The notes under the pieces were generated by a model. The model did not search any database, had not been told where the DNA came from, and worked only from the letters and a program-made list of their open reading frames with translations. Positions 1-64,000 of a DNA stretch of 64,000 nt are shown here, in pieces. The stretch comes from Halobacteriales archaeon QS_4_66_20 (GTDB lineage Archaea; Halobacteriota; Halobacteria; Halobacteriales; Haloarculaceae), in NCBI GenBank assembly GCA_003021015.1, contig PXRK01000038.1, positions 1-64,000 on the forward strand, read 5' to 3'. The position numbers were made by a program, and so were the translations under genes. The first letter of the stretch is position 1. The number at the start of each line of letters is the position of its first letter.

Positions 1-69
1 CTCGCTGAATCAAGATCGATCACACGCAGTCGTGCGGTCGATCCGGTAAACAGTCACAATAATCACTAT
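1..69. repeat. Palindromic element B1, cut by the window edge
   Basis: This stretch aligns with the right-hand part of the 82-bp type B elements found complete at 18115, 25511, 59268 and 61445. It ends with the type B terminal repeat TCACAATAATCACTAT. The left end lies outside the window. One base (G) separates it from the next element. Confidence 0.7.
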
Positions 70-70
70 G

Positions 71-181
71 ATACTGATTGTTGTGAGTCTTTACCGCTGT
101 CGACCCATCAGACTCCGGTGTCAGCCCGTGACACTCCCGAGAATGCGATGCGACTCCGAAAATAAGCACAACGATCACTAT
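71..181. repeat. Palindromic element D1 (111 bp)
   Basis: It has the same length and plan as the type D elements at 39702 and 61333: left end ATACTGATTGTTGTGA, right end CACAACGATCACTAT, and an internal CCGAAAATAA motif. The interior is more diverged than in the other copies. It lies about 50 bp from the 3' end of the halocyanin gene. Confidence 0.65.
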
Positions 182-231
182 CACTATCAGCCCTGGAACG
201 GGCGAGCGTGCGGCGTCGCGGTATCAGGCGG

Positions 232-789
232 TCACTCGACGATGACGGCGGCTTTCATGCCCGACCCCTTGTGAGGGTTGCAGAAGTACTGGGTGTTTCC
301 TCCCTCTTCAAAAGCGTACTCGAAGGTTGCCCCTTCCTCCTGCATGAGGTCACTTTCGAACTTGCCGTCCTCGTCAACGACGTTGTGAGCGCCGCCCTCG
401 CCGGTCCACTCCCATGTGACCGTCGTTCCCGAGTCGATCCGGATAACAGTGGGGCTGAATGCAAGGCCGTCGCCGGCGCCGACCTGAACTGTCACCGAAT
501 CCTCGCCCGTCATGTCCTCGACTGATCCGTCGTACTGGTTCGCGTCGCTGAGGTAGTCATCGACCTCGCTGGGGACCCCGCCATCGTTGCCGTTCCCGTT
601 GCCGTTGCCGTCGCCGTTGCCATTGCCGTTGCCGTCGCTGTTCCCGTTCTCGTTGCCATTGCCGTTTCCGTTGCCATTGCCGTTTCCGTTGCCGTTGCCG
701 CCGTCGTCGTCGCCGCTACATCCTGCGAGCAGTACAGCTGTGCCAGCCCCCGCAACGGTGAGAAACTGGCGCCGGTTTGGTTTGTTCAT
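232..789 (-). CDS. Halocyanin-like blue copper lipoprotein
   Basis: The product is 185 aa and probably a membrane-anchored electron carrier on the outer face of the cell. The N-terminus has an RR motif and a lipobox (LLAGC, Cys about 24), so Tat export and lipid anchoring are likely. It is followed by an acidic DDD run and a long Asn-Gly linker (about residues 30-70). The C-terminal half is a plastocyanin/halocyanin cupredoxin domain: His at TGEGGAHNVV, then QYFCNPHKGSGM supplying Cys, His and Met, a complete type I copper ligand set. It stands alone, with palindromic elements downstream and a frameshifted zinc finger gene divergent to it. The copper-protein call is firm; the redox partner is unknown. 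Confidence 0.9.
   Translation of the reverse strand: MNKPNRRQFLTVAGAGTAVLLAGCSGDDDGGNGNGNGNGNGNGNGNENGNSDGNGNGNGDGNGNGNGNDGGVPSEVDDYLSDANQYDGSVEDMTGEDSVTVQVGAGDGLAFSPTVIRIDSGTTVTWEWTGEGGAHNVVDEDGKFESDLMQEEGATFEYAFEEGGNTQYFCNPHKGSGMKAAVIVE
583..702 (-). repeat. Asn-Gly coding hexanucleotide tract
   Basis: A (GGNAAY)n-type tract inside the halocyanin gene encodes the Asn-Gly linker, interrupted by a few Glu, Ser and Asp codons. The same kind of tract occurs in the two LIV binding protein genes at 18359 and 47749, so these are candidate recombination or slippage sites. Confidence 0.85.
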
Positions 790-902
790 TGCTCACTCGC
801 GGGTTAGGATTCGAGACTTAAGTGATATGTGTATCTCCGTCACGACTCCCCGGCGCAGATGCCAGCACAGGGTTCAAACGGCCTGACGTGCTACCCTCCC
901 AC

Positions 903-1107
903 ATGAGCCTCTCAGGCAACTGTGAGATCTGTGGCCTCCCGTCGGTGGAGTTCAGTTGTGATCGCTGTGGCTCGCTCGCTCGTGTGTGACGATCACTTCG
1001 AAGCGGACGTCGGCCTCTGCACCGAGTGCCGGACGGAGGTCGGCGGCACCGGCGGCGTCCCGGCCGGCGAGGACCCCCCGGACGACGTGGATACCTACCG
1101 GTTCTGA
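903..1107 (+). pseudogene. Small zinc-finger protein, interrupted by a 4-nt duplication
   Basis: The ATG at 903 opens a frame with CEICG and CDRCGSL that stops at 987-989. The adjacent frame continues with SLVCDDHF and LCTEC and runs to a stop at 1105-1107. The break lies in GCTCGCTCGCTCG at about 970-983. Removing one GCTC unit joins the frames into a protein of about 66 aa with four Cys pairs/Cys-His sites (CEIC, CDRC, CDDH, CTEC), as in small treble-clef or B-box-like fingers. I infer a slippage mutation or a base-call error. The function of this small finger is unknown; its acidic C-terminal tail is typical of haloarchaea. Confidence 0.7.
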
Positions 1108-1122
1108 CTCGCCTACGGCGCC

Positions 1123-1920
1123 TCACCGGTGCTCGTTGAGCTGTCGTTTGAGTCGTTTCGCCGCCGCACCGGCCGCCTCGAAGTAGTCGCTGTGGGCGTC
1201 CTCGCCGGCGAAGATGATCCCCCGCGAGGAGTTGACGAGACCGACGCCGTCGACCAGGCCGTGCTCGATCGCCGCCCGCTCGTCGCCGCCCTGGGCGCCG
1301 ACGCCGGGCACCAGGAACGGGATATCTGGTACGATCTCGCGCACGGATTCGAGTTCCTCGGGTGCGGTCGCGCCGACCACCAGGCCCACGTTGCCGTGTT
1401 CGTTCCACAGGTCGGCGAGCGCCGCGACCCGCTCGTAGACGGGTTCGCCCGACGCGAGTTCGAGGTTCTGGAGGTCCGCTCCGCCGGGGTTCGAGGTTCG
1501 ACACAGTACGAAAATCCCCTTCTCCCCGCGGGAGAGGAACGGATCGAGCGCGTCGCGGCCGAGATAGGGATTGACGGTGATTGCGTCCACCATCTCTAGG
1601 ACGTTCGCGTACTGTCTGGCCGTATTGCCGATGTCGCCCCGCTTTGCGTCCAGGAGCACGGGCACGTCTTTCCCGTGGGCATACGCGACCGTCTCCCGGA
1701 GCGCGCGCCAGCCGTCGCTGTCCTCGTAGAACGCAGCGTTGGGTTTGAAACACGCCGCGTGTTCGTGGGTGGCGTCGATGATCCGGCGGTTGAACGCCCA
1801 GCGCGGCAGGTCCGCGTCCTGAACGGTCGCCGGGAGTCGATCCGGATCGGGATCGAGGCCAACCGAGACGACTGTCTCCCGGGCCCGAATCCGCCCGCCG
1901 AGTCGTTCGAAAAACGTCAT
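1123..1920 (-). CDS. pyrF: Orotidine 5'-phosphate decarboxylase
   Basis: The product is 265 aa and decarboxylates OMP to UMP, the last step of de novo pyrimidine synthesis, in the cytoplasm. It belongs to the long OMP decarboxylase type. The substrate segment VSVGLDPDPDRLP is near the N-terminus, the catalytic LLDAKRGDIGNTA (Asp-x-Lys-x-x-Asp pattern) is in the middle, and the phosphate-binding region VPGVGAQGGD and NSSRGIIFAG is near the end. The start is placed at MTFFERLGGR because the frame runs far upstream without family similarity. It converges on the damaged zinc finger gene, 15 bp away. A type A element lies upstream. Confidence 0.95.
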   Translation of the reverse strand: MTFFERLGGRIRARETVVSVGLDPDPDRLPATVQDADLPRWAFNRRIIDATHEHAACFKPNAAFYEDSDGWRALRETVAYAHGKDVPVLLDAKRGDIGNTARQYANVLEMVDAITVNPYLGRDALDPFLSRGEKGIFVLCRTSNPGGADLQNLELASGEPVYERVAALADLWNEHGNVGLVVGATAPEELESVREIVPDIPFLVPGVGAQGGDERAAIEHGLVDGVGLVNSSRGIIFAGEDAHSDYFEAAGAAAKRLKRQLNEHR

Positions 1921-1990
1921 CCTGTCGGGTTCTCCTCCGCCGCCCGACAAAACCGTTCCCCTTTGTACCGGCTCATGCGGATGACCGTAT

Positions 1991-2103
1991 ATACGGTCGT
2001 GCGTGATTATTTTCAGGACTGGGGCCCCAATATCCGTTGGTTTCACGGGCTGAAACGCCCAACACGCGATTCCATAGCGGTACAAAGTCACGCACGACCG
2101 TAT
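1991..2103. repeat. Palindromic element A1 (113 bp)
   Basis: Perfect 16-bp terminal inverted repeats, ATACGGTCGTGCGTGA and its complement, bound a 113-bp element. It differs from A2 (39588-39700) at only three positions by eye. The right end overlaps the stop codon of the gene at 2103-2510. A further half end, GACCGTAT, abuts it on the left at 1983-1990. Confidence 0.9.
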
Positions 2104-2510
2104 CACTCTTCGGCGCCGCCGGTCAGGTCCTCCGCGTGGTCGTCGAGGACCGTCCGGATCACGTCGACGGCTGGCTTCACCGCCGCGCCCGAGCGGACGA
2201 CGATGTCGTCGCCTGCGAAATCGAGGCCGTCGCTCCGGCCCGCGCTCTCGGGCAACTCGAACGCCGTCCAGCGAACGTACACCCCTCCGGTCCAGGACAC
2301 CTGCGCGGCCTCCGGGAACATCGTGACGATGGCTACCGGCTCCCCGTCGACGAGGAGGCGATACGCCTCGGTCCCGGCTTCGTCGGGGACCGCGTCCGGG
2401 GAGGCGTCCGCGACGGTGACCGTCGCCAGCAGCCCCTCCTCCAGCCCCGTCAGTTCGGAGGCCAGGAGCTGTGCGATGCGCTTGCCGTTGGAGACGGAGT
2501 CTTCGACCAT
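2103..2510 (-). CDS. Haloarchaeal hypothetical protein
   Basis: A 135-aa acidic soluble protein that I do not recognise at family level. It has an N-terminal helical part (MVEDSVSNGKRIAQLLASEL), a beta-rich middle and a helical C-terminus. There are no Cys pairs, membrane segments or nucleotide motifs. It lies 2 bp downstream of the DUF2240 gene on the same strand, so the two are probably cotranscribed. Its stop codon TGA merges with the TGATACGG end of element A1. Confidence 0.75.
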   Translation of the reverse strand: MVEDSVSNGKRIAQLLASELTGLEEGLLATVTVADASPDAVPDEAGTEAYRLLVDGEPVAIVTMFPEAAQVSWTGGVYVRWTAFELPESAGRSDGLDFAGDDIVVRSGAAVKPAVDVIRTVLDDHAEDLTGGAEE

Positions 2511-2512
2511 AC

Positions 2513-2953
2513 TTAGAGCTCCCTCCCAGCACGCCCGGCGAGGTTCTCGACGTCTACGCCCTGCCGGCGGGCGTAGAGTGCCGCCGCGGCCTCGATGGAG
2601 ATTGCCAGCTCCGCCTGCAGCCGGTTGATCTCGGCGACGGCAGTCTGCTTTTCAGTTCCGGTGTCGACGACCCTGTCCAGTAACTGTTCGAACGTCGACC
2701 GCTGCTGGAGAACGCTCTCGTCGGGACGGAACTCCTCGGGCAGGTCGACGCCGGCGGTATCGAACGTCACGCGCACGTCGTCGTCCACCTGGTCGAGCAG
2801 CCCCTCGCCGGTGGCAACGTCGATGAGCCGCTTGGCCTGGTCCGGCGAGAACCAGTCGCGGTCCAGCGACAGCGCGACGACGAACTCGCTTTCCGGCAGT
2901 CGCTCGACGCCGCGCTGGCGGAACGGCGCAGCGACGGCCCGACGGAGGCTCAT
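2513..2953 (-). CDS. DUF2240 family protein
   Basis: The 146-aa product starts MSLRRAVAAPFRQRG, with FVVALSLDRDWFSPDQAKRLIDVA following. This is how haloarchaeal DUF2240 proteins read, as far as I recall the family. The first 60 residues look like a winged-helix-type fold, and the C-terminal 70 residues are a helix-rich segment with a possible coiled coil (FEQLLDRVVDTGTEKQTAVAEINRLQAEL). No biochemical role is known to me. It is the first gene of a two-gene unit and is divergent from rps8e, 98 bp away. Confidence 0.75.
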   Translation of the reverse strand: MSLRRAVAAPFRQRGVERLPESEFVVALSLDRDWFSPDQAKRLIDVATGEGLLDQVDDDVRVTFDTAGVDLPEEFRPDESVLQQRSTFEQLLDRVVDTGTEKQTAVAEINRLQAELAISIEAAAALYARRQGVDVENLAGRAGREL

Positions 2954-3051
2954 TGTCGAAACGGGTGGCCCGAGCGGTCGTAAATGTGGGGGGTTCGGGC
3001 CGGGGGCCGCGTTTCGAGAGGTTCAAGTGTCGGGTAGTCGTTGCTCGTCGT

Positions 3052-3423
3052 ATGAGAGACCACGGACGTTCACTCAGACTGCGGACGGGCGGCCGACGCC
3101 GTCCGAAGCGCGACCGCCGGAAACACGAACTCGGCTCGGAGCCGACTGAGACGCAGGTCGGCGACACGAAGCTTAAGATCGTCGACGCCCGCGGCGGGCA
3201 AACCAAGGTCCGGGCGATCCGCTCGGACCGGGCCAGCGTTGCGGCCGACGGCGAGGTCGTCGCTGCAGAGATCACCGACGTCGTCGAGAATCCGGCCGAC
3301 CCGAACTACGCCCGCCGGAACATCATCACCCGGGGCGCCATCATCGAGACCACCGAGGGGCAGGCGAAAGTCACGTCCCGTCCCGGCCAGGACGGCCAGA
3401 TCAACGCGGTCCGCCTCGACTAG
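3052..3423 (+). CDS. rps8e: 30S ribosomal protein S8e
   Basis: The product is 123 aa, the usual size for archaeal S8e, a small-subunit protein that binds 16S rRNA. The diagnostic N-terminus is MRDHGRSLRLRTGGRRRPKR followed by HELG. The C-terminal half contains NPADPNYARRNIITRGAIIET, matching the conserved S8e region. The frame continues upstream without similarity, so the ATG in MRDHGRS is taken. A CAAG-type box lies about 30 nt before it. Its TAG stop overlaps the stop of the convergent PhoU-type gene in the tetranucleotide CTAG. Confidence 0.95.
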   Translation: MRDHGRSLRLRTGGRRRPKRDRRKHELGSEPTETQVGDTKLKIVDARGGQTKVRAIRSDRASVAADGEVVAAEITDVVENPADPNYARRNIITRGAIIETTEGQAKVTSRPGQDGQINAVRLD

Positions 3424-4418
3424 GGTTCTGGCGCCGCCTTCTGGAGCGCGTTCTCCGCGATGTTGGCCCCGTAGTCGGCGGTCCGCGACAGCGAGTCGGC
3501 GACGAGCCCGAGTACCTGGGCAAGCTGCGGTTCGACCTGGTGAATCTCCTTGTCGACCTCGCGGACCTTCTCGTCGACGACGCCGATCTGATCGCGGGCC
3601 TCCTCAGCGAGTTTGACCGCCTCCTCGGAGTCGTCGGCCAGGAGTGCGTCCATCGCCGTCTCGGGGACGCGCGACGCTTCGGTCTGGAGCTCCCGGAGCG
3701 GTCCGACGGCGTTGTCCGGGATTTCCCCCACCTCCAGGGCGAGTTCGGCGATCTTGGTCGCGTGGTCGGCGATGCGTTCGAGCTGGCGGGCGCTGGACTG
3801 AAAGTCGAAACAGGTCTCGCGGCTGAATCCGATCTCGTTGGCGGCCGTCGGGTTGCGCAGCACCGTCCGGAACACGCGTGAGGTCATGTACCAGAGCCTG
3901 TCGACATCGTCGTCGCGCTCGATGACGTCCTGTGCGAGCGCGTCTGCGTCGGTGAGCAGCGCCTCGACGGCGTCCTCGAGCATCGTGAGCGCGACCAGCC
4001 GCATCCGCGTGATCGCGTTCTTGATCGACAGCTCCGAGGAGTCGAGCAGGTCCTGCAACACCATCTTGTTCGGCATCTCCTCGATCACTTCGAGGCCGAC
4101 CAGCCCCTGTGTCGCGTCGCGGATCGTCCGCCGCTGCTGGGCGGTCATGCGCTCGGTCTCCAGGTTGATCACGTCGAACCCGCTGACGTACATCGTCATC
4201 ACCGCCCTGGTCAGCCCGGTGTCGTCCTCCAGCCCCGTAATGTCCAGTGTCCCCTCGGTGCGCCCGTCGTCGCGCCGCGGCGTCAGCAACAGCAGGTCGT
4301 CCTCGGAGTGGAATTCGACCGTCGTGTCGGAATCGACTCCGTTCTTGGTGGCCCACTCCTTGGGGAGCGAGACCGTGTAGGTCGACCCCCCGGTCACCTG
4401 AACCTTGCGTGTCTCCAT
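3420..4418 (-). CDS. phoU: PhoU-type phosphate uptake regulator with AbrB-like domain
   Basis: The product is 332 aa. The first 45 residues (RKVQVTGGSTYTVSLPKEWA) form a SpoVT/AbrB-like DNA-binding swapped-hairpin domain. The rest is two PhoU helical repeats (about 95-200 and 205-325) with the usual metal-site residues in helices such as ARQLERIADHATKIAE. Archaeal proteins of this plan are linked to regulation of phosphate uptake. No pst genes lie nearby. The start is METRKVQV rather than 11 codons upstream, because a TTATGG box sits about 27 nt before it. The last bases overlap rps8e. Confidence 0.88.
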   Translation of the reverse strand: METRKVQVTGGSTYTVSLPKEWATKNGVDSDTTVEFHSEDDLLLLTPRRDDGRTEGTLDITGLEDDTGLTRAVMTMYVSGFDVINLETERMTAQQRRTIRDATQGLVGLEVIEEMPNKMVLQDLLDSSELSIKNAITRMRLVALTMLEDAVEALLTDADALAQDVIERDDDVDRLWYMTSRVFRTVLRNPTAANEIGFSRETCFDFQSSARQLERIADHATKIAELALEVGEIPDNAVGPLRELQTEASRVPETAMDALLADDSEEAVKLAEEARDQIGVVDEKVREVDKEIHQVEPQLAQVLGLVADSLSRTADYGANIAENALQKAAPEP

Positions 4419-4639
4419 ACCCCCCCTACGAGTAGGAGCCCCATAATCCACTCGAATCTATATAGAGGTGTGGTTTAAATACAGAGAAACTGCCTTCCAG
4501 TAAATATCTCACTTTGCATATACAGAGTGATATGATACCTATCCAAGCAGGATTGGTCGGGTGGCGGGTGAGAGACGTATTGTGGGATCCGATGGGAGCA
4601 GACAGCAACTGCTTAGTGGCGGCCGGTGCAGTAGCCGGT

Positions 4640-5821
4640 ATGGAACCCGACCTCTCGACGCTGGAGGAGTATCTCGACGACACGGACGTCGACGGCTACC
4701 TGATCGACGCCGACTCGGAGAACTCCGATCAGTACTACCTCTCTGGGTTCGACGCCCCGGATCCGTTCGTGACACTCTACGACGGCGAGGTGCGTCTCCT
4801 GTTCCTGCGGAGCCTGGAGTACGGCCGGGCGAAGAAGGAGGCCAGCGCAGCGACGGTCCAGCGCGGCTCGGAGTTCGACCTCGAAGGGAAGATCGAGGAG
4901 TTCGGCCGCAGGGAAGCCCGATACCGTGTACTCGCCGAGTTCCTGGAGTCACACGGCGTCAGTTCGGTAGCTGCTCCGCCGCGGTTCCCGCTTCGGACGG
5001 CCGACGGACTACGGGAACTCGGAGTCAAGGTCGTCGCGGACGAGGAGGGGGCAATCACCGAAATCCGCGCCACCAAGACCGACGAGGAGATCGACAACAT
5101 CCGCGACGCCCAACACGCGAACGAGGCCGCGATGGCACGCGCCGAAGAACTCATCGACGCCGCGACTGCCGACGACGACGGGGCCCTCCACTACGATGGG
5201 GAGGTGCTGACCAGCGAGCGGGTCAAAGAGGAGATCGAGGTGACGCTGCTGCGCCACGGCTGTGCGCTCGACGAGACCATCGTCGCCTGTGGCGCCGACG
5301 CGGCAGATCCCCACGACCGCGGCAGCGGGCCGCTGGAGGCCGGCGAACCGATCATCGTCGACATCTTCCCCCGGAACAAGCGGACGAACTACCACTCCGA
5401 CATGACACGGACCTTCTGTCACGGTTCGCCCTCGGAGACGCTGCGTGAGTGGTACGACCTGACTGCCGAGGCGAAAGCTGCGGCGCTCGACGCTGTCGAA
5501 CCCGGCGCGAGCGGCGCCGAGGTCCACGACGCCGCCTGCGACGTCTACGAGGACGCGGACCTGCCGACGCTGCGGTCCGAGCCGACGACCGAAACCGGGT
5601 TCATCCACAGCACCGGCCACGGCGTCGGGCTGGACGTCCACGAACTCCCCGGCGTCGCACCGGGTGCGGACGACCTCGAACCGGGCCACGTCGTCACCAT
5701 CGAGCCCGGCCTCTACGATCCCGACGTCGGCGGCGTCCGCATCGAAGACATCGTCGTCGTCACCGAGGACGGGTACGAGAACCTGACCGACTACGAGGAG
5801 AGGCTCGTCGTCGGCGAATAG
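4640..5821 (+). CDS. M24 family metallopeptidase (Xaa-Pro dipeptidase type)
   Basis: The 393-aa protein removes or cleaves N-terminal Xaa-Pro type bonds if it follows its family. An N-terminal creatinase-like domain spans about residues 5-150. The C-terminal pita-bread domain carries the five metal ligands: Asp in IVDIFP, Asp in YHSDMTRTF, His in STGHGVGLDVHE, Glu in VTIEPGLYDP and Glu in VRIEDIVVV. All are present, so it should be active. An upstream extension in frame reaches 4514 but lacks family similarity, so MEPDLSTLEE is chosen. The gene is monocistronic and followed by a 355-bp gap. Confidence 0.92.
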   Translation: MEPDLSTLEEYLDDTDVDGYLIDADSENSDQYYLSGFDAPDPFVTLYDGEVRLLFLRSLEYGRAKKEASAATVQRGSEFDLEGKIEEFGRREARYRVLAEFLESHGVSSVAAPPRFPLRTADGLRELGVKVVADEEGAITEIRATKTDEEIDNIRDAQHANEAAMARAEELIDAATADDDGALHYDGEVLTSERVKEEIEVTLLRHGCALDETIVACGADAADPHDRGSGPLEAGEPIIVDIFPRNKRTNYHSDMTRTFCHGSPSETLREWYDLTAEAKAAALDAVEPGASGAEVHDAACDVYEDADLPTLRSEPTTETGFIHSTGHGVGLDVHELPGVAPGADDLEPGHVVTIEPGLYDPDVGGVRIEDIVVVTEDGYENLTDYEERLVVGE

Positions 5822-5981
5822 AGCGAACGCGGTGCACGGGACGTGTTTCCGGCGAATAGCTCGTCATACCCCGATCCAAATACTACGATCAGCCAGTTGT
5901 TCGGATGGATGGCGCCTGTTTTCGAACGGTCGTGGTGTGTTACAGAGTCACATCGGACAGATTTATCATGATTGAGCATGA

Positions 5982-6158
5982 ATGATTGCCCACGACGAGG
6001 CGGGTGGCGCCGGTCAGGCGGGGCAGAGCCGGGAACTGGACGATCGGTTCGAGGTCACGTCCGTAGCTGCCCCACGAACGTTCGAGCCGGGGAATACCCG
6101 GAACTGCCCACAGATGTTCTCGAACAAGTGGGTAGCCGCTCCTGACAGCCAGCGATAA
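5982..6158 (+). CDS. Possible small ORF in the gap 5822-6176
   Basis: The 355-bp gap between the M24 gene and the next gene holds a 58-codon frame, MIAHDEAGGAGQAGQS... to TAA. A TTTATC box is about 17 nt upstream, closer than usual. The predicted peptide has no Cys pairs or membrane segment and I recognise no relative. It may be noise. Nothing else recognisable was seen in this gap. Confidence 0.2.
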   Translation: MIAHDEAGGAGQAGQSRELDDRFEVTSVAAPRTFEPGNTRNCPQMFSNKWVAAPDSQR

Positions 6159-6176
6159 TCGACCGGACGGGACCGA

Positions 6177-6590
6177 TCAGACGATACCGGATTCTTCGGG
6201 TGGTTCGACGTCCAGGATCGAGAACTCCTTCTGCGTGCCGTCGCGACCGAACACGCGGAGGTTCTCGGTTTCCCAGGGCGGGACGGCGACGAACACGACC
6301 TCGCGGAGGTCGTCGCGCTTCGAGACCCGCAGGTCGCCCCGCGGGTGCGAGACGAATATCCCCGGCGTCTGGCCCACCGGGGTGTTCAGATCCACACCGA
6401 ACACCGCGTTGAGCGCGTCGTCCTCGGTTGACATGTAAAAATGGGTGAACACGGGGGCGTCGGCGGGAACGTCGGCGTCGGGGAGCTCCTCGGCCTCCGT
6501 CACGGCAAGCGGTATCCTGGTCGAATCCGGGTCCTTCTCCGCAGCCATGCGAAGGAGCGTATCGACCAGCCCGCGCGTCGCGTAGATCAC
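6177..6590 (-). CDS. Haloarchaeal hypothetical protein
   Basis: A 137-aa acidic protein starting with GTG (MIYATRGLVDTLLRMA). A GTATAAGTA box 24-31 nt upstream supports that leaderless start. The body contains FTHFYMSTEDDALNAVFGVDLNTP and HPRGDLRVSKRDDLREVVFVAVPPW, which suggests a compact alpha/beta fold. I cannot assign a family. It is divergent from the UPF0200 gene, with 111 bp between them. There are no metal or nucleotide motifs. Confidence 0.75.
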   Translation of the reverse strand: MIYATRGLVDTLLRMAAEKDPDSTRIPLAVTEAEELPDADVPADAPVFTHFYMSTEDDALNAVFGVDLNTPVGQTPGIFVSHPRGDLRVSKRDDLREVVFVAVPPWETENLRVFGRDGTQKEFSILDVEPPEESGIV

Positions 6591-6701
6591 ACCGGCTCTA
6601 TACCCCGGTCGTACTTATACTACCTGACCCGATGGCAGCCTGGTACACAGTCGCGGGCCGAGACGCAGTCCTTATTTTCCGTGTCGGCCAAGCCTCAGCC
6701 A

Positions 6702-7247
6702 ATGAACGTGTATGGATTCGTGGGACTGCCGGGCAGCGGCAAGAGCGAAGCGGCGGCGGTCGCGCGGAACCTGGGAATTCCCGTGGTGACGATGGGCGAC
6801 GTCATCCGCCAGGAGTGCCGGGACCGCGGGCTCGACCCGGCGACGGAACACGGGCGGGTCGCACAGGCCTTGCGCGAGGAGAACGGCGAGGGCGCCATCG
6901 CCGAACGATCACTCCCGCTCATCGAAACGGCCACGGAAGACGCCGACGCCGGGACCGTCGTGGTCGACGGCATCCGCTCGGACGTCGAGGTCGACCGCTT
7001 CGAGGAGGCGTTCGGCGACGCATTCGCGCTCGTCCGGATCGACGCCCCCTTCGAGACCCGAGCCGAGCGCCTCGAACTCCGGGGCCGCGACGCGGGCAGC
7101 GAGGACGGGGGCGAAGCTCTGGAGGAGCGCGACAGCCGCGAACTCGACTTCGGGATGGGTGAGGCGATGGACCGCGCGGACCTGGTCATCGAGAACGACG
7201 GCTCGCTCGACGCGTTTCGGCGGGAGATCAGGGAGCTGCTGACATGA
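6702..7247 (+). CDS. UPF0200 family P-loop kinase-like protein
   Basis: The 181-aa product has a P-loop, GLPGSGKSEAA (residues 8-18), then MGDVIRQE and VVVDGIRSDVE, as in the archaeal UPF0200 group related to dephospho-CoA kinase and nucleotide kinases. The real substrate is not settled in the literature I know. The start at MNVYGFVGLPG is supported by a CTTATTTT box about 27 nt upstream and by the family N-terminus. Its stop overlaps the start of the UPF0201 gene (ATGA). The pairing of UPF0200 with UPF0201 is characteristic of archaea and suggests a joint role. Confidence 0.88.
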   Translation: MNVYGFVGLPGSGKSEAAAVARNLGIPVVTMGDVIRQECRDRGLDPATEHGRVAQALREENGEGAIAERSLPLIETATEDADAGTVVVDGIRSDVEVDRFEEAFGDAFALVRIDAPFETRAERLELRGRDAGSEDGGEALEERDSRELDFGMGEAMDRADLVIENDGSLDAFRREIRELLT

Positions 7248-7657
7248 TCTACAGCATCGACGTCGAAATCACGGCTCCGGTGTACGACACGGAGGTCACC
7301 GACAGGGTTGCCGACGCGATGACGGCGCTGTTCCCCGCTGGCGAACCCGCCTACGAGCACGGGGAGCTGCGGGCGACCGTCCACGACCTCGACCGGTTCT
7401 CCGAACAGTTACACCGCCAGGAGATCCTCGACACCGCCCGCGGGATCTTCTTCGACAACCGCCGCGGCGAGAGCTTCTCGTTCAGGCTGAAGAAAGGCGC
7501 CGCGCTCCACGGCCTGGTGAACTTCGCGGTGGAGGATCCCGGCGAACTCGGCGCCATCTCGGTTCGCGTGCGCGTCTCCGATCCGGACGTGGAGTCGGTC
7601 ATCGACCACGTTGCGCCGCCGACCGAGGACGGCACGCCGATCGACGTCGAGGAGTGA
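7244..7657 (+). CDS. UPF0201 family RNA-binding-like protein
   Basis: The 137-aa product starts at an ATG overlapping the upstream stop codon by 4 nt. Its sequence (IDVEITAPVYDTEVTDRVADAM ... FPAG, then GIFFDNRRGESFSFRLKKGAAL) matches the archaeal UPF0201 group, an RNA-binding-domain-like fold of the ribosomal L5 type. No enzyme activity is known. Translational coupling to the UPF0200 gene is likely. Confidence 0.85.
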   Translation: MIYSIDVEITAPVYDTEVTDRVADAMTALFPAGEPAYEHGELRATVHDLDRFSEQLHRQEILDTARGIFFDNRRGESFSFRLKKGAALHGLVNFAVEDPGELGAISVRVRVSDPDVESVIDHVAPPTEDGTPIDVEE

Positions 7658-7717
7658 CCAGTTCAGCCAGGTGCTGGCTGATACTGGTGGCTGTCATTCG
7701 TTTCCTCACCAGTATGA

Positions 7718-8176
7718 CTACGAGTTCGCCTGCGGAGCGTGCGATTCGATGTTAGCCCAGACCTCGTCCATCAGTTCCCCGGTGATTTCGACGAGGTGCT
7801 CCAGATCCGCCTCGCAGTTGCCGGGCGCACAGCCCAGGTCGCGGATCGCCTTCGTCGCCGAGAAGTGGTGGACGTGGACCAGGTCGTCCGCGTCGCGCTC
7901 GTAGACGACGGTCGTGCAGGGGAGCATGCCGCCGAGGCGGTAGTCGATGGTCAGCGCGTCGCGGGCGATTTCGGGGTGACAGACCACCAGCAGGGCCGTC
8001 CGCTCGACGGACTCCCCGAGCATCCCCTCGATCATCCGGTCGAGGCGGGTGACTTTCACCGTCTCGAAATCGGCGAGTTCGTGTTCCAGCTGCACGTGCG
8101 GTACCGCGTCCTCGAATCGCATGTCGAGGGTCAGGTGCATCGCCTCCTCCGCCGTCGGGGTGGCCCCTTCGCTCAT
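7718..8176 (-). CDS. DUF302 domain protein
   Basis: The 152-aa product shows the DUF302 pattern: HELADFETVKVTRLDRMIEG, then HPEIARDALTIDYRLGGMLPC and a YERDADDLVHVHHFSATKAI core. DUF302 proteins are small alpha/beta proteins of unknown biochemical role. The start MSEGATPTAEEA is chosen because the frame upstream overlaps the next gene's promoter on the other strand. It converges with the UPF0201 gene and is divergent from the NRDE gene 114 bp away. Confidence 0.82.
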   Translation of the reverse strand: MSEGATPTAEEAMHLTLDMRFEDAVPHVQLEHELADFETVKVTRLDRMIEGMLGESVERTALLVVCHPEIARDALTIDYRLGGMLPCTTVVYERDADDLVHVHHFSATKAIRDLGCAPGNCEADLEHLVEITGELMDEVWANIESHAPQANS

Positions 8177-8290
8177 ACCCGCCCATCCGGGCGGACCGCT
8201 CATATACCTGCTCCCCGCGGTCGGCATCGGGGAGTACGACGGTCCGCGAGCAGGGGGACGCTTTTGCAGCTCCGAGTCGAAGGGGTCACC

Positions 8291-9031
8291 GTGTGCACGC
8301 TCACGCTCGCATGGCAAGTGTTCGAGGACGCGCCCGTCGTGGTTGCCGCGAACCGCGACGAGCTGTTCGACCGCCCATCGGAGTCGCCGTCGGCTCGCGA
8401 CTGGGAGGCTGCCGTCGTCGCTCCGATGGACCGGGACGCCGGCGGCACCTGGCTCGGGTACAACGAACACGGCCTGCTGGTCGGGATCACCAACCGCTGG
8501 ACCGACGGACCGGTCGACGCCGACCGCTCGCGCGGCCTGCTCGTCCGTGACGCCCTGGAGTACGAGACGGCGACAGATGCCTGCCGGTTCGTCGAGCGGG
8601 AGCTCGATGCCCGCACGTACGATGGGTTCAACCTCGTGATGGCCGACGAGGCCGCCGCGATCCTCGTGGAACACGACGGCGCACGCCTCGTCAGAAACCT
8701 CCAGCCCGGCATCCACGTCGTCGTCAACGTCGGCGCCGACGGCACCTACGACGTCCCCGAGGCCCGCTCGGAGGCGGGACAGGCACAGGCGAACAACGCC
8801 GACGCCGTCCGGACGGCACTGCAGCCCGAACCCGGCGAAACAAGCAGCGAGTGGCTCGACCGTGCCGCCGAACTACTCGGGGACCACGAGTACGGCGTCT
8901 GCGTCCACCGCGACGGGTTCGGCACCCGCTCCTCGTCGCTGATCCGTCTGGGCACCGGCGCGGTCGAGTACCGGTACGCTGACGGCCCGCCCTGCGAAAC
9001 CGAGTTCGAGCAGGTCACAGATCGGGTGTGA
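8291..9031 (+). CDS. NRDE (TANGO2-like) family protein
   Basis: The 246-aa protein begins MCTLTLAWQVF and continues VVVAANRDELFDRPSESP, which is the NRDE signature from the N-terminus. Cys2 is the likely N-terminal nucleophile after Met removal (Ntn-like fold). A GTG start is chosen so that Cys2 follows directly, as in all family members I know. TANGO2 relatives have been tied to heme or membrane homeostasis in eukaryotes; the archaeal role is open. The stop codon merges with a partial type A element. Confidence 0.85.
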   Translation: MCTLTLAWQVFEDAPVVVAANRDELFDRPSESPSARDWEAAVVAPMDRDAGGTWLGYNEHGLLVGITNRWTDGPVDADRSRGLLVRDALEYETATDACRFVERELDARTYDGFNLVMADEAAAILVEHDGARLVRNLQPGIHVVVNVGADGTYDVPEARSEAGQAQANNADAVRTALQPEPGETSSEWLDRAAELLGDHEYGVCVHRDGFGTRSSSLIRLGTGAVEYRYADGPPCETEFEQVTDRV

Positions 9032-9075
9032 TTATTTTCAGCGCCGCGTCCCAGTATCGGTGGGTTCCGCGGCCG
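9029..9075. repeat. Partial type A element (A6)
   Basis: Starting in the TGA of the NRDE gene, GTGATTATTTTCAG and then GTCCCAGTATCGGTGGGTTC match the inner part of type A elements, most closely A3 at 56827. The terminal repeats are missing. It lies directly before the promoter of the HTH gene at 9118. Confidence 0.6.
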
Positions 9076-9117
9076 TCGAGAGTCAGGTTTAAGCGGGAGA
9101 CGACCCCTGATTCGTAC

Positions 9118-9468
9118 ATGAGCACGAGAGCCGCCGAGGAGAACCTCACCGAGGACGAGCGCCGGGGGCTGGAACTCATCCGCGAGACCGGCGGGATCCA
9201 CCAGAGCAACTTCTGGAAGGAGCTCGACGTCTCCTCGCGGAAGGGGAGCCGCATCGTGGAGTCGCTGCTGGAGAAGGAGCTGATCAACCGCGACGAGACG
9301 GTGTACAAGGGGCACAACACCTACTACCTCTCGCCGACCGCCCAGGATCTGGAGTTCTCGCTGTTGATGGCCGGCGACATGCTCTCACCGTTCGTCGGCG
9401 ACGAGGAAGTCGACGCCCGCGACGACACGTTCTCCCAGTGGGTCATGAACCTCGCCTACGAGGAGTAA
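9118..9468 (+). CDS. Small winged-helix transcription regulator
   Basis: The 116-aa product has a winged-helix motif: EDERRGLELIRETGGIHQS, then FWKELDVSSRKGSRIVESLL as the turn and recognition helix, followed by a YYLSP wing. It is a MarR/Lrp-like haloarchaeal regulator. The C-terminal 40 residues are acidic and may mediate dimerisation. A GTTTAAG box about 28 nt upstream of the ATG supports a leaderless start. Targets are unknown; the neighbouring DUF5784 gene is the nearest candidate. Confidence 0.82.
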   Translation: MSTRAAEENLTEDERRGLELIRETGGIHQSNFWKELDVSSRKGSRIVESLLEKELINRDETVYKGHNTYYLSPTAQDLEFSLLMAGDMLSPFVGDEEVDARDDTFSQWVMNLAYEE

Positions 9469-9583
9469 CACCGCCAGGCCGCTGGGATGGGACTGGGACA
9501 GTCGGAGACCGGGCGGCCAGCGACGTTTGATCGGGCGCCGACGGTGCAAAAGACCCAAGACAGGCTGTGACCTACCCCCACCA

Positions 9584-10576
9584 GTGGCAGGCCCTATCCG
9601 TTTTCGGGTTTCGACAGGGGAGTGGGACAGGGAACGCGTCGACCGCTCGTTGCGAGAGCCGCTGGACAGCAAGTTCGGAGCGACGCTTCGAACGCCGCAG
9701 GTCGGGCCGCCGCCGGGCTACGACGCCTGCCGGCTGGAGATGGGCAACAGCGACCTGGCGCTGTTCGCCTGGCACGAGGACGGCGGCGCCTACTGGCTGG
9801 GCAACACCGAGACGCCCGAAGCCCTCTGGCGGACCGAGAAGGAGACGTTCGAGGAGGCGCCGTATCCGATCGCGCGCTGGGCGCAGCGCGAACTGCTCGC
9901 CGAACTGGCGGAGAGCGACCCGTGGCTGGCGGCGTACGACCACATCGCCTGGTTTTTTCTGCCGGTGTTCTTCTCGAAGGACGGCCGCGAGACGACGCGG
10001 ACGTTTTTCCGCGACCACGCTGCCGGCTTCCCTGACGCGACCCGCGAGGAGGGGCTGGCGTTCTACGAGTCGTTTCTCTCGACAGGTGTGTTCGACGACT
10101 ACCGCTACACGATGGCCACGAAACTCGGCACCAGCGAGCGCGTCGATCTGGTCAGAATGCGCGCGACGATGGCCGAGTTCAACACCGCGAAGCTGTTGAC
10201 AGACTGTGGCTACGTGTTCGCCCCGGAGATCGAACTCGACTCGGGGTACGCCCTGGACTTCCGCGTGGCGGATTCCGAGACGCTGATCGAAGTTACCCGT
10301 CCCGAGCCCCCCGCGCGTCGGCGTGCCGGCACCCCGACCCGGGCGATTCTCGATACGGTCGAAGGGAAGCTGAGCACGCAGCTGGCTGCCCACCCCAGTG
10401 CCGTGCTGTCCGTCGACTGTAGCTCGTTTCGTGACGACGAGTGGGGGGCGGTGTTGGCCGAACAGCCGGCCGTGAAACACGAACCAGCGGTCGTCTACCG
10501 GATGCGGCCGGACGGGCGGGTCGAGGGGTACGTGAACGGCCGGACCGCGCTCGACCTCTCGCCGGTGCTCGACTGA
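9584..10576 (+). CDS. DUF5784 family protein
   Basis: The 330-aa product matches the haloarchaeal DUF5784 proteins I recall: CRLEMGNSDLALFAWHEDG, YWLGNTETPEALWRTEKETF, and WLAAYDHIAWFFLPVFFSKD. The C-terminal part (LDFRVADSETLIEVTRP, then VLSVDCSSFRDDEW) resembles a nuclease-like alpha/beta core with Asp and Glu-x-Thr, but this is only a guess. A GTG start at MAGPIRFRVSTG is chosen because the family begins near there and no ATG is available. It converges on the metallopeptidase gene 22 bp away. Confidence 0.82.
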   Translation: MAGPIRFRVSTGEWDRERVDRSLREPLDSKFGATLRTPQVGPPPGYDACRLEMGNSDLALFAWHEDGGAYWLGNTETPEALWRTEKETFEEAPYPIARWAQRELLAELAESDPWLAAYDHIAWFFLPVFFSKDGRETTRTFFRDHAAGFPDATREEGLAFYESFLSTGVFDDYRYTMATKLGTSERVDLVRMRATMAEFNTAKLLTDCGYVFAPEIELDSGYALDFRVADSETLIEVTRPEPPARRRAGTPTRAILDTVEGKLSTQLAAHPSAVLSVDCSSFRDDEWGAVLAEQPAVKHEPAVVYRMRPDGRVEGYVNGRTALDLSPVLD

Positions 10577-10598
10577 TATCAGTATGAGCGCAGCCCCT

Positions 10599-12020
10599 CT
10601 ACGAACCGGGGCCCCGGAAGGGGGACGGCGACGGTGAGGGTCGCTCGGTCGTCATCGTGTACAGCGAACCGGCAGCGGCGACGGATCCGTCACCGACGGA
10701 GCCGAGCAGTATCACAAACGTTTCGGCCGTGGCAGGCTGCTCGCGAGCGTTGAGCCGACGGAGCACGGTCTGCAGCGACCGCTCGCCGTCGCTCGCCAGC
10801 CGCAGCCGCCGGTCCAGGTCGCTCGCGACGAGCGCGCCCAGGCAGTAGTCGGCGCTAGGCTCCCAGGTATCGGGGCTGGACAGCGTCGACGCGCCGAACT
10901 CCCCGTCCGCACAGCTGTCGAGCCTTGCCCGGATCGCGTCGCCGGACACCAGCCCCTGTTCGAGTGACAACAGCGCGGCGTAGTACACCGCTGTGCCTTC
11001 TCTGGTCCACTCCAGGTCGGGCGCCAGCCGGTAGCCCTGGCGCGTATGGACGTACTCGTGGAGCCAGACGTTCTCCGGCGTGGCGAGCGGTTCGTCGGCC
11101 TGCACCCAGAAGTCTGCCGGGCCGCGCTGGAGCCCCCTGAGCTGCCACTCGACGCCCTCGGTCGGTGCAGCGACGACAAACACCTCGTCGTCGCGGTCGC
11201 CGACCCGCAGGGTGTCCGAGGCCGCCGCGAGCGAGTCGAGCAACGCCCTCCGGTCGACGGAGAGAGCGGTCGCTTCGGGTACGATCAGGCGAAACTGCTG
11301 TCCGTGGGCTTCCCGGGTGTACTCCCGGTACGGTCCAAAGTACACCATGCGCTGGCCGGCGGCTCCCTCCCCGGCAACCCGGACGCTCCGTTCGAGTCCA
11401 ACGGGCTGATCGTCCCAGGTCCAGTGGTGGTCCGGCTGTGGCTGTTCGACGATTGCCCACTCGCCCGCGTCCACGTACGCGTACTCGTCCGACACCGCGC
11501 GCAGGTCGCCGTCGTCGTGCGACCGGTTTGCCGGCATCTGGTACGTGAGACTGACTGCCGTCCGCGCGCCCGTCCACTCGTAGGTCCCGTTCCCGGCGTG
11601 ACTGAACCCGCTCTTGTCGGTGACCGTCGCCGCCGGCGGCAGCCGAACCCTCAGCGATCGGAGCTCCTCCGGCACGCGATACTCGTGACTGGCCTGGAAC
11701 GTCCCCTGCTGTTTTACCTGCACGAACCGCTGGGTGTAGGCGATAGCCGACCGCTGATCCGTCGGCTCCTGAGGACCCGCTGCGGACGCGATGAGTGTCC
11801 CGAGGGGCGAGTCGGGTGCGGCCGATACCCCTCGATGTGGCGGCCAGGACAGTTGCCTGACGCCCGGAACGGTTTCCCCGGCCAGGACGCTGTGACTGAT
11901 CACCGCGTCGACGTCCTCGGCGGAGACAGATAGTGCGGCACCGCCAGTGAACCCAAATCCAACCAAGACGAAACAACCGAGACATAACATGGCACAGACC
12001 AGGCCCGATCGCAAACGCAT
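10599..12020 (-). CDS. Secreted HExxH metallopeptidase-like protein
   Basis: The 473-aa protein starts with a signal segment (LRSGLVCAMLCLGCFVLVGFG). A beta-rich region follows, then HEYVH at residues 321-325 and WTREGTAVYYA with Glu341, the arrangement of zinc gluzincin peptidases of the M1/M61 type, though the H-to-E spacing is shorter than in classic members. It should act outside the cell. There is no C-terminal membrane anchor; the end is a Ser-Pro tail (PSPSPSPFRGPGS). It is divergent from a small zinc ribbon gene, with element C1 between them. The peptidase call rests on the motif. Confidence 0.75.
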   Translation of the reverse strand: MRLRSGLVCAMLCLGCFVLVGFGFTGGAALSVSAEDVDAVISHSVLAGETVPGVRQLSWPPHRGVSAAPDSPLGTLIASAAGPQEPTDQRSAIAYTQRFVQVKQQGTFQASHEYRVPEELRSLRVRLPPAATVTDKSGFSHAGNGTYEWTGARTAVSLTYQMPANRSHDDGDLRAVSDEYAYVDAGEWAIVEQPQPDHHWTWDDQPVGLERSVRVAGEGAAGQRMVYFGPYREYTREAHGQQFRLIVPEATALSVDRRALLDSLAAASDTLRVGDRDDEVFVVAAPTEGVEWQLRGLQRGPADFWVQADEPLATPENVWLHEYVHTRQGYRLAPDLEWTREGTAVYYAALLSLEQGLVSGDAIRARLDSCADGEFGASTLSSPDTWEPSADYCLGALVASDLDRRLRLASDGERSLQTVLRRLNAREQPATAETFVILLGSVGDGSVAAAGSLYTMTTERPSPSPSPFRGPGS

Positions 12021-12105
12021 ACGGTCAGCATTAACGGGGGTTAAGTTATACTTGTTTGTCAGGCTGGAAACAGATCAGTCGGAAAGATCATTCAGCTATC
12101 ACAGT

Positions 12106-12215
12106 TATACACCCGGACGTAATTCGCCGAAGTCATTCGACAGATCGGGACTGTCAGGGCCGATACTCGTTGATATCGTGTTCTGACGTGTCATAGAGTC
12201 ACGTCCGAGTGTATA
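12106..12215. repeat. Palindromic element C1 (110 bp)
   Basis: The left end TATACACCCGGACGT and right end ACGTCCGAGTGTATA form terminal inverted repeats with one mismatch. It shares ends and part of its interior with C2 (41292) and C4 (51444). The right end supplies the TATA box of the next gene. Confidence 0.85.
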
Positions 12216-12218
12216 TTT
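12209..12218 (+). promoter_or_regulatory. TATA box inside the end of element C1
   Basis: GTGTATATTT lies 23-32 nt before the ATG at 12241, the expected place for a haloarchaeal TATA box on a leaderless transcript. Part of it is the terminal repeat of element C1. Confidence 0.6.
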
Positions 12219-12240
12219 GCCTGGCTGCGTGAGTTGGGAT

Positions 12241-12411
12241 ATGGCTCACAAGACAACCCGATGTGACAACTGTGGCTACCGTGTGCGATGGGATCCGGAG
12301 ACGCGAGAGGGGCCGACGATCTTTTTCGAAGAAGGGCTGTGCCCGAGCTGCGAACAATCGTTCGAGGACCGGGCGCCGGTGTCGGCGCGGCGGGGCAAGA
12401 AACGGCGGTGA
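12241..12411 (+). CDS. Small zinc-ribbon protein
   Basis: The 56-aa protein has two Cys pairs, CDNCGYRVRWD and LCPSCEQ, that should bind one zinc, and a basic tail (RRGKKRR). Haloarchaea carry many such microproteins, with roles in regulation, motility and biofilm reported for some. The ATG at 12241 is preferred over an in-frame start 24 nt upstream because of the TATA box position. It converges with the next gene. Confidence 0.75.
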   Translation: MAHKTTRCDNCGYRVRWDPETREGPTIFFEEGLCPSCEQSFEDRAPVSARRGKKRR

Positions 12412-12441
12412 GCGTCCGGTTCCGGCTGCTCCTGCCGGCAG

Positions 12442-13509
12442 TCAGCCGTTGCCGCCGGGCAACTGTTCGAGCGTCCCGTCCCGGTAGATATACTCCGTCG
12501 CGATGCCGGTCAGCGGCGAGTCCGCGGCGGTCGCCTGGTCGCGCGCGCGGTCGAGGTACGCCTCGCCAACCCGGCGGACCGACTCGTAGGCGACGCGGTC
12601 GTCCTCGGCCAGCAGGTACTCCGCCGTGACTGGCGTGAGCTGTCCGTCGGCCATGTCGTCGCTGTAGTCGTCGACGTCGTCGAGCCACACCTGCGCGCCG
12701 ATGATCGCCTGGACGATCGACCGCTGGAACGCCGGCTCGACGGGCAGGTCCGCCGCCCGGTACATCTCGATCATCGCGTCGTAGATAACGCCGACGCGGT
12801 CGTACTGGGTCTTCAGGTACGGCAACCCCAGTTCCTCGCCGGTGAACAGCTCCGGCGGCTCCTCGAAGTCGGCGTACTTGTAGGTTTCCTCGATCTCGTC
12901 GAGCGCGCCATCGTCGCCGTTCTGCGCCCGACTCATCAGCTCCCGGAACGCCGGATCCTGTTCCTGGTGGGCCTCCGAGACGTCGACCGCCCAGCGGTAC
13001 GTCTCCCGGACCGCGTCGTCGTAGCGCTCGAACTGCTCCTCGACGCGGTCCTGGAGGACGGCCTGCGCGACCTCGGCGATCCGCCGGCGGTCGTCGGCGT
13101 CGGTCTCGAAATCGACCGCGAACTCCTCGAACTCGTCGTCGTTGATGGCGTCGCGCATGTCGCCGTCGATCAGCGCCTCGACGGCGAGCCGTGTCATCGA
13201 TTCCGCCCGCCCGTGCTCGGCCGGCGGCAGTTCGCGGTAGAGGTACCCGAGCGTGAGCTTCGCCGGCAACACCAGCTTCGTGTCGTAGCTGAACGCGACG
13301 AAGTCGTGGCCGAACTCCTCGGCGGCGGCTGCCTCGACGGCGGCGAAAGCGTCCTTGATCAGCTCCGCCACCCGCTCGTCAGTCCGGCGCTTCAGCTGGA
13401 TGCTCCCGTAGTCGAACACGCCGGAGTGGGCGTAGTAGCCGAACACCGCCCGGGCGGACGTGGGGAGCGACTGACTGCCTGCCAGCCGCGCGGCGCTGCG
13501 CTGCAGCAT
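12442..13509 (-). CDS. Class 1 isoprenoid biosynthesis enzyme-like protein
   Basis: The 355-aa all-helical protein has QAIIGAQVWLDDVDDYSDD with DGQLTP after it, near residues 262-285. This resembles the second Asp-rich motif and following segment of trans-prenyl diphosphate synthases and related class 1 enzymes. A clear first DDxxD is not visible, so the substrate is open and activity is uncertain. Its divergent neighbour is geranylgeranyl reductase, which supports a lipid or isoprenoid role. The ATG at 13509 is chosen over 13575 because a GATAAAC box lies 27-34 nt upstream of it. Confidence 0.6.
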   Translation of the reverse strand: MLQRSAARLAGSQSLPTSARAVFGYYAHSGVFDYGSIQLKRRTDERVAELIKDAFAAVEAAAAEEFGHDFVAFSYDTKLVLPAKLTLGYLYRELPPAEHGRAESMTRLAVEALIDGDMRDAINDDEFEEFAVDFETDADDRRRIAEVAQAVLQDRVEEQFERYDDAVRETYRWAVDVSEAHQEQDPAFRELMSRAQNGDDGALDEIEETYKYADFEEPPELFTGEELGLPYLKTQYDRVGVIYDAMIEMYRAADLPVEPAFQRSIVQAIIGAQVWLDDVDDYSDDMADGQLTPVTAEYLLAEDDRVAYESVRRVGEAYLDRARDQATAADSPLTGIATEYIYRDGTLEQLPGGNG

Positions 13510-13617
13510 CTGTGCTTCCGTGGGACCGTCGCCCTGTTTATCCTGTCGGTTGCAGCCCGACGGGAGCGGGGACACACATATACAGGTTTTTTACCGCATA
13601 CGGTGCAACCGTCGACT

Positions 13618-14997
13618 ATGTCAACCGAAACCCGCGATATTGTCGTCGTCGGCGGCGGAACAGCGGGCTGTTTTGCCGCGGCGACAGCGGCGGGCGAGGA
13701 CCTCGACGTGGTGCTCCTGGAACGGAAAAGCGAGGAGGAGGGAGGCCACATCGCCTGCGGTGACGCGATCAAGGGGAAAAGCACGTTCCCCGACGTCATC
13801 GACCGCGACTACCTCCGCGAGGAATCGTTCACCAACGAGAATATCCAGCGTGCGATGTTCATGAACCCGAAAGGCGAGAACTACGACATCCCCTTCCAGG
13901 GGGAGTACGGTGCGGTCATCGACCGCAAGCGCTACGGCGAGGTGCTGCTGGAGGAAGCCGACCGCGTCGGTGCGGACATCCACTACAACACCGTCATCAA
14001 AGACGTCGTGCAGAACGGCAGAGTGACGGGGGTCACCGGCATCCGGGAGGGCGACCCCGTCGCGTACGAGGCCGAGGTCGTCGTCGACGCCGCCGGCGCG
14101 CTCTCACTGCTGCAGGACAAGGTCGACTTCGAGGGGACGACCTACGACACGAACGTCGACTACTCGCAGTTCTGTTCGGCCTACAGGGAGGTCATCGAGA
14201 CCAAAGAGCCCGTCGAGTACGACGACGCCATCGTGTTCAAGCCGACGGACGAACTCGGCTACCTCTGGTACTTCCCCCGGACCGACCGGGAGATCAACGC
14301 CGGGCTGGGGTTCCAGATGAACAAGCCGCCGATGAAGCTCGTCGACGTGCTCAAACGCGACCTGGAGAACCGCCCGGAGTTCCGCGACGCGGAGGTCAAA
14401 GACAAGCTCGGCGCCGCACTCCCAACCCGGCGGCCGTACGACTCGGCGGTCGCGCCGGGGTTCATGTCTGTCGGCGACGCCGCCGGCCACGTCAACCCGA
14501 CGACCGGCGGCGGCATCCCGGGAGCGGCCAAAGCCGGCCACTGGGCCGCCCAGGTCGCCATCGAGGCCATCGCCGACGGCGACGTCTCCGAGTCAGCGCT
14601 CTGGGAGTACAACCGCAAGGTCCAGACCGACTTCGGCCAGCGCTTCGCCGCGATGGACCTGTACAACATCTTCGGCTCTGCCCACGAGGTCGACGAACTG
14701 ACCGACGTCGTGACGGCGCTGCCGGGCGAGATGATCATCGACCTCATGGGCAAGAAAGGCGAGACCTCGCTGTCGCTGACCGAAAAGCTCACGACCAGCA
14801 TCACGACGCTCGTCAAAACGCGCGGCCACTGGAGGACGCTGTACGACGCCTACAAGGTCGGTCAACTCGCCTCCCAGCTGAAGGAGGTCTACGACGAGTA
14901 CCCGACGACGCCCGACGGCTTCGAGCAGTGGCGCGACCGCCGCGACGCCATCATGGACGAAGTGTACGAGGTCACCGGCGCCGAACCCAAGTACTGA
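13618..14997 (+). CDS. Digeranylgeranylglycerophospholipid reductase-type flavoprotein
   Basis: The 459-aa protein saturates the geranylgeranyl chains of archaeal lipids or related isoprenoids if it follows its family. The FAD Rossmann motif is DIVVVGGGTAGCFAA at residues 7-21, followed by EGGHIACGDAIKGK, the family loop with a conserved Cys. The second FAD site is FMSVGDAAGHVNPTTGGGIP. The C-terminal 130 residues are the substrate-binding helical part. A TTTTTTACC stretch 25-33 nt before the ATG is a likely promoter. The stop codon opens the E1 motif (TGATATACC). Confidence 0.9.
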   Translation: MSTETRDIVVVGGGTAGCFAAATAAGEDLDVVLLERKSEEEGGHIACGDAIKGKSTFPDVIDRDYLREESFTNENIQRAMFMNPKGENYDIPFQGEYGAVIDRKRYGEVLLEEADRVGADIHYNTVIKDVVQNGRVTGVTGIREGDPVAYEAEVVVDAAGALSLLQDKVDFEGTTYDTNVDYSQFCSAYREVIETKEPVEYDDAIVFKPTDELGYLWYFPRTDREINAGLGFQMNKPPMKLVDVLKRDLENRPEFRDAEVKDKLGAALPTRRPYDSAVAPGFMSVGDAAGHVNPTTGGGIPGAAKAGHWAAQVAIEAIADGDVSESALWEYNRKVQTDFGQRFAAMDLYNIFGSAHEVDELTDVVTALPGEMIIDLMGKKGETSLSLTEKLTTSITTLVKTRGHWRTLYDAYKVGQLASQLKEVYDEYPTTPDGFEQWRDRRDAIMDEVYEVTGAEPKY

Positions 14998-15042
14998 TAT
15001 ACCGGTGGACGTGAGTTCGTGGATATTTCCACCTCCACCGGA
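14995..15042. repeat. Repeat motif E1
   Basis: It starts at the TGA stop of the reductase gene and contains GGACGTGAGTTCGTGGATAT then TTCCACC and CACCGGAT. The same order recurs at 51147-51196 with few changes. Its GTGGA/TCCAC arms could form a hairpin. Confidence 0.5.
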
Positions 15043-15087
15043 TCGGCTCCCCCCGTCTACCGTGAGCTATAGACCGGTCATAGCAGG

Positions 15088-15095
15088 ATTTATAC
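15088..15095 (+). promoter_or_regulatory. TATA box of the large secreted protein gene
   Basis: ATTTATAC lies 24-31 nt before the ATG at 15119, fitting a leaderless haloarchaeal promoter. It also decides for this start over in-frame codons further upstream. Confidence 0.65.
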
Positions 15096-15118
15096 CGGTT
15101 TCGTTGGCACCAACGCAC

Positions 15119-18115
15119 ATGCGCAGACGAGAGTTCGGACGTGGATTGCTCGGAATCGCTGGACTGCTCGCGACTGGCACGGCCAGTGGCGAGGGCCAGT
15201 TCGACACGACGAGCGAACAGCTGTCCGCCCAGAGTGAGGGGATCAACCGGCTGCTGTTCCCGTCGACGGGCGGGCTGCTCGACGCGAACATGGAGCCGCT
15301 GACCGACGACTCCCTGATTGCAGTCTGGGCCGAGTCGACGGCGGTCATCAACGACCGCGACGGCGACGGCGACGCGGTCGACTATCCCGACGACATCGAC
15401 ATTCCGCTGGTGGGGATCGACGAGGTCGGCGACGGGACGGTCGCGGCGATCGGCTCGCAGCTGGTCGACGACGGCAACCTGGTGCCGAAACTCGAGGGTG
15501 AGGACCCGCTGGGCGACCTCGGCAACGAGGAGTTCCTGCTGAACCTTTACGACGAGTACGCGGGCGGCGACCGGATCCTCTGGGACGAGAGCCACGGCCA
15601 GTTCTACACCCTCGACCGGTTCCGGAACTTCGCGGCGTACGCCGAGGACAACGGCTACACCGTCGAGGCGACGACGGACCTGACCGCCGACCTCGACGAC
15701 GCAGGCGTCCTGGTCGTCACCTCGCCCAGCGATTCGTTCAGCGACGCGGAGCTGTCGGCGCTGTCGGACTTTGTCGCCGACGGCGGCCTGCTGGTGATGC
15801 ACAACCAGTCGGACTTCAACAACTTCGACGAGACGGCCAACTTCAACGACATCGCCGCCGACCTCGGGCTCGGCTTCCGGTTCAACGACGCCGAGGTGGG
15901 CGACGAGGAGAACAACGTCGGCATCTACTACCTCCCGCTGACGGCGAACTTCAACGACGCGTTCCCGCTGTTCGCGGATCGCGAGGGGATCACCATCGAC
16001 CTCCAGCGGGGGGTGGAGTACGACGTCACCGTCGAGGACATCGCTGACGGCGACACGGTCGACGTGGTCTTCGACGGCGCGGACGTCGGGCTCGAAACCG
16101 ATTACACCGGGACCATCCGGCTCCTGGGGATCGACACCCCCGAGAGCGCCAGCGTCGCCGCGTCCGCGGAGCGCCCCGAGGAGTGGGAGGGGCTGGCCTA
16201 CGACGCCGGCGAGGTAGACCCCATCGACGAACTCGTGTTCGACTCGACGGCGAGCCTGCTGGACGCCGACGGCCAGCCGCTGACGGGCGACGGTCCGGCT
16301 GTCGTCTACGCCGAGCCGACAGCGTTCAACGTCGACGAGGACGGCAACGGCGACGCGGTCGAGTACCCCGACGACGCCGACATCCCGCTGGTGGCCGTCG
16401 ACGGCACCGTGGCGGGACTCGGCGCGCCGTTCGTTGACGACGGGTTCGACGCCACCGCCGACAACGAGGAGTTCCTGCTGAACCTCTACGACGAACTAAT
16501 CGACGGAGACACCGTGCTGTGGGACGAGAGCCACGGCCAGTTCTACGACCTGGCCTCGTTCCCCGAGTTCGAATCCTACGCCGAGGCGGAGGGGTACGAC
16601 CTGCAGGCGACCGGCGACCTCGAGAACGACCTCGGCGGCGCTGACGCCGTGGTGGTCACGTCACCGGCCGACGCGTTCTCCGATTCGGAGCTGTCGGCGC
16701 TGTCGGAGTTCGTCGCCGACGGCGGCGCGGTGCTGTTCCACGACCAGTCCGACTTCAAGGACTTCGACGCGACGGCGAACCTCAACGACCTCGCTGACGC
16801 GCTCGGGCTGGCGTTCCGGTTCAACGACGATCAGGTGCTCGACGAGGACGAAAACGCCGGCCAGCCGTTCGTGCCGACGACCGGGAACTTCGACGGGTCG
16901 TCGTCGCTGTTCGAGACGCGGGCCGGGATCGACGACGACCCCGACGCGCGCACGACCGAGTACCTGGTCGAGTGGGCGGGCAAGGCGACGGAGTTCGCCA
17001 ACCGGCTCGACGGCGAGGACGTGACGCTGTTTTTCGACGAGAACGAGCCGCTCCGGGACCCCACCCGGCTGCTGGCGTACATCCGGTACGACGACTCCGG
17101 CGACGGCGGGCGCGACACCCTCTACAACAGGCAGATCATCGAGGAGGGGTACGGCCGCGTCTACGGCTCGACGTTGAGCCGCCACGACGAGTTCTGGCAG
17201 GCCGAGTGGGACGCCCGGCAGGCCGACACCGGCATCTGGGCCGAGAGTGACATCGACGACGCGACGCCGTACCGCGACGACGGGCTGGAGGAGGTGTTCG
17301 CCCCCGTCGCGGCGAGCGTCGGCACGGCCGGCAACCCCCCGGCACAGCCCAGCGGGACGCTGTTCGCCGAGCCCTCGGCCGAACGGGACAGTCCCCGACA
17401 GTCCGGCCGGATCCCGCTGTTCGCCCGCGACGAGGACGCCCGGACGGCGGTCGGTGGCAGCCTCCTGATCGACGAACGCTACGAGCGCCTCGAAGGCTTC
17501 GATGTCGACACGTCCGGCTACGACAACTTCTCGTTCGTGACGACGCACATCGAGTCGCTCACCGACCAGGACGGCCTGGTGTTCGTCGACGGCGGGCACG
17601 GGCAGTTCGGCGCCGACTACGCGCTATCCAGCGAGGATATGGCGTACTACCAGCGCCACCTCGAAGGCCGCGGCGTCAACCTCGAACAGCTCAACGACCT
17701 CACGCTCGACCGCCTCTCGATGGCGAAGGCGCTCATCATCACCACGCCCGCGACGGCGCTCACCCAGGACGAACTGGACGCGGTCGAGGCGTTCCGCGAC
17801 GCCGGCGGCGCGGTCGTGCTCATGGGCTCGGCGGCGGCGCCCGACGACGCCATCGCGAATCTCAACGGCGTCGCCGACGCGCTCGGGACGGACCTCCGGG
17901 TGAACACCGACCAGGTGGTCGACGCCGAGAACAACGTGAACGAAGACCCCGAACTGCCCGCAACTCAGCGGGTCAACATGGTCGAGCGCTACCTCGACGA
18001 GAACGGCGAAATCGACCTCCAGACCGTCCAGGAGGCGTTCCAGGACTCCCAGGACGGCCTGATCGAAATCCGCATCGTCCAGCGCCTCTTCCAGATTTAC
18101 CTGGAGAACAACTGA
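15119..18115 (+). CDS. Large secreted protein: three GATase1-like repeats and a split SNase domain
   Basis: The 998-aa product starts MRRREFGRGLLGIAGLL, a Tat-type signal. Repeat 1 (about 40-295) and repeat 2 (about 367-608) are close duplicates (DESHGQFY, VTSPSDSFSDAELSALSDFV); repeat 3 (about 745-945) is diverged. They look like DUF4350/ThuA-type class I glutamine amidotransferase folds. A staphylococcal-nuclease-like domain starts near residue 301 (TIRLLGIDTPES, with Arg334, Asp339 and Glu342), breaks at about 366 and resumes at about 610 (EYLVEWAGKATEFAN, Arg650 in TRLLAYIRY, TGIWAE). The catalytic set is preserved on both sides. The C-terminal 45 residues resemble a dockerin-like tail. 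I infer an extracellular nuclease with binding or scaffold repeats. Confidence 0.82.
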   Translation: MRRREFGRGLLGIAGLLATGTASGEGQFDTTSEQLSAQSEGINRLLFPSTGGLLDANMEPLTDDSLIAVWAESTAVINDRDGDGDAVDYPDDIDIPLVGIDEVGDGTVAAIGSQLVDDGNLVPKLEGEDPLGDLGNEEFLLNLYDEYAGGDRILWDESHGQFYTLDRFRNFAAYAEDNGYTVEATTDLTADLDDAGVLVVTSPSDSFSDAELSALSDFVADGGLLVMHNQSDFNNFDETANFNDIAADLGLGFRFNDAEVGDEENNVGIYYLPLTANFNDAFPLFADREGITIDLQRGVEYDVTVEDIADGDTVDVVFDGADVGLETDYTGTIRLLGIDTPESASVAASAERPEEWEGLAYDAGEVDPIDELVFDSTASLLDADGQPLTGDGPAVVYAEPTAFNVDEDGNGDAVEYPDDADIPLVAVDGTVAGLGAPFVDDGFDATADNEEFLLNLYDELIDGDTVLWDESHGQFYDLASFPEFESYAEAEGYDLQATGDLENDLGGADAVVVTSPADAFSDSELSALSEFVADGGAVLFHDQSDFKDFDATANLNDLADALGLAFRFNDDQVLDEDENAGQPFVPTTGNFDGSSSLFETRAGIDDDPDARTTEYLVEWAGKATEFANRLDGEDVTLFFDENEPLRDPTRLLAYIRYDDSGDGGRDTLYNRQIIEEGYGRVYGSTLSRHDEFWQAEWDARQADTGIWAESDIDDATPYRDDGLEEVFAPVAASVGTAGNPPAQPSGTLFAEPSAERDSPRQSGRIPLFARDEDARTAVGGSLLIDERYERLEGFDVDTSGYDNFSFVTTHIESLTDQDGLVFVDGGHGQFGADYALSSEDMAYYQRHLEGRGVNLEQLNDLTLDRLSMAKALIITTPATALTQDELDAVEAFRDAGGAVVLMGSAAAPDDAIANLNGVADALGTDLRVNTDQVVDAENNVNEDPELPATQRVNMVERYLDENGEIDLQTVQEAFQDSQDGLIEIRIVQRLFQIYLENN

Positions 18116-18196
18116 TAGTGATTATTGTGAGTCGTTCCGGGATCGACCGCGGTACTGCGTGCGGTCGACCCGGTAAACAGTCACAATAATCACTAT
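18115..18196. repeat. Palindromic element B2 (82 bp)
   Basis: Complete type B element with ends ATAGTGATTATTGTGA and TCACAATAATCACTAT. It differs from B4 (59268) by one base by eye. Its first base is the A of the TGA stop codon of the large secreted protein gene. Confidence 0.9.
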
Positions 18197-18197
18197 G

Positions 18198-18230
18198 ATA
18201 CGATCGTTCGTGATTCGCTACGAACAACAC
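18198..18230. repeat. Degenerate type A end (A5)
   Basis: ATACGATCGTTCGTGATTCG follows element B2 after one base (G) and resembles mini-element A4 at 59234. The right arm is eroded. It precedes the CTTTAACC promoter box (18233-18240) of the LIV binding protein gene. Confidence 0.5.
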
Positions 18231-18262
18231 CCACTTTAACCGTCCGACCGTTTGTACCGCCT

Positions 18263-19744
18263 ATGGACTCGAATTCCTTCACGCGACGGCGCGTTCTGAG
18301 TGCGCTGGGTGCAACTGGAACGCTTGCGCTGGCCGGCTGTGCGGGTGATGACGACGGGGGGAACGGCAACGGGAACGGGAGTGGTAACGGGAACGGGAAC
18401 GGAGACGGGAACGGGAATGGTAACGGAAACGGGAATGGGAACGGGAACGGAAACGGCAATGGCAATGGAAACGGGAACGGCACGACCGAGGACGAGGACG
18501 GCAGCATCAGCATCGGGCTGTTGCAGGCCTTCTCGGGTGCCCTCCCGCAGTACGGCGCACAGGGGACGACCGGGTTCTACAGCGGGCTGGCGTACAAGGC
18601 CGAAGACAACCCGCTGGGGAACGAGGCGGTCGACGAGGGCGATTACGAGTACAGCGTCGGTGACATCGACGTCGAAATCCTTGCTCGTGACACGCAGTTC
18701 GACCCCGCCCAGGCGCAGGAGCTGGCAGAGCAGCTAGTCGCCCAGGAGGGCGTCGACATCCTGTACGGCGTCGCCAACTCCGGCGGCGCGATCAACATCA
18801 TCAACCAGGTCGTCGACCAGTCGGGCGTCCCGTACATCCCCGGGCCGGCGGCCTCGGCGGACATCACCGCCGGCTCGGAGACGTGTCGCGAGCGGGTGTT
18901 CCGGGCCAACGAGAACACCGCGATGGACGCCCGCAGCGGTGGCGTCTACATCGCCGAGAACACGGACGTCGAACGGATCGCGCTGTTCGGCGCCGACTAC
19001 AGCTTCGGTCGCGCCGTGGTCGAGGGGTACAAGCAGGTCCTGCAGGACCGCGGCGTCGAGATCGTCTTCGAGCGGTTCGTCGACCGCGGCTACTCGGAGT
19101 GGCCGGGCCTGCTCGAACAGGCCGAGGAGGCGGGCGCTCAGGGGATGGTCGGAGGGTTCACCGCTCGGACGCTGATCCCCTTCGCGAGTTCGTTCCTGCA
19201 GGGTGAGTACGACCTGCGGCTGTTCGGCGGGTTCGCCTCCCGCGTCACGCTCGCGGCCGCAGGGGAGGTGCTCGCGGACACGCTGGGGCCGGAGTTCACC
19301 AACGAGGGGCTGGCCGACGCGCAGTTCGGTCCGTTCACGACCCGGTACCACTGGAACCAGTACGACAACGAGATCAACAACACGTTCGTCGAGATGCACC
19401 GCGAGACGTACTCCGTCGTGCCGGACCTGTTCACCGGCGGCGCGTTCACCGCCGGCTCGGCGATCATCCAGGCATTCCAGGACGAGGGCGAGGTCAGCGC
19501 CGACGCGATGGTCTCGGGCATGCGCGGCATGACGGTCACGGACACGCCGAAGGGCGAGAACGGTTACGAGTTCCAGGAGTACAACAACCAGGCCCGCTCG
19601 GAGATGACGGTCGCCCCGGTCGAGGTGACGCCCGACGACCAGAGTCATTGGCCGGCGGCGATCATGCCCGGCGAACCGATCGAGACGGTCCCGGCCGACG
19701 CCGTGACGATCCCCGCCGACCAGATGTCGTGTGACCTCTCGTAG
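18263..19744 (+). CDS. LIV-type ABC transporter substrate-binding lipoprotein (system 1)
   Basis: The 493-aa protein has an RR signal and lipobox (LALAGC, Cys near residue 27), an Asn-Gly linker (about 33-72), and a Leu/Ile/Val-binding-protein fold: SIGLLQAFSGALPQYGAQG at the start, then GGAINIINQVVDQSGVPYIP and FGADYSFGRAVVEGYKQVL. It captures an amino acid, amide or similar ligand outside the cell and feeds the permease encoded downstream. It is the first gene of a five-gene operon. The exact ligand cannot be read from sequence. Confidence 0.9.
   Translation: MDSNSFTRRRVLSALGATGTLALAGCAGDDDGGNGNGNGSGNGNGNGDGNGNGNGNGNGNGNGNGNGNGNGNGTTEDEDGSISIGLLQAFSGALPQYGAQGTTGFYSGLAYKAEDNPLGNEAVDEGDYEYSVGDIDVEILARDTQFDPAQAQELAEQLVAQEGVDILYGVANSGGAINIINQVVDQSGVPYIPGPAASADITAGSETCRERVFRANENTAMDARSGGVYIAENTDVERIALFGADYSFGRAVVEGYKQVLQDRGVEIVFERFVDRGYSEWPGLLEQAEEAGAQGMVGGFTARTLIPFASSFLQGEYDLRLFGGFASRVTLAAAGEVLADTLGPEFTNEGLADAQFGPFTTRYHWNQYDNEINNTFVEMHRETYSVVPDLFTGGAFTAGSAIIQAFQDEGEVSADAMVSGMRGMTVTDTPKGENGYEFQEYNNQARSEMTVAPVEVTPDDQSHWPAAIMPGEPIETVPADAVTIPADQMSCDLS
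18359..18480 (+). repeat. Asn-Gly coding hexanucleotide tract
   Basis: A (GGNAAC)n-like tract encodes the linker of the LIV binding protein. It is of the same type as those at 583 and 47749. Confidence 0.85.
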
Positions 19745-19765
19745 GCGCGCTGGACCACGCCAGCC

Positions 19766-20575
19766 ATGCTACGCACCACGGGGCTCACAAAGCGGTTCGG
19801 CGGCATCACCGCGACGGACGACGTCGACTTCGAACTCGACGACGAACTGACGTCGCTGATCGGCCCGAACGGGGCCGGCAAGACGACGTTTTTCAACCTC
19901 CTCACGGGGGTCCTCCAGCCGACGGAGGGGACCGTCGAGTTCCGGCGCGACGGCGAGTGGACCGACATCACGGACGCCGACCCGCCCGAGACCGCACAGC
20001 TGGGCATCCACCGGTCGTTCCAGATCACGAACGTGTTCCCGACCTCGACCGTCCTGGAGAACGTGCGAATCGCCGCCCAGGCCGACAGCGACGACTCGCT
20101 GCAGTTCTGGCGTAACGTCAACGCCTTCGACGAGCACTTCGAGGAGGCCCACGCCATCCTCGACCGCGTGGGGCTCGACGGGAAGGCCGACGTCCCCGCG
20201 GAGAACCTGAGCCACGGCGAGAAGCGCAAGCTCGAGGTCGGCATCGCGCTGGCAGGCGACCCCGACGTGCTGTTGCTCGACGAGCCAAACGCCGGCGTCT
20301 CCTCGGAGGATGTCGACGACATCAAGGCGCTGATCGAGGATGTCGCCAGCGACCACGCCGTGCTACTCGTCGAGCACAACATGGACATCGTGATGGACGT
20401 CTCCGACCGGATCGTCGTCCTCAACCAGGGCGCGGTCATCGCCGACGACGTCCCCGAGAACATCCGGGGCGACCCGGACGTCCAGGAGGCGTACCTCGGC
20501 GGCTACGAGGCCGGCGACCTCCAGAAGGAACGGGCCAAGCGGGCCGGCGAGGATGCCGAGGGAAAAACAGCATGA
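19766..20575 (+). CDS. livG: LIV-type ABC transporter ATPase (system 1)
   Basis: The 269-aa ATPase has the A-loop region TKRFGGITATDDVDFEL, Walker A GPNGAGKTT, the LIV-G hallmark HRSFQITNVFPTSTVLEN, signature LSHGEKRKLEVGIAL, Walker B VLLLDEPNAGVSSED and the H-loop VEHNMDIV. All motifs are intact. It should pair with the LivF-type ATPase encoded 19 nt downstream. The C-terminus is a charged helical tail. Confidence 0.92.
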   Translation: MLRTTGLTKRFGGITATDDVDFELDDELTSLIGPNGAGKTTFFNLLTGVLQPTEGTVEFRRDGEWTDITDADPPETAQLGIHRSFQITNVFPTSTVLENVRIAAQADSDDSLQFWRNVNAFDEHFEEAHAILDRVGLDGKADVPAENLSHGEKRKLEVGIALAGDPDVLLLDEPNAGVSSEDVDDIKALIEDVASDHAVLLVEHNMDIVMDVSDRIVVLNQGAVIADDVPENIRGDPDVQEAYLGGYEAGDLQKERAKRAGEDAEGKTA

Positions 20576-20594
20576 CCACTACCGGAGACACGTC

Positions 20595-21293
20595 ATGAGC
20601 TTTCTCGAACTCGAGGACGTCCAGACGTACTACGGACAGAGCCACGTCCTCCAGGGCGTCGACCTGGAGGTCGACGAGGGCGAGGTCGTCGCCCTGCTCG
20701 GCCGCAACGGCGTCGGCAAGACGACGACGATCAGGTCGATCCTGCAACTGACGCCGCCGCGGTCGGGCGACGTCCGGTTCCGCGGCGAGTCGCTGGTCGG
20801 CAAGGACACCCACGAGGTCGCGGAGGCGGGGATCGGCTGGATCCCGGAGGGCCGGCGGATGTTCGCCCGGCTCTCCGTCGAGGAGAACCTCCGGGCCGCG
20901 GTGCCGAACGCCACAGACGTCGACGAGGCGCTCGGGACGGCCTACGACACGTTCCCGATCCTCCACGAGCGGCAGGGCCAGCGCGCGGGGACGCTCTCGG
21001 GCGGGCAACAGCAGATGCTCGCAATCGCCCGCGGGCTGATCGGCGACAACGACCTCCTGCTGATCGACGAGCCCAGCGAGGGGCTGGCGCCACAGATCGT
21101 CTCCGACGTCGGTCGGGCGCTGCTGTCGGCGTCCCAGGAGGTGTCGATCCTGCTGGTCGAGCAGAAGCTCAGCCTCGCGCTGGACCTCGCCGACCGGTTC
21201 TACGTGATGGACCACGGCACGATCATCGACTCGGGCGAGACTGACGACGTCACGGCCGGGGACGAACGGCTCAGGAGGCATCTGTCGGCATGA
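20595..21293 (+). CDS. livF: LIV-type ABC transporter ATPase (system 1)
   Basis: The 232-aa second ATPase of the importer has VQTYYGQSHVLQGVDLEV as the A-loop, Walker A GRNGVGKTTT, the family segment GWIPEGRRMFARLSVEENL, signature TLSGGQQQMLAIARGL and Walker B LLLIDEPSEGLAP. The ATG at 20595 fits the family N-terminus. It overlaps the next gene by 4 nt (ATGA), indicating translational coupling. It is a useful intact reference for the shortened livF copy at 42831. Confidence 0.92.
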   Translation: MSFLELEDVQTYYGQSHVLQGVDLEVDEGEVVALLGRNGVGKTTTIRSILQLTPPRSGDVRFRGESLVGKDTHEVAEAGIGWIPEGRRMFARLSVEENLRAAVPNATDVDEALGTAYDTFPILHERQGQRAGTLSGGQQQMLAIARGLIGDNDLLLIDEPSEGLAPQIVSDVGRALLSASQEVSILLVEQKLSLALDLADRFYVMDHGTIIDSGETDDVTAGDERLRRHLSA

Positions 21294-22315
21294 TCGAGCA
21301 CCTGCTGATCCTCGGCGACCTGCTGGACCTGTTCACCTCGCCCAGCCGGCTGATCGCGGTGCTGATCGAGGGGCTGGCGAAAGCGAGCCTCTACGTGATG
21401 ATCGCCAGCGGCCTGACGCTGATCTTCGGGCTGATGGACGTGATCAACTTCGCCCACGGCGCCTTTACGATGTACGGCGCCTACATGGCTGGCGGGCTGA
21501 TACTGGCGGTCGGCGCCGCCGAGATGGGGTTCGCGATGGTGGTCGTCGTCTTTTTGCTGGTGATGCTGACCATCTTCCTGGTGCTGGCGCTGGTGGGGAC
21601 CGTCATGGAGGTGAGCCTGATCCGGCGCCTCTACGAGTACCCGCCGATTTTCCAGATCCTGCTCACCTTCGGCATCGCGATCACGCTCGAGGAGTTCATG
21701 CGGATGTTCGTGGAGTTCCAGGGGATCAACAACGGCCAGTACCGCTTTGGCTGGGAGACGCCCCGTCTGGAGACGGTGCCGACGGCGCTGCGCGGCGCGA
21801 CGGACATCGGGCTCGTCCGGTTCGAAAACATCCACGTCCTGGAGATACTGCTCGGCGTCGTCACCATCGTCGCCATCTGGACATTTCTCAACCGGACACG
21901 GTACGGGCTGTTCGTCCGCGCCGGCGTCGAGGACGAGGAGATGGCTGCGGCGCTGGGCATCAACGTCAAGCAGACGTTCACCGTCGTGTTCGCCATCGGC
22001 TCGGGCATCGCCGGCGCGGCGGGCGTGATCCTGATGTGGGACCCGCTGTGGAGCGTGAGCGTCCCGCTGGCGCTGGCGGTGCTGCTGCCGGCCTTTGTCA
22101 TCGTGATCGTCGGCGGCCTCGGCTCGTTCAAGGGGACGGTCGTCGCCTCCCTGCTCGTGGGGATGATCGACGCCTTCGGGACCTGGGCGTTCCAGACCGG
22201 CGCGATCACGTTCACCGGCATCGACGACATGATGATCTTCGGCATCCTCGTGGTGATGCTGATCCTCCAGCCGCGCGGCCTGTTCGGCGTCGAGGGGCAG
22301 GGTGATCACGGATGA
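21290..22315 (+). CDS. livH: LIV-type ABC transporter permease (system 1)
   Basis: The 341-aa integral membrane protein has about eight hydrophobic segments and the LivH signature GLMDVINFAHGAFTMYGAY. The cytoplasmic coupling part includes GTVMEVSLIRRLYEY and TRYGLFVRAGVEDEEMAAAL. It forms the membrane channel with the LivM-type protein encoded next, whose start overlaps its stop by 4 nt. Confidence 0.92.
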   Translation: MIEHLLILGDLLDLFTSPSRLIAVLIEGLAKASLYVMIASGLTLIFGLMDVINFAHGAFTMYGAYMAGGLILAVGAAEMGFAMVVVVFLLVMLTIFLVLALVGTVMEVSLIRRLYEYPPIFQILLTFGIAITLEEFMRMFVEFQGINNGQYRFGWETPRLETVPTALRGATDIGLVRFENIHVLEILLGVVTIVAIWTFLNRTRYGLFVRAGVEDEEMAAALGINVKQTFTVVFAIGSGIAGAAGVILMWDPLWSVSVPLALAVLLPAFVIVIVGGLGSFKGTVVASLLVGMIDAFGTWAFQTGAITFTGIDDMMIFGILVVMLILQPRGLFGVEGQGDHG

Positions 22316-23796
22316 GCACCGACGCTGCCAGGCCGGACGCGGCGGACGGCGGCGCGCTCGCGCCGTGGGTCGGCGGGTACCTGCGGGATCACGCGATCCA
22401 CATCGCCGTGGTGGCGTTTTTCATCGTCTACCCGTTTCTGTACGACGTGCTCGTCGGGCAGTTCGGCCTGCCCGCCGAGATGCTGCTGCCGCGGCTGCAG
22501 ACGATGCTCGTCGTGCTCTGGCTGGGGCTGTTCGCGATGTCCTTTGACTTCGTCAGCGGCTACACCGGCTATCTATCGTTCGGCCACGCCGCCTTCTTCG
22601 GCATCGGCGCCTACACCGTCGTGCTCGGCGCCAACGGCCAGTTGCCGCTGCTTCCTGGCGGGCTGTCGTTCATGACGCTGATGCTGGTCAGCGCGCTGCT
22701 GGCCGTCGTCGTCGCGTTCCTGATCGGCCTCGTCTCGTTCCGGCTCTCGGGCGTCTACTTCGCGATGATCACGCTGGGCTTCGCCGAGATCATGTACGTC
22801 GCCTCGCGGAACTGGGACTGGCTGACGCCCGGGCAGTCCGACCCCAGCGACGGGATCAACACGCCGGCCGAGTTCAACCCCGAACTCGGCGTGCCGTTCG
22901 TCGATCCACTGCAGGTGGAGACGGGCGTGTTCGGCGACGACGCGATCCTGGGCATCAACTTCGGGGATCTGCTGGTGTACAACGAGAACCTGGGAGCGAT
23001 CGTCGCCTCCTACTTCGCCATCGGTGCGGTCGTGCTGGTCTGTTACCTGGCGATGCAGCGGATCATCCACTCGCCGTTCGGGCGTGTAATGATCGCCATC
23101 AGGGAAAACGAGGAGCGCGCGAAGGCGATCGGCTACGACACGTTCAAGTTCAAGCTCGGCGCGTTCATGATCAGCGCCTTCTTCGGCGCCGTCGCCGGGG
23201 CGCTGCTGGTCGCCTACCGCGGCAGCGTCAACCCCGACGCGGCGTTTTTCTTCCTGGTGACCGGGTTCGCCCTGGTCGCCGCGATCATCGGCGGCCTGGG
23301 CACGCTCGCCGGTCCCTTCTTCGGGTACATCTTTCTGGAGGGGATCGAGGAGTTCCTCGCCCGCGGCGGCAGCGGCGGCGGCCTCCAGCCGTTCCTGGCG
23401 GAGTTCCTCCCGGGCGGCATTCTGGAGACGACGATCGGCGGCGACCTGACGGTCAGCGGCGCCCTCGACGCGTTCATGACCGGCCACGGCGAGTTCTATG
23501 CCGGCATCGTCTTCGTCATCTTCGTGCTGTACGTGCCGATCGGGATCCTCGGCACCCTCCGGCTTCGGCTGGGCACCGACTCTGTCGCGACGTACGTCTC
23601 GCGGCGGCTCGGCGGCTCCACCGGAACCGGCGGTAGCGGGGGCGGCGGCGACTCTGGGGCTGGCGAGAGTGCGACCGCTGCCGGGAGCGTCACCGCCGAA
23701 GGCGGCGAGGAGGACGACCCCCGCGAGGGCGGCCCCGCGGAAGGCAGCGAGGAGGACGATCCCAGCGAGGGCGGCCCCGCGGAAGGCGGGAAGTGA
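22312..23796 (+). CDS. livM: LIV-type ABC transporter permease (system 1)
   Basis: The 494-aa membrane protein has the LivM hallmarks GYTGYLSFGHAAFFGIGAYT and RIIHSPFGRVMIAIRENEERA. The last 60 residues are a low-complexity Gly/Glu/Asp tail (GSEEDDPSEGGPAEGG) with a repeated unit, probably cytoplasmic. Such tails vary freely in haloarchaea. It is the last gene of the operon; a hairpin follows. Confidence 0.9.
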   Translation: MSTDAARPDAADGGALAPWVGGYLRDHAIHIAVVAFFIVYPFLYDVLVGQFGLPAEMLLPRLQTMLVVLWLGLFAMSFDFVSGYTGYLSFGHAAFFGIGAYTVVLGANGQLPLLPGGLSFMTLMLVSALLAVVVAFLIGLVSFRLSGVYFAMITLGFAEIMYVASRNWDWLTPGQSDPSDGINTPAEFNPELGVPFVDPLQVETGVFGDDAILGINFGDLLVYNENLGAIVASYFAIGAVVLVCYLAMQRIIHSPFGRVMIAIRENEERAKAIGYDTFKFKLGAFMISAFFGAVAGALLVAYRGSVNPDAAFFFLVTGFALVAAIIGGLGTLAGPFFGYIFLEGIEEFLARGGSGGGLQPFLAEFLPGGILETTIGGDLTVSGALDAFMTGHGEFYAGIVFVIFVLYVPIGILGTLRLRLGTDSVATYVSRRLGGSTGTGGSGGGGDSGAGESATAAGSVTAEGGEEDDPREGGPAEGSEEDDPSEGGPAEGGK

Positions 23797-23798
23797 TT

Positions 23799-23820
23799 CC
23801 TCCGCGTTACGCGGCGGAGG
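23799..23820. terminator. Hairpin between convergent genes
   Basis: CCTCCGC and GCGGAGG form a 7-bp stem around an inner CCGCG-TTA-CGCGG hairpin, in the 27 bp between the livM stop and the convergent amidohydrolase stop. It could end transcription from both sides. No T-run is present, so this is inference. Confidence 0.4.
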
Positions 23821-23823
23821 CGG

Positions 23824-25389
23824 TCAATCCTCGCGCCCGTCGTAAACGAGTTCGCCGCCGACGACGGTCATCTCGACGTCGATATCGGCGACGTCGTCGC
23901 TCTCCCAGGGTGACTCGGCGAGTACGGCGAAGTCGGCACATTTGCCGACCTCGATAGTCCCGAGACGGTCCTCGTCGTAGCCGGCGTAGGCCCCGCCGGC
24001 GGTGTAGGCCCGGATCGCGTCGGTCACCGACAGCGCCTGCTCGGGCGACGGTCCGGTGACGACCTGGTCGATGCCGAACAGCGGATCCAGCGGCATGCAG
24101 TCGCTGCCGAAAGCCAGGGTCGCGCCGGCGTCCTGCAGCGCGCCCAAGCGGTTCGAATCGAGTCGGCGCTCGTCGCCGAGGCGCTCCGCGTACAGCCCGT
24201 CCTCGCGGGCCCACTTCAGGAAGTTGGGCTGGGCCGAGACGACGATGTCCGCCGCCGCGAGCCGCTCGATCAGCTCGTCGGTCAGCACCTCCGCGTGCTC
24301 GATCCGGTGGCGCTCGCCGTCGGTGCCTTCGAGGGCATCCAGCGTCGTGGCGATGGCTTCGTCGCCGATGGCGTGGGCAGCCAGCTGGAGACCGGCGTTG
24401 TCGACGCGCGCGGCGAGGTCGGCGACCGTGTCGGGGTCGACCACCCAGTCACCGCGCTCGTCCGGCGGGGCATCGCCCTCGCCGGCGTCGGCGTAGGGTT
24501 CGGAGAGGCGGGCGGTGCGGCCGCCGATGCTGCCGTCGGTGAACGTCTTGATGGCGCCGGTGCGGATGCGGTCGCTGCCGTGGTTCGTCCGGAGGCCGGT
24601 CTCCAGGACGGCGTCGAGGTGGTCCGACCAGTAGTTGAGGCGGACGCGGAGGGTGAGGCTGCCCTCGGCGTCGAGATCGCGGTAGACGCGGGGGGCGTGG
24701 GACTGCCGGACCATGTCGTGGACGGCGGTGACGCCGTGGCGGTTGGCGTACGCCTGTGCCGCCTTGATGTACTCGCGGGTGGTCTCGGGGTCGGCGCTGC
24801 TGTGCTCGCGGACGACGCCGACGGCGTCTTCGACCAGTACGCCCGTGGGTTCGCCCCCGGCGGTCCGGACCTGCGACTGGGGCATCTCCTCGCGGTGGCG
24901 GTCGAGGACGACGCTGTTGACGGAGGCGACGTGCATGTCCTCGCGGACGGCGACGACCGGTCGGTCGGTGCTAACCTCGTCGAGGTGGTCGCGGGTGAGA
25001 TAGTCGCCGCCCCAGCGGCTCTCGTCGTAGCCGAAGCCGAGGATCCACTCGTCGGTGCCCTTGCGGTCGCGGACGGGATCATCGCGGAGGGCTGCCAGGC
25101 GGTCGATGCAGTCCTCAGGGGTGTCGGCGTCGGTGAGGTCGGCCTCGCGTTCGTACTGGCCGATCACCTCCATGTGGGTGTGGGCGTCGACGAATCCGGG
25201 GAGGACGGTCTGACCGTCGAGGTCGACCACGTCGGTCTCGACGCCATCGAGGAACTCGATCTCGTAGCTCGTGTCGAGTCGGGCGATCCGGCCGTCTCGG
25301 ACCGCGACCGCTTCGACGGGGTCGGTGTCGTCGTCTGTGAGGGGGTGGATGTGTCCGTTCGTGAGAACCAGGTCTGCCTCCGCTGTCAT
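23824..25389 (-). CDS. Amidohydrolase, YtcJ-like
   Basis: The 521-aa cytoplasmic hydrolase belongs to the metal-dependent amidohydrolase superfamily. VLPGFVDAHTHMEV gives the first metal pair (HTH), AHAIGDEA and EHAEVL further His ligands, and FGSDCMPLDPLFGI the catalytic Asp. Members of this group hydrolyse amides or related bonds in small molecules; the substrate is unknown. The start is MTAEADLVLTNG; the upstream frame only covers a duplicated 30-bp promoter repeat. A GTTAAC box lies about 27 nt upstream. Facing LIV system 1, it might process an imported amide. Confidence 0.88.
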   Translation of the reverse strand: MTAEADLVLTNGHIHPLTDDDTDPVEAVAVRDGRIARLDTSYEIEFLDGVETDVVDLDGQTVLPGFVDAHTHMEVIGQYEREADLTDADTPEDCIDRLAALRDDPVRDRKGTDEWILGFGYDESRWGGDYLTRDHLDEVSTDRPVVAVREDMHVASVNSVVLDRHREEMPQSQVRTAGGEPTGVLVEDAVGVVREHSSADPETTREYIKAAQAYANRHGVTAVHDMVRQSHAPRVYRDLDAEGSLTLRVRLNYWSDHLDAVLETGLRTNHGSDRIRTGAIKTFTDGSIGGRTARLSEPYADAGEGDAPPDERGDWVVDPDTVADLAARVDNAGLQLAAHAIGDEAIATTLDALEGTDGERHRIEHAEVLTDELIERLAAADIVVSAQPNFLKWAREDGLYAERLGDERRLDSNRLGALQDAGATLAFGSDCMPLDPLFGIDQVVTGPSPEQALSVTDAIRAYTAGGAYAGYDEDRLGTIEVGKCADFAVLAESPWESDDVADIDVEMTVVGGELVYDGRED

Positions 25390-25424
25390 TTGTTGCTGTG
25401 GGGTTCCGCGTCGCGTTAACTGTT

Positions 25425-25484
25425 GGGATAGGCAAGAAAAAACGTGGAAGGTGTGGGATAGGCAGGAAAAAACGTGGAAGGTGT
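25425..25484. repeat. Two tandem 30-bp units upstream of the amidohydrolase
   Basis: Two units of GGGATAGGCARGAAAAAACG plus TGGAAGGTGT follow each other with one mismatch. They lie directly upstream of the GTTAAC promoter box of the amidohydrolase gene (minus strand), where a BRE or activator site would be expected. They may be duplicated regulator sites. Confidence 0.75.
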
Positions 25485-25510
25485 AGTCGGCAGAAACAGC
25501 GTAGACTGTC

Positions 25511-25592
25511 ATAGTGCTTATTGTGACTGTTTACCGGGTCGACCGCACGCCGTCGCTCGATCGATCCCGGAACGACTCACAGTAATCACTAT
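25511..25592. repeat. Palindromic element B3 (82 bp)
   Basis: Complete type B element with slightly changed ends (ATAGTGCTTATTGTGA, TCACAGTAATCACTAT). Unlike most copies it lies between two divergent genes, not at a stop codon. It is flanked by TC on the left and CA on the right. Confidence 0.85.
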
Positions 25593-25640
25593 CAGGCCGA
25601 AGCGCCGAGATTTATGGTAAGGCGGCTCCCAGAGAGAAGT

Positions 25641-26426
25641 ATGAATCTCGGCATTGAGGGCAACGTAGCACTCTGTACAGCAGCGAGCAGCGGACTGGGT
25701 CTGGCGAGCGCGGAGGCGCTGGCCCGCGAGGGCGCACACGTCTCGATCTGTGGCACAACCGAGCAACGCCTCGAAACGGCGGGCGAGCGACTCAAGCAGG
25801 CGGGCGACGGCGACGTACTGGCCGTCGAGGCCGACATCACCGACCCCGACCACGTGAGCGCGTTCGTCGAGCAGACCGTCGACCGGTTCGGCGGGCTCGA
25901 TCACGTCGTCACCAGCGCCGGCGGCGTTCCGAGCGGCCCGTTCACCGAGATGGACGACCGGGACTGGTACGGCGCCTACGACATGCTGGTGATGAGCGTC
26001 GTCTGGACCTGCCGCGAGGTCCGGCCCCATCTCGAAGACTCCGACGCCGGCACCATCGTCGCGATCACCTCCCGGACCACTCAGGAGGTAGCCGACGACC
26101 TGGTGCTGTCGAACGCCGTCCGCCGCGGCGTGGTCGGCCTGATCAAGACGCTCTCCCGGGAGTTTGCACCCGCGGTCCGCGCCAGCACGGTCCTGCCGGG
26201 CGCCCACGAGACGCCGCGCATCGAGGAACTGATCGAGGCCGCCGTCGAGCGCGGCGACGCCGCCGACTACGACGAGGGGTACGCCGACTGGGCCGACGAC
26301 GTCCCGCTCGACCGGATCGGCGACCCGCGAGAACTCGGCGACGTCGTCGCGTTCCTCTCCAGCGACCGGGCGAGCTACGTCAACGGGGCTGCACTCCCGG
26401 TCGACGGCGGCTCGCTGCGCAGTTGA
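25641..26426 (+). CDS. SDR-fold protein lacking the catalytic Tyr
   Basis: The 261-aa protein has the short-chain dehydrogenase fold: VALCTAASSGLGLASAEALA as the nucleotide-binding turn, ADITDPDHV, SAGGVPSGPF and a C-terminal SDRASYVNGAALPVDGG. The usual Tyr-x-x-x-Lys is replaced by LVLSNAVRRGVVGLIKTL. This matches the 3-ketoacyl-reductase-like SDR subgroup known to lack the normal tetrad. The cofactor turn also deviates from Gly-rich. Function is therefore open. A GATTTATGG box lies about 28 nt before the ATG. Confidence 0.85.
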   Translation: MNLGIEGNVALCTAASSGLGLASAEALAREGAHVSICGTTEQRLETAGERLKQAGDGDVLAVEADITDPDHVSAFVEQTVDRFGGLDHVVTSAGGVPSGPFTEMDDRDWYGAYDMLVMSVVWTCREVRPHLEDSDAGTIVAITSRTTQEVADDLVLSNAVRRGVVGLIKTLSREFAPAVRASTVLPGAHETPRIEELIEAAVERGDAADYDEGYADWADDVPLDRIGDPRELGDVVAFLSSDRASYVNGAALPVDGGSLRS

Positions 26427-26517
26427 TCGACCGGTGGCTCGCCGGGCAAAGATCAGTTCAACTGACCCTCGTGAAAGACAAGAATCATTATTGATGGCGA
26501 AAGAGAACGAATAACAA

Positions 26518-28812
26518 ATGCTGTCTTCGCTGGTCGTGGCCTACGTCGGTGAGGATCACCGCGGGCTCGACGTGCTGCAGTTGCTCGACCAGCGGCTCCA
26601 GCGGCCGGTGCACGTGCTCGCCACCAGCCGGGAGCGGCTGCCGCAGCTGCTGGACGACGACCGGCTGGACTGTATCGTCACCGGCCCCGGCATCACGGGA
26701 TCGGCACTCCAGCGGACGCTGTTCGTGCTCGCCGACAACGGGGCGGCGGTGCCGACGTTCGACCTGAGCGGCCGGGCCGTCGACGTGCCGGGGTCGGTCG
26801 AGTTCCACCAGTTCGATGCGGCGGCGGCGCCGACCGACGTGGCCGACGAACTGGTGGGGATCACCTTCGACGCGCTACTGGACGAGGGGCGCGACCGGCC
26901 GGAGCCGATCTGGCGGGGGTTCGGCCAGTACCTCGCCGTCGATGGGGGCTGGCGGGTGACCGACTGGGACCCGCGGCTCGCGGAGTGGACCGGCGTCGAC
27001 CCCTCGACGATCGTCGGCCGGAAGCTCTGGGAAGTGCTGCCGGACTGGGAGTCGTCGGTGTTCGCCGACAGGTGCCGGGAGGTGATCGACTCCGGTGAGT
27101 CGGTCGCGACCGAGCTGTACCACGGGCCGGGCGAGTGCTGGCTGGAGCTGCGCGCTTTGCCGCGCCCGTCCGGGGGGCTCGAGTGTTTCCTCCGGGACAT
27201 CACCGAGTACAAGGCGGTCCAGATCGAGGGGACCAGCGGCATCGAAAGCACTCTCGACCGCATCACGGACGCCTTCTTCGCGCTCGACAACCGCGAGCGG
27301 TTCGCCTTCCTCAACAGCCGGGCGGAGTTCCTGCTCGACGTCGACGCCGACGAGGTGGAGGGCGAGCGGTTCTGGGACGAGTTCCCTGCGGCGGTGAGCA
27401 CGACGTTCTACCGGGAGTTCAAGGAGGCGATGGAGACCCAGGAGCCGACGAGCTTCGAGGAGTACTACCGGCCGCTTTCCCGCTGGTTCGAGGTCAACGC
27501 CTACCCCGCCGAGGACGGGCTCTCGGTGTTCCTGCGGGATGTCACCGAGCAGGTCCAGCTCCAGCGCAAGCTCCAGAACCTTCACGACGTCACCCGGGAG
27601 CTGATCGTCGCGGAGTCCGACGTCGACGTCGCCGCACAGACCGTCGAGGCCGCCGAGGAGATCCTCGGCTTCCCGCTGGTCACGGTCTGGCGACACAACG
27701 CCAGCACCGGGAAGCTCGATCCGCTGGCGTGGTCCCCGGCGATCGACCGGCGGGAGACGGAGATGGAGCCGCTTGGCCCCGACAGCCGCTTCATCTGGGT
27801 CGTCTACGAGAACGGCGAGCGGCGCCACCTCGGGTTCGTCCCCGCAACGACCGCGACCTCCCACCATCCGGGGAAGGTCACCTCGGAGCTTCTGGTTCCC
27901 GTCGGGGAGTACGGCGTGCTCGGCGCCTACGCCGACGAGCGGGACGCGTTCTCCGAGACCGACGTCAAACTGTTCCGGCTGCTCGCCAGCACCGTCGAGT
28001 CGGCGTTCGCCCGCACCGAACGCGAGCGGGAGATTGCCCAGCGCAACGAGCGGCTCAACGAGTTCGCCAGCGTCGTCTCCCACGACCTGCGCAACCCGCT
28101 GAACATCGCCGCCGCCCGCGCCGAACTCGCCCGCGGCGTCGAGGACGACGAGGAACACCTCGACAAGATCGGGGAGTCGCTCGACCGGATGGAACAGCTG
28201 ATCGAGGACCTGCTCGCCCGGGCGCGCGGGAACCGCGACCTCGAACGCGAACCGGTCGAACTCGGTGCGCTCGCGCGGGACGCCTGGGACGGCGTCGACA
28301 CTGAGGACGCGACGCTGTCACTGTCGGGTAGCGCGACGCTGGACGCCGATCCCGACCGCCTCACACAGCTGTTCGAGAACCTCTTTCGCAACGCCGTTGA
28401 GCACGGCTCAACGAGCCGACAGCCTCCGGCTGACGACGCCGTCGAACACGGTTCTACGAGCCCTCGGTCACACGCTCCCGAGGACGCCGTCGAACACGGT
28501 TCCACGAGCCGACAGCCTCCGGCTGACGACGCCGTCGAGCACGGCGGCGAGGGCGTCTCGGTCCGGGTCGACACCTGCAAGGACGGCTTTTCCGTCGCCG
28601 ACGACGGCCCCGGCATCCCCGCCGACGAGCGCGAACAGGTGTTCGAGCGGGGGGTCACCAGGAGCGAGGACGGCACCGGCTACGGCCTCTCGATCGTCGC
28701 CGACATCGTCGAGGGCCACGGCTGGCGGATCGCGGCGACCGACAGCGACGAGGGCGGCGCCCGCTTCGAGATCACGAACGTCCACTCGCTGAACGAACAG
28801 GCGGAGGCCTGA
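26518..28812 (+). CDS. PAS/GAF sensor histidine kinase with a repeat insertion
   Basis: The 764-aa soluble kinase has an N-terminal receiver-like region (1-120), PAS 1 (about 130-235), PAS 2 (240-345), GAF (355-500), HisKA with His522 in VVSHDLRNPLN, and an HATPase domain. The N box LFRNAVEHG is followed by three extra units of 15-16 residues (residues 626-671, AVEHGSTSRQPPADD type) before the chain resumes. The ATP-lid motifs DDGPGIPAD and GTGYGLSIV are intact. No response regulator gene is adjacent, so the partner is unknown. The stop codon merges with a composite element. Confidence 0.88.
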   Translation: MLSSLVVAYVGEDHRGLDVLQLLDQRLQRPVHVLATSRERLPQLLDDDRLDCIVTGPGITGSALQRTLFVLADNGAAVPTFDLSGRAVDVPGSVEFHQFDAAAAPTDVADELVGITFDALLDEGRDRPEPIWRGFGQYLAVDGGWRVTDWDPRLAEWTGVDPSTIVGRKLWEVLPDWESSVFADRCREVIDSGESVATELYHGPGECWLELRALPRPSGGLECFLRDITEYKAVQIEGTSGIESTLDRITDAFFALDNRERFAFLNSRAEFLLDVDADEVEGERFWDEFPAAVSTTFYREFKEAMETQEPTSFEEYYRPLSRWFEVNAYPAEDGLSVFLRDVTEQVQLQRKLQNLHDVTRELIVAESDVDVAAQTVEAAEEILGFPLVTVWRHNASTGKLDPLAWSPAIDRRETEMEPLGPDSRFIWVVYENGERRHLGFVPATTATSHHPGKVTSELLVPVGEYGVLGAYADERDAFSETDVKLFRLLASTVESAFARTEREREIAQRNERLNEFASVVSHDLRNPLNIAAARAELARGVEDDEEHLDKIGESLDRMEQLIEDLLARARGNRDLEREPVELGALARDAWDGVDTEDATLSLSGSATLDADPDRLTQLFENLFRNAVEHGSTSRQPPADDAVEHGSTSPRSHAPEDAVEHGSTSRQPPADDAVEHGGEGVSVRVDTCKDGFSVADDGPGIPADEREQVFERGVTRSEDGTGYGLSIVADIVEGHGWRIAATDSDEGGARFEITNVHSLNEQAEA
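28393..28530 (+). repeat. In-gene tandem repeat of 45/48/45 bp
   Basis: Three units each start GCCGTYGARCACGGYTC and repeat the N-box AVEHG motif. Units 1 and 3 share CAGCCTCCGGCTG, a small palindrome; unit 2 has a different middle. All keep the reading frame. Confidence 0.9.
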
Positions 28813-28894
28813 TAGTGATTGTACAGCCAGACGTGATTCACTCAAGCCGTGTCGTCCCAAATCTCGCTGTTCGGGGCATGACACACGACCGTAT
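28812..28894. repeat. Composite palindromic element C3 (83 bp)
   Basis: The left end ATAGTGATTGT is of type B/D, the interior (CCAGACGTGATTCA, TCGGGGCATGACA) matches C2 in reverse, and the right end ACACGACCGTAT is of type A. Its first base is the A of the kinase stop codon. It shows that the families exchange parts. Confidence 0.7.
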
Positions 28895-28901
28895 GAGCGA
28901 C

Positions 28902-29774
28902 CTAGCGGTCAGTCCAGCGCAGCAACAGAAGCGTCAGTTCGTAGAGGGCGATCATCGTCGCCACCACCACGAACGGCGCGAAGTTCGTCGGGTCGGGGCT
29001 GAACAGGAAGGCGACGCCGGCAAAGCCCGCCCAGAAGTACAGCCGCTTGTCGACGAGCCACTGCCTGGTGGTGACCCGCATCATGACGGCGAGCATCATG
29101 AACAGCGGGATCTGGAAGATGGCGGCGAACAGCCCGATCATCAGCAAGATTGTGTCGAACGTCTCGGTCAGCCCGAACGCGATCTCGGCGGCCTCCTCGG
29201 AGTAGTACAGGAAGTACGTGAACAGGAACGGCAACACGAGGAAGTACGCGAACGCGACGCCGACCAGCGCGAGCAGCAGGCTGGTCGGCACTGACGAGAG
29301 GTAGTACCGGCGCTCGTGGGGGTACAGCCCCGGGCGCATGAACAGGTACGACTGGTAGACGAACACGGGGAGCGCGACAATGAAGCCGACCAGCGAGGCG
29401 ACCTTCAGGCGCGCGAGCAGCAGCGCGAGCGGGTGGTACACGCGGGGGCAGGCGGCGTCGCTGCCCTCCGGTAGCTCCCCGCCGACGGCCAGGTTGGCGC
29501 AGGTCGAGCCGTCGCCGGGCAGAAACGAGTACCACAGGAAGTTGATCAGGCGGTCGGCGAAGGGGAAGGCGATGGCGCTGGCGATGGCCATGACGACGAT
29601 CACCCAGGCGAGCCGGCGGATCATCTCCTCGATGTGCTCGGTCAGCGGCATCTCCTCGTCGTCGGGCGCGCCGCTGTAGCCGCCGTCGCTGGCGGGGGCC
29701 CCGGTCCCGGGCTGGCCGGGGACGCCGTCGGGATCGACGGTGGGCGTGTTGGCGGGCTCCTCCCCGTCGCTCAT
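28902..29774 (-). CDS. tatC: Sec-independent translocase TatC (single-domain type)
   Basis: The 290-aa membrane protein has six hydrophobic segments and the TatC marks MPLTEHIEEMIRRLAWVIVV and FVYQSYLFMRPGLYPHERRY. It recognises RR signal peptides of folded proteins, the main export route in haloarchaea and consistent with the RR lipoproteins in this window. The N-terminal 45 residues are an acidic, Gly-rich tail. It is divergent from the double-TatC gene, with 161 bp between them, an arrangement typical of Halobacteria. Confidence 0.93.
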   Translation of the reverse strand: MSDGEEPANTPTVDPDGVPGQPGTGAPASDGGYSGAPDDEEMPLTEHIEEMIRRLAWVIVVMAIASAIAFPFADRLINFLWYSFLPGDGSTCANLAVGGELPEGSDAACPRVYHPLALLLARLKVASLVGFIVALPVFVYQSYLFMRPGLYPHERRYYLSSVPTSLLLALVGVAFAYFLVLPFLFTYFLYYSEEAAEIAFGLTETFDTILLMIGLFAAIFQIPLFMMLAVMMRVTTRQWLVDKRLYFWAGFAGVAFLFSPDPTNFAPFVVVATMIALYELTLLLLRWTDR

Positions 29775-29935
29775 TGTCTCCGGGTTGTCCGTCGGCTCTT
29801 GTAAGCCTTCTTTCTCGGTGCGGGTCCGGGGTGACCGGATCGCCGCGCAGTCGTGCGATCGAGTCCCCCCAGGAGCGTTCGCTGTGCTCCCGGTATGAAT
29901 AGATTGATAACCGACAGTCGGTAAGACCGGGGTAG

Positions 29936-32131
29936 ATGTCCGGCGCACTCGACGAGGACACCGCCCAGACGCTGGCCAGCGGCCGCCAGACCGTCGGGTC
30001 GATGCTCGGCGCCGCACAGTCGCATCTGAAGAAAGTGTTTCTCGTCTTCGTCCTCTTTCTGATCCTCACCATCTGGGCGCTGCGGGCGTTCCTCTGGGAC
30101 CAGCTCAAGCAGGACCTCGTGTACAACCAGATGAGCGAGGAGGTCGCGGAGGTGACCGAGATCGTCGCCATCACCCCCTTCGAGGTGATCCTGCTGCAGA
30201 TCAAGATCGGCATCGTGGTGGGGATCGTCGCGTCGATCCCGGTTTTGCTGTGGTACAGCCGCGACGCGCTCCGGGAGCGCGGCTTCTACCCCGACTCGAA
30301 GATCCCGCGCTGGAAGATTGCCGCCTTCGTCGTGACGATCCTCCTGCTGTTCGTCGGCGGGCTCGCGTACGGCTACGTCGCGTTTTTCCCCATCATGTTC
30401 GACTTCCTGGCGACGAACGCCGACCAGGTCGGGTTCAAACCAACATGGTCGATCGCCATGTGGACGGAGTTCATCCTCTTTCTGGGGCTGTCGTTCGGCG
30501 TCGCAGCCCAGCTGCCGCTGGCGATGAGTTCGGCCGCACGGGCGGGCGTCGTCAGCTACGAGACGTTCCGGGACAAGTGGCGCTACGCCGTCGTCGTGAT
30601 CTTCGTATTCGGCGCGATGTTCTCGCCGCCGGACCCGTTCACCCAGATCATGTGGGGCGTGCCGCTCGTGTTGCTGTACGTGTTCAGCCTCGGCATCACG
30701 AAGCTCGCGGTGCTCTCGAAGCGGGCCGGCGAGCAGGTCCCGACCAGCGACGTCGCCCAAAAACGCTGGAACCACCTCGCGGGCGTGTTCGTGCTGGCGG
30801 GGGCCGGGATGTACGTCTACTTCTTCGAGGGCGGCCTCGAGGAGACCAACGACCTGCTGGCGTGGATCGGCTCGGACTACCGCTTTCCCGGCGGCGGCGA
30901 ACTCGGCGCGTTCGGCCTCTCCTCGACCGCCGTCGGGATGCTCCTGACGGCGGTGATCGCGCTGCTGGTCGCGGCCGTCGCGCTGTTCTACCTCCGGATC
31001 ACGGAGCTCGAACGGCAGACCGAGAAGCTGGAGGAGGAGGCGGCAGCCGCCGAACCCACCCCCGAGGCGTCCACGGCGGACGGCAGCGCCCGCGCAGTCG
31101 AGGCCGCGCCGCCGGAGGCGTTTCTCGAACTGAGCGGCGACCGGGCGCTGCACTACGCCGAGCAGGCCGTCGAGAACGACAATCCCGAGAAGGCCCAGGC
31201 GATCCTCGACAGCTTCGACGAGGCCCAAGAGCTCGAAGAAGAGCTGGCAGAGGAGGACGACGACCAGGAAGAAGCGGATGAGGGCAACGTCGTCACCTCG
31301 ACCGCCGCCGGGATGATCGATCCGTTCACCGACGACGACACCACCGAGGACGACATCGGCGGCTACTACTACGACATCGCGTTCATCCTCGACTCGCTGA
31401 CCTCGAAGGCGATCTGGATCGTCGCGACGTTCATGATCGTGCTCGCCGGATCGTTCCTGTTCCTGTACACCGGCGGGATCAAGACGATCCGGGAGATCTT
31501 CTCGGCGAACATGCCCGAAGCACTGTCGGATCAGCTACAGATCGTCACGCTGCACCCCGTCGAGGCGCTGATCTTCATGCTGAAGTTCTCGACGCTTCTG
31601 GCGGCGCTGTCGATCCTCCCGATCGTGCTGTACTTCGCGTGGCCGGCCGTCGAGGAACGCGGCATCACGACCGGTGACCGCAACGTCCTGCTGGTCTGGG
31701 GATTCACCGTTCTGATCGCGCTCATTGGCGGCACGCTGCTGGGCTTTCTGTACATCGCGCCCGGCGTCATCTCGCTTTTGGCACAGGATGTCATCACCTC
31801 CGACATGGTGATCGCCTACCGCATCAACAGCTTCGGCTGGCTGGTGATCTACCTTACCGTCGGTGTCGGGGTGCTGGCGCTGATCCCCGCTACGCAGGTG
31901 CTGTTCCACCACGGGAACATCATCTCCTACCGCCGGCAACGCGAGAGCTGGCGCGGCGTCGTCATCGGCTTCTTCGCGGCCGCGGGCTTCCTCTCGCCGT
32001 CGGGCGTGTTCACGATGTTCATCGTCGCCATCCCCGCCTCGATCGCCTACGGCTTCGGCCTCGGCCTCGTGTGGCTGTACTCGCTGGTCGGCCGCCGGAC
32101 GCCACGGCGCCACGGCGAAACGGCCGACTGA
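29936..32131 (+). CDS. tatCt: Double TatC protein (TatCt type)
   Basis: The 731-aa protein contains two TatC units joined by extra membrane segments and a large acidic linker (about residues 345-465), giving about 14 hydrophobic segments. This fused form is known only from haloarchaea and is needed for Tat export in studied species. Unit 1 has ITPFEVILLQIKIGIVVG and unit 2 HPVEALIFMLKFSTLLAA, the equivalent receptor-loop positions. The start MSGALDEDTAQ follows a GATAACC box. Confidence 0.92.
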   Translation: MSGALDEDTAQTLASGRQTVGSMLGAAQSHLKKVFLVFVLFLILTIWALRAFLWDQLKQDLVYNQMSEEVAEVTEIVAITPFEVILLQIKIGIVVGIVASIPVLLWYSRDALRERGFYPDSKIPRWKIAAFVVTILLLFVGGLAYGYVAFFPIMFDFLATNADQVGFKPTWSIAMWTEFILFLGLSFGVAAQLPLAMSSAARAGVVSYETFRDKWRYAVVVIFVFGAMFSPPDPFTQIMWGVPLVLLYVFSLGITKLAVLSKRAGEQVPTSDVAQKRWNHLAGVFVLAGAGMYVYFFEGGLEETNDLLAWIGSDYRFPGGGELGAFGLSSTAVGMLLTAVIALLVAAVALFYLRITELERQTEKLEEEAAAAEPTPEASTADGSARAVEAAPPEAFLELSGDRALHYAEQAVENDNPEKAQAILDSFDEAQELEEELAEEDDDQEEADEGNVVTSTAAGMIDPFTDDDTTEDDIGGYYYDIAFILDSLTSKAIWIVATFMIVLAGSFLFLYTGGIKTIREIFSANMPEALSDQLQIVTLHPVEALIFMLKFSTLLAALSILPIVLYFAWPAVEERGITTGDRNVLLVWGFTVLIALIGGTLLGFLYIAPGVISLLAQDVITSDMVIAYRINSFGWLVIYLTVGVGVLALIPATQVLFHHGNIISYRRQRESWRGVVIGFFAAAGFLSPSGVFTMFIVAIPASIAYGFGLGLVWLYSLVGRRTPRRHGETAD

Positions 32132-32186
32132 CAGCGACGGGTGGCGGAGCGACACCGATTTTTAGCCGCCGCCGCAATCGTGGGGT

Positions 32187-33167
32187 ATGAGCCAGACACA
32201 GCGGCCGCGACGGCTGCGATCCGACGGCGTCCGATCGCTGGTGCGCGAGACCGAGCTGTCGGCGAGCGACCTGATCGCGCCGGTGTTCGTCGACGCGACG
32301 ACCGAGACCCGCCAGTCGATCCCCTCGATGCCCGGCCACGAGCGCGTGCCGGTCGCGGAGGCGGTCGCCCGCGTCGAGGAGATCCGCGAGACGGGCGTCG
32401 AGGCGGTGATCCTCTTCGGCGTGCCCGAATCGAAAGACCGGGAGGGGAGCCGCGCCTGGGCCGAGGACGGCGTCGTCCAGCGCGCCATCCGCGAGATCAC
32501 GGCGGCGACCGACGCCTACGTCATCACCGACGTCTGCCTCTGTGAGTACACCGAGCACGGCCACTGCGGCCTGCTGGAGGACGGCGCGCGGGCCGACCCG
32601 ACCCAGACGGTCGACAACGACGCGACGCTACCGTTGCTCTCGAAGATCGCGGTCTCGCACGCGGAAGCTGGCGCGGACATGGTCGCGCCCTCGGGGATGA
32701 TCGACGGGATGGTCGGCGCGATCCGGGAGGGCCTGGACGGCGCCGGCTACGAGCACCTGCCGGTGCTGAGCTACGCCGCCAAGTACGAATCGTCGTTCTA
32801 CGGCCCGTTCCGCGACGCCGCGGACGGCGCCCCCGCGTTCGGCGACCGGCGGCACTACCAGATGGACCCCGCGAACGCGCGCGAGGCCGGCCGCGAGGTC
32901 GCGCTCGACGTCGAGCAGGGTGCGGACGTGCTGATGGTCAAGCCCGCGCTGCCGTACCTCGACATCCTCAGCAAAGTCCGCCGGGAGTTCGACCGCCCGG
33001 TCGCCGCCTACAACGTCTCCGGCGAGTACGCCATGCTGCACGCCGCCGCCGAGAAGGGGTGGCTCGACCTCGAGGCGGTCGCCTACGAGTCGCTTCTGTC
33101 GATCAAACGCGCCGGCGCGGACCTGATTCTCACCTACTTCGCCGAGGACGTCGCCGACAGGTTGTGA
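32187..33167 (+). CDS. hemB: Delta-aminolevulinic acid dehydratase (porphobilinogen synthase)
   Basis: The 326-aa cytoplasmic enzyme condenses two 5-aminolevulinate molecules to porphobilinogen. The zinc cluster is [14 protein letters not shown], the two Schiff-base lysines are in [16 protein letters not shown] and [11 protein letters not shown], and the substrate loop [11 protein letters not shown] is intact. hemL follows after 37 bp on the same strand, so a heme/cobalamin unit is likely. Confidence 0.95.
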
Positions 33168-33204
33168 CGGTAGCTTCATTCCGTCGGCAGACAAACCCCT
33201 GTGT

Positions 33205-34483
33205 ATGAACCACGAACAGTCGCGGTCGTTGTACGACAGGGCGCTGTCGGTGCTCCCGGGCGGGGTCAACTCCTCTGTCAGGGCGGTCCAGCCGTACCCG
33301 TTCTTCGTCGAGCGGGGCGACGGCGGGCACGTGATTGACGCCGACGGCAACCGGTATCTGGACTTCGTGATGGGCTACGGCCCGCTGTTGCTCGGCCACG
33401 ACCTCCCCGAGCCGGTGACGGCTGCGATCCAGCAGCGCGCCAGCGAGGGGCCGATGTACGGCGCCCCCACCGAGGTCGAGGTGGAGCTCGCCGAGTTCGT
33501 CTGCCGGCACGTCCCCAGCGTCGAGATGCTCCGGTTCGTCAACAGCGGCACCGAGGCGACGGTGTCGGCGGTCAGGCTGGCGCGGGGCTACACCGGCCGC
33601 GAGAAGATCGTCGTCATGCAGGGCGGCTACCACGGCGCCCAGGAGTCGACGCTCGTCGAGGGCGAAGGCGACCACACCCACCCCTCCAGCCCCGGCATCC
33701 CCGAGTCGTTCGCCGAGCACACGCTGACCGTCCCATTCAACGACGAGGACGCCGTCCACGAGGTGTTCGAGGCCCACGGCGAGGAGATCGCGGCGGTGCT
33801 GACCGAACCGATCCTGGGCAACCACGGGATCGTCCACCCTGTCGAGGGCTACCTAGAGACGCTACGAGAGGTCACCGACGAGCACGGCGCGCTGCTGGTC
33901 TTCGACGAGGTGATCACCGGCTTCCGCGTCGGCGGCCTCCAGTGTGCCCAGGGGAAGTTCGGCGTGACGCCCGACGTGACGACGTTCGGCAAGATCATCG
34001 GCGGCGGGTTCCCCGTCGGCGCCATCGGCGGCCGGACCGAGATCGTCGAGGAGTGCCGCGGGGCTGGCGACGCTGCGCTACGCCGCCGAGCACGACGTCT
34101 ACGACCACGTCAACGACCTGGGCGAGCAGCTGCGCTCGGGGCTGACCGACATCGTCGCCGACCAGGCACCGGCGTACACGGTCGTCGGCACCGACAGCAT
34201 GTTCAAGGTGATCTTCACCCGCGACGGGCCCTCCGAGTTCGGGGACCACTGCGTGGCGGGCTGTCGCCAGCGGCCGGCCTGTGACCGCTATGACTACTGC
34301 CCGACGAACGGGACCGACGTCAAGCGGGCCGACACCGAGCGCTGGGAGCGGCTGTTCTGGCCGGCGATAAAGGAGGAGGGCGTGTTCCTCACGCCGAACC
34401 AGTTCGAGTCCCAGTTCGTCTGTGACGCCCACACTCGGGAGGACATCGAGGAGACGCTGGAAGCGTACAAGGCGGCGCTGTAG
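33205..34483 (+). pseudogene. hemL: Glutamate-1-semialdehyde aminomutase, frameshifted by an internal deletion
   Basis: The first frame (33205-34054) encodes the N-terminal part with the PLP lysine in [18 protein letters not shown]. At IVEE the frame breaks; the next frame (34055-34483) resumes with [16 protein letters not shown] and runs to the normal end LEAYKAAL. Compared with other HemL proteins, the segment of about 20 residues between them (usually F-T-P-x-G-D-V-F-Q-x-G-T and P-V-x-M) is missing: about 59 nt lost. That segment lines the active site, so the product should be inactive. Since HemL is normally needed for heme, either another copy exists or this is an assembly error. Left alone, translation would end at 34284 after 359 aa. 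Confidence 0.8.
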
Positions 34484-34485
34484 CC

Positions 34486-35331
34486 ATGGGCGAGGACGCC
34501 GCCGAGGAGCGCAACCTCTTTGCCCGGACCAGAGAGCGGACGGCGGCCTACGTCGCGAGCGACCTCGGCGTCGTCCGGGTCGACCTCGGCCCGGACCGCA
34601 TCGGCGAGTTCTCGCTGGTCGAGCGCTGCAGCGCCCGCGGCGTCGCCGCCAGCGACGCGCTGATCACCGTGGCGACGCCCGACGACGTGCTGCTCGACCG
34701 CGGCGACGGGTTCGCTGGCGCCGGATTCGGTGCGGCAACGGCCGTCGGCATCGACGGCGAGACGGTGTACGCTGGGGCCCCTGACGGCGAGGTCGGCCGA
34801 CTCGACGCCTCCGGGGAGTCGGCGGGCGGCTGGACCTCCGTCGGCACGGTCGAGGAGCCGCGGCGCTTCGACGGCCCGCTGCTCGCCGCTGGGGACGGCG
34901 TCTACCGGGTCGACGACGGGCTCGAATCACTGGGACTGGACGGAGCACAGGACGTCGCAGCCGCCGGGCCGTACGCGGCGACCGAAGACGGGCTATTTCG
35001 GCTGACAGACGGCGGCTGGCGACGCGAACACGACGGTGCGGCCTCGGTCGTAGTGGCCGACGGCGAGCGCGCCCACGCGGTCGGCGAGGCTCGGGTGCTC
35101 GAACGGGTCGGCGGCGACTCGACAGGGGACGCCGCAGTCTGGGAACCCCTGGCGACGCCCGGAAGCGCCCGGCCGGTAGACCTCGCGTACGGCGCGTGCC
35201 TGTACGCCGTCACCGAAGCGGGCGAGTTCCTGCTCGCGGCCGAGGAGGAGCAGACTACGGACGGCCAGGGCGGCTGGCGCACCCGGACGCTGGGTATCCG
35301 GGGCGTCACGGGCCTCGTCGCCCTGGGGTGA
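34486..35331 (+). CDS. Beta-propeller-like haloarchaeal protein
   Basis: The 281-aa acidic protein is made of short beta-type repeats (for example GIDGETVYAGAPDGEVGRLD, LLAAGDGVYRVDDGLESLGL and PYAATEDGLFRLTDGGW), suggesting a beta-propeller. There is no signal peptide, so it is cytoplasmic. It starts 3 nt after the hemL stop. I do not know its function; the tight spacing suggests coexpression with heme genes. Confidence 0.72.
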   Translation: MGEDAAEERNLFARTRERTAAYVASDLGVVRVDLGPDRIGEFSLVERCSARGVAASDALITVATPDDVLLDRGDGFAGAGFGAATAVGIDGETVYAGAPDGEVGRLDASGESAGGWTSVGTVEEPRRFDGPLLAAGDGVYRVDDGLESLGLDGAQDVAAAGPYAATEDGLFRLTDGGWRREHDGAASVVVADGERAHAVGEARVLERVGGDSTGDAAVWEPLATPGSARPVDLAYGACLYAVTEAGEFLLAAEEEQTTDGQGGWRTRTLGIRGVTGLVALG

Positions 35332-35384
35332 GGAGCGGTCGCTACCGACAGCGATATTAGTGGTCAGCGTGCAGCATTGGTTCC

Positions 35385-35933
35385 ATGTCACTCGCAGAAC
35401 GCTCCAGGCACGAGGTCGAGCGGCGGGTAGCCCGCCTCCGGGCGGAGTTCGGCGAGTTCCCGGTCGAGCAGCTTACGGTTGAGAATGACCCCTCCTACTT
35501 CGAGCACGGCCGGGAGTACATCGAGGGGGGCCACGTCGGCGCGGCGGGGGCGGTGATCCACCGGGAGGACGGGCGGGTGCTGTTGATCTACCACTCGGAG
35601 GCCAAAACCTGGGGGCCGCCCGGCGGCGGGCACGAACCCGGGGAGACGCTGGAGGAAACCGCACTGCGGGAGGTCCGCGAGGAGACGACCGTCGAGTGTC
35701 AGCTCACCGGCGTGTTCCGCGCGGAGCGCAAGCGGTTCGTCCACGAGGAGGACCCCGAGCAGCGGGGGTACCTGCTCGAACTGTTCTTCGAGGCAGCGTA
35801 CGTCTCGGGCACCCCAGACGCGTCGGGCGATGACGAGATCACGGCGGCCCGGTGGTTCGAGGAACCGCCCGAGAACGACCTCGACTTCAGAGTCGAGCCC
35901 GGAAGCGGTATCTGGACCGGCGCCGCACCGTGA
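35385..35933 (+). CDS. Nudix hydrolase
   Basis: The 182-aa protein contains a complete Nudix box, GGGHEPGETLEETALREV then REETTV (residues about 83-107), with the Glu residues that bind Mg. It should hydrolyse a nucleoside diphosphate linked to another group. An N-terminal helix of 45 residues precedes the domain. The C-terminal half includes EITAARWFEEPPEN. The substrate cannot be told from sequence. Confidence 0.9.
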   Translation: MSLAERSRHEVERRVARLRAEFGEFPVEQLTVENDPSYFEHGREYIEGGHVGAAGAVIHREDGRVLLIYHSEAKTWGPPGGGHEPGETLEETALREVREETTVECQLTGVFRAERKRFVHEEDPEQRGYLLELFFEAAYVSGTPDASGDDEITAARWFEEPPENDLDFRVEPGSGIWTGAAP

Positions 35934-35990
35934 GACACTCGCGGCTATCCGGGCAGCAGTACGGTTCGGATGGACAAAAAATGGAGTCGA

Positions 35991-36113
35991 CTACGCGGGT
36001 TCGTCGGGCGTCTCGACGTCCACGTTTTCGTCGCTGCTGCGGAATTTCTTCAGCGTCACGATACCGATGACGATCGCCACCGTGGCGAGGAGGGTCTTTT
36101 TGACTTTGCCCAT
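35991..36113 (-). CDS. Small membrane protein, 40 aa
   Basis: MGKVKKTLLATVAIVIGIVT is a membrane segment with a positive N-terminus, followed by LKKFRSSDENVDVETPDEPA, an acidic tail. A TTGTTAAG box lies about 27 nt upstream of the ATG on the minus strand, which supports a real gene. Its function is unknown. It converges on the Nudix gene and is too short for most gene finders. Confidence 0.6.
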   Translation of the reverse strand: MGKVKKTLLATVAIVIGIVTLKKFRSSDENVDVETPDEPA

Positions 36114-36197
36114 ACCTGAACGACGGGGCAGGACCACTTAACAATTTCTTGTTTGTCACGTCGGCCGGCGCTGACACCCGCTCTGTCCGGCGACCCG

Positions 36198-36223
36198 ATA
36201 GTGATTGTTGTGAGTATTTTCGG
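36198..36223. repeat. Solo left end of a type D/A element
   Basis: ATAGTGATTGTTGTGA followed by GTATTTTCGG is a type B/D end fused to the TATTTTCGG core of D. No matching right end is visible; an 81-bp tandem repeat follows. Confidence 0.5.
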
Positions 36224-36230
36224 GGCCACA

Positions 36231-36392
36231 AAGCACCGAAAATCTCGCTCTACACGGTTTCGCTCGATTTTCGAGCTTTCGACCCTCCTTCGCTGCGCTC
36301 AGTCGTGTCTGAAGCACCGAAAATCTCGCTCTACACGGTTCCGCTCGATTTTCGAGCTTTCGACCCTCCTTCGCTGCGCTCAGTCGTGTCTA
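36231..36392. repeat. Tandem duplication of 81 bp spanning the purHN 3' end
   Basis: Two units of 81 bp (36231-36311 and 36312-36392) differ at two positions. Each carries a copy of the last codons and stop of purHN (CFRHD then TGA). Each also contains the hairpin GCTCGATTTTCGAGC and the CTTCGCTGCGCTCAG motif. Eight bases of a third unit follow inside the gene. Confidence 0.9.
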
Positions 36393-38041
36393 AAGCACCG
36401 CGTCCCGGTCATGACCATCGCCATGTCGTGCTCGTCGGCGGCCTCGATCACGGCGTCGTCGTTTTTCGACCCACCGGGCTGGATGACGGCCTCGATGCCG
36501 GCCTCGGCGGCGTACCCGATGCCGTCGGGGAATGGGAAGAACGCGTCCGAAGCCATCACGGCGCCGTCGGCGTCCTTGGCCTCGGCGTGCTCGTCGGCTT
36601 TCATCGCCGCCAGCCGGACCGCGTCGACGCGGGACACCTGCCCCATGCCGATGCCGACCGTCTCCGTTCCGTTTGCGAACACGATGGCGTTGGACTTGAC
36701 GTGCTTGATCGTCTGCCAGGCGAACAGCATCGACTCGAGCTGTTCCCCGGTCGGCTCGCGCTCGGTGGCGACCTCCAGGTCGTCGAGGTCGGGCTGCTGG
36801 CGGTCCCGCTCCTGGACCAGGCGGCCGCCGACGAGTGGTTTCTCCACCGGTGCTTCCGGTTGGCCGCCGAGCGCTCGCGGCTGCCCACCGCTCGCGTCGT
36901 TCGGGGTCTGTGAGACCCCGCTCCCCACGTCGAGCACCCGGAGGTTTTCTTTCCCGCGCAGGACGTCGAGCGCGTCGGCGGTGTAGCCCGGTGCGACGAC
37001 GATCTCCTTGAACGAGTCGACGATCCCCTCGGCCGTGGCGGCGTCGCACTCGCGGTTCAGCGCGACGATGCCGCCGAACGCGCTCTGCGGGTCGGTCGCG
37101 AGCGCGTGCTCGTAGGCACTCGCGAGCGTGTCTGCGGTCGCACAGCCGGCGGGGTTGGTGTGCTTGATGACGGCGGCGGCGGGGTCGTCGAACTCCCTGA
37201 CGAGGTTCAGTGCCGCGTCGGCGTCGTTGTAGTTGTTGTACGACATCCCCTTGGCGCCCTCGTTGAGCTGTGGCGCGTGGACGACGCTCGCCTCGTCGGC
37301 GGTGTAGTCGGCGTACAGCGCCGCGTTCTGGTGGGGGTTCTCGCCGTACCGGAGTTCGGCTGCGCGGTCGCCGCTGGTCACGCGACGGGCGGGGAACTGC
37401 CCGTTGTCGTCGCTGTCGACGTGAACCGCGCCCGCGTCGCGGTCGACCGTCACGCGGTCCTCGGCGAACCAGCGGACAGCTCGCGGGTACGCGCGGAACT
37501 CGCCCTGGTAGAGCACGCGGTCAGTCAGGTCGTCTTTCTCGTCGTCGTCGTACACCGGGATCGGCTCCTGGGTGACGATCGGGCCGGCGTCGACCGTCTC
37601 CTCGACGACGTTGCCCTGGTCGTCGGTGGCGTCGGTGACGACGTGGACCGTACAGCCGGTGACGGCGACGCCGGCGTCGAGCGCGTCGCCCCAGGCGTCC
37701 GTCCCCGGGAACGAGGGGAGCAGCGACGGGTGGACGTTCAGCGTCGTCGGCGTCCCGTCGAGGAACGTGTCCGAGAGGATGCGCATGTAGCCGTCGAGGC
37801 AGACGAGATCGAACTCGTAGTCGGCCAGCGCCGCCAGGACGCGCCGCTCGTGGTCGCGGCGTGATTCGCCGTCCTCGCGGACGACCGTCTCCGTCGGAAT
37901 GTCGCGCGTCTCCGCCTTCTCCAGGACCGGTGCGTCCGCGTCGTTCGTGAGGACCACCGAGAACTCGGAACCGCCGGGCGCCCGGTCGGCGAGGTGCATG
38001 AGGTTGCGGCCGCGGTTGCTTGCCATGCCGGCGAGATTCAT
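36380..38041 (-). CDS. purHN: Fused GAR formyltransferase and AICAR formyltransferase
   Basis: The 553-aa enzyme covers two one-carbon steps of purine synthesis. Residues 1-195 are a PurN domain (LAGMASNRGRNLMHLADRA, then NVHPSLLPSFPG with the catalytic His, and D-A-G-P-I). Residues 215-553 are the AICAR formyltransferase part of PurH (LRYGENPHQNAALY, VIKHTNPAGCA with Lys-His, SDAFFPFPDG). The IMP cyclohydrolase part is absent, as usual in haloarchaea, where a separate archaeal enzyme closes the ring. An odd Ser/Gly/Pro-rich insert lies at residues 373-402. The start MNLAGMASN is nine codons inside the open frame. Confidence 0.9.
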   Translation of the reverse strand: MNLAGMASNRGRNLMHLADRAPGGSEFSVVLTNDADAPVLEKAETRDIPTETVVREDGESRRDHERRVLAALADYEFDLVCLDGYMRILSDTFLDGTPTTLNVHPSLLPSFPGTDAWGDALDAGVAVTGCTVHVVTDATDDQGNVVEETVDAGPIVTQEPIPVYDDDEKDDLTDRVLYQGEFRAYPRAVRWFAEDRVTVDRDAGAVHVDSDDNGQFPARRVTSGDRAAELRYGENPHQNAALYADYTADEASVVHAPQLNEGAKGMSYNNYNDADAALNLVREFDDPAAAVIKHTNPAGCATADTLASAYEHALATDPQSAFGGIVALNRECDAATAEGIVDSFKEIVVAPGYTADALDVLRGKENLRVLDVGSGVSQTPNDASGGQPRALGGQPEAPVEKPLVGGRLVQERDRQQPDLDDLEVATEREPTGEQLESMLFAWQTIKHVKSNAIVFANGTETVGIGMGQVSRVDAVRLAAMKADEHAEAKDADGAVMASDAFFPFPDGIGYAAEAGIEAVIQPGGSKNDDAVIEAADEHDMAMVMTGTRCFRHD

Positions 38042-38142
38042 ATGCGACTCGCGGTCCGGCGCGCGCAAAGGTATTGCGATCCACCCCAGTACTACGCAGT
38101 GAAGGCAAACTGGAACGTGCTATCTGACGGACGGCGGCCCGA

Positions 38143-39267
38143 TCACGACGTGTGCTCCGCGATCGCCTGCGCGGAGAGCGTCGCAACCGTCTCCGGGTCG
38201 AAATCGGCGTCGTGCCAGGCCGGCAGGCGGTTGTCGCCGTCGGGTGGTTCGATCGCCGCGGCGTAGCGGTCGACCTGCTCGCGCTCGCCGGCGCGGTCGA
38301 ACCTGAAGCCGTTGAACGCCGCGTCCGCTTCGTACTGGTCGATGACCTCGCGGGCACACCTGCGGTAGTGCCCGGGCAGTGCGTCGTAGTCGGGGGCGAG
38401 ACCGTGTTCTTCCAGGACTGTGAACAGTGTCGCGCCGACCTGCCCGGCCATCTCGTCGAGGCCGTCCGGGCCGCTGACTGAGCGGTGCTCGTGCTCGTGG
38501 ACGCCGAGGTCGACCTGCGCGGTGCCCGCAAAGCCGGCCGCGTCGAAAGCGTCACCGAGCGTCCCGATCTCCAGCCCCCACCCCCGGGGGGCACGGAGGC
38601 GGCGGGCCAGCGTCCCGGTCGTCGCGAACTCGCCGGCCAGCGCGTAGCGGAACGCCCGCAGGTAGGCGAGCAGGTCCTCGCCCTCCTGGTTGCCCGTCTC
38701 TGCAGCGCCTATGGCGTCCGCAGCGAGCGCACGGAGCATCGGCACGATAAACAGCCGGAACAGCCGCCCGTAGAGGCGGTCGTTCTCGACGCGGGCGTAG
38801 TACCCCTTGACGAACTCGTACTCGCGCGTGAGCGGAAACAGCAGCCGCGGGACCTGCGTCGCGTCGTAGTTCACCACGTCGGCGTCGTGGACGACGACGT
38901 ACTCGGCGTCGCTGGCGACCCCGAGGCCGAGCCAGACGTCCCGGCCCTTCCCTGCGGTGCCGTCGAGGCCCCGCTCGGCGAGCCGTGCCTCCAGCCGCGG
39001 CGCGGTACACCACAGCACCGTCGTCGAGAGGTCGAAGCCGTCGACCCACGAGACGACGTCGTCGATCTGTCTCTCGTCGGCCCGCACCGCGATCAGCACC
39101 CGCCCGGGGTCGACCCCCTCGAGCGTCGAGAGTACCCGCTCGGCTGCGAGGCTTGTGTGGTCCCGCTCGGTCAACGGCACCACCACGGTCGCACGGTCGG
39201 TCGGCGCCGCCGGGTGCGCGTTTCCGAAGTCGTGGAGGGTCGCGATGCGCTCCTGGACGTACTCCAT
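38143..39267 (-). CDS. Glycosyltransferase, glucosyl-3-phosphoglycerate synthase-like
   Basis: The 374-aa cytoplasmic protein has a GT-A fold: TVVVPLTERDHTSLAAERVL at the start, a GKGRDVWLGLG loop and the metal-binding VVHDADVVNYD, then EFVKGYYARVENDRLYGR. This layout matches the retaining GT81-type enzymes that make glucosyl- or mannosyl-phosphoglycerate. A role in a compatible solute or surface glycan is possible. It lies about 100 bp upstream of purHN on the same strand. Confidence 0.75.
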   Translation of the reverse strand: MEYVQERIATLHDFGNAHPAAPTDRATVVVPLTERDHTSLAAERVLSTLEGVDPGRVLIAVRADERQIDDVVSWVDGFDLSTTVLWCTAPRLEARLAERGLDGTAGKGRDVWLGLGVASDAEYVVVHDADVVNYDATQVPRLLFPLTREYEFVKGYYARVENDRLYGRLFRLFIVPMLRALAADAIGAAETGNQEGEDLLAYLRAFRYALAGEFATTGTLARRLRAPRGWGLEIGTLGDAFDAAGFAGTAQVDLGVHEHEHRSVSGPDGLDEMAGQVGATLFTVLEEHGLAPDYDALPGHYRRCAREVIDQYEADAAFNGFRFDRAGEREQVDRYAAAIEPPDGDNRLPAWHDADFDPETVATLSAQAIAEHTS

Positions 39268-39381
39268 CGGCTACGTGTATGGGTGGATCGCAAAAAGCCC
39301 CGCGATCTGTGCGAGCGCTGCCCGCCCCGACCGTCGTCACCGGGTGCAGATTCTCTCCCACTGTTCGAGGCTCCGGGAGCT

Positions 39382-39390
39382 TTTTTATAC
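39382..39390 (+). promoter_or_regulatory. TATA box of the zinc-ribbon gene
   Basis: TTTTTATAC lies 22-30 nt before the ATG at 39412. It fixes the short leaderless start inside a much longer open frame. Confidence 0.65.
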
Positions 39391-39411
39391 TCCCGGAAAG
39401 TACCGTGGGAT

Positions 39412-39582
39412 ATGAAGTCGACACAAAAGGGTCTGCGCTCCGGCGAAATCGAGAAGGACACCTACGAGCGCCTCTCCTGTGCCGAATGCGACGAGCAGCT
39501 CGACACGAAAAACGACCCCGACGAACTCGGCCGCGTGCGCATCTGTCCCGGGTGCGGCCGCGAGTGGAAGGAAGTCGGGTGA
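39412..39582 (+). CDS. Small zinc-ribbon protein
   Basis: The 56-aa protein reads MKSTQKGLRSGEIEKDTYER, then SCAECDEQL and ICPGCGREW: two Cys pairs for one zinc. It resembles a widespread group of small haloarchaeal zinc-finger proteins; the group name is not certain. It is divergent from the glycosyltransferase gene. Elements A2 and D3 follow directly after its stop. Confidence 0.8.
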   Translation: MKSTQKGLRSGEIEKDTYERLSCAECDEQLDTKNDPDELGRVRICPGCGREWKEVG

Positions 39583-39587
39583 TCGTG

Positions 39588-39700
39588 ATACGGTCGTGCG
39601 TGATTATTTTCAGCACTGGGGCCCCAATATCCGTTGGTTTCACGGGCTGAAACGCACAACACGCGATTCCATAGCGGTACACAGTCACGCACGACCGTAT
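39588..39700. repeat. Palindromic element A2 (113 bp)
   Basis: Perfect 16-bp terminal repeats as in A1 and three differences from A1 over 113 bp. It begins in a TGATACGG motif 5 nt after the zinc-ribbon stop. One base (G) separates it from D3. Confidence 0.92.
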
Positions 39701-39701
39701 G

Positions 39702-39812
39702 ATAGTGATTGTTGTGACTCTTTACCACCGGGTATTTGTCAGATTCTAGTTTTGAGGCGTGAAACCGCCGTTAGTGCGATGTAGTGCCGAAAATAATCAC
39801 AACAGTCACTAT
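39702..39812. repeat. Palindromic element D3 (111 bp)
   Basis: Type D element with ends ATAGTGATTGTTGTGA and TCACAACAGTCACTAT and an internal GCGTGAAACCGCCG, shared with D2 at 61333. It starts one base after A2. It fills the gap up to the carotenoid oxygenase promoter; the rest of 39583-39884 holds nothing else recognisable. Confidence 0.88.
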
Positions 39813-39884
39813 GAGTCGCAGGGAGGCAACAGCAGTATACAGCCGCCCGTACTTTCATGCGGTATCCGCCCAAACCAGTGGGCC

Positions 39885-41288
39885 GTGGCAGACGCAAACT
39901 TCACGCCGGGGTTCCGGTCGCTGGACGAGGAGGTGACCGACCGCACGCTGCCGGTCGAGGGGTCGTTCCCGCCGTGGCTCTCGGGCCAGCTCATCCGCAA
40001 CGGCCCGGCGAAGTTCGAGGGCGGCGGACAGCGGCTGACCCACTGGTTCGACGGGCTCGCGATGCCGCGCAAGTACGCGTTCGACGGCGGCGAGGTCCGC
40101 TACACGAACCGGTTTCTCCGTACCGAGAGCTACGAGGACGCGGCGGCCGGCCGGCCGATCGGGCAGTTCGCGACCGGCGTCGGCGGCCTGGCGAAGGCGC
40201 TGGGCTGGCTGCGCCGGCTGGGTCCGCCAGAACCGACCGACAACGCGAACGTCCACGTCGCCAGGCTCGACGGCGGGTTCGTCGCACTGACGGAGGTTCC
40301 GAAGTGGGTCCGCTTCGACAGCGAGACGCTCGCCACTCGCGGCGAGTTCACGTTCCAGGACCTCGCTACACACCACATGATCACCGCCCACCTCGTCGAG
40401 GACCCCCACCGCGGCGAGCACGTGGGCCACGCGCTCACGTTCGGGCGGACACACGAGTACCGCCTGTTTCGGATCCCCGACGGAACGAGACGGCGCGAGG
40501 AGTTCGCCGCCATCCCGACCGACAGCCCTGCATACGTCCACAGCGTCGGCGTCAGCGAGGACCACGTCACCCTCGTCGAGACGCCGCTGCGGATCGACGT
40601 CCTGCGGGCGCTCTCGCCGTTCACCGAGGGGTTTTTCGACCTGCTGGACTGGCAATCGGAGCGCGACACGACGTTTTACGTCGTTTCCCGCGATACGGGC
40701 AAGGTGGCAGTCGAGGCGACGGCGCCGCCGTTTTTCACGTTCCACACGGTCAACGCCTTCGAGGACGGCGGCGACGTCGTCGTCGATCTGATCGCCTTCG
40801 AGGACGACGGCGTCGTGACTGCGCTTCGCCTCGACGACCTCGCCGAGCAGGGGTTTGCTGGCGTGCCGCCGGGCCGACTCGAGCGGTACCGGATCGCGCC
40901 CGACGGGACCATCGAGCGACGACGGCTGTACGACGGCGGGATCGAACTCCCTGACGTGCCCCGGCAGGTGCGGACCCGGCCGTACCGGTACGCCTACGGG
41001 CAGTCGACCGACCGCGAGGGCGCGAACGAGCTGGTGAAGGTCGACACCGAGCGCGGGACCGCCCGCGAGTTCTGGGAGCGGGAGCTCTACGTCGAGGAGC
41101 CCTGCGTAGTCAGCCGTCCCGACGCCGACGCCGAGGACGACGGCGTCGTGCTCGCGCCGGCGCTTGACGTCGCCGCCGAGCAGTCGCTGCTTTTGTGTTT
41201 CGACGCAGCGACGCTCGCGGAACTGGGCCGCGCGCGGGTGCCCCACCCGATCCCGTTCGGTTTCCACGGCCGCTTTTTCGGGTCGTGA
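39885..41288 (+). CDS. Carotenoid cleavage oxygenase family protein
   Basis: The 467-aa protein belongs to the RPE65/carotenoid oxygenase family of non-heme iron enzymes. Four iron His ligands are visible in LATHHMITAHLV, YVHSVGVSEDH, FFTFHTVNAFED and the C-terminal IPFGFHGRFFGS; RNGPAKFEGG and HWFDGLAM near the start are also typical. It could cleave a carotenoid, for example to retinal, but the target is not readable. The open frame extends through element D3, so GTG at 39885 (ADANFTPGFRSLDEEV) is taken as start. Confidence 0.87.
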   Translation: MADANFTPGFRSLDEEVTDRTLPVEGSFPPWLSGQLIRNGPAKFEGGGQRLTHWFDGLAMPRKYAFDGGEVRYTNRFLRTESYEDAAAGRPIGQFATGVGGLAKALGWLRRLGPPEPTDNANVHVARLDGGFVALTEVPKWVRFDSETLATRGEFTFQDLATHHMITAHLVEDPHRGEHVGHALTFGRTHEYRLFRIPDGTRRREEFAAIPTDSPAYVHSVGVSEDHVTLVETPLRIDVLRALSPFTEGFFDLLDWQSERDTTFYVVSRDTGKVAVEATAPPFFTFHTVNAFEDGGDVVVDLIAFEDDGVVTALRLDDLAEQGFAGVPPGRLERYRIAPDGTIERRRLYDGGIELPDVPRQVRTRPYRYAYGQSTDREGANELVKVDTERGTAREFWERELYVEEPCVVSRPDADAEDDGVVLAPALDVAAEQSLLLCFDAATLAELGRARVPHPIPFGFHGRFFGS

Positions 41289-41291
41289 CCA

Positions 41292-41403
41292 TATACAGCC
41301 AGACGTGACTCCGTACAGTGCCAGGACAGTCCATCGGCTGTGTCATGCCCCGAAAACGGGAGTTGGGACGGCACGGCGTGAATGAATCACGTCCGGGTGT
41401 ATA
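41292..41403. repeat. Palindromic element C2 (112 bp)
   Basis: The ends TATACAGCCAGACGTGA and TCACGTCCGGGTGTATA form imperfect terminal repeats. The interior includes GTGTCATGCCCCGAAAACGG. It begins 3 nt after the carotenoid oxygenase stop, and its right end provides the next TATA box. Confidence 0.88.
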
Positions 41404-41406
41404 AGA
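41397..41406 (+). promoter_or_regulatory. TATA box inside the end of element C2
   Basis: GTGTATAAGA lies 23-32 nt before the ATG at 41429 and coincides with the terminal repeat of C2. This is the same arrangement as at 12209. Confidence 0.65.
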
Positions 41407-41428
41407 GGGAGCCCACAGACACAGCAGT

Positions 41429-42541
41429 ATGGACAGAATCGACGCGGTCGAACTGGAAGCGTTCGCTGGCACGCTCCTGGGGGAGCTCGGCGCCCCGTCG
41501 GCAACCGCCGAAGCAGTCGCAGCGTCGCTGGTGGAGGCAGACCTGAAGGGCCACACCTCACACGGGGTGCTCCGGATCCCGACGTACCGGCAGATGATCG
41601 CCGACGGCGCGCTCGTCCCCGACGCCGAGCCGGCGGTGCTCGAAGATACCGACACTGGCGCGACGGCCGTCGTCGACGGCAACGGCGCGTTCGGCCAGTC
41701 CGTCGGCCGGACCGCGGTCGACGCCCTGGCCGAGCGCGCGAGCGAGCACGGCCTCGCCTGCGTGGGGGTCCGGAACGCGACCCACCTCGGCCGGATCGGC
41801 GAGTGGGCCGAGCGCATCGCCGACCGGGGGCTGTGTTTCCTCTCGTTCGTCCACATGTCCGGCGGCGGGCAGGTGGTCGCGCCCGCTGGCACCACCACCC
41901 GGCGGTTCTCGACGAACCCGATTACCTGCGCCGTCCCGACGTTCGGCCGGCTCCCGTTCCCGCTGGTGCTGGACGTGGCGACCTCCCAGGTCGCCCACGG
42001 CAAACTCGACGCCGCCGAGGCCGACGGCCGGTCCCTGCCGCCGGAGTGGGCCGTCTCCCCCGAGGGGGAGCCCCTGACCGATCCCGCCGCGATGGGCTCG
42101 TTCCGCGAGGGCGACACCTGGGGGGCGATCCGCCCGCTCGGCGGCACCACGGCCGGCCACAAGGGGACTGGCCTCGCCGTGATGACCGAACTGTTCGCCG
42201 GACTGCTCGGCGGCGGCCCGGTCGTCGGCCAGCGCGACCCCGACGCGTGGTTCACCAACGGCGCCTGCTTCCTCGCGGTCGACCCGGCGCGGTTCGGCGA
42301 CCGCGAGCGGATGGGCGACCAGATCAAGGCGCTCGCCGCGCACGTCCGCGCGGCCGACGCCCACCCCGAGGTTCCGGTCGGCGACGCCGCGAAGAGCGAC
42401 GAACTGCTGTTGCCCGGCGAAGCCGAGCACCGGACTGCGGAGGCGAACGCTGCCGAAGGGATCCCGCTCCCGGAGCGGGTGGTCGAACAACTCACGGCGC
42501 TGGCTGCGGAGTTCGGCGTTGATGATCCGCTCGGGGAGTGA
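41429..42541 (+). CDS. Malate/L-lactate dehydrogenase family oxidoreductase
   Basis: The 370-aa protein belongs to the Ldh_2 family of NAD(P)-dependent 2-hydroxyacid dehydrogenases, unrelated to classic LDH/MDH. Marks are DLKGHTSHGVLRIPTYRQMI with the catalytic His, VVDGNGAFGQSVG, ATHLGRIGEWAERIA, STNPITCAVPT and GGTTAGHKGTGLAVMTELF. The substrate may be malate, lactate, ureidoglycolate or a sugar acid. It stands alone, with a promoter supplied by element C2. Confidence 0.9.
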   Translation: MDRIDAVELEAFAGTLLGELGAPSATAEAVAASLVEADLKGHTSHGVLRIPTYRQMIADGALVPDAEPAVLEDTDTGATAVVDGNGAFGQSVGRTAVDALAERASEHGLACVGVRNATHLGRIGEWAERIADRGLCFLSFVHMSGGGQVVAPAGTTTRRFSTNPITCAVPTFGRLPFPLVLDVATSQVAHGKLDAAEADGRSLPPEWAVSPEGEPLTDPAAMGSFREGDTWGAIRPLGGTTAGHKGTGLAVMTELFAGLLGGGPVVGQRDPDAWFTNGACFLAVDPARFGDRERMGDQIKALAAHVRAADAHPEVPVGDAAKSDELLLPGEAEHRTAEANAAEGIPLPERVVEQLTALAAEFGVDDPLGE

Positions 42542-42830
42542 GCTGTGACGGAGTGACGCAGAAAGTCCTCGGCGCTTGGCTCGGAATAACTGTGCAACTG
42601 ACGGTACAGTAGCAAAGAAAGCCCTCGGCGCGCTCGTGACGCCGCGGCTCGCTGCGCTCCTCACTCCGTTGCGGTGCTTGCGTCGCCGGGGCGCCGACGA
42701 GCACGCCTCGCCCTTTCAGTCCGCCAGGGACGATGCTTGTGTGGCCGGCAGACACAGGCAGTTACTTGGGTAGCAGTCCTGGGTTGAAAGCGAGACCGTC
42801 GTCCTCTCAGTGTGGTGAACCTAACGCGCC
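42542..42830. other. Intergenic region between convergent genes
   Basis: It contains two imperfect copies of GAAAGYCCTCGGCGC and the haloarchaeal GGCTCGCTGCGCTCC palindrome (about 42650-42661), related to the CTTCGCTGCGCTCAG motif at the purHN end. No gene was seen. Confidence 0.5.
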
Positions 42831-43481
42831 TCAGACGCCGAGGTAGCGCTGGCGCATCTCCTCGTCCTCGCGGAGGCGCTCGGTGGAGGCCGACTCTGCG
42901 ATCCGGCCCTCGTCGAGCACGTAGTGGCGGCCGGCGACCGCGAGCGCGGCGGCGACGTTCTGCTCGACCAGCAGCACCGCGATGTCCTGCTCCTCGTTGA
43001 TCTCGGCGATGATATCCTCGATGCGGCGGACGATGTACGGCGCCAGCCCCTCGAACGGCTCGTCCAGCAGCATCAGCCGGGGGTTCGCCGCCAGCGCCCG
43101 CGCGATGGCGAGCATCTGCTGCTCGCCGCCGCTCATGTTGCGGGCGTGTTTCTCCCGCATCTCCGACAGCTCCGGGAAAAAGTCGAGCACGGTTTCGAGG
43201 TCCTTCGGGTCCTCGGCGTGGTTGATCGCCAGCCGGACGTTCTCGACGACGGAGAGGCGGGGGAAACAGCGCCGGTCCTCGGGCACGAAGCTGATCCCGC
43301 GGCCGGCGATCTCGTAGGGCGGGGTGCCGAGCAGCTCATCGCCGTCAAAACGGATCGAGCCGCCGATGACCTGCGGCTCCGCTGCTCCGGCAATCGCCCG
43401 GAGTGTAGTCGTCTTGCCCGCGCCGTTGCGGCCGAGCAGCGAGACGAGTTCGCCCGCCTCGGCGACCGAGAGCAGCGTCAT
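42831..43481 (-). CDS. livF: LIV-type ABC ATPase (system 2), N-terminus shortened
   Basis: The 216-aa ATPase has Walker A GRNGAGKTTT, the family segment FVPEDRRCFPRLSVVENV, signature NMSGGEQQMLAIARAL and Walker B LMLLDEPFEGLAP. However, only MTLLSVAEA precedes GELVSLLG, whereas the copy at 20595 has 28 residues there. About 19 residues including the aromatic A-loop (YYG in the other copy) are missing, apparently by an in-frame deletion of about 57 nt. The start still overlaps the livG stop by 4 nt. ATP binding could be impaired. Confidence 0.87.
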   Translation of the reverse strand: MTLLSVAEAGELVSLLGRNGAGKTTTLRAIAGAAEPQVIGGSIRFDGDELLGTPPYEIAGRGISFVPEDRRCFPRLSVVENVRLAINHAEDPKDLETVLDFFPELSEMREKHARNMSGGEQQMLAIARALAANPRLMLLDEPFEGLAPYIVRRIEDIIAEINEEQDIAVLLVEQNVAAALAVAGRHYVLDEGRIAESASTERLREDEEMRQRYLGV

Positions 43482-44374
43482 AACTCCTCCCGCATGCCGC
43501 CGAGGTAGGCGTCCTGGACGGCCTGGTTCTCCTGAACTGCGTCCGGCGGCCCGGTCGCGATGACGCTGCCGCGGTCCAGCACCGTGATCCGGTCGGAAAT
43601 CGACAGGACGACGTCCATGTCGTGCTCGATGAGCACGACCGTCAGCCCGCGCTCGTCGCGGATCTCCTCGATCAACTCGGCGGTCTGGGTCGTCGCGCTG
43701 GGGCTCATCCCGCTGGTCGGCTCGTCGAGCAACAGCACCTCGGGGTCGGTCGCCAGCGCCATCGCGATGCCGAGGCGGCGCTGCTCGCCGTGCGGGAGGT
43801 TCTTCGCCTCGGCCTCGAGATCACCGGTCAGGCCGACCGCCTCCGCGATTTCGATCGCCCGCTCGCGGCCGACGTCGTAGTGGCTGCGCAACAGGTCAAG
43901 CGAGAACGCCCCCTGCCGGGTCGTCTGGACGACCACGCGGATGTTCTCCAGCACCGTCTGGTCGGTGAACAGCTGGTTGGACTGGAACGACCGGGCCATC
44001 CCCATGTGCGGGCGGCGCTCCTCCGGCTCGTCGGTGATCGCCGTGCCCGACAGGTACACGCCGCCCTCGGTCGGGGACAGCGTCCCCATGATGCAGTTGA
44101 ACAGCGTCGTCTTCCCGGCGCCGTTCGGGCCGATGATCGCCCGGAGTTCCCCCTCCGGGACGCCGAGGCTGATCCCGTCGACAGCGACCACCTCTCCGAA
44201 CGTCCGCCGCAGGTCGTCGACGCCGAGCGCCGCGTCCGCCGGCGGGACGACTGGCTCGACTGCCGGCCGGTCTGACCCGTCGTCCGCCGTCGGCTCGTTC
44301 GCCGCCGATCCGTCTTCCGTGGCTCTGTCGGCCCCGCCACCGCCCTCGCCTTCGGCTTCGTCGGAGCGGCTCAT
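43478..44374 (-). CDS. livG: LIV-type ABC transporter ATPase (system 2)
   Basis: The 298-aa ATPase starts with an acidic low-complexity extension of about 50 residues (MSRSDEAEGEGGGG...), then LRRTFGEVVAVDGISLGV, Walker A GPNGAGKTT, GMARSFQSNQLFTDQTVLEN, signature LPHGEQRRLGIAMAL, Walker B VLLLDEPTSGMSPS and IEHDMDVV. All motifs are intact. It overlaps livM and livF by 4 nt on each side. Confidence 0.92.
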   Translation of the reverse strand: MSRSDEAEGEGGGGADRATEDGSAANEPTADDGSDRPAVEPVVPPADAALGVDDLRRTFGEVVAVDGISLGVPEGELRAIIGPNGAGKTTLFNCIMGTLSPTEGGVYLSGTAITDEPEERRPHMGMARSFQSNQLFTDQTVLENIRVVVQTTRQGAFSLDLLRSHYDVGRERAIEIAEAVGLTGDLEAEAKNLPHGEQRRLGIAMALATDPEVLLLDEPTSGMSPSATTQTAELIEEIRDERGLTVVLIEHDMDVVLSISDRITVLDRGSVIATGPPDAVQENQAVQDAYLGGMREEL

Positions 44375-45573
44375 CGGGTCACCCCCCCGACCCGGTCGCG
44401 CAGCCAGCCGGGGATCGACCGGACGTACCCCCAGATGCCTTCCTCGGGTGCGGTCAGCACGACGACAACGAACAGCGCGCCGAGGAAGAACTGCCAGTAC
44501 GCGAGCACGTCGCCGAGATCGAGCGTCACAAGCGTCACCTCCGAGAGCGGGAACTGCCACAGTTCGAAGTCCGTCAGGAAGTCCTCGACGAACAGCCAGG
44601 TGAACGCGCCGGCGATCGGGCCGAAAAAGTAGCTGATACCGCCCAGCACCGCCATCAGTACGGTGTCGCCGCTGGTGAACACGTTGAGGTTCTCGATCGC
44701 CACGCCCGTGTTCTGGATGGCGAGCAGGACGCCCGCGAGCGCCGAGAACACGCCGCTGAACGTGACCGCCCAGATCTTGTAGCGCGTCGTGTCGATACCC
44801 ATCGCGCGGGCCAGCTGCTCGTTTTCCCTGACTGCGATCGCTGATCGTCCGAACGGTGACCGGATGAGCTGCCACAGCGCGAGCATTCCCAGGAGGAACA
44901 CGACGCCGACGACCCAGTACCAGTCGACAGACAGCCCGAACGCCTCGATCGAGATCGCCCCCCTTGTCTGTTCGACGAAGTCGGGAAGCGTTCCCCGGCT
45001 GAGTCCGTTCGAGCCGCCGGTCAGCTCCCACCAGTCCCGGAGGACGATGAAGTAGAGCGCCTGGGCGAACGCGAGCGTCAGCAGGGCGAAGTAGATCTCG
45101 CCCATCCCGACGATCAGCTTTCCGAGGAGGTAGCTGTACACCGCGACGGCTGCCACCGCGAGGACGACGCCGGCGAAGAAGGTCACGTTCCCGCCCGCGG
45201 GGAGAACCCAGAGGCCGTTCTGGACGAGGATCGCCGGGATGTACAGCCCGAAGCCCAGAAACATCGCGTGGCCAAACGAGAGCAGTCCCGTGTACCCAAA
45301 GAGGAGGTTGAACGCCGCGACGAACAGCATCATGATCAGCATCTTGCTGGCGATGGCGTCGTACCCGAGCAGGACGTCGCTGGCAACGGCCGGGCGCAAC
45401 ACCACCACGAGCACGAGCAGGCCGAGCGGGATCCGGTAGCGCTCGAACAGCGACGGCTGGCCGACGGTTCCGCTGCTGAACCAGCTCCCCGACCCACCGC
45501 CGGACCGGTCACCGCCCGAGCCGCCACCGCCGGGACCGCCACCGCTGGCCTGCTCGTCGGCGTGCCCGCTCAT
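44371..45573 (-). CDS. livM: LIV-type ABC transporter permease (system 2)
   Basis: The 400-aa membrane protein has LLFGYTGLLSFGHAMFLGFG and LIRSPFGRSAIAVRENEQLA, the LivM marks. The N-terminal 35 residues are a Gly/Ser-rich cytoplasmic tail. It overlaps livH and livG by 4 nt on each side. Confidence 0.92.
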   Translation of the reverse strand: MSGHADEQASGGGPGGGGSGGDRSGGGSGSWFSSGTVGQPSLFERYRIPLGLLVLVVVLRPAVASDVLLGYDAIASKMLIMMLFVAAFNLLFGYTGLLSFGHAMFLGFGLYIPAILVQNGLWVLPAGGNVTFFAGVVLAVAAVAVYSYLLGKLIVGMGEIYFALLTLAFAQALYFIVLRDWWELTGGSNGLSRGTLPDFVEQTRGAISIEAFGLSVDWYWVVGVVFLLGMLALWQLIRSPFGRSAIAVRENEQLARAMGIDTTRYKIWAVTFSGVFSALAGVLLAIQNTGVAIENLNVFTSGDTVLMAVLGGISYFFGPIAGAFTWLFVEDFLTDFELWQFPLSEVTLVTLDLGDVLAYWQFFLGALFVVVVLTAPEEGIWGYVRSIPGWLRDRVGGVTR

Positions 45574-46601
45574 TCGAGCAGTCCCTCCTCACCGAACAGG
45601 CCGCGAGGTCTGACGAGCAACACGACGATCATCACCAGAAACGGGACGAGAACGCCGATCCCAGTGACGTCGATCGACGAGATACCGGTGGTGATGGCGA
45701 GCGCGCTCAGGACGGCCGGGACGAGAAACTGCGCCCACCCGACGAACAGGCCGGCGACGACGCTCCCGAAGATGCTGCCGACGCCGCCGATAACGACGAC
45801 GACGAAGGCGAGGAGGACGAGGTCCTGGCCGACGCCGGGGTCCATCCCTTGCTCGACGACACGGAGTGCCCCGCCAAGGCCCGCGATGGCCGACCCGAGA
45901 AAGAACATCGCAGTGAACCGGATCGGGAGGTTTACGCCGACGAACTCGGTCATCTCGCCGTCCTGGACGCCCGCCCGGACAGTCAACCCCAGATCCGTGT
46001 TCGTGATGAGGTAGTAGACGGCCGCAACCGAGACGGCCGAGACGACGACAGTAAAGAGGCGGTACGTTCCGACCTGCGTCACGAGCAGATCGGTCCCCCC
46101 GGTGAGGAAGGCGGGCTTGTCGGGCTGGACGGCACTGGCGCCCCAGACGAACCGGACGCCCTCCGAGATCATCAGCGTCAACCCGAACGTCGCGAGCAGG
46201 CCGATGATCGGGTTTTTCCCGTACAGGCGCCGGAGGACGATCACCTCCATAACGATCCCGACGACGCCGGCGCCGACGGGTGCGATCAGCAGTGCGACCC
46301 AGAACGGGAGCCCGTAGCTCGCCATGGCGGCGTACGTGAAGTATCCGCCGAGCATGAACAGGGCGCCGTGGGCGAAGTTGACCACACCCATCAGCCCCAG
46401 GACGAGTGCCAGCCCGAGCGAGATCATCACCAGTATCATCCCGTAGACCAGGCCGCCGATCGCCTGGTCGATGAAAAATCCGGGCTCCTGGACGGCAGCG
46501 TTACCCAGCAAGAGCACCCCGGCGAGGAGTCCGAGCGCCGCCGCTGGCGAGAGTTCGGACAATCGCTGGAGCCGGCTACGAGTCCCGGGCGTCTCACTCA
46601 T
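45570..46601 (-). CDS. livH: LIV-type ABC transporter permease (system 2)
   Basis: The 343-aa membrane protein has GLMGVVNFAHGALFMLGGYF, MEVIVLRRLYGKNPI and TDLGLTVRAGVQDGEMTEFV, the LivH marks. The second half runs through VVVIGGVGSIFGSVVAGLFV. It lies 3 nt after the binding protein gene. Confidence 0.92.
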   Translation of the reverse strand: MSETPGTRSRLQRLSELSPAAALGLLAGVLLLGNAAVQEPGFFIDQAIGGLVYGMILVMISLGLALVLGLMGVVNFAHGALFMLGGYFTYAAMASYGLPFWVALLIAPVGAGVVGIVMEVIVLRRLYGKNPIIGLLATFGLTLMISEGVRFVWGASAVQPDKPAFLTGGTDLLVTQVGTYRLFTVVVSAVSVAAVYYLITNTDLGLTVRAGVQDGEMTEFVGVNLPIRFTAMFFLGSAIAGLGGALRVVEQGMDPGVGQDLVLLAFVVVVIGGVGSIFGSVVAGLFVGWAQFLVPAVLSALAITTGISSIDVTGIGVLVPFLVMIVVLLVRPRGLFGEEGLLE

Positions 46602-46604
46602 CGC

Positions 46605-47981
46605 TTACGACAGTGAACAGCTGGTCTCCTCGATCGAACGGGCGACGTCGTCACCAGCGAACTCGTTTTCGGTGGTGAACCACTCCTTGTACGGATCGTC
46701 GGACATCTCCTCGACGGGACGGGAGGTCACCGTGTACGTCGGCTGAATCAGCTGGTGATCCTCGGCGCGCCAGTACATCTCACCGCCGCCTTTCATCTCG
46801 ACGATCGGCGACTCGACCTGGTGGCCCTCCAGCGCGTCGCGCATCGCCGGCGCCCCGATCGAGTCGGCCCGGATCGCCGCGCGAATGCCCTGATCCATCG
46901 ACATGTACCCGAGCAGGTGCCGGACGTAAGGCTCGATCTCCCCCTGGTCGGCGACCCGCTGTTTGAACTCGTCGCCGCCGTCGACCGCCGGTCCCCACAC
47001 CTGCCCCGCGATGTCGAGGATCGACGCCGTGTTCTGGTCCATCCCCCAGAAGACGAAGTCCTCGAGCTGGTGCATCGCCAGTGTCCGGTCCTCGATGCCG
47101 CTCGCGATGATCTGGTTGCTGGCCTTGCGCAGGTCCAGCCCCGCGATCAGCACGCCGATGGCCGGCGCTCCCGACGCCTCGGCCTCGTTGACGTACTGGG
47201 CGTAGTCGTCGCTCGGGAACGGCACTGCTGTCCGGCCGGCGACTGTTTTGCCCTGCTCTTCGAGCGAGTTCTGGACGGCATCTGCCGCCGTCTGTCCCCA
47301 GGTGTAGTCGGAGTACATCAGGAACCACTCGTCTTCGGCCTCGGCCATGTCCGAACTGATCGTGTTTGCCAGCATCGAGTTCGACGCCGTCGGACGGAAC
47401 ACGAACTCCCCACAGGATTCGCCAGTGATCGCAGACGAGTGAGCACCCGTCGGGAAGTAGGTCACCTGGTTGTCAGTTGCCCACGCCCCCACCTGCAGCG
47501 CGACCGACGAGGAGACGCCGCCCATCAGGAAGTCGACGCCGTCGTCGGTGACGAGCCTCGTCGCCTGTTCGACTGCTGTTCCGGGATCGAGCTGCGAGTC
47601 GGCGGTCTGGAGGTCGATCGTCAGGTCGTACTCCGCCTCCAGGTCCTCGATCGCCAGCTCCGCGCCCGTCACTGCCGCGTTGCCGAACACCGCGAACGGC
47701 CCCGACGTCGACGTGACCATCCCCACCGACACGCTGTCGAGGCTCGTGCCGTTTCCATTGCCATTCCCGTTACCGTTTCCGTTGCCATTCCCGTTGCCAT
47801 TTCCGTTTCCGTTTCCGTTGCCGTTGCCATTGCCGTTTCCATTCCCGTTGCCACTGTCGTCGTCGCCAGTACAGCCTGCCAGTCCCACGACTCCCGCCGT
47901 CCCGAGCGACGCGAGCACGGTGCGCCTCGTGGTACCGCTTGACAAGGCGCGCTCGGACGGCTGCGTACTATCGTTGTCCAT
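46605..47981 (-). CDS. LIV-type ABC transporter substrate-binding lipoprotein (system 2)
   Basis: The 458-aa protein has an RR signal (TTRRTVLASLGTAG), a lipobox (GLAGC), an Asn-Gly linker and the fold DSVSVGMVTSTSGPFAVFGN, GGVSSSVALQVGAWATDNQV and YSDYTWGQTAADAVQ. The sequence differs strongly from the binding protein at 18263, closer to the urea/short-amide type, so the ligand is probably different; this is only an impression. The ATG at 47981 is chosen over a GTG at 48002 because the TATA box fits it. It heads the operon. Confidence 0.9.
   Translation of the reverse strand: MDNDSTQPSERALSSGTTRRTVLASLGTAGVVGLAGCTGDDDSGNGNGNGNGNGNGNGNGNGNGNGNGNGNGNGNGNGTSLDSVSVGMVTSTSGPFAVFGNAAVTGAELAIEDLEAEYDLTIDLQTADSQLDPGTAVEQATRLVTDDGVDFLMGGVSSSVALQVGAWATDNQVTYFPTGAHSSAITGESCGEFVFRPTASNSMLANTISSDMAEAEDEWFLMYSDYTWGQTAADAVQNSLEEQGKTVAGRTAVPFPSDDYAQYVNEAEASGAPAIGVLIAGLDLRKASNQIIASGIEDRTLAMHQLEDFVFWGMDQNTASILDIAGQVWGPAVDGGDEFKQRVADQGEIEPYVRHLLGYMSMDQGIRAAIRADSIGAPAMRDALEGHQVESPIVEMKGGGEMYWRAEDHQLIQPTYTVTSRPVEEMSDDPYKEWFTTENEFAGDDVARSIEETSCSLS
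47749..47853 (-). repeat. Asn-Gly coding hexanucleotide tract
   Basis: A nearly uninterrupted (GGNAAY)n tract encodes about 18 Asn-Gly repeats in the system 2 binding protein. Confidence 0.85.
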
Positions 47982-48005
47982 ATCCAATGCCGAGTTTCGC
48001 ACTCA

Positions 48006-48016
48006 GGTTTATAAAA
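48006..48016 (-). promoter_or_regulatory. TATA box of LIV operon 2
   Basis: TTTTATAAACC on the minus strand lies 25-35 nt before the ATG at 47981, a textbook haloarchaeal TATA box. Confidence 0.7.
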
Positions 48017-48103
48017 CCTGCTGTGCAGCGGGCGCTACCGGCGCTCGCGGCCCCGCCGCGGAGAGGGGCTGACGGTGAGAGCGGCGGTGCCGCCGTTGCG
48101 ACG

Positions 48104-48928
48104 CTAGGCGAGCACGCCCTGGACGTGGGCGAGGAGTTCGTCGGCCGGGAGCGACTGCATCGACTCGTCGGAGAACACGAGCCGCTGGCGCGGCCGGCCG
48201 ACGCCGACGCTCTTGCTCTCGGTGGCGATGATGTCGAACTCCTCGAGACGCTGTTTGAGCTTCGACACCGTGCCCTGCGTGGCCAGCGTTGACGTCTCGG
48301 CCCAGTCGACGATGTCGTTCAACAGCAGTTCGTGTTTCGCCCCGACCAGTAGCGAGACAGTGACGGGCTCGGGCTGTTCGTCCGGCGACCGGCTCTCGAC
48401 GGCGGTGTAGGCCGTATCGATGTCCGCACCGACGCCGTCGCCGAGCTTCTGTTCGGCCATCGTCACCAGCCGCGAGTACGGCGGCGTGTCGATCGAGTGC
48501 GGCATCGCAATGTCCCACTCGGACTGGTACTTCTCCCAGAGCCGTTCGCAGGCTTCCTCCTCGGTGATGTCGACCTGGACCGCCTCCCCGTCGCCGACGG
48601 GCAGCAGCGAAACTGTCTGCTCCGGGCTGACCAGCACCGTCGGCGTGTTGGGCGCCGCGTCCGTGCTCTCCCGGATCGTGAGCGTGCTTTCGGTCACCAG
48701 GTCGGACGCTTTCGCCGCCCGGACGAAGTTTTTCTCCAGGCCCTTGATCACGTCCTGATCACACAGCCACTCGATCCGTTTCCCGACCGGGTCCTCCTCC
48801 TGCAGAACGTCGATGAACACTGAGAGGAACTCCGGGTCGTCCGTCCGGACGCGCCAGTGATCGATCGACGGCTCGTCCAGACAGCTGACCAGGCAATCGT
48901 CGTACGACGTGATTTCTATATGTTCCAT
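48104..48928 (-). CDS. TbsP-like (DUF5821-type) winged-helix regulator
   Basis: The 274-aa protein has an N-terminal sensor-like alpha/beta domain (1-180: CLVSCLDEPSIDHWRVRT, LVSPEQTVSLLPV, HSIDTPPYSRLVTMAEQKLG) and a C-terminal winged helix (about 200-265: VSLLVGAKHELLLNDIVDWA, TVSKLKQRLEEF and VGVGRPRQRLVF). This plan and wording match my memory of the haloarchaeal TbsP/DUF5821 family, one member of which regulates sugar-metabolism genes. It follows the CHAT gene on the same strand with an AT-rich 44-bp gap that holds its own promoter. Confidence 0.7.
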   Translation of the reverse strand: MEHIEITSYDDCLVSCLDEPSIDHWRVRTDDPEFLSVFIDVLQEEDPVGKRIEWLCDQDVIKGLEKNFVRAAKASDLVTESTLTIRESTDAAPNTPTVLVSPEQTVSLLPVGDGEAVQVDITEEEACERLWEKYQSEWDIAMPHSIDTPPYSRLVTMAEQKLGDGVGADIDTAYTAVESRSPDEQPEPVTVSLLVGAKHELLLNDIVDWAETSTLATQGTVSKLKQRLEEFDIIATESKSVGVGRPRQRLVFSDESMQSLPADELLAHVQGVLA

Positions 48929-48972
48929 AATATATGTATATATTAGAATTAAATAAGATTTACGGAGTTCGA

Positions 48973-51066
48973 CTACCTGTCGACCGTCGAGAGGAGTTCG
49001 GACCGGGACTGCAGCTGTCCGTCGACCACGATAGGCGAGAGACTGTGGGAGAGCGCCTCCTCGACTTCTTCCGGGGCGACGTCGAACTGATCCGACGACG
49101 GAACCAGGTAGTGCTTGTCGTCGGAGTCGATGACGAGGGAGATAATCGAGCCGATGGGGTACGCCTCCGACGGATGGACGTGAGTATCGAAGACGTAGCC
49201 GTCGCTCTTCTGGGAGATGTGAAAGAGCGTCGGGGCACCGCCCTCCGGCTGTGAGAGGATCGCCGTTCGGTTGCCGACAGCGGTGTAGTGGCCGCCGATC
49301 GGGCGCGTCTCCCGGACGATGCTGTGACACGCACCGATCGAGAAGCCGTCATTGAGGAGCTGTCCGATCAGCGTCCCCGTCTGGAGCGCGTACTTGTCGG
49401 CCACGTCGCTGTACGTGACCATCCCGCCGACGCTGCCGCGTTCGACGAGACGTTTGCCCTGCTGGAACGACTGGCAGGCGTTCAAAAAGAACATGTCGAC
49501 GTTGCTCTGTTCGACAGTCCCGACGTCGAGTTCACCGTCTGGACACTGCAGTCCGTCCGGCGTCGCGTGGCCGACGAAGTGGAGGTAGTCCGCGCCGTCT
49601 TCGATCACCGCCCGGAGCTCCGCGACAGAGAGCCGCCGCCTGATGGTCAGCTCCGGCTCCAGGTCGTCCCTCGGGTCCAGCACCTCCTGGAGGTCGGTCG
49701 ACTCCTTGTCCATCTCGATCTCGTTGCAGACGATCGTGATCTCCAGCTCTGACTCGTCGTCCTCGGTCACGTGCGAGTAGTGTTCGTAGCCGTTGACGTC
49801 GAACGTGGCAGAGTTCAGCGGGATGCCGCTGCCGACCCACACCGTCTGGGTGCTGTCGGTTTCCGGCACCGCGACGAACTCCGCCTTGTCGTCGAAGACC
49901 AGCGACGTGGTCCGGGTTTTGCCTGCCCCCGCGGACCCGGAGAACGCCTCGAGTGCCTTGCTGCGGGCCTCGTTCCCGCTGTACCGGGGTGGATCTGCCG
50001 TTCGGACCTGTGCGAGTTCGTACGAGAGGTACGGCAGTGCCTCGACGGCCTCCCGGCCCGGTTCGAGGAGCGCCGTCGTCGGCCAGGTCGGCCCGATCTC
50101 GCTGACCACGTCCCGATCGACCTCCAGATACCGCCCGAGTCGTTCGGCGAGGGGCTGGTCGTACAGGTCCGCGTACGCGAGGTCGACGTCCGACAGGGAC
50201 TCGAACCGCTGTCGCTCGTACAGGTCGATGTCGTACAGCCCTTCCGTCCGAACGAGACAGTCGAGCGTGAAGCAATGAGTGAGCAGTTCGGTCGCCGCGT
50301 CGGCCGTCTCCCGTTCGGTCGGCCGGTAGTCGACGCCGGCGGACGTAGTGAGCGCGAACCCCTCGTCCGGTTCGACGGTCGCCAGCAGGTAGTACGCCAG
50401 CGGCGCGACGCTCATGATCTCAGAACGATTGGGCGGGACTGTGATCGTCACACCGGTCTCCGGTTTCGAAAGCGTGTCCGGCACGTCGAGTTCCTCCCCG
50501 TGAACGAGCCTCGGCGGGTGGCCCCGGAGCGACGAGTACGACCGCTCCGGCGACGCCGTCATCATCGTGTCCCCGAAATACGAGAGTGTCTCCAGCAGGT
50601 CAGCCGGGGAGTCAGTCGTCGTAATCGTCTCCTGGGGGTAGCAGTGGCGTGCCCTGGCGCCGACGGTGACTGTCGATCGCTCCTCACACTGGATCGACAC
50701 CCTGTCCAGCGACGTTTCGCATCTGAACGGCCCCTCTACCCGAACGAACGTCTGGACCGGCGCTTCGATCTGCAGTACGTGTTCTCCCCCGTCGAACGTG
50801 TGGGTTTCGTCTTTCATTAAACACACGTCGACGATATCGCCGTCGGCACCGCGGATCGTGAGTCCGTAGGGGTCTAGCGTCCACAGTCCCGTCGTCTCGG
50901 TCTCGATCGCGTCGGTGACTGGCATCGGGAACCCCTCCGGTGATGATTGTCGAACGTCTATCGGATCGGCAGTCGACAGACCGTACTGCCGCCCGGCTAC
51001 CACGTCCCGGATATGTACGTCTGATTCCCTTTTGGTTGTAAATTCGATTCCCGATTGCATTCCCAA
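48973..51066 (-). CDS. CHAT-domain (caspase-like) protein
   Basis: The 697-aa protein has no signal peptide or membrane segment. The C-terminal third is a CHAT-type cysteine peptidase domain: DYLHFVGHATPDGLQCPDG with His500 and VDMFFLNACQSFQQG with Cys531, then GGMVTYSDVADKYALQTG. The first 450 residues are conserved beta-rich and helical modules (RCETSLDRVSIQCEERSTV, SYSSLRGHPPRLVHGEEL) that I know only from haloarchaea. CHAT proteases are often switched on by a sensor and cleave a partner. The only adjacent candidate partner is the TbsP-like regulator. Confidence 0.82.
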   Translation of the reverse strand: MGMQSGIEFTTKRESDVHIRDVVAGRQYGLSTADPIDVRQSSPEGFPMPVTDAIETETTGLWTLDPYGLTIRGADGDIVDVCLMKDETHTFDGGEHVLQIEAPVQTFVRVEGPFRCETSLDRVSIQCEERSTVTVGARARHCYPQETITTTDSPADLLETLSYFGDTMMTASPERSYSSLRGHPPRLVHGEELDVPDTLSKPETGVTITVPPNRSEIMSVAPLAYYLLATVEPDEGFALTTSAGVDYRPTERETADAATELLTHCFTLDCLVRTEGLYDIDLYERQRFESLSDVDLAYADLYDQPLAERLGRYLEVDRDVVSEIGPTWPTTALLEPGREAVEALPYLSYELAQVRTADPPRYSGNEARSKALEAFSGSAGAGKTRTTSLVFDDKAEFVAVPETDSTQTVWVGSGIPLNSATFDVNGYEHYSHVTEDDESELEITIVCNEIEMDKESTDLQEVLDPRDDLEPELTIRRRLSVAELRAVIEDGADYLHFVGHATPDGLQCPDGELDVGTVEQSNVDMFFLNACQSFQQGKRLVERGSVGGMVTYSDVADKYALQTGTLIGQLLNDGFSIGACHSIVRETRPIGGHYTAVGNRTAILSQPEGGAPTLFHISQKSDGYVFDTHVHPSEAYPIGSIISLVIDSDDKHYLVPSSDQFDVAPEEVEEALSHSLSPIVVDGQLQSRSELLSTVDR

Positions 51067-51146
51067 TCACCTCTGCAAACGCGTGTCTGGGTTATAACGT
51101 TTGGTATAATTCTACTTACAACGCTACCGCCGGAACAGGCATGTCC

Positions 51147-51196
51147 TGATACTGTCGGACGTGAGTACGTGGAGATTTCCACCGCTCTCACCGGAT
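51147..51196. repeat. Repeat motif E2
   Basis: TGATACTGTCGGACGTGAGT, then ACGTGGAGATTTCCACC and CACCGGAT, matching E1 at 14995. It lies in the 211-bp gap 51067-51277, which also contains AT-rich promoter sequence. Confidence 0.5.
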
Positions 51197-51244
51197 GGGG
51201 CGGTGGCTCCGTCCCGCTTTTATCACTCGTTTATTTAATCAAAA

Positions 51245-51252
51245 AATTTATA
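51245..51252 (+). promoter_or_regulatory. TATA box of the small membrane protein gene
   Basis: AATTTATA lies 26-33 nt before the ATG at 51278. Confidence 0.6.
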
Positions 51253-51277
51253 ACTCTCGAACACATTCAGTGACTAC

Positions 51278-51442
51278 ATGCGAAGAAAGTCCCTCCTCGT
51301 TCGCATCGCGGCCAACCCGAGGTTGGTGCTGGTGTGTGCTGTCGTCGTACTGGGGTTCCTGCAGGTCGCAGTCGGTGGTGCGCTCGGCGACGCCCCTGTT
51401 ACGCCGACGGACGGTAACGGAGGTTCAACTGTCGGACCGTAG
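51278..51442 (+). CDS. Small membrane or secreted protein, 54 aa
   Basis: The peptide begins MRRKSLLVRIAANPRLVLVC and has one hydrophobic segment (VLVCAVVVLGFLQVAVGGAL) followed by a polar tail. The positively charged start and single segment fit a small membrane protein class found in haloarchaea. The TATA box supports it. A type C end begins one base after the stop. Confidence 0.6.
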   Translation: MRRKSLLVRIAANPRLVLVCAVVVLGFLQVAVGGALGDAPVTPTDGNGGSTVGP

Positions 51443-51443
51443 C

Positions 51444-51510
51444 TATACACCCGGACGTGATTTGTCTAAGATATCTCGACACAACTCGGGACTTTCAGGT
51501 CGGCAGGTTC
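51444..51510. repeat. Partial palindromic element C4
   Basis: The left end TATACACCCGGACGTGATTT and an interior with AACTCGGGACTTTCAGGTC align with C1. The right half is missing, and the 3' end of the gene at 51495 lies inside the aligned part, so the gene's last codons may derive from the element. Confidence 0.65.
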
Positions 51511-52691
51511 GTTTCTGTCTCCTCACGGCCAATGTCTTCGAGGTGTGCGCTCAGGAGCTGGCGGATCATCACGACCAGCGTGTTGTCGGCGCCCTCGCCG
51601 ACGATGGCTTTCTCCGCCGGCGTCTCGTCCCCGACCGGCTCCTCGAGCGTGCCGAGCATGACGGCTTCGCGGTCGGCCATCACGAGGCGCCCGACCGTGT
51701 CGCCCTCGACGGGGAGGTTGAGCCAGTCGGTCTCGGGTTCCCAGAGGACGACCTCCGGGACGGTCTCCTGGACGAACTCGCGGACGGTCGGGTCGGCGGT
51801 ACCCAGGTACACGTCGACGCCCTCCCGGGCAGCGCGGACGATGCGGCTGAAACACCCGGCCTCCAGCATGTGCGTGTACGTGAACAGGCAGAACAGCTCC
51901 TCGTCGGCGCGCTCGACGAGCCACTGGCCGTAGGAGATCACGCTCTCGCGGTCGTCGAGCGTTCCCAGCTCGTGGTCGGCGTCACCCGTCAACTGCGAAC
52001 GAAAATTCGGGCCGAGCGTGGAGTGCATCCACGGCACCCGAAGGCGTGGGTGACCCTCGTGGGCGACCGTTCCCTCCTCGCGGTCGTACTCGATCAGGCC
52101 GGCGTCGGCGAGCATCGGCAGCTGGGCGTGACGCAGGTCCACGCAGCACCGCTCGACCGCGTCGGACGGGACTGCCTGCTCGGCCGTCCCCGCCTCGCGT
52201 GCCTTCAGTTCGCGTGCCAGCGTCTCCACGTGGATGGGGTGGAACTGGTGGCTGAGGACGTCGAGCACGGTCCGTCGCTGCTCGGCGGCCAGCGCCTCGA
52301 ACAGCGCGTCGAGGGAGTCCTCGGCCCCGTCGTCCGCCGCGAGACAGTCGACGATCCCCTCGTCCTCGTAGACTGGGTGGTCCGTACGCCGAACTGTGCC
52401 CGGTTCGGTTTCCGAGTCGGTGTCGCGCACGACCAGCCGCGCGGCTTCGAGCTTCGGCAGGTGGACGTGATGTAACTGCTGGCGTGCCCTGGCGACGTGC
52501 TCGCCGTCAGGGTCGGCGTTACCTGGGCTCTCCGCTCGCGTGCACAGGGCTACTGCGAGTTCCTCCTCGGTCGGCGGCTCGGACGCCGCTCCGAGGATCG
52601 AGAGGAGTTCGCGGCGTTCGGACTGCGCCAGGCTGGCAAAGAGCGTGTTTAGCTGACTCGGGTCGTCGGGAGTGTTGGTGTTTGGCGTCAT
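51495..52691 (-). CDS. Transcription regulator with two DUF7344-type winged helices
   Basis: The 398-aa cytoplasmic protein has two related N-terminal winged-helix units: about 12-95 (LFASLAQSERRELLSIL...) and about 125-215 (LFEALAAEQRRTVLDVLSHQ). Each ends in a L-P-x-L-x-x-A-x-L/R pattern. The C-terminal 180 residues (VISYGQWLVERADEELFCLF, GVDVYLGTADPTVREFV, VMADREAVMLGTL) resemble the ligand-binding part of TrmB-like regulators. The last codons fall in element C4. Targets are unknown; the Bat-like gene is divergent. Confidence 0.75.
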   Translation of the reverse strand: MTPNTNTPDDPSQLNTLFASLAQSERRELLSILGAASEPPTEEELAVALCTRAESPGNADPDGEHVARARQQLHHVHLPKLEAARLVVRDTDSETEPGTVRRTDHPVYEDEGIVDCLAADDGAEDSLDALFEALAAEQRRTVLDVLSHQFHPIHVETLARELKAREAGTAEQAVPSDAVERCCVDLRHAQLPMLADAGLIEYDREEGTVAHEGHPRLRVPWMHSTLGPNFRSQLTGDADHELGTLDDRESVISYGQWLVERADEELFCLFTYTHMLEAGCFSRIVRAAREGVDVYLGTADPTVREFVQETVPEVVLWEPETDWLNLPVEGDTVGRLVMADREAVMLGTLEEPVGDETPAEKAIVGEGADNTLVVMIRQLLSAHLEDIGREETETNLPT

Positions 52692-52838
52692 GGATTAACA
52701 GGCTGCCCGGCCCTTCGGAACTGTGGACCTATGTTCGTGCGTATTTCCTCTAACTACCCCTTCGAGGGTAAGGTCTGTCTAGAACTGATTAGGGAAGGCG
52801 TCGTGGAGGGACTATACGTTTTCCTACGAGAACCCGTC

Positions 52839-52859
52839 TCATACGAAATGATTGTATGA
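52839..52859. promoter_or_regulatory. Inverted repeat upstream of the Bat-like gene
   Basis: TCATAC and GTATGA flank a 9-nt spacer (GAAATGATT), about 110 bp before the chosen start. It could be an operator or a decayed type A end. Confidence 0.35.
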
Positions 52860-52948
52860 AAGGTACGTACCATCTGCTATCCAGGTTTATGGGACTTACT
52901 GCCTCCGCCGGCGGAGGGTTGATGTACTGTGGGCACATTCTGGTGGTA

Positions 52949-55900
52949 ATGACTACACCAGCACTCACCGAGCCGTTGCGGGAGACCCTCGATGCCTTCG
53001 AGCGGGAAGGTGAGCCGCTGACGACCAGCGAGGTGACGGCGCAGGTAGACGTGAGTCGCCGGAGCACGTACGAACGCCTGGAACGGCTGGTCGAGCGCGG
53101 ATACCTGGAGACGAAGAAGGTCGGCGCCAGCGCCCGTGTCTGGTGGCTGCCGACGTCGACCCCGGATCAGGCAGGTGGGACGGCCGCGACTGTCCGTTCG
53201 GGCGACCCGGCTCGCCGGCAGGGAGCGGCGCAGTCATCGGCAGACCCGTTCGTCCGCGGACTGCTGGAGACCCAGCGGGACATCGTCTACGCGTTCGACG
53301 CCGACGGACAGCTCTGCAGGTGGAACGACCGCCTCGAGGAAGTGACCGGCTACACGGCAGCGGAGATCAGGTCGATGGAGGCGCTCGCGTTCGTCCCTGA
53401 TTCGGCGACCGAGGAAGCCGCCGCGGTCGTCGAGCGGGTGCTCGAGAACGGCGAACGCCTGACCGTCGAACTGCCGCTGGAGACCGCCGACGGCGAGCGG
53501 CTCCCTTACGAGTACAGCATCGCCCCGATGACCGACCCCGACGGCACTATCACGGGCGTAACCGGCATCGCACGCGGCGTCAGCGACCGCAACGCCAGGG
53601 AGCACGAACGCGAACTCGAACGGTACGAGACGCTGTTCGAGGAGTCGAAGGACGTCAACGTGGTGGTCGACGAGACCGGCGAGTTCAGCTATCTCACGCC
53701 GTCGGTCGCCACCGTCTTCGGCTACGACCAGGAGGAACTCGTGGGGGAGGTCGGCTTCGAGTACGTTCATCCGGACGACCGCGAGGAGGCGATGGCGGAG
53801 TTCACAAAGATGCTGGAGACGCCCGGCTACGAGGCCGAGACTGAGTTCCGGTTCCGGCACGGGGACGGCTCCTGGATCGTCGTGGAGGCGCTTGCCCGGG
53901 ACCTCCGGGACGACCCCACGATCAACGGGATCGTCGTCTACACCCGCGACGTCACCGAGCGCCGGCAGCGCGAGCAGACCCTCGAGCGCTACGCAGGGCT
54001 GATCGACGCCATCGGCGACCCCGTCTACGAACTCGACGCACAGGGGCGGTTCACGTTCGTCAACGAGGCGTTCGTCGAGTACACGGGGTACGACGAAGCG
54101 GAGCTGCTCGGCGAGCACGTCTCGACCGGCCTGAACGAGGACGCGATCGCCCGCAGCGAGGCGGAGATCGGACAGCTCCTGCACGATCCCGAGGGGACCG
54201 CTACCCTCGAGTACGAAGTGACGACCAAGGACGGCGAACGCATCCCCGTCGAGAACCGGATCACGTTACTGACCGACGATGACGGGCGGATCCGCGGCTC
54301 GGCAGGCGTCGTGCGGGACATCAGCGACCGGAAGCGCCGCGAGCGGGAGCTACAGTCCCGGGTTCGCCAGCAGGAACTGATCACCGAACTGGGCCGGCAG
54401 GCGCTCGACGAACACGAACCCGACGCGCTGATGGCGAACGCGGCGGAACTGGTCGCGGAGACGCTCGACAACGAGTACTGCGGAGTGCTCGACCTCGACG
54501 CGTCGGCCGGCCGCCTCCTGTTGCGCCAGGGCGTCGGCTGGGACGAGGGCATCGTCGGCGAGGCGGCCATCTCGTCGGTGGCGGACAACTCGCAGGCAGC
54601 GTACACGCTGGCACACGAGGGCCCGGTCGTGGTCGAGGATCTGACGAGCGAGTCGCGGTTCAGCGGCCCCGGCCTGCTCACCAGCCACGGCGTCAAAAGC
54701 GGCATCAGCGTCGTCATCGGCTCGGAGGGCGAGCCCTGGGGAATCCTCGGCACCCACGACACGACGGCGAAGACGTTCAGCGAGCACGACGTGAACTTTG
54801 TCCAGTCGGTCGCGAACGTCCTCGCGACGGCGATCAACCGCCACCACAACGAGCAGGCGATCCGCGAGCAACGCGAGGCGCTCGCGACGCTCAACAATCT
54901 CAACCGGATCGTCAGCGACATCACGGAGACGGTGATCGCGAAGTCGACCCGCGAGGAGATCGAGCAGTCGGTCTGTGAGGCGCTCGCGGCCACCGGCTCC
55001 TACGAGTTCGCGTGGATCGGCGAAGGCGACCTGACGTCGGAGGTCGTCGAACCCCGGGTAACCGTCGGCACGGCGGGGTATCTGGACGACGCCGAAATCC
55101 TGCTCGACCCCGGCGACGACAGGGGCGAAGGGCCGACCGGGCGGGCGCTCCGCACGGGGGAGGTACAGACAACGAACGACAGCAGGGAAGATGCGCGATA
55201 CGGCCCGTGGCAGGAGCTCGCGGCGGAGTACGGCTTTCGCTCCTCCGCTGCGATCCCGATCGTCCACGAGGAGACGACCTACGGGGTACTGAACGTTTAC
55301 GCCGACCGGCCGAACGCCTTCGAGTCCGCGGAACGACGCGTCATCAGCCGCCTCGGCGAGGTCGTCGGTCACGCCATCGCGAGCGTCGAGCGCAAGCGGG
55401 CGCTCATGTCCGAGGAAGCGGTCGAACTCACGTTCCAGATCCGGGACGCCTTCACCGAACTCGATGTCGCCGTGGATCCCGCAGGCACCATCTCCTTCGA
55501 CGCGGTCGTCCCCGTCAAAGACGACGCGTTCCTCGTGTACGGGACCGCTACCGCCGGCGCACGGGAGACGCTGACGGCGCTGTACGATCGGCTCCCCTCC
55601 TGGGAGCGGGTCACTTTCCACGCGGAGGAGGGGGCGTCCACGTTCGAACTCCGGGCGGTCGATCCGCCGGTGCTTTCCGTGCTGACGTCGTTCGGCGGGT
55701 CATTCGAGAAGGGAGCCATCGAGGACGGCGACCTCCGGATGCAGGTGCACCTCTCCCCGAGTGCGGACGTCAGGCGGTTCATCGAGACGGTCCAGGAGAG
55801 CTACCCGGGGATGGAGATGGTGACCCGCCAGCAAGTCGCGCGCACCGCCGACCGGGGGCGGTCCGCCGCGAACGTTCTCGACGAGTCGCTGACCGACAGC

Positions 55901-56071
55901 CAGCGGACGGCGCTCGAGGCCGCCTTCCACGCGGGCTTTTTCGAGTGGCCCCGCGACAGCTCCGGCGAGGAGGTCGCCGACTCGCTGGACATCGCAGCAC
56001 CGACGTTCCACAACCACCTCCGCAAGGCCGAGCGGAAGCTCGTCGCGTCGGTGCTCGGAGCCGAGCGGTAG
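52949..56071 (+). CDS. Bat-like PAS/GAF/HTH_10 regulator
   Basis: The 1040-aa protein begins with a winged helix (1-62, PLTTSEVTAQVDVSRRSTYE), then PAS 1 (100-217), PAS 2 (219-340), PAS 3 (342-467), GAF 1 (475-625) and GAF 2 (648-815). The Bat coupling domain (about 824-965) and HTH_10 (976-1035, LTDSQRTALEAAFHAGFFEW) follow. Relatives include the bacterio-opsin activator and other light, redox or oxygen sensors. The start MTTPALTEPL fits the family; a start 27 nt upstream (MYCGHILVV) is possible given the GTTTATG box at 52884. No opsin gene is in the window. Confidence 0.9.
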   Translation: MTTPALTEPLRETLDAFEREGEPLTTSEVTAQVDVSRRSTYERLERLVERGYLETKKVGASARVWWLPTSTPDQAGGTAATVRSGDPARRQGAAQSSADPFVRGLLETQRDIVYAFDADGQLCRWNDRLEEVTGYTAAEIRSMEALAFVPDSATEEAAAVVERVLENGERLTVELPLETADGERLPYEYSIAPMTDPDGTITGVTGIARGVSDRNAREHERELERYETLFEESKDVNVVVDETGEFSYLTPSVATVFGYDQEELVGEVGFEYVHPDDREEAMAEFTKMLETPGYEAETEFRFRHGDGSWIVVEALARDLRDDPTINGIVVYTRDVTERRQREQTLERYAGLIDAIGDPVYELDAQGRFTFVNEAFVEYTGYDEAELLGEHVSTGLNEDAIARSEAEIGQLLHDPEGTATLEYEVTTKDGERIPVENRITLLTDDDGRIRGSAGVVRDISDRKRRERELQSRVRQQELITELGRQALDEHEPDALMANAAELVAETLDNEYCGVLDLDASAGRLLLRQGVGWDEGIVGEAAISSVADNSQAAYTLAHEGPVVVEDLTSESRFSGPGLLTSHGVKSGISVVIGSEGEPWGILGTHDTTAKTFSEHDVNFVQSVANVLATAINRHHNEQAIREQREALATLNNLNRIVSDITETVIAKSTREEIEQSVCEALAATGSYEFAWIGEGDLTSEVVEPRVTVGTAGYLDDAEILLDPGDDRGEGPTGRALRTGEVQTTNDSREDARYGPWQELAAEYGFRSSAAIPIVHEETTYGVLNVYADRPNAFESAERRVISRLGEVVGHAIASVERKRALMSEEAVELTFQIRDAFTELDVAVDPAGTISFDAVVPVKDDAFLVYGTATAGARETLTALYDRLPSWERVTFHAEEGASTFELRAVDPPVLSVLTSFGGSFEKGAIEDGDLRMQVHLSPSADVRRFIETVQESYPGMEMVTRQQVARTADRGRSAANVLDESLTDSQRTALEAAFHAGFFEWPRDSSGEEVADSLDIAAPTFHNHLRKAERKLVASVLGAER

Positions 56072-56087
56072 ATGGTCGCGGCCGATG

Positions 56088-56106
56088 TATACCCGGACGT
56101 GATCAG
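56088..56106. repeat. Solo type C end (C5)
   Basis: TATACCCGGACGTGATCAG lies in the 31 bp between the convergent stops of the Bat-like gene and the kinase-like gene. The TCA (stop, minus strand) of the latter is inside it. Confidence 0.6.
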
Positions 56107-56717
56107 AGCGGCACGTCGGGCGTCTCGAACGCGCCTTCGTCGCCGTCCGGGTCGTACTCCTCGATGGCCGTCCGGACGATCTCGAACACGCCGCGCTTGC
56201 TCCAGCGTGCCGTGTTCAGCTGGAGGTCGTAGAACGCCCGGTCGTCGATGTCGATCTCGTAGTAGGAGTCGAACCGCTGGGCCTCGCTGAACTCCCGGAC
56301 CTGCATCTCGGCGACGGTCTCTTCGCGGTCGCTGACCCGCTCTTTCCGGACCTCTATCGGCGCGTCGAGCCAGATGCGGAGGTCCGCGCGGTCACCCGCG
56401 AGCCAGCCGGCCAGCCGCGACTCCAGAATGCAGGGTTTGTTCGACACGCCCCACTTCTCGGCGATGTCCTGGATCCGCTTGTCCAGCTCCCGGTCCAGCT
56501 CCTCGGACTCCTGGGCTTTCGCGGTGAGCTGGGTGAGTGTCATCCCGCGCTTTTCGGCGAGGTCACGGAAGATATCTCCACCCGAAATGTACGGGCAGTC
56601 CTTCGCCTCCGCAAGCTGGGTGCACAGCGTCGTTGCCCCGCAGCCGGGCGGTCCGGAGACTGTGACGAGGAGGTTTCTCTCGATCGACGGCGACGGGTCG
56701 CTCGTGGCGTCGCTCAT
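56103..56717 (-). CDS. Cytidylate kinase-like protein with altered P-loop
   Basis: The 204-aa protein follows archaeal CMP kinases: YISGGDIFRDLAEKRGMTL, CILESRLAGWLAGDRADLRI with Arg, and YYEIDIDDRAFYDLQLNTARW. The Walker A region reads GPPGCGATT (residues 22-30), with Ala28 where the nucleotide-binding Lys should be. Haloarchaea usually have a canonical cmk elsewhere. This paralogue may therefore be a weak kinase or a nucleotide sensor. The N-terminal 14 residues are an acidic extension. Confidence 0.82.
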   Translation of the reverse strand: MSDATSDPSPSIERNLLVTVSGPPGCGATTLCTQLAEAKDCPYISGGDIFRDLAEKRGMTLTQLTAKAQESEELDRELDKRIQDIAEKWGVSNKPCILESRLAGWLAGDRADLRIWLDAPIEVRKERVSDREETVAEMQVREFSEAQRFDSYYEIDIDDRAFYDLQLNTARWSKRGVFEIVRTAIEEYDPDGDEGAFETPDVPL

Positions 56718-56826
56718 GGCTCACTCCTGCTGCTGGATCGACAAAAAAGGGGGGTATTCCGGGTCGCCTGCCCGGAGCCCAGCTGTCGCCTGCTGATGGG
56801 TGAGCACGCTGCGACCGCTCCCCGTC

Positions 56827-56936
56827 ATACGGTTGTGCGTGAGTATTTTCAGTACCAGGTCCCAGCGTCGTGGGTTCGCGGGCTGAAACGCGTCCCGTGT
56901 GACACCGTAGCGGTAACGAATCACGAACGACCGTAT
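56827..56936. repeat. Palindromic element A3 (110 bp)
   Basis: Ends ATACGGTTGTGCGTGA and TCACGAACGACCGTAT with internal GTATTTTCAG and GGGCTGAAACG, a diverged type A. Its last base is part of the stop codon of the deaminase gene. Confidence 0.88.
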
Positions 56937-57388
56937 CAGTAGAACGCCTCGTGGACGCGTTTCCCCTCGGCTTCGAGGACGGGGCCGTCGACAGTCGTGG
57001 TTCCGCCCTTGCGCTCGATCAGTTCCTCGCAGGAGATGCCGCTGGATTCCTTCCCCTGGATGGCCGCGAGCGACGCGCCAGCGACGCTGTAGACGACCTG
57101 GTCGAGCCCGGCGTAGTGGATGGCTGTCGCGCACATCTCACAGGGTTCGGTGCTGGTGTACATGGTGCAGTCAGCGAGTTCGTCGGCGTCGAGTTCGCGG
57201 GCGGCCCACCGAGCGAGCTTCAGCTCCGGATGTGCGGTGACGTCGTCGTCGGTCACCGTGGTGTTTTTCGCCCGCCTGACTACGGAGTCGCCGACGACGA
57301 GCAGCGAGCCGAAGGGGGTGTTCCCGTCCGATACCGCGTCCCGCGCCAGGTCGATCGCCTCCCGGATATAGTCCTCGTCCGTGAGCAT
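56936..57388 (-). CDS. Nucleoside/nucleobase deaminase (CDA fold)
   Basis: The 150-aa zinc hydrolase has TAHPELKLARWAA (His and the catalytic Glu) and STEPCEMCATAIHYAG (Cys pair), plus GNTPFGSLLVVGDSVV near the start. This matches the guanine/cytosine deaminase and tRNA adenosine deaminase group. In archaea a free base or nucleoside substrate is more likely. Its neighbours (CMP-kinase-like, hydantoinase, NCS2 permease) favour pyrimidine or purine salvage. Confidence 0.87.
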   Translation of the reverse strand: MLTDEDYIREAIDLARDAVSDGNTPFGSLLVVGDSVVRRAKNTTVTDDDVTAHPELKLARWAARELDADELADCTMYTSTEPCEMCATAIHYAGLDQVVYSVAGASLAAIQGKESSGISCEELIERKGGTTTVDGPVLEAEGKRVHEAFY

Positions 57389-57476
57389 ACGCGCTCGTTC
57401 GTCCGGCGGGGCTTAGTGTCCTGTGGTCACTGTCCCATCACTCGCCGTCTCCGCATCCGCGTCCTCGTGGTGTGCC

Positions 57477-57599
57477 TCAAAATGCGGTCCCGCAGGCCGG
57501 ACACGCAGGGGCACCATCACCTGTGGACGGCTCGACGCTGAGCTGGCAGTGCTCACACCAGCGACGCCGGACGTCGTCGTGGGGCGTGTTGTGCGCCAC
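57477..57599 (-). CDS. Small zinc-ribbon protein, 40 aa
   Basis: The GTG-started peptide reads MAHNTPHDDVRRR, WCEHCQLSVEPS and PACPACGTAF: two Cys pairs with normal zinc-ribbon spacing. A GGTTTAAA box lies about 22-29 nt upstream on the minus strand, in otherwise AT-rich sequence. This supports a real leaderless gene. It may be a stand-alone microprotein; function unknown. Confidence 0.6.
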   Translation of the reverse strand: MAHNTPHDDVRRRWCEHCQLSVEPSTGDGAPACPACGTAF

Positions 57600-58110
57600 G
57601 CCCTGACGTTTATATTATATTTTAAACCTTTTACCATTGAAGTGGTAATTACGGCGTCGTGTAGCATTCGATGGGGAACAGGGTGTGGTCGACTGTCTCC
57701 TGGTCCGGTGTTCCTTGGCCGTGAACCGCGTTGGTAGAAAATTCTGGTGTCATCCGTCGCTACTTCTGGACAATTTGTAGTAAAAACTACGTTGTAATTA
57801 TATTGTAGGATGATAATGGCTTCAGATAAAACATTCGACAGATTCGGGGACCGGGGTCGGATAGTCGGGCTACAGGGTGGCGATCTGAGCCAGTCTTCCG
57901 TTACCTGTCTCCGTGTCAGGGCCCCGTCGCTGGTCGATCGCCTTCCGACGGCTCCCGCCAGTCGTGAATGTGTATCTGCGACGCTTCTGCCCATACTACC
58001 AGGAAGGAAAATAATATTCGAAACCAACATTTACTGGCAGTCGCGAACGCTGGACGGGCGCGTCGGCAGAGGTTGCGCTGCCAGTTCTCCCGGGCCGGAA
58101 TCACCGGCGC
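57600..58110. other. AT-rich gap of about 510 bp
   Basis: The base composition drops well below the neighbours (for example TATATTATATTTTAAACC near 57611, and TTGTAGTAAAAACTACGTTG near 57774, which contains the hairpin TAGT-AAAA-ACTA). No gene with haloarchaeal codon use was seen. It holds the promoter of the 40-aa zinc ribbon and may be a remnant of foreign DNA. Confidence 0.5.
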
Positions 58111-58722
58111 TCACTCGCAGCGACAGCCCCCGCGACCGAGTAGGTCCGAGAACTCGTACTGGGTGCCACAGTCCCGGCAGTAGACGCTGACGTCCACAAC
58201 CACGCCGGGGGAGCCGATCGAGAGAGCGCCCGCCTCCTGCAGCCCTCGCAGGGAGTTTTCGGTTACGGCTGCTGTCCTGCTCCGGAGTCGCTGGATCCGT
58301 TGCTCGTGTTTGGCAGCCGGTGCTTCCCCGTCGCCGTCTTTCGTGACCCCGAGCGCCGTCGTGAGGTACGTGTGGACCGCCTGGTGGGTGACGAAATCTG
58401 ACTCGACCCGGTCGACGTCGACGCCGGCACGCCCGAGGCGGTTGCGCTGCTGGGTACGCACACCCGCAGTGACGTTGTCGCCGGTGAGCAGCCGGTAGGC
58501 GTTCTCGGCTTCGCCCCGCAACGGCTCCTCCCCGGCGCGTTCCATCGCACGCCGCAGGAGCGCGACGTTTATCCGCTCGGCGAGTTCGCGCAAACTGAGC
58601 GTCTCGTCGGCTGCGCCGGTCCACAGCGCGGGCAGCCGATCGTGCAGGTCACGGAGGTCGTACTCCGAGACGACCCTGCCGACTTTGTAGCGCTCCTCAA
58701 CATCCGGTTCGTATCCGCCCAT
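58111..58722 (-). CDS. rdfA: RdfA-like rod-determining factor
   Basis: The 203-aa protein matches my memory of the haloarchaeal RdfA family: YKVGRVVSEYDLRDLHDRLP, WTGAADETLSLRELAERINV, YRLLTGDNVTAGVRTQQRNR, and a C-terminal zinc-ribbon-like VYCRDCGTQYEFSDLLGRGG with a last Cys. Members influence the switch between rod and disc shapes in Haloferax. The start MGGYEPDVEERY is backed by an AGATAAACC box about 27 nt upstream. The flanking gaps are AT-rich and more than 500 bp, suggesting an accessory locus. Confidence 0.75.
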   Translation of the reverse strand: MGGYEPDVEERYKVGRVVSEYDLRDLHDRLPALWTGAADETLSLRELAERINVALLRRAMERAGEEPLRGEAENAYRLLTGDNVTAGVRTQQRNRLGRAGVDVDRVESDFVTHQAVHTYLTTALGVTKDGDGEAPAAKHEQRIQRLRSRTAAVTENSLRGLQEAGALSIGSPGVVVDVSVYCRDCGTQYEFSDLLGRGGCRCE

Positions 58723-59016
58723 GACCACAGCTACGGCCGATCGCGGTTTATCTGTTTGCCTAGTGTCAAGCCCAGGCGCTCGATTGCTTTCAGTCAGACT
58801 GAACGATCCAACAGTGAACTGCTCCGGTACTGATCGGTTGTGCTGGGGTAACTGTGGTAACTGTGCACTCCCATCGTTTTGCATTACAGATATACAGTTG
58901 TAATTCTATCCGCTCCCTCTGTGGTACTGTCCCAGTGTGGGGCATCCCGCGTGCGTGTTGTTCAATATCATGAAATAAGATGATGAATTCTCCCCTCCGG
59001 TGCGGAATAACAACAC

Positions 59017-59041
59017 AATTGTTCAGCATGGCAGAACAATT
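59017..59041. promoter_or_regulatory. Perfect inverted repeat in the gap 58723-59358
   Basis: AATTGTTC and GAACAATT flank a 9-nt spacer, a good operator-like site. It lies about 300 bp upstream of rdfA in an AT-rich gap of about 630 bp. Apart from elements A4 and B4 at its right end, the gap holds no recognisable gene. Confidence 0.4.
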
Positions 59042-59233
59042 CTCGGATCGCCAACCACGTGGAACGATCACGGGGATGCTAGTGTTTGAATCCCTACAGG
59101 CGGATTCTTTACTGTTCGAACTGAGACTGATAGTCCGGTATCAGACCTTTTGTTCAGACGGTTAAAACGCAGGTTCTGTTGGGGGGAACAGTTGAGCGGT
59201 GATGCGAGTCGGACGCTCGCAGCGGCGTCGTTC

Positions 59234-59266
59234 ATACGGTCGTTCGTGATTCGTTAACGACCGTAT
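59234..59266. repeat. Mini element A4 (33 bp)
   Basis: ATACGGTCGT plus TCGTGATTCG and TTAACGACCGTAT form a short hairpin with type A ends and no type A interior. One base (C) separates it from B4. Confidence 0.75.
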
Positions 59267-59267
59267 C

Positions 59268-59349
59268 ATAGTGATTATTATGAGTCGTTCCGGGATCGAC
59301 CGCGGTACTGCGTGCGGTCGACCCGGTAAACAGTCACAATAATCACTAT
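59268..59349. repeat. Palindromic element B4 (82 bp)
   Basis: Complete type B element, one base different from B2. It ends 9 bp before the stop codon of the hydantoinase gene. Confidence 0.92.
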
Positions 59350-59358
59350 CAGTCCGGG

Positions 59359-60780
59359 TCACTCGATCGCAACGCCGTCGGCGTGACGGGGCAGGTACTC
59401 GCGGCCACCCTTCTCGACCTGCAGCGTCCCGTTCTCGACGACGACCTCACCGCCGACGATCGTGTGCGTCGGCAGGCCGGTGAGTTCCTCGCCGTGGAAC
59501 GTCGAGTAGCGCGGCTCCATCGTGTGGTAGAACTCGTCGTCGACGACGGCGCTTTTCTCCAGGTCGACAATGACCATATCGGTGTCGGCGCCCTCGACGA
59601 GCGCCCCCTTCCGCGGGTACAGGCCCCAGCGTTTGGCGTTGTTTTCCGCACAGACTTCCACGAGCCGTTCCATCGAGATCCGCCCCTCGTTGACGCCCTC
59701 GCTCATCATCACCGGCAGGAAGTACTCGATGCCGTTGTTGTCGCCGGGGATCGCCTCCCAGATGTCGCCGTACTTCCCGCCGTCTTTCTCCTTGAACGGC
59801 TTCCTGTGCGGGCAGTGGTCGGTGCCGGCGTAGTCGACGACGCCCTCGCGCAGCCCCTGCCAGAGTTTCTGCTTGCTGGACTCGCCGCGCAACGGGGGCG
59901 AGATCTTCCCCCAGACGCCGAGGTCCTTGTCGTTAGTGTGTGCAAGAAACGCCGGCAGCGTTTCGGCGCTGATGTCGACGCCCTGCTCCTGGTAGCGCCG
60001 GCAGATGTCGACGCCCTCGCCGGTGCTCATGTGGACGACGTACGACGTCGAGTCGGTGTACTCGGTGAGTTTGGCGATGCTCTCGATCTGCATCGCCTCG
60101 CAGATGTTCGGGGCCGACTCCGACCACGCCTGCAGGTCGTTGCGGCCCTCCGCTTTGAGCTCCGCGCGGCGCTCGTGAGCCAGGTCCTCGTTCTCGGCGT
60201 GGAACATCACGACGCCGCCATCGATGTCCGAAACCCGGTCGAGCAGCCGGTAGACCCGCCCGGAGTCGGAGTGTTCGATGCCCAGCTCCGGCGAGGCGTG
60301 TTTGTACCAGTTGTAGAAGATCTTGAACGACCGCACGCCCTTCTCGGCGAGCGCCTCGACCTCATCGAAGTGGGGCTCCTTGTGCATGATCGCGTGGTAG
60401 GCGAAGTCGATGTAGGAGTTCTCCTCGCCGGCCTCGACGAAGTAGTCCATGTCCGGGACGTACGGGTCGGGCTGGAGGAGGAAGTTCACGACGGTCGTCA
60501 CGCCGCCGTGGACGGCTCCGCGGGTTTCCGTCTCGAAGTCGTGTGCCAGCCCCTCGTGGTACTCGTACTCGTACCGGGAGAGCCCCCAGTGAACGTGCGG
60601 GTCGATGAAGCCGGGAATGAGGTAGTTCCCCGCCGCGTCGATCGTCCGGTCGGCGTCCGGGAGCGATGACTCGGACCCGACCGCGACGATTGTCCCGTCC
60701 CTCGCCGCGACGCCGCCGATGAGTGTCTCACCCGGCGTGACGACTCGTGCATTGACCACTCGCAGGTCTGCGTGCGCCAT
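59359..60780 (-). CDS. Dihydropyrimidinase/hydantoinase-type amidohydrolase
   Basis: The 473-aa cytoplasmic enzyme has the cyclic amidohydrolase metal set: GFIDPHVHWGL (His pair), RSFKIFYNWYKH (Lys for carboxylation), MFHAENEDLA, YVVHMSTGEG and VDYAGTDHCPH (catalytic Asp). Members open dihydropyrimidine, hydantoin or related rings. The downstream-oriented neighbour on the same strand is an NCS2 nucleobase permease, so uptake and ring opening of pyrimidines or related compounds is a reasonable inference. The start MAHADLRVVNARVV is preferred over one 18 nt upstream. Confidence 0.88.
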   Translation of the reverse strand: MAHADLRVVNARVVTPGETLIGGVAARDGTIVAVGSESSLPDADRTIDAAGNYLIPGFIDPHVHWGLSRYEYEYHEGLAHDFETETRGAVHGGVTTVVNFLLQPDPYVPDMDYFVEAGEENSYIDFAYHAIMHKEPHFDEVEALAEKGVRSFKIFYNWYKHASPELGIEHSDSGRVYRLLDRVSDIDGGVVMFHAENEDLAHERRAELKAEGRNDLQAWSESAPNICEAMQIESIAKLTEYTDSTSYVVHMSTGEGVDICRRYQEQGVDISAETLPAFLAHTNDKDLGVWGKISPPLRGESSKQKLWQGLREGVVDYAGTDHCPHRKPFKEKDGGKYGDIWEAIPGDNNGIEYFLPVMMSEGVNEGRISMERLVEVCAENNAKRWGLYPRKGALVEGADTDMVIVDLEKSAVVDDEFYHTMEPRYSTFHGEELTGLPTHTIVGGEVVVENGTLQVEKGGREYLPRHADGVAIE

Positions 60781-60846
60781 TGTCGTTCGCACCCTCACGG
60801 GCGGGGAACTTAACTATTGGCGCCCCGCTGCCGACCGCCACCCGGG

Positions 60847-61272
60847 TTACTCCTCGTCGTTAGCTGTCGCTGCGGTGACCGGCGTCTCGTCCGGCCGAAC
60901 GAGCTTCGCGACGGCGGCGTGGCAGGCGTTGGGCTGTTCGGGATAGACGGCGATCGGCTTGGGCCGGTCGTCGACCCAGATGACGAGGGTGTTCCGTTGC
61001 TTGTACGTGCGGTGAAGGCTCCAGACCCCGACGGCAGCGAACCCGATCCCGCCGAGCAGGTGTTCCACAGCCGCGAAGTACGCGCCGAAGACGACGGTGA
61101 CTGCGCTCATCACGGCGAGGCCCCACTCGAGCACCTCCAGTTTGATCTTCCTGATCGCCTCGGCCGGGATCGTGACGGTCTCGTCGTCGCGGTCGATCCG
61201 GACGGTCCGGTCCTGGATCTGCACCCACCCGCCCCGCCTGAGCGCCATCCGGTCCGTCTCAGCGTCGTCCAT
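60847..61272 (-). CDS. Haloarchaeal membrane protein
   Basis: The 141-aa protein has a soluble N-terminal part (GWVQIQDRTVRIDRDDETVT), two hydrophobic segments (about 58-95, GLAVMSAVTVVFGAYFAAVE, then LLGGIGFAAVGVWSLH) and a C-terminal domain (NTLVIWVDDRPKPIAVYPEQ). I do not recognise the family. The start MDDAETDRMA fits codon use. It lies between the hydantoinase and the permease on the same strand. Confidence 0.72.
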   Translation of the reverse strand: MDDAETDRMALRRGGWVQIQDRTVRIDRDDETVTIPAEAIRKIKLEVLEWGLAVMSAVTVVFGAYFAAVEHLLGGIGFAAVGVWSLHRTYKQRNTLVIWVDDRPKPIAVYPEQPNACHAAVAKLVRPDETPVTAATANDEE

Positions 61273-61332
61273 AGTTGTCGCTGTGGTCCGGTACGCTTTC
61301 ACGTTTCGCCTCGAAAAATGTGAGGGGGCCTC

Positions 61333-61443
61333 ATAGTGATTGTTGTGACTCGTTACCGCCGTGTATTCGCCAGACGCCAGTTTCGGGCCGTGAAACCGCC
61401 GCTACTGCGATGTGGTGCCGAAAATACTCACAACAATCACTAT
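61333..61443. repeat. Palindromic element D2 (111 bp)
   Basis: Ends ATAGTGATTGTTGTGA and TCACAACAATCACTAT are perfect inverted repeats; the interior has GGGCCGTGAAACCGCCG and TGCCGAAAATA. One base (C) separates it from B5. Confidence 0.92.
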
Positions 61444-61444
61444 C

Positions 61445-61526
61445 ATAGTGATTATTGTGACTGTTTACCGGGTCGACCGCACGCAGTCATGCGGTCGAGC
61501 CCGTAACGACTCACAATAATCACTAT
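61445..61526. repeat. Palindromic element B5 (82 bp)
   Basis: Complete type B element in the opposite orientation to B2. Its last base is part of the stop codon of the permease gene. Confidence 0.92.
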
Positions 61527-63100
61527 CAGTCGTCGGCAGGCTCTTTCGGCGTGCCGTCGCCGCCGAGGTACTTCTCGTGGACCGGCTCGAACTCCTCGTC
61601 GTCCTCGGTGAGGTTGTCCCAGGCGGTCAGGCCGCGGCCCTCGCGAGTTCCCGGGATGGTCAGGTCGAGGATGAACGCGAGCAGCCCCCCGACTGCGATG
61701 CCGATCGACCCGACGACGACTACCATCTGTGCGACGAACTCGGTTGCGGTGCTCGTCCCGACACCGAGGATGTCGACCAGCGCCGTCTCGACTACCGCGG
61801 GGTCGCCACCGGCGAAGTTGTTGACCAGGCTCGGAATCGCCAGGCCGGCAAGCAGCGCGACCCCGATGATGAACGCGTTGCGGTTCCTGTTGAGGTCGAC
61901 GTACTGGAGTTGCGAGAGGCCGATGCCGATGATCTGTGCGAACATCACCACGAACAGTCCACCGACAATCGGGTCGGGAATCGTCGTCACGAAGCCGCCG
62001 ACAGGGCCGAAGAAGCCGGCGACGATCATGATGATGCCGCCGATCTGGACGACGTACCGCGAGGCGACGCTCGTGATCCCGATCGCGCCGATGTTCTCCG
62101 AGTACGAGGTCGACCCGTTGCCGGTGCCCATGATGCCGGCGAACACGTTACCGATACCCTCCATGCCGAGACCGTGGTTGATGCGCTTCCCGCTGGGCGC
62201 CTTCGCACCGGAGATCCGGGCCACTGCGAAGTAGTCACCGAAGCTCTCGACCATCGAGGCGACGACGCCGGCAAACATCCCCAGGAAGAACGCGAGGGTG
62301 AAACTCGGCGTCCCCCACTGGAACGGGAGGATGGGCTGGATGATCGACGCCTCCGTCGCCGCGCTGATGTCGACGAATGCGGCGCCGCCCTCGGGGAGGA
62401 CGCCAGCCACCGAGAGGAGCGCCGCGATGAGCCAGGCCGAGATCAGTCCCAGCAACACCGGATACAGCTTGAACACCCGGCTGTACCCACCGAGGTACTG
62501 CGAGAACGCGACGATGAGCACGAACGTCAGGCCGAACAGCCACAGGTTCTGCGTGCTCGGGCCGGTTATCTGCGGAACGTCGAACAGTGAGAGCCCAATG
62601 AGTGCGATGACGGGTGCAATGACGACCGGGCTGAGGTACCGTTTGAGATAGCCGAACAGCCCGAAATACCCGATGATCACCTGGGTGATCCCCGCGGCGA
62701 TCATCGCGCCCTGCAACTCGAGTATCATCGTCTCCCAGCCTGCGCCGCTGGCCTCGAGCGTCAGGATGATCGCGATCCCCGGGGTGAGGATCGCGAAGCT
62801 GGCACCCTGCACGAGCGGGTACCGGTTCCCGAACGTCGTCTGTGCCAGTGTCGCAACCCCCGAGACGACGAAAAACGTCCCAACGAGTCGCGCTGTTTCG
62901 GCTTCCGGCATCCCCATCAACCCCGCGAGGACGAGCGGGACCGCGATGGTCGAACCGATCATCGTCAGGTAGTGCTGGAACCCCAACAGCGCGGACTGGC
63001 CGAGTGGCGGCTTGTCATCGATCCCGTACTCGACTATGCTGCCCTCTTCGGTCCGTACCTCCGTAGTGTCGGATCCGGAGCTGTCCTGTTCGTCAGTCAT
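61526..63100 (-). CDS. NCS2 uracil/xanthine permease family protein
   Basis: The 524-aa membrane transporter has about 12-14 hydrophobic segments and the NCS2 features LLGFQHYLTMIGSTIAVPLV, TTFGNRYPLVQGASFAILTP and ITSVASRYVVQIGG. The conserved Glu segment is around MVESFGDYFAVARISGAKAP. It imports a nucleobase such as uracil or xanthine. The acidic tails at both ends are haloarchaeal. It would supply the hydantoinase and deaminase pathway nearby. Confidence 0.9.
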   Translation of the reverse strand: MTDEQDSSGSDTTEVRTEEGSIVEYGIDDKPPLGQSALLGFQHYLTMIGSTIAVPLVLAGLMGMPEAETARLVGTFFVVSGVATLAQTTFGNRYPLVQGASFAILTPGIAIILTLEASGAGWETMILELQGAMIAAGITQVIIGYFGLFGYLKRYLSPVVIAPVIALIGLSLFDVPQITGPSTQNLWLFGLTFVLIVAFSQYLGGYSRVFKLYPVLLGLISAWLIAALLSVAGVLPEGGAAFVDISAATEASIIQPILPFQWGTPSFTLAFFLGMFAGVVASMVESFGDYFAVARISGAKAPSGKRINHGLGMEGIGNVFAGIMGTGNGSTSYSENIGAIGITSVASRYVVQIGGIIMIVAGFFGPVGGFVTTIPDPIVGGLFVVMFAQIIGIGLSQLQYVDLNRNRNAFIIGVALLAGLAIPSLVNNFAGGDPAVVETALVDILGVGTSTATEFVAQMVVVVGSIGIAVGGLLAFILDLTIPGTREGRGLTAWDNLTEDDEEFEPVHEKYLGGDGTPKEPADD

Positions 63101-63261
63101 CGTTTCCCTCTCCACGATCCGGGTGCGTGTTATGATATGACATGGCTCGGGTACGACACTGTTCACATATCAGAATAGGGTAATAAAGCTGTCTGTATCC
63201 ATTCCTCTGTTGATACGACTGCTGGGCGGAGCGACCGCGGCCCGTACTCTCCATACCGCTG

Positions 63262-63292
63262 TGATACTGATTGTACACCTGGACGCAACTTA
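63262..63292. repeat. Solo type C end (C6)
   Basis: ATACTGATTGTACACCTGGA then CGCAACTTATA resembles the left end of C3. TTATAT near 63290 could be the TATA box of the gene at 63321. Confidence 0.5.
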
Positions 63293-63320
63293 TATGTCGG
63301 TCTTGGTGGTGTGTAGGACC

Positions 63321-64000
63321 ATGGCCACCCAACCGGAGTACGGAGTGCACGCTGAGCTGAACGTCACGGCGGAGATGCGGGACGGAACGCGGCTGGCGAC
63401 GGACGTGTTCCGCCCCGCCGACCCGGAGAGCGGCGAGCCGGTCGACGACCCGAAGCCGGCGCTGCTGGATCGGACGCCGTACGGCAAGCGCGGACGGCTG
63501 GAGCGACACGGCGAGTGGTACGCGAAACGGGGGTACGTCGTCGCGATTCAGGATTGCAGGGGCCGCTTCGAGAGCGAGGGCGAGTTCTACATCTTCATCA
63601 ACGAGGCCGAGGACGGCCACGACGCCGTCGAGTGGCTCGGGTCCAGTCCGCGCTCGCGACGCAGGACCCGCCCCACCTCGAGGCGATGTTCGTCAACCAG
63701 GGGGCCGCGAACGGCCGGAAAGCGACGTTCCGGCACAACGGCGCGTTCGAACTGCGCTGGCTCTGCTGGGCGCTGACGCTCGGCGGCGGCTTCGCGAAGC
63801 GCGCCCTCGACGACAAGTCCATCCAGCAACGCCTCGCCAACGTCGACGTCCGCGAGGTGCTCGAAAACGGCCCGGTGCAGCGTGGGCAGTCCCCGCTCCG
63901 GTACATTCCCGACTACGAGGAGTGGACGTTCGACATCATGACCTCCGGCAGCGCCGAGGACGCCCTCTGGCAGGAGCCGGGGCTCAACTTCGAGCGGTTC
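63321..64000 (+). pseudogene. CocE/S15-type hydrolase, frameshifted and cut by the window edge
   Basis: The first frame (63321 to about 63640) encodes MATQPEYGVHAELNVTAEMR, DRTPYGKRG and AIQDCRGRFESEGEFY, then GHDAVEWL, typical of CocE/NonD alpha/beta hydrolases (X-Pro dipeptidyl-peptidase family). The next frame continues from about 63641 with VQSALATQDPPHLEAMFVNQ and stays open to the window end. Between them, about 20 residues that hold the G-x-S-Y-G nucleophile are missing, a loss of about 58 nt. The product should be inactive. Other readings: an assembly error. Confidence 0.75.

Follow-up and report, generated by a model that had tools for sequence, protein, structure and literature searches.

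A haloarchaeal SNase domain split at its omega-loop by a nested DUF4350/GIFT domain

A thermonuclease (SNase) fold split by a nested domain has been described in Tudor-SN (SND1/TSN), a eukaryotic protein whose SN5 domain holds a Tudor insert and has degenerate metal-binding residues (PMC5900569). In the open-licence literature this was the only precedent found for a nested or split thermonuclease. Exported SNases are known from haloarchaea as well. Hvo_1477 of Haloferax volcanii, a YokF/Nuc-like surface nuclease, is a lipoprotein with a lamin-tail domain and is required for growth on extracellular DNA (PMC3929857). DUF4350/GIFT domains occur in GldG, IFT52, OST Wbp1 and arCOG01314, and the described members are tied to transporters, cilia or glycosylation. 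GIFT domains have been suggested to bind sugars (PMC7226087), and arCOG01314/DUF4350 proteins have been linked to GldG (PMC5898192). None was described inside a nuclease in the literature searched.

The window, a stretch of 64,000 nucleotides of a haloarchaeal MAG contig, holds at 15119-18115 on the forward strand an ORF, confirmed here, of 998 amino acids plus stop, with an ATG start followed by a twin-arginine signal (MRRREFGRGLLGIAG). The product is very acidic (pI 4.05, 22% Asp+Glu) and is probably exported through this Tat-type signal, as judged from sequence. The whole sequence has zero Cys residues, so the protein has no lipobox and is not a lipoprotein, unlike Hvo_1477, which in turn has no DUF4350/GIFT domain (hereafter, G domain). 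From the N to the C terminus, the domains are G1, SNase N-half, inserted G, SNase C-half and G3, placed as follows (residues are those of the protein; L numbers denote individual relatives).

15119..15193, forward strand: Tat-type (twin-arginine) signal peptide MRRREFGRGLLGIAGLLATGTASGE, from sequence, with low pLDDT over residues 1-39
15242..15994, forward strand: G1, the N-terminal DUF4350/GIFT domain, residues 42-292 (Pfam DUF4350 E 1.2e-21, three stretches; alignments)
16019..16201, forward strand: SNase N-half, residues 301-361, strands b1-b3, ending at the conserved ERPEEWEG (profile i-E 9.6e-14; residue conservation)
16223..16933, forward strand: inserted G domain, a G1-type copy, residues 369-605 (56% identity to G1; tree grouping)
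16955..17254, forward strand: SNase C-half, residues 613-712, with helix 1, b4-b5, helices 2-3 and Arg650 (Pfam SNase 604-708 E 4.2e-7; profile i-E 5.7e-35)
17351..17959, forward strand: G3, the more distant C-terminal G domain, residues 745-947 (33-36% identity to G1 and the insert; own clade, support 100, starred)
17960..18112, forward strand: C-terminal tail, residues 948-998, two predicted helices (dN/dS 0.85 against L071; no Pfam match)

We confirmed that the interruption is real, in that an otherwise complete SNase domain is split by a G domain. A profile built from the nucleases of 87 uninterrupted relatives matches the protein in two colinear pieces, with model 1-53 on residues 301-361 and model 51-151 on 613-711 (i-E values of both listed above), and gave 0 matches in 200 shuffled copies of the protein. 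The sequence-only reading had placed the halves at 301-366 and 610-709, and these borders are right to about 7 residues. The profile rows were cut without the short loop, so the exact meeting point of the two pieces is partly set by construction, with homology unaffected.

In terms of Pfam, the full protein shows three DUF4350/ABC_transp_aux/GIFT stretches and a single SNase stretch, at 604-708 only. PF00565 is found in the whole protein with 30.8 bits (cut-off 21) via the C-half only, which alone scores 28.8 bits, and no Pfam match was found for the N-half piece alone. The N-terminal strands with the DGDT ... R..G.DTPE motif are present at 301-361. The NCBIfam thermonuclease models (calcium-activated nuclease EcnA, NucI) report two stretches each, with scores below their cut-offs.

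The interruption as a whole spans about 360-612, with the inserted domain at about 369-605 and linkers at about 360-368 and 606-612. At the junction the uninterrupted relatives read ...ERPEEWEGIEDATYLESYG... or, in a further example, ...VRMLGIDTPEKASNSQYERPEEWEGIEDATYLESYGASATDYA..., and in the window protein ...IRLLGIDTPESASVAASAERPEEWEGLAYDAG is followed by the G domain and after it by DDDPDARTTEYLVEWAGKATEFA.... The interrupted relatives have their G domain between EWEG and YL. In an alignment with the S. aureus nuclease, the junction maps to the omega-loop, at about residues 44-52, beside the active site, and the profile match of the C-half to solved SNases starts at residue 52. An intein or other protein-splicing element was considered and rejected, as the insert is a complete G domain, Cys is absent and there is no intein family match.

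Asp312, Arg334, Asp339, Thr340, Glu342 and Arg650 correspond to D21, R35, D40, T41, E43 and R87 of SNase. Four of them (Arg334, Asp339, Glu342 and Arg650) had been named beforehand as surviving catalytic residues; they are present and do not vary among the nearest homologues, and the same holds for Asp312 and Thr340. The equivalents of all six are kept in 20/20 interrupted nucleases, and catalytic and Ca2+-ligand conservation in this set is no different from that of the 87 uninterrupted ones. The R87 equivalent sits in the C-half, apart from the other five in the N-half. Selection is thus preserving residues on both sides of the insert that could make up a single site only with the two halves brought together.

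Both halves and the insert are under similar purifying selection, with dN/dS of about 0.19 (roughly estimated by NG86). Against L071, which is 82% identical, the values are 0.185 for the N-half, 0.189 for the insert and 0.180 for the C-half. The gene thus encodes an enzyme of unusual architecture and is not a broken one; on its residues, the enzyme is most likely active and Ca2+-dependent.

AlphaFold models were obtained for the window protein (35 sequences; mean pLDDT 83.6, pTM 0.63, a moderate value) and for an L130 fragment with two inserts (mean pLDDT 79.3, pTM 0.47). The nuclease elements appear in the models in canonical order, b1-b2-b3 in the first half and helix 1-b4-b5-helix 2-helix 3 in the second, with good pLDDT. 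The N-half strands are predicted at 301-310, 313-318 and 329-335. In both models b1 has 10 residues and its hairpin partner b2 has 5-6 (6 in the window protein), and short strands are found at 338-339 and 680-681 (41-43 and 639-641 in L130). In SNase, such strands pair with partners located in the opposite half. The overlong b1 and the short strands, which need partners, thus imply pairing across the halves. Foldseek, which does not bridge the gap of about 250 residues between the halves, matched both models to SND1 and extended-Tudor structures. For the proposal that the nuclease may fold around the insert, the models and residue conservation give indirect support: SNase elements are predicted in both halves, and closure of a single OB-fold barrel across them is read from DSSP only.

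This architecture is a new variant of the SNase family, with no description found in the open-licence literature. Its nearest precedent is SN5 of Tudor-SN, a likeness of nested architecture, with insertion points not compared in structure. In contrast to SN5, the haloarchaeal protein keeps all its metal-binding residues and the insert is DUF4350/GIFT.

The three G domains share sequence and fold family with DUF4350/GIFT (DUF4350 78.3 bits, cut-off 30.4; GIFT 61.4 bits, cut-off 27.2; three stretches each). In contrast to the described members, they sit in and around a nuclease. Foldseek matched them to the IFT52 N-domain (GIFT), with rmsd 2.1-2.7 over 85-97 columns, and also to part of the IMPa peptidase. 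An active amidotransferase or cyanophycinase was rejected, since Cys is lacking and the likeness is at fold level only. Asp-rich stretches (DxDGxGDA) are conserved in the G domains.

The insert had been described as a close copy of the preceding domain, and this was confirmed (55.8% identity to G1 over 249 aa, E 6e-85); what was duplicated is a full domain together with short linkers. A third copy is indeed present after the nuclease, as had also been stated, but its identity to G1 and the insert is low, at 33-36% (36% to the insert). G3 is found in almost all relatives. A tree of 100 G domains splits inserts and N-terminal domains from C-terminal ones (support 100, starred). For the window gene and L002-L004, the inserts group in one clade (98, starred) and the N domains in another (97, starred), so the duplication predates the species of these genes. 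The inserted G is most likely a binding module for a glycan, a polymer or a partner protein.

Beyond G3, some relatives have a dockerin-like/EF-hand tail, and L130 a PPC tail, at the position where the window protein has its fast-evolving two-helix tail. This variation was mapped at 17960-18112 of the window, L037:8902-9801 and L130:9580-9957.

Matches to the protein were found in 40/146 genomes of the same family and, at 1e-15, in 194/392 genomes of a class-wide sample, many of these probably via the plain SNase domain only. A GTDB contig scan gave 75 loci, nearly all in Halobacteria. The commonest layout in the domain maps is the uninterrupted G-SNase-G, seen in Haladaptatus, Halorussus, Haloferax larsenii and Halegenticoccus, which is the same three-part protein with the same nuclease and has an omega-loop region of 3-31 residues.

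The interrupted form accounts for about twenty haloarchaeal genes with a common insertion site, over several genera and families. Carriers include Halovenus carboxidivorans, Halosimplex aquaticum (complete chromosome NZ_CP118158), Haloarchaeobius iranensis and several MAGs. In three cases, Halorubellus salinus (L130), L156 and archaeon A07HR60 (L082), the nuclease contains two G domains in tandem. The spacing of the halves is trimodal, with 3-31, 244-284 or 506-512 residues. Interrupted and uninterrupted paralogues occur within one genome in four pairs (L073/L094, L076/L100, L074/L124 and L130/L099).

Some further variations of the layout were found. The first G domain is missing (SNase-G) in one genus (L016, L017, L020, L021), and Natrialba and Natronococcus forms have several G domains ahead of the nuclease. 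In this type (L056, L115, L121, L134, L138, L141, L143), five or six G matches, some of them half-domain, precede an uninterrupted nuclease. At L041:5609-10337 and in L057, a divergent interrupted form is directly followed by a stand-alone uninterrupted SNase gene.

A search for uninterrupted relatives, suggested at the outset, found them in abundance; as most relatives and the G-less SNases are uninterrupted, the insertion is the derived state. In the nuclease tree, a free search gave four label changes, and none beyond one is forced by the starred branches. Holding the interrupted nucleases together gave a likelihood of +22 against the free search (p-AU 0.785). For the inserts, the free search gave 6-7 label changes and the AU test does not reject the tree in which they are held together (likelihood +26 against the free search, p-AU 0.803, run without L012). 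Rather than a fresh duplication, the insertion is an old event common to the interrupted genes, and the trees make a single ancient origin probably the best reading.

The ancestor would be the widespread haloarchaeal G-SNase-G protein. A full copy of its upstream G domain would have entered the omega-loop, between Glu43 and helix 1, probably once. Joined to the loop by short linkers, the G domain would leave the nuclease its OB-fold barrel and would stand beside the mouth of the active site, where the G module may hold the nuclease on a substrate or surface. The enzyme would cut extracellular DNA or RNA, with extracellular DNA most likely used as a phosphorus or nutrient source.

Deletion of omega-loop residues 44-49 of SNase is reported, in a passage of PMC9491731 citing Poole 1991, to raise activity and stability, which suggests that the insertion site is permissive. 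This permissiveness, the sugar binding proposed for GIFT domains and the role of Hvo_1477 speak for a nuclease that acts outside the cell and has binding modules. We give a probability of about 0.72 to an exported, catalytically intact nuclease that folds around a binding domain held by a permissive omega-loop. Its architecture and homology, the common insertion site, the conserved residues and the purifying selection are shown here, and the joint folding of the halves, the activity, the extracellular role and the binding role of G are what we infer.

A doubtful alternative makes the enzyme ligand-gated, with the nested G sensing a glycan, calcium or a cell-surface partner and controlling substrate access, and with the two-domain versions as elaborations. 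The insert would then be a regulatory lid: on binding a ligand or taking up calcium it would shift the omega-loop and so turn the nuclease on or off. The G domain is indeed inserted in the loop adjoining the active site, the insert is selected as strongly as the enzyme, and the Asp-rich stretches of the G domains would suit such a role. However, the DESHGQ motif is degraded in the Haloarchaeobius inserts, some proteins have one insert and others two, as would be expected of a tether more than of a tuned switch, and uninterrupted paralogues coexist with the interrupted form; a lid thus seems improbable.

Somewhat less probable still is a dead nuclease, with the SNase halves as a scaffold displaying three G domains. 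The nested SN5 of Tudor-SN has lost its metal-binding residues (PMC5900569), but all checked catalytic and Ca2+-ligand positions are kept across the 20/20 interrupted sequences and dN/dS is low in both halves. A neutral recent duplication accident or an assembly artefact is very improbable. L034, the nearest copy in a MAG (97% identical), is indeed frameshifted, yet the same junction is found in about 20 genes, one of them on a complete chromosome, from several genera and families, and the inserts of different species are orthologous to one another (98, starred, for L001-L004) and separate from the N domains of the same proteins. An assembly chimera or recent accident was rejected on this shared junction. 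The L034 copy, at L034:6210-8988 in MAG SW_10_66_29 (same region as L074), lies in three overlapping frames, through sequencing error or decay.

As for the gene neighbourhood, none is conserved beyond the two nearest genomes, so no process or operon is indicated. Downstream of the nuclease gene are ABC transporter genes of the branched-chain amino-acid type. A substrate-binding lipoprotein of an ABC transporter operon (window 18263-19744, forward strand) has a long Gly-Asn repeat spacer past its lipobox. At 10599-12020 on the reverse strand, the window encodes a secreted-looking protein of 473 aa with a HEYVHTRQ (HExxH-like) motif and no Pfam match.

Automatic annotation covers half of such nucleases (Pfam 604-708) and may label them as truncated. 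A small textbook enzyme fold appears to tolerate an insert of 240 or 500 residues in its active-site loop, with all checked catalytic residues kept. The uninterrupted, single-insert and double-insert versions, together with paralogues of the same genome, would make the effects of nesting on folding and catalysis directly measurable.
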